IMG/VR virus record: IMGVR_UViG_3300018421_000203
Location: 1 to 24,124 of that record
Source of the DNA: a virus
Reading direction: 5' to 3' (one strand)
DNA: 24,124 nucleotides
Part shown: positions 1-24,124 of the stretch, one piece after another
How the letters are laid out: each line of letters begins with the position of its first letter
Position numbering within the stretch: the first letter of the stretch is position 1
Position numbers and translations under genes: made by a program
The notes under the pieces: model-generated
What the model was told of the DNA's origin: nothing
The model's input: only the letters and a program-made list of their open reading frames with translations
Databases searched by the model: none

Positions 1-233
1 GTGGAAAAACCAGAATAGGTACTCAAGCCTATGCAGAACGCGGAGCCGTAAATGATATTGTTTCAAGACTCATAGAAGGTGGAACAATTACTCAATCCGG
101 TGATACCTATATCTTTAATGGTGGAGATACCAATACTGTAAATGGTTCTGCATCAGGTGGAGGCAGTGATATACCCCCACTTCCACCTCAAAACGTTACG
201 ACCGTAACAAACGATCTTACAGTTAATAATTAA
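1..233 (+). CDS. C-terminal part of a probable virion structural protein (5' end outside window)
   Basis: An open frame enters the window (codons begin at base 3) and ends at TAA 231-233, giving 76 residues. The tail is rich in Gly, Asn, Thr, Ser and Val, with a glycine-rich stretch (SASGGGSD), a proline run (PPLPPQ) and a TVTNDLTVNN end. Low-complexity tails of this kind are common in phage tail, fibre or neck proteins, but no family can be named from this fragment. It is the only gene on the + strand and converges on the - strand genes, with a hairpin terminator directly behind it. Opposite orientation to the replication genes fits a structural/late module to the left. Function is inference. 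Confidence 0.7.
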   Translation, partial: GKTRIGTQAYAERGAVNDIVSRLIEGGTITQSGDTYIFNGGDTNTVNGSASGGGSDIPPLPPQNVTTVTNDLTVNN

Positions 234-237
234 ATCA

Positions 238-267
238 AAAGGGCGCCCTTCCTAGGTGACGCCCTTT
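238..267. terminator. Hairpin terminator between convergent genes
   Basis: AAAGGGCG (238-245) pairs with CGCCCTTT (260-267), an 8-bp stem with a 14-nt loop; the inner GGGCGCCC is itself palindromic, so alternative folds exist. It begins 4 nt after the + strand stop codon. The stem reads AAA...TTT from either side, so it could stop transcription in both directions, as expected between convergent genes. The U-tract is short on both strands. Confidence 0.75.
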
Positions 268-365
268 CTATCTGTTCGTTTCGCAGTACAGCACCCGGCT
301 AGCTTTCCAATCGGTACCAGCGACTCACCGACCATTCCTGAGCTGCAGACTGCAGGGATGGGTTT
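268..365. other. GC-rich spacer between the terminator and the gp32-downstream gene
   Basis: About 100 nt without a confident gene, clearly more GC-rich than the AT-rich surroundings. It holds CTGCAGACTGCAG (a near-palindrome with two CTGCAG units), TCGGT/ACCGA arms that could form a hairpin, and GCAGTACAGC. On the - strand it continues the frame of the 366-629 gene after its TAG, for 37 sense codons to a second TAG at 252-254. Whether it is a structured RNA, a 3' UTR or a readthrough extension cannot be settled from sequence alone. Confidence 0.45.
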
Positions 366-629
366 CTATACCTCAATATCTACAACATCCCCTGGGCGAT
401 ATTCCGCAGCATTAAGGTATTTCTGTAATCTTTCATCATTAATAGTTTCCGTCATTCTGTCTTTTGCTTCATAATACTTTTTCAAAACATCCATATTAAT
501 CGAAGCACGAGTAGACGGCTCAACAACTCTTTTGGCTTCTTTGGTAGGATATACAGGGGGCGGAATATTCTCCGAGTTTGGATAGATCGTATTAAACGGC
601 ATATTCTTTGAAGCCCCTTGTATATCCAT
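366..629 (-). CDS. Conserved-looking small phage protein downstream of gp32, function unknown
   Basis: 87 residues. The first half is proline and asparagine rich and probably disordered (PNSENIPPPVYP); the second half looks helical and charged (MDVLKKYYEAKDRMTETIND, then ERLQKYLNAAEYRPGDVVDIEV). No catalytic motif is seen. It starts 4 nt after the gp32 stop, so it is almost certainly co-transcribed and possibly translationally coupled with gp32. In T4 the gp32 neighbourhood encodes gp33 and gp59; this protein has neither the size of gp59 nor the acidic-hydrophobic C-terminal clamp-binding tail of gp33. An in-frame open stretch of 37 codons follows its TAG stop. Confidence 0.8.
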   Translation of the reverse strand: MDIQGASKNMPFNTIYPNSENIPPPVYPTKEAKRVVEPSTRASINMDVLKKYYEAKDRMTETINDERLQKYLNAAEYRPGDVVDIEV

Positions 630-633
630 TTTC

Positions 634-1563
634 TTAGTCTTCCGCTGCCAGCTTAGCGAAATAACTCATTGTATCATCCTCTTCCATAGAAGACTCAGCC
701 GTACGAATAGTTGGTTCGGGTGCTGTAGCTGCTGTAGGAGCTGGACGAGAATCAAAGCCCGGAATAGAATCAATATCGTCTAGGCTCTCCATGACCTTTG
801 CTGTCATTGGAGTAGAAGACTCACCTAATACCACAGCCAGACGAGATTGCAATTCATCATATGTCTTATAGTTCTTAGGATCTGTCCACTCTGATAGATC
901 ATGTTGTTGATTATAGATTGCTTCTAGTTCTTCATCACTACCAGGAATGGCTGATGCAGACTTAAAGGCGGATGTATCATAATTCGGATAACCTTCTACC
1001 TTACGAATCTTCAATGTAAAGTCAGCCCCTTCCCACATATCAAATGGATTGATAGGTTTCTCGTCAGGGAACTGAGGTTGCATTGTATCCATAATCTTAT
1101 CAAAGATCTTTTTACCAAAGCGATAGAGCATTACTTTACCCTCATTCTCTGGTGCAGATGGATCTGAGATAATCAACACATTAGCAACATAACGTAGGTT
1201 ACGTTTACGTTCACGAACTGTCCGCTTTGCTTCTTCTGAACCATCTTGGTTCCAAAGCTTAGAGTTCATCTCTGCTAATGGATCGGCTTGACCAATAGAT
1301 GTAAGAGATTTCTCTACATACCATTGACCTGTTGGGCCCTTAAAGAAATGGTCCCAGTAACGCACCCAAGGAGTAGGTGCTTCTGCGTCTCCAGGAAGGA
1401 AACGAATTACAGCATAACCATTACCAGCCTTATCTCGAGTTGGTTGCCAGAAACGATCATCAGTAACATTATGCTTCTTCTGTTCTTCTGGACCTGCATT
1501 ACCTGCTGCTTCTACTAAAGCCGAAAGGTCTGTGCGGTTACGTTTTAGTGCTGCAAAACTCAT
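634..1563 (-). CDS. 32: gp32-like single-stranded DNA-binding protein
   Basis: 309 residues, close to T4 gp32 (301). It coats single-stranded DNA during replication, recombination and repair. The N-terminal basic patch LKRNRTDL matches the cooperativity (B) domain of T4 (FKRKSTAEL). The core has the family blocks RYVANVLIISDPSAPENEGK, YRFGKKIFDKI, WEGADFTLKI and the conserved stretch from GYPNYD to SAIPG. The C-terminus is a low-complexity linker plus acidic tail (SMEEDDTMSYFAKLAAED), the part that recruits partner proteins in T4. There is no cysteine in the whole protein, so the zinc site of T4 gp32 (His64, Cys77, Cys87, Cys90) is absent. GGAGA lies about 7 nt before the ATG. A strong promoter sits at 1620-1648, giving an A-rich leader of about 50 nt that could serve autogenous control as in T4 (inference). 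Confidence 0.95.
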   Translation of the reverse strand: MSFAALKRNRTDLSALVEAAGNAGPEEQKKHNVTDDRFWQPTRDKAGNGYAVIRFLPGDAEAPTPWVRYWDHFFKGPTGQWYVEKSLTSIGQADPLAEMNSKLWNQDGSEEAKRTVRERKRNLRYVANVLIISDPSAPENEGKVMLYRFGKKIFDKIMDTMQPQFPDEKPINPFDMWEGADFTLKIRKVEGYPNYDTSAFKSASAIPGSDEELEAIYNQQHDLSEWTDPKNYKTYDELQSRLAVVLGESSTPMTAKVMESLDDIDSIPGFDSRPAPTAATAPEPTIRTAESSMEEDDTMSYFAKLAAED

Positions 1564-1584
1564 ATGTATTCTCCGTATATTAAT

Positions 1585-1612
1585 TGTATATCTTTGTGTA
1601 TTTTATTGTCCA
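1585..1612 (-). promoter_or_regulatory. Possible second gp32 promoter
   Basis: On the - strand TGGACA (1607-1612), a 16-nt spacer and TATACA (1585-1590) precede the gp32 ribosome site. It is a weaker match than the upstream element at 1620-1648. The -10 is followed by ATTAATATA, resembling the half-site seen in other promoters of this window. Confidence 0.3.
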
Positions 1613-1619
1613 CTATATC

Positions 1620-1648
1620 ATTATAAAGAATTATATAGTATTAGTCAA
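1620..1648 (-). promoter_or_regulatory. gp32 promoter (TTGACT-N17-TATAAT)
   Basis: On the - strand the -35 TTGACT is 1643-1648 and the -10 TATAAT is 1620-1625, with an exact 17-bp spacer. The last base of the -35 is the first base of the TAA stop codon of the gp33-like gene, so the promoter uses the end of that gene. Predicted start near 1612, giving a leader of about 50 nt before gp32. Confidence 0.75.
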
Positions 1649-1871
1649 TCGGCAAAGTGTTGCCTTTTGGTAAAAAATTTAAATTCATAGCCTCAGCTTC
1701 AAGTTTGTCTTTTATGGCTGGGGCTATGTATTTTCTAACATCCTCTAGATCTAAATCAACATCATCACAAACATGTATGATTGCATCCATGTAAGATGAC
1801 TTATGCTCTTTTACGATTCTTTCTACGAGCTTTGTGAACCTTGCCTTTGTTAGAAATCTTTCTTCCTGCAT
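1641..1871 (-). CDS. 33: Probable gp33-like late promoter transcription accessory protein
   Basis: 76 residues. In T4, gp33 bridges host RNA polymerase and the sliding clamp and co-activates late transcription with the sigma factor gp55. The sequence fits the short proteins annotated as gp33 in cyanophages as I remember them: FTKLVERIVKEHKSSYMDAI, a second helix DVDLDLEDVRKYI, then KDKLEAEAMNLNFLPKGNT ending LPID. The length is well below T4 gp33 (112 aa), so the assignment rests on pattern and location beside gp32. It starts at ATG 1869-1871 with AGGA about 5 nt upstream, inside the end of the 178-aa gene (71-nt overlap). Its stop codon is built into the gp32 promoter. Confidence 0.6.
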   Translation of the reverse strand: MQEERFLTKARFTKLVERIVKEHKSSYMDAIIHVCDDVDLDLEDVRKYIAPAIKDKLEAEAMNLNFLPKGNTLPID

Positions 1872-2337
1872 TATTTCCTAATTCCATTTCTAAAGTCCAC
1901 TCACCTCCTAAATCAGGATAGTAGACGCCTAATGTTCTTTTTACATTGCCATTCTTATCATAAGCTAAATGTGTACAACGTAATTTTACTTTTTGTTCTC
2001 TATCAGCGCCTGCTCTATTATCAAGCCAGATACCAGTTCTAATATAGGCCTGCATATTATGTAGATAACCTTCTTCAACATGATATGCAGCTTTTTCCTT
2101 ACGGTCATTAGAATTCTTCAACGCCTTCATGGCCCGAAGTTTCAATTGCTGATCCTTAATCCATTTACGAACCTTCTTAGGTGATAATGGATGATCATCA
2201 GTCAGATCTCTAATGGATTCATGTACGCTGACATTCTTAGCGGGGCCCTTAGCTGCCCGTGCTTTTTCCAAACGAAGTGTCAACTCTTCTTTTTGCTTTG
2301 GTGTGAGAACTCTTTTCTTCTTTAAAGGTTTGACCAT
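1801..2337 (-). CDS. Conserved T4-like phage protein with basic N-terminus, unknown function
   Basis: 178 residues. The start is lysine rich (MVKPLKKKRVLTPKQKEEL), followed by LEKARAAKGPAKNVSVHESIRDL and HPLSPKKVRKWIKDQ, then a helical middle and a C-terminal block VKRTLGVYYPDLGGEWTLEM, with a strongly basic tail (KARRKNRKRA). I recall close relatives in many marine T4-like phages, always as hypothetical proteins near gp33. The basic ends suggest nucleic-acid contact (inference). GGAGG lies 7 nt before the ATG and a near-consensus promoter at 2361-2389. The last 71 nt overlap the gp33-like gene in another frame. Confidence 0.85.
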   Translation of the reverse strand: MVKPLKKKRVLTPKQKEELTLRLEKARAAKGPAKNVSVHESIRDLTDDHPLSPKKVRKWIKDQQLKLRAMKALKNSNDRKEKAAYHVEEGYLHNMQAYIRTGIWLDNRAGADREQKVKLRCTHLAYDKNGNVKRTLGVYYPDLGGEWTLEMELGNNAGRKISNKGKVHKARRKNRKRA

Positions 2338-2360
2338 TTGTATCCTCCAACATATAATTT

Positions 2361-2389
2361 ATTATAACATCAAACGAAACAAATGTCAC
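2361..2389 (-). promoter_or_regulatory. Promoter for the 178-aa gene and gp33 (GTGACA-N17-TATAAT)
   Basis: On the - strand the -35 GTGACA is 2384-2389 and the -10 TATAAT is 2361-2366, exactly 17 bp apart. The TGA stop of the halogenase gene (2386-2388) lies inside the -35 box. The -10 continues as TATAATAAATTA, the same 12 bases as in the RNase H promoter at 19643-19671, and its arms TATAAT/ATTATA form a short inverted repeat. Confidence 0.75.
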
Positions 2390-3552
2390 GAATTATTTTT
2401 AGCCATTTCAATTAAAGTGTCTTTGATACCAAGTCTTTCAATGTTAAATTTATAACTTTGGGCTTCCCATGTACCAAGTTCAATGTTCATCATCTCCATA
2501 TGATCTATATTTTCTTTGGTAACCAATTTGACTATGTTACTAAACTCAGATCCTTCTTTAAAATCTTTTTGTAATTTTTGTGTGGAACGTTTTTTTGCGT
2601 CATTCCAGAAATCGTTTTTAAATGTAGAGCCTGACATATAATGCATGCATATGATTGACTCAACGGCATTAATTTCATTTTCATATAGGTTCTGTGCAAA
2701 CTCGGATGGAAACACACCGTGCCATAAATTTAATGCTGTATTCATTATCTTAATGGCTGAAGCTGACGTTGTTGCTTCTAATGGTTCTACAAAAAATGAT
2801 GCATTGCCGTTATATACAACTTTATTTGAAAAATTATTATTTTTATAATAACTTTTAAATTGTATATGATTTGTAGTATCACTTGGTGTCAAACCAAAAT
2901 CTTCAAATACACTTTGTACATCCTTCTTTATATTTGACAGAGAAGTATAATTAGAATTATAAAGATAACCAATAGAACATCTATTCTGTATGGGGATGCC
3001 AAACACCCAACCATAGGGCCGGGCTATAGTTAATGTTTCCATAAATTCTGGGCGATCCCAATAACACTGTGTCACAAAACAACTGTCAACCGATACATGA
3101 TCAAGTGGTGTATAATCACTATAATCTTTAGGAGAGCCAGAACAAATCATTACATGATCAGCGTCAAGATCATTTGGATTCTCTACATACATGTTAATAA
3201 TATTAATGCGTGGTGAGGTTTTTACAAAATCATATATCTTATTTTGGAGATCAACTGCGGACATGTGGATACCAAATTCACCAAAAGGAAAAGAGTGTGA
3301 AAACGTTTCCTCAGTCCAATTTTTTTTATAAATGCCTAATTTAGGAACCGCATTAAATTCCGACATAGCATTATTGGTCCAATCAAATGTTTGTAAAAGT
3401 TTTGCAACTGCTAATGTAGTTCCTTCGCCAACTGATGTAGTAGGAATACTACTATCAAATATCCAATCAATATGCCAATCAGTACGTTGTAAAAAATAAT
3501 TAATGGCAAGGCAGCCAATGGTGCCTTTACCGACAATTGCAAGTTTTTTCAT
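2386..3552 (-). CDS. FAD-dependent (tryptophan) halogenase family protein
   Basis: 388 residues, shorter than bacterial tryptophan halogenases (about 500 to 540). These flavoenzymes use FADH2, oxygen and halide to form hypohalous acid and halogenate electron-rich rings. The dinucleotide-binding motif is at the N-terminus (VGKGTIG, residues 7-13; family form GxGxxG). SVGEGTT at 40-46 matches the VGEST-type flavin contact. VPKLGIYKKNW around K71 resembles the region of the catalytic lysine, and FFVEPLEATTSASA around E256/E259 the conserved EPLESTS block. The signature WxWxIP is altered to WVFGIP (182-187), Phe replacing the second Trp. A cyanophage halogenase (VirX1 of phage Syn10) is known to iodinate many substrates, so a viral enzyme is not unprecedented. 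Its start overlaps the stop of the preceding membrane gene as TAATG. Substrate unknown. Confidence 0.88.
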   Translation of the reverse strand: MKKLAIVGKGTIGCLAINYFLQRTDWHIDWIFDSSIPTTSVGEGTTLAVAKLLQTFDWTNNAMSEFNAVPKLGIYKKNWTEETFSHSFPFGEFGIHMSAVDLQNKIYDFVKTSPRINIINMYVENPNDLDADHVMICSGSPKDYSDYTPLDHVSVDSCFVTQCYWDRPEFMETLTIARPYGWVFGIPIQNRCSIGYLYNSNYTSLSNIKKDVQSVFEDFGLTPSDTTNHIQFKSYYKNNNFSNKVVYNGNASFFVEPLEATTSASAIKIMNTALNLWHGVFPSEFAQNLYENEINAVESIICMHYMSGSTFKNDFWNDAKKRSTQKLQKDFKEGSEFSNIVKLVTKENIDHMEMMNIELGTWEAQSYKFNIERLGIKDTLIEMAKNNS

Positions 3553-3740
3553 TAATCTACTTTACTTATTTCCCATTCGCCATCTTCGGTTCGTTCGGCA
3601 TGTATATAGCCTTCGGCGATTAAATACTCTATAGTATTCTCAATGATGAATTCGGGCGGAAATCTATTACTCCATGATCTACCGATCATAAAGGAACAGA
3701 AAGAAGCCGCAGCGAAAAGTATCCAAATTATATCAAACAT
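3552..3740 (-). CDS. Small single-pass membrane protein
   Basis: 62 residues from ATG 3738-3740. Residues 2-20 (FDIIWILFAAASFCSFMIG) form a hydrophobic segment; a charged soluble part follows, with a winged-helix-like tail (ENTIEYLIAEGYIHAERTEDGEWEI). The upstream in-frame ATG at 3791 would add 17 residues but lies inside the preceding gene with no ribosome site. The chosen ATG also lacks a clear Shine-Dalgarno; it starts 8 nt after the previous stop, so re-initiation is likely. CATAAATA, close to the T4 late octamer, lies just upstream at 3744-3751. The gene shares TAATG with the halogenase start. Confidence 0.7.
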   Translation of the reverse strand: MFDIIWILFAAASFCSFMIGRSWSNRFPPEFIIENTIEYLIAEGYIHAERTEDGEWEISKVD

Positions 3741-3748
3741 GATTATAT

Positions 3749-4057
3749 TTATGTAAATGAAATTACGCGATCTACACGGAATGAACGCCATTCACATTTT
3801 AGAGTATCCCAAACAGCAATTGTATCTTCATTGCGCTGGCGTTTAGGATCATGTTTATCACCAGCAGTGGTTAATGCTGATTCCATTAGAGTGCATTGCA
3901 TATCCCGCGTTTCACCATTAACCTTAGTAAAGATTACACGACAGACCCGCTTATGCAATTCCTGAATCATCCAGCTACGATCATATGTCATAGTACCGTC
4001 CTCTTGTTCTTGTAAAATCATTTCCATTTCCTTTGTATCATAAAAAATTCCGGTCAT
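3749..4057 (-). CDS. WYL_2/DUF2693-like small barrel protein
   Basis: 102 residues. The core, roughly 33-102 (HKRVCRVIFTKVNGETRDMQCTL, then ending VWDTLKCEWRSFRVDRV), matches the phage family DUF2693, later named WYL_2, thought to form a small SH3-like barrel. Its role in phages is unknown. The start is chosen because ATG overlaps the stop of the 50-aa gene as ATGA; an internal ATG (residue 23) has GAGG 8 nt upstream and could also be used. Confidence 0.82.
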   Translation of the reverse strand: MTGIFYDTKEMEMILQEQEDGTMTYDRSWMIQELHKRVCRVIFTKVNGETRDMQCTLMESALTTAGDKHDPKRQRNEDTIAVWDTLKCEWRSFRVDRVISFT

Positions 4058-4206
4058 CCCTGCACATATAACCTTTCACAGAGATTCTTAAGAATAGCAT
4101 CACTCTTTTCAAGCTGTTGCTTTAGCTTAGCTACTTCATGACGCAGGTAACCAATCTGATCAGCCTGCTCATGCAATTTCATTTCTAGTTGCCGAGTATC
4201 ACTCAT
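4054..4206 (-). CDS. Short coiled-coil protein
   Basis: 50 residues, read MSDTRQLEMKLHEQADQIGY and on to QLEKSDAILKNLCERLYVQG. Leu/Ile at heptad-like spacing and many charged residues suggest one helix forming a coiled coil. Both ends overlap neighbours by ATGA (stop of the 49-aa membrane gene at the start, start of the WYL_2 gene at the end), which supports a real coupled gene despite its size. Function not recognised. Confidence 0.72.
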   Translation of the reverse strand: MSDTRQLEMKLHEQADQIGYLRHEVAKLKQQLEKSDAILKNLCERLYVQG

Positions 4207-4352
4207 TTATACAACATCCTTCCACATGTTAAAAAAGAATTTTCTTGAAGACAATCTGACCATACATGTATTGTATACCAAACCCCAAATCCAATTAAGG
4301 CAATAACACCTATTGCCTTAATCCCAATCGTTATCATGTCTTGTTGTTTCAT
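4203..4352 (-). CDS. Small single-pass membrane protein
   Basis: 49 residues starting MKQQDMITIGIKAIGVIALI, with a hydrophobic helix at about 7-29 that includes GFGVWYTIHVW, and a short polar tail. ATG 4350-4352 is preferred over an in-frame ATG further upstream because GGAGA lies 8 nt before it. It overlaps the end of the basic 80-aa gene by 35 nt and shares ATGA with the next gene. Function not recognised; its size would also fit a lysis or envelope accessory peptide, which is speculation. Confidence 0.65.
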   Translation of the reverse strand: MKQQDMITIGIKAIGVIALIGFGVWYTIHVWSDCLQENSFLTCGRMLYK

Positions 4353-4560
4353 AGAAGGTCTCTCCATAATATTGTTTAGCATACTTAGATGCATCAGTCC
4401 AATGCATCTCTTCTTTACGAAGCATAGAACGATCCTCACGCTTTACTTTAGCCTGACGAGCCTGTTTCTTCATAAAGGTAGCCTGCTTACGCTTTTCCGC
4501 ATTACGAAACTTTGTAAGCTCTTTTTTCAACTCACTAGCGAATAGATTCTTTCCAGCCAT
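4318..4560 (-). CDS. Small basic phage protein, unknown function
   Basis: 80 residues, very rich in Lys and Arg (SELKKELTKFRNAEKRKQATF and KKQARQAKVKREDRSMLRKEE), then a more ordered tail DASKYAKQYYGETFYET. A basic helical protein that may bind nucleic acid (inference). It overlaps the preceding gene by 26 nt and the following membrane gene by 35 nt, in different frames. AAGG lies about 10 nt upstream. Confidence 0.7.
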   Translation of the reverse strand: MAGKNLFASELKKELTKFRNAEKRKQATFMKKQARQAKVKREDRSMLRKEEMHWTDASKYAKQYYGETFYETTRHDNDWD

Positions 4561-4723
4561 TCTCAGCCAACCTTTCTAACATTTTTTTATACTCATTAGA
4601 GTTTAACTCAATTTTAGTACGAAAGCAACCGTTAAAGTGTTCTTTCATTGTTGCTCCGCCACCATGCCAAGACTCGGTGATATAGTATACCTTATCTGGC
4701 TGGTTATCATGAACGAACTTCAT
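4535..4723 (-). CDS. Small phage protein, unknown function
   Basis: 62 residues from ATG 4721-4723, beginning MKFVHDNQPDKVYYITESWH. A TTG two codons upstream is possible, but this ATG overlaps the previous stop as ATGA and has AAGGA at suitable spacing. No family motif recognised; it looks like a small beta-strand part followed by a helix (NEYKKMLERLAENGWKES). Confidence 0.72.
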   Translation of the reverse strand: MKFVHDNQPDKVYYITESWHGGGATMKEHFNGCFRTKIELNSNEYKKMLERLAENGWKESIR

Positions 4724-4953
4724 CCCCAATCCTTTTTATCTCCAGTGGATTCATTATAAGCATAACCCTTATAATACTCCTCCACTTGACGATCAGACAT
4801 TCCCGATCTATCTACGCGAGGTGTAGTATTAGTTGCGCCGATAAAAAAATGAGGATCAAAGCGACGACCATAATACGAATCAGCCGATCCGCGATCAAAA
4901 GGACCTCCATGCCGAGCATCATATTCTTCTCCTTCGAATTCAACATATCTCAT
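4720..4953 (-). CDS. Conserved T4-like phage protein with DARHGGPFDRGSADSYYGR motif
   Basis: 77 residues. The N-terminal half carries YDARHGGPFDRGSADSYYGR (about 11-30) and the end reads YAYNESTGDKKDWG. I recall this pattern from many marine T4-like phages as a small hypothetical protein; no biochemical role is known to me. TAATG overlap with the gene before and ATGA overlap with the gene after. Confidence 0.82.
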   Translation of the reverse strand: MRYVEFEGEEYDARHGGPFDRGSADSYYGRRFDPHFFIGATNTTPRVDRSGMSDRQVEEYYKGYAYNESTGDKKDWG

Positions 4954-5240
4954 TACTCCACGATCTCCAGACCGTCATACTCTTGCTCAACTGCACGATA
5001 CTCTAAGATAGCTGATTCGGCATAATCTAACATTGCTTTCATTTCACGAATCTGATCAAGAACATCAATGCCTTGGCTTTGACCACCTGATGTTGTAGAC
5101 ATTGACCAAGAACCATATCTACGGCGGAATGAGATAGGACCACTACCCCACCAGCCTGATGATTCAAAATAAATTGTCTCACCTTCTATGTTGCCAGTCC
5201 GACGATTTTCTTTTTGCTCATGCATTACTTTAATAGACAT
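4953..5240 (-). CDS. Small phage protein, N-terminally similar to the adjacent upstream gene
   Basis: 95 residues. The start (MSIKVMHEQKENRRTGNIEG) resembles the start of the preceding product (VKHMDRNEVTGDMEG), suggesting an old tandem duplication. The middle is rich in Gly, Ser and aromatic residues (SSGWWGSGPISFRRRYGSWS) and the end is a charged helix. Its ATG overlaps the previous stop as TAATG, and its own stop overlaps the next ATG the same way. Function unknown. Confidence 0.78.
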   Translation of the reverse strand: MSIKVMHEQKENRRTGNIEGETIYFESSGWWGSGPISFRRRYGSWSMSTTSGGQSQGIDVLDQIREMKAMLDYAESAILEYRAVEQEYDGLEIVE

Positions 5241-5557
5241 TATGCTACCTCCTTGAATCCTACCATACCAACTTCGTACTCAACACCGTCAAGCTCCATA
5301 CGATCAAATACTGATGTAGAACGAAGTCCCAAACCATCTTCACGCTCAACAAGAACTGTTACATCATCATTAGCATCTTCACCAATCTTCTTAGACCAGC
5401 TACCCATTACGTTGTTAGTCCAACGGAATGCATACTCCAACATTTCATTGGTACCATGATTAACAAAATCAGATACATCAACCTTCGCTACAGATGTATA
5501 TCCTTCCATATCACCTGTTACTTCGTTACGATCCATATGTTTTACGATGATTTCCAT
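5240..5557 (-). CDS. Conserved T4-like phage protein, first gene of its operon
   Basis: 105 residues from ATG 5555-5557. The start is set by AAGGAG 6 nt upstream; an ATG 15 nt further up would place that AAGGAG inside the gene. Recognisable phage-conserved blocks are VTGDMEG, MLEYAFRWTNNVMGSWSKK, NDDVTVLVEREDGLGLRSTS and the end LDGVEYEVGMVGF. Probably a small beta-rich protein; role unknown. Promoter at 5584-5611. It heads the chain of overlapping genes that ends with the halogenase. Confidence 0.82.
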   Translation of the reverse strand: MEIIVKHMDRNEVTGDMEGYTSVAKVDVSDFVNHGTNEMLEYAFRWTNNVMGSWSKKIGEDANDDVTVLVEREDGLGLRSTSVFDRMELDGVEYEVGMVGFKEVA

Positions 5558-5583
5558 TTTGATCTCCTTCATCTTATATTATT

Positions 5584-5611
5584 AATATAATGATTATTTC
5601 AGAGATTTCAC
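5584..5611 (-). promoter_or_regulatory. Promoter with TATATTANTAATATA palindrome (5557 operon)
   Basis: On the - strand the -10 TATATT is 5584-5589 and a weak -35 GTGAAA is 5606-5611 (16-bp spacer). The -10 is the left half of the 15-bp palindrome at 5575-5589. Two other promoters (9030-9058, 10150-10178) carry the same palindrome with one central base changed, and all three run into a GAAGGAG ribosome site. Confidence 0.55.
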
Positions 5612-5623
5612 CCCGGGCACACG

Positions 5624-5648
5624 AAAAAAAGTGCAGAAAAGTGCATTT
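5624..5648 (-). terminator. Weak candidate terminator after the 70-aa gene
   Basis: On the - strand two TGCACTTTT direct repeats end in seven T. TGCA...TGCA flanked by AAA...TTT can pair with one A-C mismatch, followed by the T-tract. It lies between the stop at 5682 and the next promoter, where a terminator would be expected, but the stem is poor. Confidence 0.3.
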
Positions 5649-5681
5649 TGTTTTCGTTTAAAATCAATGGGTTATAATTTT

Positions 5682-5894
5682 TTAAGAATTTTCTTTTAAT
5701 TCTATTTCATATTCTTCAGCAGTACGGTTAAATATTGCGCGGCCATTAGCTTCAAATTCAGCTTTTTTGGTTTCTCTTAGCTCAGGATCCTGATCTAGGT
5801 AGTTTCGGAGTGCCATTTCTAGAGTCGTCTCGCCAATCATAACTCTCTGGAATTCAGTTCCAGGTCCTGTGTTATATACTAGAACTTGTGTCAT
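5682..5894 (-). CDS. Small phage protein, unknown function
   Basis: 70 residues, starting MTQVLVYNTGPGTEFQRVMI and ending with an acidic helix (AEEYEIELKENS). No catalytic motif. ATG overlaps the sulfotransferase stop as ATGA, with GAGG a few bases upstream, so it is the coupled last gene of the 9002 operon. Confidence 0.72.
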   Translation of the reverse strand: MTQVLVYNTGPGTEFQRVMIGETTLEMALRNYLDQDPELRETKKAEFEANGRAIFNRTAEEYEIELKENS

Positions 5895-6505
5895 CTTATC
5901 CTCTTATACTTAGTCTCGTTAAAAAAATCATTCCCCAAGACATCATTTATAATATCAATGTGGTTGTCTGTGAGATGTTTGGGCGTTTGGCTTTTATAAT
6001 AAAAAAGATCTTCACCCTTAAATCCTTCAGACATAAACAGGCTTCCATATGCAGGAGCCTCCCAATCATCATAAGGTCTTACAAAATCTAAACGACCCAA
6101 TTGGATTTGTTGGTCTTGAGCAACCAGAAGATCTTCATATCTAAAAAAATGTGTGGCTGATTCATACCAATTATTAAACCATTTGCAATATAGGTTTATT
6201 AAATTATGAAGATTTAAGATACATTCACCATAAGAATTGTCTATCATTATTTTTCCGGGTTCTGTAACCTCAGGATATGTTTTTGCAATGTCTGCTGGTT
6301 CACGCCATGCTATAGACTCAACCCATGTATATGGAGATTTAATAATTGCTACAGATGGTATATCACTATCCGGAACTTCTAACTGATGTTTCCATATAGA
6401 TCCGTTGGCAACCGTAGCATCATAGTTATATGTAATAAGTTTTTCAAGAAATGTTGTACCAGATCGTTGTAGACCAAAGATCATAAAACTATTTTGTGTT
6501 GCCAT
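5891..6505 (-). CDS. Sulfotransferase-like protein (PAPS-dependent family)
   Basis: 204 residues from the ATG at 6503-6505; the ATG four codons upstream (6517) is an alternative. The phosphosulfate-binding loop is FGLQRSGTTFLE (10-21, matching the 5'-PSB P-loop form RSGTT), IIKSPYTWVESIAW fits the 3'-phosphate-binding region, and FFRYEDLL is the usual rYEDLl element. Such enzymes move sulfate from PAPS onto hydroxyl or amino groups of glycans or small molecules. The protein is small for the family but has both cofactor elements. It overlaps the 71-aa gene by 17 nt and couples to the next gene by ATGA. A role in sulfating a surface glycan is inference. Confidence 0.8.
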   Translation of the reverse strand: MATQNSFMIFGLQRSGTTFLEKLITYNYDATVANGSIWKHQLEVPDSDIPSVAIIKSPYTWVESIAWREPADIAKTYPEVTEPGKIMIDNSYGECILNLHNLINLYCKWFNNWYESATHFFRYEDLLVAQDQQIQLGRLDFVRPYDDWEAPAYGSLFMSEGFKGEDLFYYKSQTPKHLTDNHIDIINDVLGNDFFNETKYKRIR

Positions 6506-6704
6506 ATATCCATTCACAATCTGCTTTAGCCTGTTTAAGTGTTTTACGATGCCAAGGTACTCTATCTAATATTTTTACTTGATAAGGTTTTTTAAATTTT
6601 ACCTTATGTATTGATGCAACTTCTTTTGATATAATAGGATCCCACATAACATGATATAATTCACATGTTTCTGGATCTCTAATTTTTTCCCAACTTAGTT
6701 GCAT
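6489..6704 (-). CDS. Small basic phage protein after the tRNA gene
   Basis: 71 residues from ATG 6702-6704, beginning MQLSWEKIRDPETCELYHVM. AAAGG lies 7 nt upstream. A longer frame running up to 6749 would read through the tRNA gene and is rejected. The tail KTLKQAKADCEWIYGN looks like a helix with an arginine/lysine-rich middle. No family recognised. The end overlaps the sulfotransferase gene. Confidence 0.65.
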   Translation of the reverse strand: MQLSWEKIRDPETCELYHVMWDPIISKEVASIHKVKFKKPYQVKILDRVPWHRKTLKQAKADCEWIYGNTK

Positions 6705-6719
6705 ATCGTTACCTTTATC

Positions 6720-6796
6720 TGGTGATTCCGGAAGGACTCGAACCCTCAACCTACTGATTAGAAGTCAGTTGCTCTATCCAGTTGAGCTACGGAATC
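6720..6796 (-). tRNA. tRNA-Arg (anticodon UCU), CCA encoded
   Basis: Reads on the - strand from GATTCCG at 6796. Acceptor arms GATTCCG/CGGAATC, D-arm GCTC...GAGC, anticodon stem ACTGA/TCAGT with loop CTTCTAA (anticodon TCT, reading AGA), T-arm GAGGG-TTCGAGT-CCTTC, discriminator A and genomic CCA. All arms pair, so it looks functional. AGA is likely favoured by an AT-rich phage. It sits inside an operon, 8 nt after one stop codon and 15 nt before the next ATG, so release must be by RNA processing. Confidence 0.95.
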
Positions 6797-6825
6797 ATTA
6801 TAACCTATATAGAATCTTTTTTCAA
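6797..6825 (-). promoter_or_regulatory. Promoter-like element abutting the tRNA (TTGAAA-N17-TATAAT)
   Basis: On the - strand TTGAAA (6820-6825), a 17-bp spacer and TATAAT (6797-6802) end exactly where the tRNA begins. Start of transcription would fall about 6-8 nt inside the tRNA acceptor stem, so it could serve the downstream genes but not a full tRNA. The bases also encode the last residues of the 65-aa protein. Confidence 0.45.
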
Positions 6826-7002
6826 CTCTATCTTCATACATATGGCTTGCATGTTAGGTGGAAAGTATCCATTCATACCACCAACCTCGGTACTGAGCTT
6901 TTCACGTTCAGCAAAACATTCTATATGAGTTTCAAACACACCATTACCAACTGTCATAATCTGACCATCCCAGTATGTCATGAATATCAATAACCAAGCC
7001 AT
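6805..7002 (-). CDS. Small exported or membrane-anchored protein
   Basis: 65 residues from ATG 7000-7002, which shares TAATG with the previous stop. The start MAWLLIFMTYWDGQIM is hydrophobic and could be a signal or anchor, though short and without a lysine or arginine. The rest has two cysteines (ECF, AIC) that could pair in the periplasm. No family recognised. It is the third gene in a row with a hydrophobic N-terminus, which suggests an envelope role (inference). Confidence 0.65.
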   Translation of the reverse strand: MAWLLIFMTYWDGQIMTVGNGVFETHIECFAEREKLSTEVGGMNGYFPPNMQAICMKIELKKDSI

Positions 7003-7214
7003 TATTTGGTTAACTGATGACAAACATATCCTGGATGTGTATCAGTTTTCCCCTGTGAAATATAATCCTTGCCCTCAACAAAACCAGGATATGGTTCACG
7101 ACAACCGCCTTCGATTTGTTGCCACGTATAACCTTCAGCTCGTTTAGCTTTTTCCATTTCTAAGAACTCTTGATTATCATATGCAAACAATGTTAGTAAA
7201 ATTACAAAACCCAT
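7002..7214 (-). CDS. Small probable secreted protein
   Basis: 70 residues. MGFVILLTLFAYDNQEFLEM looks like a short signal segment. The mature part has cysteines (GGCREPYPG, YVCHQ) consistent with a disulfide outside the cytoplasm. AGGAG lies about 6 nt before the ATG. No family recognised. The stop and the next ATG share TAATG. Confidence 0.68.
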   Translation of the reverse strand: MGFVILLTLFAYDNQEFLEMEKAKRAEGYTWQQIEGGCREPYPGFVEGKDYISQGKTDTHPGYVCHQLTK

Positions 7215-7223
7215 AATAAACTC

Positions 7224-7682
7224 CTATTTTATAAATTCCAATACATAACGCTTACCATTCAGATAGAAACGAATTGTAGAGTGGCTGTAACGCTCTTCTT
7301 TCTCATCCACATATACAACAACTTCACTACATTGACGTTGAGTCTCATATCCAACTATTCGCCGCTCTGTCTTAGGCTTAGAGCCTTTGTCAGCCCCTAT
7401 AAGACCACCAATCACAGCACCTGCAGCAGCTCCATCATCATTACCAGAAACCCCTTTGCCAAGAAGACCACCAATAATCATACCGGCTAACGCACCACCA
7501 GCTGCATCACCTTGTCTCTGCACTTCTTGATAGATTGGTACTTCTACATTCTGACAACGGGTCTGAGTAGTAGGGATTTGAGTAACAACAGTTGTTGTAT
7601 GGTCATAGATCTTAATGCGATCAACATTATCTGCCGCGGCCGACCCTGCAACTAAAAGTAATGGTATAATGAATTTAAACAT
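7224..7682 (-). CDS. Glycine-zipper outer-membrane-type protein (17 kDa antigen/SlyB-like domain)
   Basis: 152 residues. Signal peptide at 1-17 (FIIPLLLVAGSAAA, cleavage probably after AAA). The centre (about 61-99) is a glycine zipper with two hydrophobic halves, GGALAGMIIGGLLG and AAAGAVIGGLIGADKG, as in the Rickettsia 17-kDa antigen and SlyB families. Two cysteines flank it (TRCQNVEV, RQCSEVVV). There is no lipobox cysteine at the cleavage site. Bacterial relatives are outer-membrane-associated; in a phage it could alter the host envelope during infection. AGGAAAG precedes the ATG by a few bases. Confidence 0.82.
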   Translation of the reverse strand: MFKFIIPLLLVAGSAAADNVDRIKIYDHTTTVVTQIPTTQTRCQNVEVPIYQEVQRQGDAAGGALAGMIIGGLLGKGVSGNDDGAAAGAVIGGLIGADKGSKPKTERRIVGYETQRQCSEVVVYVDEKEERYSHSTIRFYLNGKRYVLEFIK

Positions 7683-7690
7683 TTTCTTTC

Positions 7691-8413
7691 CTATCTATAT
7701 TTGCTTTGATTCCAAAACATATTTTTATAAGCATCCCTAAATTTTGTGGTTAATTTATTGTAGTTAGATTCATATTCATTAGAATCCATAATAGCCTCTG
7801 ACATAACCCAATTTTCTTTTTTAATGGGAATTGCCTGAACCAATGGTGTACCTTTTTCTACTATTATTTCATCATCAAAATTAGTACAAATAAAAGGTAG
7901 CGCAACAGCAATGGGGAACCTGTCAGCATCAACTATACCAGATAAAAAATGAATGCCTTTATTTTGTAATTCAAAATTATTTAGTAAAGGTGTATAGAGC
8001 AAACTATACCCAGGAGGTGTGTTTAATACATATGGATTATCATATTTTAAGGTCACAAAATCCTTAAACGGTTTCCAATACGGCCCCAATTGAGGTGATG
8101 TATGAGAAGAAATAATCTGTGGAAGAGTTGGTGCAGGGCTTTCAGAATGCCAATTATGTTTTCCTTCCTTATCATAATATAATTTAATACCAAAATCCTG
8201 AGCAGCCGTAATAACATACCCCGCAGTCATTGCATCTAGAAATGGAACACATTTTTTCAATGTGCCATCATTTCTGGTGTTAAACATTGCCTGTTTAATT
8301 GGTCCATCAATCTTAGTATCTTTATACCATTTAGGCAATGCTTTAAATGCTGTTATGGGTTTAGAAAAAGCCTCAAACCAATGAGCATTGCCTTTTAATA
8401 TAATTTTTTTCAT
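7691..8413 (-). CDS. Conserved phage protein, DUF6065-like
   Basis: 240 residues, soluble. Blocks include KALPKWYKDTK, KKCVPFLDAMTAGYVI, NTPPGYSLLYTPLLNN, FLSGIVDADRFPIAVALPF and GTPLVQAIPIKKENW. This pattern (PFLDA-TAGY, then PPGYS, then SGIVD) recurs in phage proteins that I recall as DUF6065; the family label is from memory and the function is unknown. The latter half resembles a beta-barrel/cupin-like layout (weak). ATGA overlap with the preceding gene. Confidence 0.75.
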   Translation of the reverse strand: MKKIILKGNAHWFEAFSKPITAFKALPKWYKDTKIDGPIKQAMFNTRNDGTLKKCVPFLDAMTAGYVITAAQDFGIKLYYDKEGKHNWHSESPAPTLPQIISSHTSPQLGPYWKPFKDFVTLKYDNPYVLNTPPGYSLLYTPLLNNFELQNKGIHFLSGIVDADRFPIAVALPFICTNFDDEIIVEKGTPLVQAIPIKKENWVMSEAIMDSNEYESNYNKLTTKFRDAYKNMFWNQSKYR

Positions 8414-8628
8414 ACTGTACCATAATTTTTAATTAAATCATTTACCAGAGAGATTATGACATCAACGTCATCTTGATCTAAAGGAGGTATGTCTCCTTGA
8501 TACAAACCAACCGTAATAGCTTCTTCTATTTGATATTCATTGGCTTTACCATCAACGAAAGGCTGATGCCATCCTTTCTCAAGAATATGTAAAACCATTG
8601 CTCCCTGCAGATCACCACTTAACATCAT
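8410..8628 (-). CDS. Small acidic phage protein, unknown function
   Basis: 72 residues, starting with two Met codons (MMLSGDLQGAMVLHILEKGW) and ending in an acidic helix (DQDDVDVIISLVNDLI). ATGA overlaps at both ends show coupling with the 125-aa gene before and the DUF6065-like gene after. No motif recognised. Confidence 0.7.
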   Translation of the reverse strand: MMLSGDLQGAMVLHILEKGWHQPFVDGKANEYQIEEAITVGLYQGDIPPLDQDDVDVIISLVNDLIKNYGTV

Positions 8629-9002
8629 TGTGCAGCCTCCTCATATAGCTTACGTATATTGCGACGATCGTTATAACCAATTCCATAATTCCAAAGGAAA
8701 TAATCAAAATCAGTAGTATCATCTTCGGCATCCCAAAGATAATCAATAGCGTCGTTCCATGCTACACCACATGTATTCATTACTTTACGAACCGTTTCAC
8801 GAAACTTATTTAGGTTATCAGCTTCATGACGAGCTTCTTCTTTTTGATTATACTCCATCGTATGAATCAAAGCATCCCAAACCTCTTGCTTCTCTTCGTC
8901 AGAATATGATTTCCAATCATCAAAGAAACGTTGAGATGGGCGAAAACCATAAGCATCTTTATGAAGATCTGAGATCAGTTCATTTGCAAAAGTAAAAACC
9001 AT
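8625..9002 (-). CDS. Conserved T4-like phage protein, first gene of its operon
   Basis: 125 residues from the ATG at 9000-9002, 7 nt after AAGGAG; an ATG two codons upstream has only 1 nt spacing and is less likely. The block LHKDAYGFRPSQRFFDDWKS is a pattern I recall from many T4-like phages, followed by EEKQEVWDALIHTMEYNQKEE and an acidic C-terminal region rich in Trp, Tyr and Asp. Mostly helical; function unknown. Promoter at 9030-9058. Confidence 0.82.
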   Translation of the reverse strand: MVFTFANELISDLHKDAYGFRPSQRFFDDWKSYSDEEKQEVWDALIHTMEYNQKEEARHEADNLNKFRETVRKVMNTCGVAWNDAIDYLWDAEDDTTDFDYFLWNYGIGYNDRRNIRKLYEEAAQ

Positions 9003-9029
9003 TTTCATTCTCCTTCATCCTATATTAAT

Positions 9030-9058
9030 AATATAAGGCATCTATCCAGAAATGTCAA
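9030..9058 (-). promoter_or_regulatory. Promoter of the 9002 operon (TTGACA-N17-TATATT)
   Basis: On the - strand the consensus -35 TTGACA is 9053-9058 and the -10 TATATT 9030-9035, spacer 17 bp. The -10 is half of a 15-bp palindrome (9021-9035), followed by GGATGAAGGAG. The -35 is followed by TTT as in other promoters here. Confidence 0.8.
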
Positions 9059-9096
9059 CGGTTATTTTCAAAATAAATTAACTTTTTTTTACGGCT

Positions 9097-9270
9097 TCAA
9101 CCATCACCAAGGCGTACCCAAGAGTTTTGATATCGATCTCCTGAATCCCCTCCCAATCCTTCTCCATTATTCTTCTCGCGCATTCTACTACTGTCATAAC
9201 TAGTCCATCCACCTAAGTTGTTCAAATCAATTCCGTCAATAGGGTCATCGGTAGGCGTGTCTGAGGTCAT
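9097..9270 (-). CDS. Small acidic, probably disordered protein
   Basis: 57 residues from ATG 9268-9270, with AAGGAG about 6-7 nt upstream inside the preceding gene (26-nt overlap). It is rich in Asp, Gly and Asn (SDTPTDDPIDGIDLNNLGGW, NNGEGLGGDSGDRYQNSW), with no hydrophobic core. Last gene before a promoter, with no clear terminator. Function unknown and moderate doubt that it is expressed. Confidence 0.5.
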   Translation of the reverse strand: MTSDTPTDDPIDGIDLNNLGGWTSYDSSRMREKNNGEGLGGDSGDRYQNSWVRLGDG

Positions 9271-9538
9271 CCAATGCTCCTTTAATACGTGAGGGGTAAT
9301 CACCAATAAATGTTCCTGCCTTTAACATATCTTGAGTGAGACACTCTTTATGCATATGTGTTATATCATCCCAAACATGCAAAATACGTTTTGCCATTTG
9401 ATCAAACCTATTATCACTCAATATTGGATCATCTTCAACATAATAAGCATAGGCTGCCATTAAATACCATGGTATAAGCATATTAGGATTGTCATCGCAT
9501 ATATCAATACATGCTTTTTCAATACCGTCTAAGTCCAT
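9245..9538 (-). CDS. Stand-alone protein resembling domain Ia of NAD-dependent DNA ligase
   Basis: 97 residues. The stretch AYAYYVEDDPILSDNRFDQM (29-48) follows the pattern of the N-terminal Ia subdomain of LigA (YY.LD.P.ISDAEYD.L), which contacts the NMN half of NAD. The catalytic KxDG lysine domain is absent, so it cannot be a ligase by itself. It starts 20 nt inside the end of the SprT-like gene. Alternative: a helical phage protein that shares the pattern by chance. The pairing with a protease linked to DNA repair makes a repair-related role plausible (inference). Confidence 0.6.
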   Translation of the reverse strand: MDLDGIEKACIDICDDNPNMLIPWYLMAAYAYYVEDDPILSDNRFDQMAKRILHVWDDITHMHKECLTQDMLKAGTFIGDYPSRIKGALDDLRHAYR

Positions 9539-9953
9539 CCCATTTTTCCTTTAATTCTTTCTCTACACGATGCGCTTCTATTTCCCAGGGGCGATCATCA
9601 TACGGCATATCAGAACTATACACCTGCTTTGCAAATCGTACCTCATGTACCCAATTTTGGATCATACGTTTAGAGACGTACTGCCACACATGAACCATCT
9701 CATGGAGAATTGTTGATATCATTTCATCTAGGGGAAGAGATACATCGATGCGGATCGTAAACTCACGATCTCCTTCATCCATACAGTCGCCGTAAACTCC
9801 TTGCTTTTCTGCTAACTTACGTATCGTACGAATATTTATATAAATCGGCTTTCTAACCCGAGGCATAAGTTCACAGAAAGCAAAATCGACAGCCTGCTGA
9901 ATAGCCTTCTGCCGATACTTTGCTGTTTTGGTTTGGAATTCTAAGACTAACAA
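9519..9953 (-). CDS. SprT-like zinc metalloprotease, TTG start
   Basis: 144 residues. The zinc site HEMVHVWQY (HExxH at 84-88) is followed by a third ligand candidate in DDRPWEIEAHRVEKEL (E124 or E126), the arrangement of SprT/Spartan-type proteases, which in cells act on DNA-protein crosslinks. The C-terminal zinc-ribbon of cellular SprT is absent. No ATG fits; the frame opens at TTG 9951-9953 with AGGA 7 nt upstream, right after the stop of the 54-aa gene. Family-level call is good; the substrate is unknown. Confidence 0.82.
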   Translation of the reverse strand: MLVLEFQTKTAKYRQKAIQQAVDFAFCELMPRVRKPIYINIRTIRKLAEKQGVYGDCMDEGDREFTIRIDVSLPLDEMISTILHEMVHVWQYVSKRMIQNWVHEVRFAKQVYSSDMPYDDRPWEIEAHRVEKELKEKWDGLRRY

Positions 9954-9962
9954 TTTATTATC

Positions 9963-10127
9963 CTAAGATGTAAAATCGTTGATGATATCTTCTTCTTTTT
10001 GATCTAGAACATCCTGAATCATACCGATAAGATAATTACCTTCTTCTGTATAGAAGATATCTGCGCATAAAGCAGATTGTAATTGAGATAGTTGTTCTTC
10101 TGAGATGATGATAGTAAATGTTTTCAT
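9963..10127 (-). CDS. 54-aa phage protein, first gene of the SprT operon
   Basis: 54 residues, starting MKTFTIIISEEQLSQLQSAL and ending EEDIINDFTS; one beta strand followed by helices, acidic overall. GAAGGAG lies about 6 nt upstream of ATG 10125-10127 and a consensus promoter directly before that, so it is very likely expressed in spite of its size. The next gene starts 9 nt after its stop. Not recognised; small acidic early proteins in phages are often host-takeover factors, but nothing here shows that. Confidence 0.72.
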   Translation of the reverse strand: MKTFTIIISEEQLSQLQSALCADIFYTEEGNYLIGMIQDVLDQKEEDIINDFTS

Positions 10128-10149
10128 TTGATTCTCCTTCTATATTAGT

Positions 10150-10178
10150 AATATAGTTCATCTGAAATCAAATGTCAA
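10150..10178 (-). promoter_or_regulatory. Promoter of the SprT operon (TTGACA-N17-TATATT)
   Basis: On the - strand TTGACA is 10173-10178 and TATATT 10150-10155, spacer 17 bp. The -10 is half of the palindrome TATATTACTAATATA (10141-10155), followed by GAAGGAG. It lies 5 bp after the stop of the DUF115-like gene. Confidence 0.82.
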
Positions 10179-10183
10179 CGGGG

Positions 10184-10780
10184 TCAATGCACTTTTATTT
10201 CTACATTATCACCTTTTGGAAATTTAAGGTTAGGATGATTGTGATGTAGTACCCATTGAGTATTTTTAAATTCTTCAAAGATACTTTTCCAGATAGGTCG
10301 CCAACGATCATTAAGTCTCACGTTATTAGTAGCTCCACGATCTGAATTAATTATAAAATCAGTGGTACTTCTTAAATTCATATCAAACAAAGAATCGAAG
10401 CCGTATAGATGTATTTCGTCGGCTCTCAGTTTATTTGCTGTATAGTGCGCGGCGAAATGACCACAATTAAGATTTGTATAGTTACCCGCATATTCAGGCA
10501 ATACGGTATAGAACTCTCTGATCTTATGACCAAACCTCATCTTAAAATTACCCTTGTTTTGTTCATACCAAATCTTGGGTCTATATCCCATAACCCAATT
10601 TCCAGGAATCTGCACAGAACCTTCAGTGAGGGCATGGCACATTTTAAAATCTACAATGCAGCTTGCATATGTGTTTGCAATTTCCTGTGGTGGTAGATTA
10701 CAAGTAATCTTAATGCCCTTAGCGGGTTTATATAAAGAATGGTTATCACCATTACCGATAATATGAGCAACTCTAGACAT
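10184..10780 (-). CDS. DUF115/MAF-like protein, last gene of the glycan cluster
   Basis: 198 residues. It begins with a nucleotide-binding-like turn (RVAHIIGNGDNHSLY), continues with ITCNLPP, a central NCGHFAAHYTANK and IHLYGFDSLFDMN, then a conserved RLNDRWRPIW. The GNGDN start and YGFDS block recall the DUF115 (motility accessory factor) proteins, some of which transfer nonulosonic acids. This is a distant resemblance. It overlaps the preceding glycosyltransferase gene by 8 nt and is followed directly by a promoter for the next operon. Position at the end of ten glycan-type genes supports a sugar-transfer role (inference). Confidence 0.65.
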   Translation of the reverse strand: MSRVAHIIGNGDNHSLYKPAKGIKITCNLPPQEIANTYASCIVDFKMCHALTEGSVQIPGNWVMGYRPKIWYEQNKGNFKMRFGHKIREFYTVLPEYAGNYTNLNCGHFAAHYTANKLRADEIHLYGFDSLFDMNLRSTTDFIINSDRGATNNVRLNDRWRPIWKSIFEEFKNTQWVLHHNHPNLKFPKGDNVEIKVH

Positions 10781-11384
10781 TAATCATTTCTCTAATATAT
10801 TCTTTACCTTTTGCACCAGTCCAGTGCATGATACTAATTTTTTCGGGAGCAGACTTATCAAGCAAATCTAATCTGAGTGTGTTAAATTTTCTTGGAAGAT
10901 CTCTAATATATATTAACCTATTCATTTCCTGTCTGAGAATGGCATGAAGTACATCTTGATCTCCAAACATAGGATTGGTTGTATCAGTTACATTCTTTAT
11001 CTGCTTAACCCATTCTCGTAATATAATAGGCCTGTTTTGAAATGCTACTACCCCTGAGTTGTGCCAAGTCTCTCCTCTACGTATAGACCACGGAACATCT
11101 TCTACCATACACAATTTATTTGGTAAAGTATATTCAAATATGTTTTCAATATTATCTTTAACCTGACAATCTGTATCCAGCCAACAAACCTTATGAGCAC
11201 GTCTTGTAGCATCCAACATGGCGGCTGGTTTTTTAAACCAATGACTTTCGGATAAAAATTCTTTATCAAAATCATATACATGTAACAAAGCATCGGGATT
11301 ATGTTTCCTAAAGTTTTGTTCAAACCAAGGTAACATCCATCTTGTTTTCTTATCACATCCCGTTATGAATAATTTTTTATGCAT
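10773..11384 (-). CDS. Glycosyltransferase, GT8/GT32-like, with DTD metal motif
   Basis: 203 residues from ATG 11382-11384 (8-nt overlap with the previous stop). The order KKLFITGCDKK, HNPDALLHVYDFD, RRAHKVCWLDTDCQV (DxD at 70-72), NSGVVAFQ and a C-terminal HWTGAKGKEY is that of GT-A enzymes of the glycogenin/LgtC type: metal-binding DxD, an N-S-G-V-V acceptor loop and a late histidine. It should transfer a sugar from a nucleotide sugar. No membrane segment, so cytoplasmic. Donor and acceptor unknown. Confidence 0.85.
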   Translation of the reverse strand: MHKKLFITGCDKKTRWMLPWFEQNFRKHNPDALLHVYDFDKEFLSESHWFKKPAAMLDATRRAHKVCWLDTDCQVKDNIENIFEYTLPNKLCMVEDVPWSIRRGETWHNSGVVAFQNRPIILREWVKQIKNVTDTTNPMFGDQDVLHAILRQEMNRLIYIRDLPRKFNTLRLDLLDKSAPEKISIMHWTGAKGKEYIREMINV

Positions 11385-12015
11385 TATCAATCTTCCAAAA
11401 TCCTGAACCAGTATCAAATTCGTGATGTACTAATTTTAATTTTCTTTTAGCAACAAACTCATCAATGGCCTGCATGGTACCGGGATGTGCGGGATGATAA
11501 TCATCACCACATAGAAGTGGTACATCCTTCAAGAAGTTTAATTCAGCTGATACATTTTCATATGAATGTAGACCATCAATGTAGACCATATCCCAATTAG
11601 TATCTTTAGCTAATAATTCCAAGCTGGGATATGCATGAATTTCTTTAAGTACTTCATAACGCCTTGGATGTTGATTGACATTATGATTAAACAATGTTCT
11701 GTGATCTTTTTCGAGGTAAAGATTCATAGCATATGATATGGCTGAATTGTGCCCATGCTTTGCCATAACACCATTATAATGTCTTTGTTTAAGAGCTGGG
11801 TGGTTCATACCAAATGTATCACATGTATGTAACTCAACCCCCTTTTGTAGATTTGTCATCAACACCCAAGTAGAACAACCAAACGCGGGGCCTATTTCTA
11901 ATACTCTCGATCCGGGTTGAATGCTACTTGCGGTTTCTGCTAGTGCGTCTAAATGTTTAGGATTATTAAACCCTGGTACATCAAGGTAGTGTTCAATTTG
12001 TTTTGGTATCAACAT
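11377..12015 (-). CDS. Class I SAM-dependent methyltransferase (Methyltransf_24 type)
   Basis: 212 residues. Motif I is RVLEIGPAFGCST (37-49), with an acidic residue after the second strand (HTCDTFG) and DMVYIDGLHSYENV at 142-155, the IDG-H-Y block typical of Methyltransf_24 enzymes that modify sugars or small molecules. LLCGDDYHPAHPG follows. TAATG overlap with the glycosyltransferase before it, 8-nt overlap with the one after it. Most likely O-methylates a glycan built by its neighbours (inference). Confidence 0.83.
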   Translation of the reverse strand: MLIPKQIEHYLDVPGFNNPKHLDALAETASSIQPGSRVLEIGPAFGCSTWVLMTNLQKGVELHTCDTFGMNHPALKQRHYNGVMAKHGHNSAISYAMNLYLEKDHRTLFNHNVNQHPRRYEVLKEIHAYPSLELLAKDTNWDMVYIDGLHSYENVSAELNFLKDVPLLCGDDYHPAHPGTMQAIDEFVAKRKLKLVHHEFDTGSGFWKIDNA

Positions 12016-12668
12016 TAAATGATCTCATACTTATCTTTTAATTTTACATAATTATGTTTGGCTTGAATTCCATTTTCATTTTGTATGGTCGTAAAGGAAT
12101 CATGGGCCTCTACTGGCCATGGATAATATTCTTCTAAAAATGGAAAGGTGTTTATGTTTAAAAATACATCAGTAGGACGAGCATGATACTTTGCTTCGTC
12201 AATAAGTAATTGTGCTATGTTAGGTTTGACTCTATATGCATGAGCTCCCGGAAAGTAGGGTTTAGAAATTAAACCATTGACTCCAAGACTGGGAGGATTA
12301 TTATATCTACCATAAGAAGGTCTACCAAAAGATATACAACCTCTATAATCATTTATGTATGGTATAGGATCCATAATAACAGCATCATGTTCAAATATGG
12401 TAATCTCTTCATTTAATTCTACAGATTTTTTCCACAAACTATAGTGTGACATAAATGCTGACATACATTCTGGCATACGTGACCAGCGCTCTTCAAAACC
12501 TTCCTTTTTTATTTTTTCCTTTGCCATTAATTCCGTCAAATCAGATTTAGGAGTTATGGCCTCAAACTTTTCTATGGGCATACCAAAACGTTGCCCCGAA
12601 GAAATACATCTTTCGGCCACCTCTACAGAATTGGGATTATCCATAATTGTAATTACGTAGTTTTTCAT
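12015..12668 (-). CDS. GT25-like glycosyltransferase (first of three EHD paralogues, leftmost)
   Basis: 217 residues. N-terminal strand YVITIMDNPNSVEVAERC, the loop FEAITPKS, a helix SAFMSHYSLWKKSVE and the acidic motif ITIFEHDAVI (EHD at 93-95) reproduce the GT25/LPS-type layout, with EHD where GT25 usually has E-D-D. C-terminal PGAHAYRVKPN forms the acceptor-side loop. It belongs to a run of three related genes (12015-14040), joined by ATGA overlaps. Cytoplasmic. Confidence 0.8.
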   Translation of the reverse strand: MKNYVITIMDNPNSVEVAERCISSGQRFGMPIEKFEAITPKSDLTELMAKEKIKKEGFEERWSRMPECMSAFMSHYSLWKKSVELNEEITIFEHDAVIMDPIPYINDYRGCISFGRPSYGRYNNPPSLGVNGLISKPYFPGAHAYRVKPNIAQLLIDEAKYHARPTDVFLNINTFPFLEEYYPWPVEAHDSFTTIQNENGIQAKHNYVKLKDKYEII

Positions 12669-13357
12669 AGCGTTGTGGTGCTCTTTAGATTTTGAATATG
12701 AGTATAAAATTTTCTAGTGACATATAACCCCTGCACTAGTTGGCGACACATCAAAGCATCATTGGGCCACAGACCATATTCGTTAACCAATTTTAACATA
12801 TCTTCTGCGCCTTTTCTGTTAATTATATATGATGAATTTCCGGCTAGGCCTTGAGGTATCTTTTGATCATCAATATATGGTACCAATTGAAATTTATCTT
12901 GCTTAGATAAAATTGATTCATAATAAAGATTGGCCCTGCGAGTACAACCCAAAGGATTATTAATTCCAATTATGTTACCCTTACATTCTTTAGGATCAAA
13001 ATCTATTTTATTTTGAAAATATGCATCATGTTCCATAATCAAAATAGGTTCATCCATCATAGACGCTTTTTTCCATAATGTATAGTGACTAAGAGCACAT
13101 GCTATTCTTGCTTTAGGATTTGCGGTAACATATGCTCTTTTAACCAAACCGGATTGCATGTCTATGACTTCACCACTCCATGGATAGTTCCATTTTAATC
13201 CATATATCATAAGAAGTTTATCAACGTCTTTTGGAACTATAGCATCAAATCGATTTACTTCAAAATCGTTTTTAACCTTTTTTGAACTAGTTAAAAGGTT
13301 ATTGTATCCAAATTCCGATACTTCAGAATCTTTTATGACTATAGCATATGTTTTCAT
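12665..13357 (-). CDS. GT25-like glycosyltransferase (second of three EHD paralogues)
   Basis: 230 residues. It has the same order as its neighbours: TYAIVIKDSEVSEFGYNNLL, FDAIVPKD, ACALSHYTLWKKASM, then ILIMEHDAYF (EHD at 109-111) and QGLAGNSSYIINRKGAEDML as the acceptor loop. The SHYTLWKK/SHYSLWKK block shared with the 217-aa protein shows common descent. ATGA overlap on both sides. Distinct C-termini suggest a different sugar or acceptor for each copy (inference). Confidence 0.8.
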   Translation of the reverse strand: MKTYAIVIKDSEVSEFGYNNLLTSSKKVKNDFEVNRFDAIVPKDVDKLLMIYGLKWNYPWSGEVIDMQSGLVKRAYVTANPKARIACALSHYTLWKKASMMDEPILIMEHDAYFQNKIDFDPKECKGNIIGINNPLGCTRRANLYYESILSKQDKFQLVPYIDDQKIPQGLAGNSSYIINRKGAEDMLKLVNEYGLWPNDALMCRQLVQGLYVTRKFYTHIQNLKSTTTL

Positions 13358-14040
13358 ATTATCACATGTGATGTATTGAGGTTTTCTTTTTGATATCTGA
13401 CGGGACTTGGATTAACATATTGCATTGAAACATTATATGAATTGTAAATAAAATCAGATTGTTCCAAACCATTACGTTCTGCTGCGGCCAATATCTTTCT
13501 TGCACCTGTAGGAGATAAAGCATAACATGCTGTACCCGGACTCATAATATGATTATTATATAATGTATCTCTATAATAACGCAACGGGTAATCACCAGGA
13601 AAATCGGATATACCAATACCAAAGGGTGTTTTATAACTTAGAAAGGGTTCTTTGGCTAATGCTGTGGGGGGACTAAAGGCATACTCAAAAGATAAAAACA
13701 AATAATCGGTAAAGAAATATTCTTCAGGTTTACTAATGCAAAGAGAGTCATGTTCTGCAAACACCATTGGTTCATTTGCTTCTATAACTCTCTCAGCAAA
13801 TTTTAAATTATTAAATAGACAACTTTTCTTTATGGGATACTTATGTGGCTCATTATATTTAAAGGCTTCTAATCTACCATCCTTTAGATCTTTATAGGGA
13901 AAGTCATTTTCATCTAAAGTAGAAGGAGTAATACCTTCATATAACTCTGCATCCCAGCCATACATCTTAAATGACTTTAAAGAAGTCTGGGCCTGTTTTT
14001 TTGACTTCTCGGTATCAATATAGATTATTTGGACTTTCAT
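13354..14040 (-). CDS. GT25-like glycosyltransferase (third of three EHD paralogues)
   Basis: 228 residues, the most divergent of the three. VQIIYIDTEKSKKQAQTSL opens, YEGITPS replaces the AITP turn, and PMVFAEHDSLC (EHD at 96-98) holds the acidic motif; MSPGTACYALSPTGARKIL is the acceptor loop. The SHY helix is replaced by KSCLFNNLKFAERV. Coupled by ATGA to the methyltransferase before and the next glycosyltransferase after. Confidence 0.78.
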   Translation of the reverse strand: MKVQIIYIDTEKSKKQAQTSLKSFKMYGWDAELYEGITPSTLDENDFPYKDLKDGRLEAFKYNEPHKYPIKKSCLFNNLKFAERVIEANEPMVFAEHDSLCISKPEEYFFTDYLFLSFEYAFSPPTALAKEPFLSYKTPFGIGISDFPGDYPLRYYRDTLYNNHIMSPGTACYALSPTGARKILAAAERNGLEQSDFIYNSYNVSMQYVNPSPVRYQKENLNTSHVII

Positions 14041-14606
14041 TTTGACAATTGATATAGAATAGAATGACGACCTTCACCGCCTATTGTTCTATATGTACCT
14101 TCTATTTTCAAATCAATTTCAACACATAAAGCCGCAAATTCACTTTCTGATATTTCTAATGGATCTGTACTCTTTGACTTTTGATCATCGCCTGTCATAA
14201 GTTCAATAAAAATTTTTCCTGAATCATTAATTTGTTTTTTCCAGGCCGTAAGACTTTTAGTAGGATCATAGGAATGATCAAATGAATTGCTATAAACAAT
14301 ATCAAACTTATCAAACCATTCTTCTCTATCTTCATGAAAGTCATGTTGTACTGTCATTGGAAATTGTGTTGCCGTATATGCTATCTCTGTACCAATTATA
14401 TTGGCTTCAGGATACTCTTCTTTAAAATAATTTTGTTCAGCGCCATTTCGAGTACCATGACATAAGACATTTGATGCATAGTTGACCAAAGATTTGATAA
14501 GAATAATAGTTTGCTTAGAAACCCAAACCTTATGTAACTTTACAACATTGGCTCTAGTTTGTTCATTTACATATTCATTATGATCTTTGTATTCATAAAG
14601 TTTCAT
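14037..14606 (-). CDS. SAM-dependent methyltransferase (Methyltransf_11-like)
   Basis: 189 residues. Motif I is NVLCHGTRNGAEQ (46-58), unusual in having CHGTRNG in place of the D/E-x-G-x-G-x-G form; IIGTEIA marks the acidic end of strand 2, and FDIVYSNSFDHSYDP (101-115) is the motif IV region, followed by GKIFIELM. These order and spacings fit class I methyltransferases, although the glycine motif is degenerate. It sits between a second methyltransferase and the GT25 trio. Substrate unknown. Confidence 0.72.
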   Translation of the reverse strand: MKLYEYKDHNEYVNEQTRANVVKLHKVWVSKQTIILIKSLVNYASNVLCHGTRNGAEQNYFKEEYPEANIIGTEIAYTATQFPMTVQHDFHEDREEWFDKFDIVYSNSFDHSYDPTKSLTAWKKQINDSGKIFIELMTGDDQKSKSTDPLEISESEFAALCVEIDLKIEGTYRTIGGEGRHSILYQLSK

Positions 14607-14607
14607 T

Positions 14608-15213
14608 TTACTTCCATTCGGGTTGAATACGATTTACACGTTCCAATACTGTATATCCTACACGATGAATATAATGTGTATGGACTTTCCAGAGTTGTTC
14701 CATTTCTGTAATATACTTAGCAATAGTAACAAACAGCCCAGATGAACCCTTAAAGTTAGCTGTATCATGTAATACAATATACTTTCTAACCTTTGGTGCA
14801 TGCATCCGAAGTTCTTGTTGTAGGTGTGCTGGTGTATGAAGACTATCAATGTGTAACATATCAACCTGAGATACCGATCTAGTGTCATGACTACTCATTT
14901 CATGAAACTCATAATCAAGGTTATGTTCCTCAGCATACTTATCAAATAGATGTTTGTAGGGATCAATATATCTAGAAGCAATATCATAACCAATAAGCTT
15001 CTTTGGCTTTGTCATCATAAGTGCCGCAAAGGTGGCTCCCTGACAAACACCTAATTCTTTAATAACATTTACATCTGGATCATTAGCACATGCTATAAGT
15101 GACTTATGATGTTCTGTATATTCTTTACCATGAGATCCCTGTTGTGCTGCAGTGATCTGTTCATAAAATTCTTCAAGATTAGTTGCTGATGCCGTAAGGT
15201 CAGGTTTAATCAT
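14608..15213 (-). CDS. SAM-dependent methyltransferase (Methyltransf_24/CmcI-like)
   Basis: 201 residues. Motif I NVIKELGVCQGATFAAL (49-65), strand 2 KKLIGYDIAS, and VDMLHIDSLHTPAHLQQEL (117-135), then YIVLHDTANFKG. The HIDSLH and LHDT blocks resemble Methyltransf_24 and the cephalosporin hydroxylase-like (CmcI) group, the latter common in sugar-modifying clusters. Overlaps the upstream glycosyltransferase by 8 nt; one base separates it from the next gene (TAAAATG). Likely acts on a glycan (inference). Confidence 0.78.
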   Translation of the reverse strand: MIKPDLTASATNLEEFYEQITAAQQGSHGKEYTEHHKSLIACANDPDVNVIKELGVCQGATFAALMMTKPKKLIGYDIASRYIDPYKHLFDKYAEEHNLDYEFHEMSSHDTRSVSQVDMLHIDSLHTPAHLQQELRMHAPKVRKYIVLHDTANFKGSSGLFVTIAKYITEMEQLWKVHTHYIHRVGYTVLERVNRIQPEWK

Positions 15214-15997
15214 TTATAATACCTCTAAGTTGTTCGACATTCTCACCATTGGCAGGTAGTTTGTCTTTTAAATAAAAATGAATGAACTTTGCTTCTGATA
15301 ATCTTGAATCGTCAATTGCAGTATAAAGAGCATTCCAGGTCCAGTCTAGGTTCTTGGTTTTCATTCCGGATTCCTTTACCCAGACATTAAGTAAAGTCTG
15401 ATCTGTAGACCATTGCCATGGACCTACACCATCAATAAAGGGTTTAAAGTTTGGTCTACGTAAAAATTGTTGAGGTGTTTCACCATTCAAATATTTAGTG
15501 ATTGATTTGTTAATAACCATCATACCCATATTATAGAAGGCGGCCCCACGATCATTCCATTGCCAATTAACATTACGGATAGATTGATATTGCATACGAG
15601 AATAATTTACAATTTTATTCTTATGTTCTTTTGTAATGGGTAAATCTCTTTCTAGTACACCTGCAAAGTCATTTGATCCAATTTGATCAAAGATAGATTC
15701 ATTCATATTATTTCTAATATAAATGTCACTATCAATAATTGCTATACTATCATAAGTCTTTAAAAACGTAAATGCATTTTCTTTTTCAAAGATTGGAAGA
15801 TAACCCAGCTTTTCCCAACCACCAGTTTTACCCTTACGATTGGTCATAAAGGGATCGGGTTTAATCATAAGTATGGGTTGCCGTTGTACCTGATAATCAG
15901 CGCCTATACGTTTAGCATAAGCCTTTACTGACTCTGTGCAAAAGTCATAAAGTTTACTACGTTTGCCAACGTATACTTGATATATTAAGGTTTTCAT
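15206..15997 (-). CDS. Glycosyltransferase, GT-A fold, DSD motif (tandem duplicate)
   Basis: 263 residues. It starts MKTLIYQVYVGKRSKLYDFC and has EKENAFTFLKTYDSIAIIDSDIYI with the metal-binding DSD at 89-91, RGAAFYNMGMMVIN as the acceptor loop, WQWSTDQTLLNVWVKE and a C-terminal HFYLKDKL. The overall layout is that of nucleotide-sugar transferases of the GT8/GT34 kind. About 40-50 percent of residues look identical by eye to the adjacent 264-aa protein, so the two arose by duplication. ATGA overlap with that copy. Confidence 0.82.
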   Translation of the reverse strand: MKTLIYQVYVGKRSKLYDFCTESVKAYAKRIGADYQVQRQPILMIKPDPFMTNRKGKTGGWEKLGYLPIFEKENAFTFLKTYDSIAIIDSDIYIRNNMNESIFDQIGSNDFAGVLERDLPITKEHKNKIVNYSRMQYQSIRNVNWQWNDRGAAFYNMGMMVINKSITKYLNGETPQQFLRRPNFKPFIDGVGPWQWSTDQTLLNVWVKESGMKTKNLDWTWNALYTAIDDSRLSEAKFIHFYLKDKLPANGENVEQLRGIIND

Positions 15998-16788
15998 TTT
16001 ACTAACTCTAAAAGATCTTTAGTATCTCTTGCATATTGTGCTAATCTACCAGATTGAAAGAAATGGACGAAATGGGCTTCTTTGACTCTGTCTTTATCTA
16101 CACCACCAAAGAATGGATTATATAGAGCATTCCATTTCCAATCAAGATGTTTTACTTTAAGGTTTTCTTTCTTGGCCCAATAGTTCAACATGATTTGATC
16201 TGTCTGCCATTTCCAAAAACCCTTACCATCAATAAAGTCCTGAAAGTCAACTCTCTCCATAAACTCTTTTGCTTTCTGGCCCTTGAGAATATCCTTTATT
16301 GATGAATTATATATTACGACACCAGAGTTAAAGAAATTACCACCATTCTCATTCCAATCCCAATCGTATTGTTTGAGGGGTTCCAACTGCTGTTCGGAAT
16401 ATAACTTTATTCTTTTACGATAGGATGGATCTGCAGGTAGTTCTCTTTCAAACTGAGCCGCAATATCTTCGTCTTTTATTTCATTAAAAATATTAGGAGT
16501 GCCGGGTCTAATCCATATGTCATTGTCAATTACACAAACCCTATCATAATCGTAGATGTAATTAAATACATTTTCTTTCTCATAGATAGGCAAAAACCCA
16601 CCATGTTGTTTCCATGAGTTCTCAGATCTATTTGATGTGAATGGATTTGGTTTTATGCGTAGTAACGGCTGTGTTTGGCAAATGTAATCTGAACCTATAC
16701 ATTCTGAATAGTCTTTAACAGAATTAACACATAGATCGTGAACAGCTGATCGCTTACCGACATATACCTGATAAATTAGAGTTTTCAT
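15994..16788 (-). CDS. Glycosyltransferase, GT-A fold, DND motif (tandem duplicate)
   Basis: 264 residues, paralogue of the 263-aa neighbour: same start (MKTLIYQVYVGKRS), KENVFNYIYDYDRVCVIDNDIWI with DND at 88-90 in place of DSD, GGNFFNSGVVIYN, WKWQTDQIMLNYWAKKE and HFVHFFQSGRL near the end. Both outer Asp of the DxD are kept, so it should still bind a metal-nucleotide sugar. It is the first gene of the glycan cluster in transcription order and overlaps the 3' end of a small gene by 35 nt. It may act on a different step from its copy (inference). Confidence 0.82.
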   Translation of the reverse strand: MKTLIYQVYVGKRSAVHDLCVNSVKDYSECIGSDYICQTQPLLRIKPNPFTSNRSENSWKQHGGFLPIYEKENVFNYIYDYDRVCVIDNDIWIRPGTPNIFNEIKDEDIAAQFERELPADPSYRKRIKLYSEQQLEPLKQYDWDWNENGGNFFNSGVVIYNSSIKDILKGQKAKEFMERVDFQDFIDGKGFWKWQTDQIMLNYWAKKENLKVKHLDWKWNALYNPFFGGVDKDRVKEAHFVHFFQSGRLAQYARDTKDLLELVK

Positions 16789-17014
16789 AATAATTAACTA
16801 TATCATTAGCCAATGATAATGCCTGTTTAAAGTTTTTACGAAAGCGGTTAGATTTAGATCCACTATTGACAAACCATTTTAAGGTATCAATAGTACTATC
16901 TTCATTAATTAATTTATATGTAGATCTATTACCGAGAGTGATTTCCTCCCATTGAGATCTCAAATTCAATATTGTAAATATACTATCCGTGCAGTGATCG
17001 GGGTTCGTATTCAT
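16754..17014 (-). CDS. Small phage protein, unknown function, uncertain start
   Basis: 86 residues if it starts at ATG 17012-17014; a further ATG cluster up to 17035 would add MMMNMTM. Neither has a Shine-Dalgarno, and it overlaps the stop of the 61-aa gene, so re-initiation is likely. The block LRSQWEEITLGNRSTYKLI and DTLKWFVNSGSKSNRFRKNF look like a folded, partly basic domain, with a helical tail. No family recognised. Its end overlaps the first glycosyltransferase gene. Confidence 0.6.
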   Translation of the reverse strand: MNTNPDHCTDSIFTILNLRSQWEEITLGNRSTYKLINEDSTIDTLKWFVNSGSKSNRFRKNFKQALSLANDIVNYYENSNLSGICR

Positions 17015-17168
17015 CATAGTCATGTTCATCATCATACATTACTTCACTTAACAATTGTTTTTCTTCTCGGTCTATCACTTCTCGAATTCGTAGGTCTTTA
17101 TTTTCCGATTGTGATTTATGCTTGCCACGTTTCTTATTGCGTGGATCGAATCTTGAATACTTAGCCAT
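16983..17168 (-). CDS. Small charged phage protein
   Basis: 61 residues: a basic start (MAKYSRFDPRNKKRGKHKSQ) and an acidic second half (SEVMYDDEHDYDEYEPRS). I recall small proteins with the MAKY-RFDPRNKK start near phoH in T4-like cyanophages, with no known role. AGGAG lies a few bases upstream of the ATG and it follows phoH by 9 nt. Confidence 0.75.
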   Translation of the reverse strand: MAKYSRFDPRNKKRGKHKSQSENKDLRIREVIDREEKQLLSEVMYDDEHDYDEYEPRSLHG

Positions 17169-17177
17169 GTTCTCCTC

Positions 17178-17873
17178 TTAGTAGCCTAACATTTCTTTTG
17201 TCATAATATAATCTCTTACAAAGTCTGACCTTACGATGTCTTCCCATCCAAAATTAATGACTGTAAAATTTCTCAATTGTTCAACAATTTGCATAAATTT
17301 CATAATACCGTTTTTGTCATCATCATACTTAAAATCACTTTGTTTATAGTCACCGCAAAAAATTATTTTAGAGTGTCTTCCGACTCTTGTGATTACAGAA
17401 TCTAATTCATGAAAATTAAGGTTCTGCATTTCATCTACAATTATAATAGAATTATCAAATGTTGTCCCGCGAATAAATGATGTAGATTCAAACATTATTT
17501 GTTTTGATGTAACCAATTTGTTATATGATGATTTATCACCAAACAATTCAGCACAGATAGCTCTATAGGGTGTAGTGAAGGCTTCTTCTTTATCTTCTTT
17601 GGCTCCTGGCAGAAATCCCATATCTCTTGTGGGTACCATTGATCGAATTATGACAACCTGATCCCACTCGGTTTCTTTATCAAGCATATCCTCTAATGCA
17701 AGATATAACGCCATAAATGTTTTACCAGTACCCGCAGTTCCAGCTAATACTAAATTGTCTCCCTCATCCCAAGCTTTATAAGCAATTTCCTGATTTTTGG
17801 TTAATGGGTCAAACTGAAGAAGATCATCCAATTTGACCGTCATGGAATTATTCTGAGTCTTGACTCTTTTCAT
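17178..17873 (-). CDS. phoH: PhoH-like P-loop ATPase
   Basis: 231 residues. Walker A GTAGTGKT (45-52), Walker B IIIVDE (143-148), and the PhoH blocks FLPGAKEDKEEAFTTPYRAI (87-106), MFESTSFIRGTTFDN and IFCGDYKQSD. PhoH proteins are the ATPase half of RNA-helicase/nuclease systems in bacteria; the phage gene is widespread in marine phages and its role is still uncertain. It lacks the N-terminal RNA-binding extension of E. coli PhoH, as phage versions do. Its ATG follows the previous TAA directly (TAAATG) without a clear Shine-Dalgarno, so coupling to the FmdB-like gene is likely. Confidence 0.93.
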   Translation of the reverse strand: MKRVKTQNNSMTVKLDDLLQFDPLTKNQEIAYKAWDEGDNLVLAGTAGTGKTFMALYLALEDMLDKETEWDQVVIIRSMVPTRDMGFLPGAKEDKEEAFTTPYRAICAELFGDKSSYNKLVTSKQIMFESTSFIRGTTFDNSIIIVDEMQNLNFHELDSVITRVGRHSKIIFCGDYKQSDFKYDDDKNGIMKFMQIVEQLRNFTVINFGWEDIVRSDFVRDYIMTKEMLGY

Positions 17874-18101
17874 TTAATTATTAATCGTGCTTCCAGGATT
17901 GTTCTTTTTAATTCTACCTAACATATTATTCCATTCTGATCCAGCTCTACGAAGAGTAGATGTAGTATCAGATACAAACTTGGCAGTAGAAAGTTTTTGT
18001 TTATACTTTCCTGTAGCCAATAATTCTTCTCGCTCTGCCAAAGACAGAACCATTTCATGTTCTTCGTTTGTTTCTATATCTATCATTGTGTATGATGGCA
18101 T
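17874..18101 (-). CDS. FmdB-like small protein lacking the zinc cysteines
   Basis: 75 residues. MPSYTMIDIETNEEHEMVLS corresponds to the start of FmdB-type regulatory proteins (MPTYxF), followed by LAEREELLATGKYKQKL and a C-terminal helix SEWNNMLGRIKKNNPGST. The C-x-x-C zinc pairs of bacterial FmdB are absent, as I recall for the cyanophage counterparts beside phoH. The start codon has no nearby ribosome site; a strong AGGAGGA is 33 nt away across a hairpin (see 18099-18140). PhoH starts immediately after its stop. Confidence 0.78.
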   Translation of the reverse strand: MPSYTMIDIETNEEHEMVLSLAEREELLATGKYKQKLSTAKFVSDTTSTLRRAGSEWNNMLGRIKKNNPGSTINN

Positions 18102-18140
18102 TTGTGTTAAGGGACTGGCTTGGCACCAGTCCCTCCTCCT
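18099..18140 (-). promoter_or_regulatory. Hairpin-bridged ribosome binding site for the FmdB-like gene
   Basis: On the - strand AGGAGGA (18134-18140) is followed at once by stem GGGACTGG (18126-18133), loop TGCCAAG (18119-18125) and stem CCAGTCCC (18111-18118), then nine bases and ATG (18099-18101). Folding removes 23 nt and leaves AGGAGG about 10 nt from the start codon. No T-run follows, so it is not an intrinsic terminator. T4 gene 38 is the known precedent for a hairpin between Shine-Dalgarno and AUG. Confidence 0.7.
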
Positions 18141-18142
18141 AG

Positions 18143-18292
18143 TTAAGTGGTTTCCAATTTAGACTTTAAAAAATCATGTTTACGTTTCAACTTAGATAAA
18201 AGATCCTTATTACCTCTTTGTTTGACTTTTTCCATATAACTGGTAAGTTCAAGTAAATCGTTTCTTAATCTATCTAGTTGTATTCTACTCAT
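18143..18292 (-). CDS. 49-aa coiled-coil protein
   Basis: 49 residues, MSRIQLDRLRNDLLELTSYM followed by EKVKQRGNKDLLSKLKRKHD and a short tail. Leucine/isoleucine spacing and charge suggest a basic helix or coiled coil. AAGGAG lies about 5 nt before ATG 18290-18292, and the gene fills the gap between its neighbours without overlap. The Shine-Dalgarno for the next gene begins 2 nt after its stop. Function unknown. Confidence 0.68.
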   Translation of the reverse strand: MSRIQLDRLRNDLLELTSYMEKVKQRGNKDLLSKLKRKHDFLKSKLETT

Positions 18293-18308
18293 AAGTACTC
18301 CTTATTTG

Positions 18309-18743
18309 TTAACGTAAAATTAAACCGGGATAAGCCTCCTGTACTAGTTTTTTTGTGACACCTTTAATTGGCAGTTTCTTGTTGATCATTCCAGCAAGAA
18401 GTTCTGCATCTCGAGGGTGCACTGTCTCGAGAATATCTAAAAACATCTTTTCTCGTTTAACGACGCTCATACGTTCACCTTGACCGCCCTTAACAAAATA
18501 AGCTAGTTTTTTATTATGCTGTGTCCAGTTTGAAGGATGTGATTCTGGAGTTGCTGGTTCATATGGAACTTTACCCTGAGGTAATAGCCATTGAACTGCA
18601 TCATCAAAGGTACCTCTAAGAAGATCCTTTAGAGCCCAGTTATCATTTTGTTCCTGGAGAAGTTTAATTTTTTGGGCTTTTGTTTTAGCCGTAGAAATCT
18701 TTTCTAAAATTTCAAATGTATAATATGTAGTTTTGTTTACCAT
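18309..18743 (-). CDS. Conserved T4-like phage protein, DUF6433-like
   Basis: 144 residues from ATG 18741-18743, 1 nt after the RNase H stop; a longer frame would start inside RNase H. Blocks: KIKLLQEQNDNWALKDLLRG, FDDAVQWLLPQGKVPYEPA, REKMFLDILETVHPRDAELL and a C-terminal GVTKKLVQEAYPGLI. This pattern (LP-G-PPY, DAELL, ITK-LV-EAFPGL) is conserved in T4-like cyanophages and related phages, which I recall as DUF6433. Mostly helical. Association with RNase H suggests a DNA-replication role (inference). Confidence 0.8.
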   Translation of the reverse strand: MVNKTTYYTFEILEKISTAKTKAQKIKLLQEQNDNWALKDLLRGTFDDAVQWLLPQGKVPYEPATPESHPSNWTQHNKKLAYFVKGGQGERMSVVKREKMFLDILETVHPRDAELLAGMINKKLPIKGVTKKLVQEAYPGLILR

Positions 18744-18744
18744 C

Positions 18745-19608
18745 TCAAATAAAATCCTGTAGGTCATCCATTAGTAGACGACACTGTTTTTCAATTAGGT
18801 AGGGAAATACTTTACCTTTGTTAGACCATTTATCTTGGTTATCATAATTATATATAATTTCTGTTTTGATGTCTTTCGGTGTTTCTGAAAGATCAATCAA
18901 TGTTTTATTACGAATATAATTACGCATCCACTCTTCATCTTTACCATACGGCTCTTTGTAGGTGGTTGATAATTTATCAATTATGTCTTCCATAACTTTC
19001 TTACGAAGAGGTGTTTGACGAATGCCTTCCACAAATACATCATCATTAGATAATACATTAGGAATGCCATCCGCCTGATCACCTTTAAGAATCAATTCCA
19101 TTAATTGTTTGCGTGGATGTGTTTCCTTAATCATTTTCTTTGTGATAGGAGAATACTGAGATACATTATCATACTTTTGCAGCTGAGCAAAATCTTTGTC
19201 CGAAGATATAATCATCACTGGTTCATACTTACCAAACTCTTGAGTATCTTCTACAATAGCAGCAATGATATCATCTGCTTCACATCTATCATGCTCTACT
19301 ACCTTATATGGAAAATTTTCTTTTATTTCTTCAAGAACCATATTGGTAATACGAAACAACTCTTTCCAATCAATATTGGATTTCTTACGGTCTGCTTTGC
19401 GCTTATACTTATATTGTGGATAATAGTCTTTGCGCCAGTTCTGGAAACCATCACAACAGATGACAACCTCACCATACTTATTTTTATACTTAGAACGATA
19501 CATACGAATACTATTAAGAATCATATGGCGCACTAAATTTTCATCAATATCGAGCCTCTGTGTTACTACATTAGAAACCGCGATACCATTATAATCAATC
19601 AAAATCAT
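18745..19608 (-). CDS. rnh: T4 RNase H-like 5'-3' exonuclease (FEN-1 family)
   Basis: 287 residues from ATG 19606-19608, 8 nt after GGGAG. In T4 this enzyme removes RNA primers from lagging-strand fragments. Acidic active-site positions are visible along the chain: ILIDYNG (Asp at 5), ICCDGFQNWRKDYYPQYKYK (Asp about 55), CEADDIIAAI, ISSDKDFAQL and LKGDQADGIPNV, in the order seen in the FEN-1/5'-nuclease family. The C-terminal region resembles the T4 protein, which contacts gp32. Near-consensus promoter at 19643-19671. It leads the long run that includes PhoH and the glycan genes. Confidence 0.92.
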   Translation of the reverse strand: MILIDYNGIAVSNVVTQRLDIDENLVRHMILNSIRMYRSKYKNKYGEVVICCDGFQNWRKDYYPQYKYKRKADRKKSNIDWKELFRITNMVLEEIKENFPYKVVEHDRCEADDIIAAIVEDTQEFGKYEPVMIISSDKDFAQLQKYDNVSQYSPITKKMIKETHPRKQLMELILKGDQADGIPNVLSNDDVFVEGIRQTPLRKKVMEDIIDKLSTTYKEPYGKDEEWMRNYIRNKTLIDLSETPKDIKTEIIYNYDNQDKWSNKGKVFPYLIEKQCRLLMDDLQDFI

Positions 19609-19642
19609 CCCATATCTCCCTGGGTGCAACAAATGTTAATTT

Positions 19643-19671
19643 ATTATATACCGGTTCGCCTTAAAGGTCAA
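19643..19671 (-). promoter_or_regulatory. RNase H promoter (TTGACC-N17-TATAAT)
   Basis: On the - strand TTGACC is 19666-19671 and TATAAT 19643-19648, spacer 17 bp. The -35 contains the TGA stop (19668-19670) of the thermonuclease gene. TATAATAAATTA is shared with the promoter at 2361-2389. The next coding start is 35 nt downstream of the -10 box. Confidence 0.8.
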
Positions 19672-20138
19672 CCCATTAATTTATCATAATCTGCTTTATC
19701 TACAATACCTTCTCTAAGCAGTTTTTCTCTGTTGGCCATATGCTTCATTTGGATCTCTTCCTTTGAACCGCCAAAGTAGGCTACGGCATGGCCTTCTTCA
19801 ATCATGATGTCTGTAACCTTCTCACGTTTACCTTCATAACGTTCAACCCAGAAATCTCCCAATACTCGGCCGAACTTACCCTTCATGTCTTCACCATCTT
19901 TGTCTTCAGTGGTAATAAGTTTGCCACCCTCACTTAATAATTCTTTTAGTCTATTCTTAGCAGCTGTGCCAAATAACTTTTCTACTTTATCACTTGTTCT
20001 GCTCTCGGGTGTATCAATGCCCATGATACGTACACGTTCATCTTTTAACCAAACACCAAAGCCCAAGTTAATATCAACGTCTACAGTATCGCCATCTACA
20101 CATTTTAATAGAACTACGTCATACTCGTTCGTATTCAT
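19668..20138 (-). CDS. Thermonuclease (staphylococcal nuclease-like, SNase fold)
   Basis: 156 residues. The SNase active-site residues are all present: KCVDGDTV (Asp at about 15 and 17), DERVRIMGIDTPES (Arg37, Asp42, Glu45) and KFGRVLGDFW (Arg91). The enzyme cuts DNA and RNA with calcium. There is no signal peptide, so it should act inside the host, for example in degrading host nucleic acid to supply nucleotides together with the RNR (inference). It overlaps the end of the GIY-YIG-like gene by 20 nt, and its stop codon lies in the RNase H promoter. Confidence 0.9.
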   Translation of the reverse strand: MNTNEYDVVLLKCVDGDTVDVDINLGFGVWLKDERVRIMGIDTPESRTSDKVEKLFGTAAKNRLKELLSEGGKLITTEDKDGEDMKGKFGRVLGDFWVERYEGKREKVTDIMIEEGHAVAYFGGSKEEIQMKHMANREKLLREGIVDKADYDKLMG

Positions 20139-20544
20139 TTTTTATTTCCTTTACGTGATTTTTATGAATTCTACAACTTATAATTCCATTATAAAAATCA
20201 TCGCGAAGTAATACGTCCAAGTCAAATTGGTATTTAGCCTCAAAGTATGAGCATTCACCTTTGGTCTTACATAACCTTAGAATCTCTCTTTTAAAGCTCT
20301 CTACGCCGTTATTTTCTACTAGTTCTTGTACTTCCTTACTGCTACCATAGTAGGTACGCCAATCGCTTTCTACGCGCGTTTTAACGCGTCTCTTACGAGT
20401 TTTTGTTTTGGGAAGTGTCTTGGGTTTCCAAAAGAATTTCTTACCTAAGTATTTTTTATTATTTGTAAGATCTGTTATGATATAGACAAAGCCCTGATAC
20501 TCTTCAGGCGTCTCATCAAACTCTTTATCATTGTATAGCCACAT
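20119..20544 (-). CDS. GIY-YIG-like endonuclease
   Basis: 141 residues from ATG 20542-20544. GFVYIITDLTNNKKYLGKKF (18-37) is a divergent GIY-YIG core (VY...YLG), followed by VESDWRTYYGSSKEVQELV with its Arg just before, and CSYFEAKYQFD, where the Glu of the family active site would lie. Proteins of this type are called putative endonucleases in T4-like cyanophages and may help to degrade host DNA. The longer frame from 20562 is rejected: it would start in the loop of a hairpin. AGGA for this ATG lies in the 3' arm of that hairpin, 10 nt upstream. Confidence 0.8.
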   Translation of the reverse strand: MWLYNDKEFDETPEEYQGFVYIITDLTNNKKYLGKKFFWKPKTLPKTKTRKRRVKTRVESDWRTYYGSSKEVQELVENNGVESFKREILRLCKTKGECSYFEAKYQFDLDVLLRDDFYNGIISCRIHKNHVKEIKNEYERV

Positions 20545-20573
20545 AAAAAAATAGTCCTGCATTTCTACAGGAC
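20545..20573 (-). terminator. Hairpin followed by U-tract just before the endonuclease start
   Basis: On the - strand AGTCCTG (20567-20573) pairs with CAGGACT (20552-20558) around an 8-nt loop, and A plus seven T follow directly, then ATG. It has the form of an intrinsic terminator for the RNR/zinc-ribbon transcript. The 3' arm also contains the AGGA of the endonuclease gene. Confidence 0.65.
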
Positions 20574-20581
20574 TATTTATA
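20574..20581 (-). promoter_or_regulatory. T4-type late promoter octamer TATAAATA
   Basis: On the - strand TATAAATA is a perfect match to the T4 late -10 element, which is read by the gp55 sigma factor with gp33 and the sliding clamp. It follows the zinc-ribbon stop codon and precedes the hairpin, so a late transcript would begin in or right at the stem. A gp33-like gene is present in this window, in line with such a system. Confidence 0.5.
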
Positions 20582-20716
20582 CTACTCTTCTAATTCTTCG
20601 TATTCAACAGAAAATCCACACATAGGACAATATTGTGGTATTTCATCTTCGTCGACTACTAATACCTGAGTCTCTACATCACAGGCATGACATTCTACCC
20701 AATATTCTTTTTCCAT
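20582..20716 (-). CDS. 44-aa zinc-ribbon protein
   Basis: 44 residues with two C-x-x-C pairs, ECHACDVET (Cys at 9 and 12) and QYCPMCGFS, in a compact zinc-ribbon or rubredoxin-like layout with an acidic tail (EYEELEE). AGGAGA lies about 4 nt before ATG 20714-20716 and it starts 8 nt after the NrdJ stop, so it is co-transcribed with the reductase. It could be a metal-binding partner or a small regulator; no direct link to NrdJ is shown. Confidence 0.78.
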   Translation of the reverse strand: MEKEYWVECHACDVETQVLVVDEDEIPQYCPMCGFSVEYEELEE

Positions 20717-20724
20717 CTGCTCTC

Positions 20725-22953
20725 CTAGAATGTGATTTCGCATGCACCGCCCTGACATGCGATCGCACCCATAGTATCTATATCGGTAAATCGCTTTTGT
20801 GAAAGCTGTGTCTTAAAATCTACAGGACTAATGTTTTGTTGAATCTTAGTCCACTTATGTAATAGGAATACATCTTTAAGGCAATACTCTGTTTCTTTAA
20901 GATCACCTTCAAAGTAGTTATCGGCAAATTTTTTGAATCTACGAATCCATTCTTTGTTTAGATCTGAGATCTCGCCACGATATTCCTCTGGCATTTGAGC
21001 TTGCATGGTTGCGTCCCATAGATCTCTAAATCCTTGTTTGCGGGTGTCTACAATAAGGCCAGAAGCAAACAATGCCGCCTTACCATATTTTTCAACTATT
21101 TGGTCTTCTGTTAATACTTCGGTCATTGGCGCTTGTGCAAAGTCTTTGTCACCCGAGCCCGCCAAGAACGATATACCTGCAAAAGAATCGCGATTGTCAT
21201 ATACATAATCCTCCACTTGAGACCACATGTGTGGCATTACAGTTACAGTATTGGATACATTATGGCGGACCCTAGAATCCGCACATAATTCTTTGTTTGT
21301 ACCTGCCTCAACCCAATTCTGTTGTACTAGTCTTACTTTCTCCAATAGTGCTGTGCCATATAGTTCTTCACGGAATAGAGAACCTTCTGGTGAGATAATA
21401 GGAAAGCCGACACAGTAGTCTGTATTGTTAGATGACCACACAGACTCTTCAACCATATATGGGTTTGATTCAGCAAGTAGTTGAGCTACCTCTGTATCCT
21501 TGTTTAGTTGTATATGACGGATATAACGAGGAGAATGCTCAGCATGTATACCGCTCGCCGTTTGGAGTAGAACGGAAGCGTTTCCACTAGGCTTAACACA
21601 CGTTGTTCTTGCTGCCGCATTAATTCCGATAAGCTCTGCAACGGTTTTATTAACTTGTTTAACAATTTCAGCTCCTTTTGTTTGAAACTCTTCATCGAAA
21701 AGAATACTCGGGTTATTCATCCATCCCGTGATAGATACACCCAACAATGCTTCTCTTTCGAAGATATCTTTGGTTGTTTTATCCAAATACTTAAAGCTTG
21801 TATAACCTGCTTGTAATGTTCCAAGAATAGCAGCTGCTCTACATGCTTTATAGAATTCGGCTGATGATGTACATTTACCTCCATTAATTTCTGTTAGGTT
21901 ACATCCCTGCCACCCAGACTTACCATCAATCTGTGGGTACATTCCTATTTCGACACAGGGGTTAGTGGTGAAATCTCTATCTTCGACGAAGTAAAATCCG
22001 GGCTCACCGAACTCTTTGATGGACCCCATAATTGACTTGAATTGCTCTCTAGTAATCTCGGAACGAACAATGACAGCAGAGTTATTGCTACGGCCGCGCT
22101 GAGGATTATCAATGAACCAATTTCCTGTTTTGGCTGAGACCATTTCTTCATCTTCAGCACTGAAGAGACAGATAGTTGCAGAACGACGAACACCACCAGC
22201 AAGCACAGCATCAGCAGCATGCATGGCAATATCATATACATCAATAGGTCGAAGACGATTGTGCCCACTAAGGACTCGAGACTGAATGAGATGTTCAATT
22301 TTATCTAACGCTTTCCGTAGTGGTTCTGGTCCAGGTGCTTTGAATCCACCACTAATCATAGCACCTTTGGGACGTACATTATTTAGGTCGAAGTAGACTT
22401 TACGACCTTCCATTTCTGGGAACTGACCACCGCCCACAAAGTAAGATGACAATAGAGCTCCAAGAGCATCGGCCCATCCCTCTACTGAGTCTTCAACGAC
22501 CCATCCTTTAGCCTGCTTCTTACGTTCTTGAATATCTGGTAGTTTATCAACATGATGATATTGTACTGAGAATCCAGCACCAGCGCCACATAGTAGAACA
22601 TAAAATAGTTCTGAGAAGAAGCGTGGGCGGTCGGCATATGTAGAAGTACAATTATACATTCTCATTTGATGTTTCATTAACTGATCGCCACCAAATTGCA
22701 ATGCGCGTTGTGCACCCAAAGCATATTTTAATTTATAGGATGCTTCTGCTTCATCAATAAGAAGGCTTAGTTCGGGTGTCATTTTATCTTTATAATAATC
22801 ACGATGCATATCCATTACACGTGATACAGATTCTTCCCAAGATTCATATCGCTCGTTGTCTTCGTCCCATCTACTATACCCCTCATAAAATTTTGTTTGT
22901 GACATTAGACCTCTTAGGTCGGTATCTTTATAGTTTGGAACTGCTTTAAGCAT
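20725..22953 (-). CDS. nrdJ: Class II (adenosylcobalamin-dependent) ribonucleotide reductase, monomeric type
   Basis: 742 residues, nearly the length of the monomeric Lactobacillus leichmannii enzyme (739). It makes deoxyribonucleotides with a radical from coenzyme B12, without needing oxygen or an NrdB subunit. Key residues: redox Cys in YNCTST (about 102), N-P-C-x-E in TNPCVEIGMYP (Cys333, Glu335), the second redox Cys in WQGCNLTEI (about 351), and the C-terminal shuttle pair CQGGACE (Cys733 and Cys738). So all catalytic cysteines are kept. The start is ATG 22951-22953, 6 nt after GAGG; a TTG six codons upstream is less likely. No intein. T4 itself has class I NrdA/NrdB, so the phage depends on B12 from its host or environment. 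Confidence 0.95.
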   Translation of the reverse strand: MLKAVPNYKDTDLRGLMSQTKFYEGYSRWDEDNERYESWEESVSRVMDMHRDYYKDKMTPELSLLIDEAEASYKLKYALGAQRALQFGGDQLMKHQMRMYNCTSTYADRPRFFSELFYVLLCGAGAGFSVQYHHVDKLPDIQERKKQAKGWVVEDSVEGWADALGALLSSYFVGGGQFPEMEGRKVYFDLNNVRPKGAMISGGFKAPGPEPLRKALDKIEHLIQSRVLSGHNRLRPIDVYDIAMHAADAVLAGGVRRSATICLFSAEDEEMVSAKTGNWFIDNPQRGRSNNSAVIVRSEITREQFKSIMGSIKEFGEPGFYFVEDRDFTTNPCVEIGMYPQIDGKSGWQGCNLTEINGGKCTSSAEFYKACRAAAILGTLQAGYTSFKYLDKTTKDIFEREALLGVSITGWMNNPSILFDEEFQTKGAEIVKQVNKTVAELIGINAAARTTCVKPSGNASVLLQTASGIHAEHSPRYIRHIQLNKDTEVAQLLAESNPYMVEESVWSSNNTDYCVGFPIISPEGSLFREELYGTALLEKVRLVQQNWVEAGTNKELCADSRVRHNVSNTVTVMPHMWSQVEDYVYDNRDSFAGISFLAGSGDKDFAQAPMTEVLTEDQIVEKYGKAALFASGLIVDTRKQGFRDLWDATMQAQMPEEYRGEISDLNKEWIRRFKKFADNYFEGDLKETEYCLKDVFLLHKWTKIQQNISPVDFKTQLSQKRFTDIDTMGAIACQGGACEITF

Positions 22954-23093
22954 ATTATACCTCTTGGACAAAAAATGACAGCGCCTATCCGTACAATAGA
23001 CGTTAATAGTTGATTATTGAATTGATAGTAGTATATATTATTTCTATGACCTCGGAACGGGCCATATATGCGATTTAAATAAAAATATTTTTT
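22954..23093. other. Intergenic region before nrdJ
   Basis: 140 nt without a gene. A small hairpin is visible (ATGACC 23046-23051 with GGCCAT 23060-23065 and a C-rich loop), plus an AT-rich inverted repeat at 23077-23099. No -35/-10 pair of the type found elsewhere in this window precedes nrdJ, so its promoter is not identified. Confidence 0.5.
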
Positions 23094-23099
23094 TTATTT
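23077..23099 (-). terminator. AT-rich inverted repeat after the o-spanin gene
   Basis: AAATAAAAA (23077-23085) is complementary to TTTTTATTT (23091-23099) with a 5-nt loop; the o-spanin stop codon lies in one arm. It is placed like a terminator but has no GC pairs. Confidence 0.3.
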
Positions 23100-23477
23100 T
23101 TCTTCGGTAGAGGTCACTTCTTCCTTAGGTTTATCTGGTGTTAATGCCTCTTCATAGTAAGCAATAATCGCCTGTTGATCCTTAACATACCTTCTAAGAT
23201 CTGCGATCCCAATAGCTAGGTTCTCATAACCTTTTGGCGTAATAGTAAACAAAACAACATTGCCGGTCTTAGAATTAATCTCGGCAATCTTTTCTTCCAT
23301 ATTCTGTTCTGTAATAACAAACCAATCAACCGGGGGAAAATCTACAGCCTTAGGTCTTTCTTGAATTGGAATATTTTGTTCTTGGTATTCAGTTGTTACT
23401 ACTACTTCCTTCTCCGGTAGTCTCGCCCCGCACGCTGTCAGTATCAGCAGGCCGGTCAGAAGGAGGGGTAGTTTCAT
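23094..23477 (-). CDS. Outer-membrane spanin lipoprotein (Rz1-like)
   Basis: 127 residues from ATG 23475-23477. Signal peptide with lipobox: MKLPLLLTGLLILTAC, so Cys16 should be lipidated. The mature part is larger than classical Rz1: proline-rich start (IPIQERPKAVDFPPVDW), then VITEQNMEEKIAEIN, TPKGYENLAIGIADLRRYV and DQQAIIAYYEEAL, a pattern I associate with Rz1-like proteins of marine phages. It begins inside the i-spanin gene in a different frame (89-nt overlap), the arrangement of Rz/Rz1 pairs. Together they fuse inner and outer membranes at the end of lysis. Confidence 0.75.
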   Translation of the reverse strand: MKLPLLLTGLLILTACGARLPEKEVVVTTEYQEQNIPIQERPKAVDFPPVDWFVITEQNMEEKIAEINSKTGNVVLFTITPKGYENLAIGIADLRRYVKDQQAIIAYYEEALTPDKPKEEVTSTEEK

Positions 23478-23838
23478 CTTTGATACGTCCAATGAGTTTG
23501 TTAACGGCATTGTTAACTCGGTCTTCAAGTCCTTGTGCATTTGTTAATGCCTCCATAGTCAAATCAATTTTAGCGAACACACCTCTAAGTTTATCAAGGT
23601 GCTCTTGGGACTGTTGTAGTCTCTTTGTTAAATCTTTATTTAGTTGTTCGTTTTTCTTTGCATCTGCTGCCATCTTCTCAACAGTGTTTTGTAGAGTCTC
23701 AGCCGCTGTTTTTAATTTTACATTATTTTCTCTAAGAGTGCCAATAGTTTCTTGTGACCAAAGATAGTAACTATAGCCACCATATCCTACGCCACCCAAT
23801 AAAGAAACAATGATAAAAAATAAATATATTTTAGCCAT
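23389..23838 (-). CDS. Inner-membrane spanin (Rz-like)
   Basis: 149 residues: one N-terminal membrane helix (residues 4-27, IYLFFIIVSLLGGVGYGGYS), then a long periplasmic coiled coil (LRENNVKLKTAAETLQNTVE onward, EHLDKLRGVFAKI) and a Ser/Thr/Pro-rich tail. Size and topology fit an i-spanin. The last 30 codons overlap the lipoprotein gene. Its ATG overlaps the end of the 58-aa gene by 8 nt. No endolysin or holin is seen in the window; they may lie to the right. Confidence 0.72.
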   Translation of the reverse strand: MAKIYLFFIIVSLLGGVGYGGYSYYLWSQETIGTLRENNVKLKTAAETLQNTVEKMAADAKKNEQLNKDLTKRLQQSQEHLDKLRGVFAKIDLTMEALTNAQGLEDRVNNAVNKLIGRIKDETTPPSDRPADTDSVRGETTGEGSSSNN

Positions 23839-24007
23839 TATCTTCTATATACTTCCGGAACCGTTTTAACAGAACAGGAAGTTTATCCTTTCTTCGTCTG
23901 CGGTCAGTCATATTCACCATTTTTAATCTAGGACCCATATCTTTAGTATCAGCAGGAATACCTGCATCTGCGGTTGTCATAGCATCTTCTTTTGTTTCTT
24001 TTTTCAT
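23831..24007 (-). CDS. 58-aa basic protein upstream of the spanins
   Basis: 58 residues, MKKETKEDAMTTADAGIPAD then KMVNMTDRRRRKDKLPVLL and a helical end. It overlaps the i-spanin ATG by 8 nt and shares ATGA with the gene before it, so it is translationally linked. GGGAG lies about 10 nt upstream of the ATG. No family recognised; no membrane helix, so it is not a holin. Confidence 0.68.
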   Translation of the reverse strand: MKKETKEDAMTTADAGIPADTKDMGPRLKMVNMTDRRRRKDKLPVLLKRFRKYIEDNG

Positions 24008-24124
24008 CTTGCTAGTTCTCCCACTGTAACGTATACAGGTTGCTTTGTTTTGATATGTGTCACCTCGTAAATATCTAAACCAAATATTTCACCTACAGGA
24101 TAACAGTTATCATTAACTCTTATA
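24004..24124 (-). CDS. C-terminal fragment of an unidentified protein (5' end outside window)
   Basis: The frame runs in from the right edge and ends at TGA 24004-24006, giving about 39 residues ending VYVTVGELAR, with GEIFGLDIYEVTHI before it. ATGA overlap with the 58-aa gene shows it is the upstream member of the same transcript. Too short to identify. Confidence 0.6.
   Translation of the reverse strand, partial: IRVNDNCYPVGEIFGLDIYEVTHIKTKQPVYVTVGELAR

Follow-up and report, generated by a model that had tools for sequence, protein, structure and literature searches.

A probable hairpin-bridged ribosome binding site ahead of an FmdB-like gene and phoH in uncultured marine phages

The closest described systems are found in bacteriophage T4, where a hairpin between the Shine-Dalgarno sequence (SD) and the AUG of gene 38 shortens their spacing from 22 to 5 nt (PMC3014915), and a hairpin at gene 25 cuts it from 27 to 11 nt (Malys and Nivinskas 2009, as reviewed in PMC3014915). 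The gene 25 site is kept in close relatives and is missing in distant ones (PMC3014915). At the split site of Escherichia coli thrS, the ribosome accommodates a long hairpin in the leader, which is still folded (PMC3936740). An earlier note on the phage DNA analysed here had named T4 gene 38 as the precedent for a folded ribosome site upstream of an FmdB-like gene and phoH. No report of a hairpin-bridged site in a phoH operon was found in the literature searched, which was mostly open-access.

The window, i.e. the whole 24,124-nt stretch that was analysed (IMG/VR virus record IMGVR_UViG_3300018421_000203), contains genes for RNase H and a DUF6433 protein, a 49-residue ORF, the FmdB-like gene and phoH, in this order (Table 1). 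Read on the minus strand, the FmdB-like leader consists of TAA, CT, AGGAGGA (18140–18134), GGGACTGG, TGCCAAG, CCAGTCCC, TTAACACAA and ATG, and the stop of the 49-residue ORF is located 2 nt 5' of the SD of the next gene. The coordinates and lengths given in the earlier note (AGGAGGA, an exact 8-bp stem, a 7-nt loop and the ATG 9 nt further on) all agree with the sequence, as does the linear SD-to-ATG spacing of 33 nt, which becomes about 10 nt on folding. The exact 8-bp core is present; the true stem is longer, with 11 bp that include outer A-U and G-U pairs and an inner U-G pair and enclose a 5-nt loop (GCCAA), or with 10 bp if the last G of AGGAGG pairs with rRNA instead. The gap between the hairpin and ATG 18101 is 7–9 nt, depending on where the stem ends. 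The ORF listing contains no further ATG, GTG or TTG in frame, in keeping with the single start recognized before. The absence of any other SD for the FmdB-like gene holds on SD scoring; a scored proximal SD is missing from about 20 other putative genes of the window too, which makes this absence weak evidence by itself.

Table 1. Positions of the leader elements and neighbouring genes in the window.
Feature	Position	Strand	Remarks
49-residue ORF (MSRIQLDRL...)	18143–18292	minus	own SD TAAGGAG; stop TAA 18145–18143
Distal SD AGGAGG	18140–18135	minus	−8.6 kcal/mol with E. coli-type anti-SD
Hairpin GAGGGACUGGU-GCCAA-GCCAGUCCCUU	18135–18109	minus	11 bp, −19.3 kcal/mol
Arms of 8-bp core, GGGACTGG and CCAGTCCC	18133–18126 and 18118–18111	minus	
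Loop of 8-bp core, TGCCAAG	18125–18119	minus	
TTAACACAA	18110–18102	minus	between 8-bp core and ATG
3' spacer AACACAA	18108–18102	minus	no SD, no U-run
Start codon ATG, FmdB-like gene	18101–18099	minus	
FmdB/Com-like small protein, 75 residues	17874–18101	minus	PHROG 385; start set by conserved MP[ST]YT N-terminus
phoH	17178–17873	minus	ATG straight after TAA of FmdB-like gene; no SD

At −19.3 kcal/mol, the hairpin ranks first among the perfect stems in the window's minus-strand RNA; the runner-up, at −17.0 kcal/mol, is a terminator with a U-run. Its fold energy corresponds to z = −2.9 and was equalled by 3 of 200 dinucleotide shuffles. When the 60-nt leader was shuffled 20,000 times, a perfect stem of −12 kcal/mol or lower appeared in 149 shuffles, and in 54 it lay within 13 nt of the start. 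Folded in a 300-nt context, the stem has a pairing probability of 0.87–1.0, and some of the SD is predicted to form weak pairs with RNA farther 5', a stretch that would be under translation; this pairing counts against a freely available distal SD. An Rfam search of the window returned one tRNA only, with no match above the gathering score for the hairpin.

The 49-residue ORF gave no match in Pfam and PHROG searches, and an ORF of 49–55 residues precedes nearly all hairpin-bearing leaders. The label FmdB-like, taken from the earlier note, is loose: the protein contains zero cysteines and no Cys-x-x-Cys zinc ribbon, has no Pfam match and matches PHROG 385 only. Its AlphaFold prediction is poor (pLDDT 66, pTM 0.29). 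The phoH gene does start right behind the FmdB-like gene, as stated previously, and in most hairpin-bearing relatives the FmdB-like stop and the phoH start overlap (TAATG). Since phoH starts at the FmdB-like stop and has no SD, its translation is probably coupled to that of the FmdB-like gene through this stop/start arrangement.

Four scans of viral contigs identified 217 sequences with an FmdB-like gene (some of them repeats), corresponding to 105 distinct leaders. The arrangement is borne by T4-like marine phages that form an uncultured family; the cultured phages found (HTVC008M, Ochrobactrum OC, Rhizobium I1_18, S-H38, phiM12, S-PRM1 and DLP_6) contain distant protein relatives only, and the hairpin is absent from them. 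In 24 leaders (class A), a strong stem lies at most 13 nt from the AUG, with an SD immediately 5' of the stem. In another 21 (class B), the stem is located 16–22 nt from the AUG; a strong SD 5' of the stem is usual, and most of these leaders have a second SD (AGGA) beside the AUG. Two SDs flank the hairpin in L041, L068, L070–L076, L080, L089, L091, L172, L178, L181 and L244, the last of these a class B leader on a contig within a Rhodobacteraceae genome bin. The remaining 60 leaders have a start region without a strong stem.

An alignment of this region among related phages had been proposed in the earlier note, with attention to the SD and to compensatory changes in the stem. In class A, an SD just 5' of the stem is kept in 24/24 leaders, a proximal SD is found in 0/24, and the stem covaries (see below). 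In a strict count, which was confined to Watson-Crick pairs because G-U pairs would score the G-runs of the stem as SDs, a distal SD of at least 5 nt is present in 22/24 class A, 19/21 class B and 4/60 stem-less leaders; the two class A leaders outside this count have TAGGGAG. The corresponding values for a proximal SD of at least 4 nt are 0/24, 17/21 and 44/60. Fisher tests of class A versus stem-less leaders gave 4e-14 for the distal and 1e-10 for the proximal SD, values that are uncorrected for relatedness and overstate the evidence because the leaders share descent. Additionally, a close stem leaves little room for a proximal SD, which partly accounts for the absence of one in class A. The SD-to-AUG distance in class A is 26–43 nt linearly and 7–18 nt when folded (median 12), and the folded distance in class B is 12–24 nt.

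Loss of the stem without a closer SD, which the earlier note had regarded as evidence against a folded site, is absent from most near relatives. A closer SD is found in the stem-less leaders L042, L055, L058, L060, L063, L067, L069, L088, L118, L132 and L133, and the one clear exception is L062, which has lost the stem and has a short leader with a weak TTGGAAA only. In a PhoH tree, classes A and B both lie inside a single large clade, within which the leader has passed from one class to the other several times; the tree gives only 8 changes for class A, at least 2 of which are forced by well-supported branches, and 9 and 6 changes for class B. As a separate observation, a 17-bp palindrome (GTGTCAGCTG...CAGCTGACAT) replaces the SD-hairpin 5' of the FmdB-like gene in L042, L055, L058, L060 and L118; it has an AT-rich 15-nt loop and is followed by a proximal AGGA.

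Covariation was counted in the nearest clade alone, because the stems of both clades are not homologous letter by letter and a joint alignment is unusable. Within the nearest clade, 98.9% of the stem cells are paired, two-sided changes occur at three pairs, and the covariation score exceeds those of all 500 shuffles and all slides. Pairing is retained in 87/88 cases in the mRNA sense and in 74/88 in the antisense, and the G-U pairs show that the strand predicted to be structured is the mRNA sense. Both the stems (GGGACTGG, GGGGTTGG, GGGACTAGC, GGGGGC and GAAGGG) and the loops (GCAA, GAAA, UUCG, UCCG and CUGUG) differ strongly among clades, such that the geometry is held while the letters of stem and loop are replaced. 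The combination is also specific to this gene. A scan of all retrieved loci (2.24 Mb, both strands, redundant) for an SD, a stem and a nearby ATG gave convincing matches at the FmdB-like gene only, and in longer contigs from six relatives (0.60 Mb) the other matches are weaker, chance-like and inside genes; the total of about 2.8 Mb counts both strands and includes overlapping and redundant sequence.

These results suggest that the leader is most likely a split, hairpin-bridged ribosome binding site of the type described for T4 genes 38 and 25. The SD lies beyond the linear functional distance, a stable stem-loop is situated between SD and AUG, no alternative proximal SD is present, and the folded spacing of about 10 nt is within the T4 range of 5–11 nt; the 7–18 nt of the relatives extend beyond that range at the upper end. 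The 30S subunit would bind AGGAGG right behind the stop codon of the 49-residue ORF, and the hairpin would stay closed as a spacer, reducing the path from SD to AUG from 33 to about 10 nt and allowing the AUG at 18101 to reach the P site. Ribosomes that have translated the FmdB-like gene would then probably move on to phoH, the AUG of which directly follows the stop or overlaps with it. From the comparison of leaders, we infer that ribosomes would initiate through the folded site, that the stem would be closed inside the 30S complex and that phoH would depend on the coupling. The stem is kept in presence and position but not in sequence. The SD is distant from the AUG in leaders with a close stem and near the AUG in those that lack a stem. 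This pattern fits the prediction of a closed spacer.

Bridging may not be the sole role of the SD-hairpin unit, since class B keeps the distal SD and the hairpin even though most of its members have a proximal SD, i.e. the unit persists where bridging is unneeded. In class B, these elements may act as a standby or holding site behind the short-ORF stop, or a lower stem may shorten the path in some members. A broader and rather doubtful idea is that the FmdB-phoH operon has long possessed the SD-hairpin as a translation module independent of sequence, which has changed repeatedly between a pure bridge with a single distal SD and a form with two SDs. In the latter, the fold might choose between a strong distal and a weak proximal SD and thereby set or regulate the dose of FmdB-like protein and PhoH. 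The suggestion of the earlier note that the stem acts as a switch setting PhoH dosage finds only indirect support here.

Ribosomes terminating on the 49-residue ORF could alternatively be held by the SD near its stop and restart at the FmdB-like AUG, with the hairpin acting as a road block or stabiliser. Such termination-reinitiation would be consistent with the conservation of the upstream ORF, whose stop is 38–51 nt from the AUG and near the SD in close-stem leaders, and with the many genes of the phage that lack an SD and abut the preceding gene. However, sliding over 40 nt would be hindered by the −19 kcal/mol stem, and a distal SD with a close stem but a proximal SD without one would be left unaccounted for. 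Reinitiation is thus unlikely as the explanation of this leader, but it is compatible with bridging, and the two could combine in one mechanism. Less probable still is an intrinsic terminator, or a stabiliser of the mRNA 3' end of the upstream gene, to which a GC-rich stem immediately after a stop codon might point. Stable tetraloops are frequent in terminators; however, the earlier note had already remarked on the missing U-run, and in all 24 close-stem leaders the longest T-run within 9 nt 3' of the stem is at most 2, while true U6–U8 terminators occur elsewhere in the same phages. A terminator would also leave the SD just 5' of the stem unexplained.

Very little credence can likewise be given to a protein-binding operator, in which the FmdB-like protein, PhoH or a host protein would bind the hairpin and repress or activate translation in the manner of Mu Com or T4 gp32/gp43. 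One relative of the FmdB-like protein is annotated as Com-like, and T4 has translational operators (PMC3014915), but the stem and loop sequences are both unconserved, the protein is devoid of zinc-binding cysteines, and its low-confidence predicted structure (pLDDT 66) lends no support. The AGGAGG is ideally spaced to serve a GTG within the hairpin (18126–18124), opening a short out-of-frame ORF, but this holds in the window sequence alone; most relatives have no start codon there, and the chance that this GTG is the true target appears negligible. Sequestration of the SD or AUG, as in T4 gene e, was rejected because the helix includes no more of AGGAGG than its last G, in the outermost G-U pair. 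A DNA palindrome is disfavoured by the G-U pairs that occur in the stem.

A second hairpin (20578–20549, followed by a U7 run; region 20542–20588, minus strand) is located near the ATG of the gene at 20119–20562 in the window. In related loci, a hairpin with a U7 run ends right at the ATG of the counterpart of this gene. The sequence TATAAATA, the same as the consensus of T4 late promoters, overlaps the 5' arm, where TAAATA is kept in relatives, and the 3' arm contains AGGA. This element looks like a terminator combined with a late promoter. Late transcripts would then lack the 5' arm, which would leave the ribosome site accessible, as is the case for T4 gene e. The true start of the gene may be the ATG after the U-run, at about 20541.

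Bridged initiation is documented for two T4 genes; at the locus described here it would be kept in many phages while the letters of the hairpin change. The leaders constitute a well-conserved natural series for a single gene, which comprises five or more stem types, a number of loops, hairpin-less kin and a two-SD class, and this native series makes the rule that folded distance counts and sequence does not directly testable. Gene finders and ribosome-site calculators that are based on linear spacing will misjudge genes with bridged sites. Marine phages are widely surveyed with phoH as a marker gene, and translation of phoH probably depends on the folded site.

As in thrS, a long leader hairpin would be accommodated without unfolding; in contrast, the thrS leader is multi-domain and its essential single-stranded ribosome-binding region is separate from the hairpin. 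The site shares with T4 gene 38 a hairpin between SD and AUG that shortens the spacing, but its linear spacing is longer (33 nt), and gene 38 was tested by mutation whereas the phoH-side site is predicted from sequence comparison. It differs from T4 gene 25 in the gene and phages concerned, in the complete turnover of the stem sequence, in the location of the SD, which immediately follows the stop codon of a short ORF, and in the existence of a two-SD class. In both, however, a hairpin lies between the AUG and an over-distant SD and, once folded, shortens the distance, and the arrangement is kept in close relatives and missing in distant ones.
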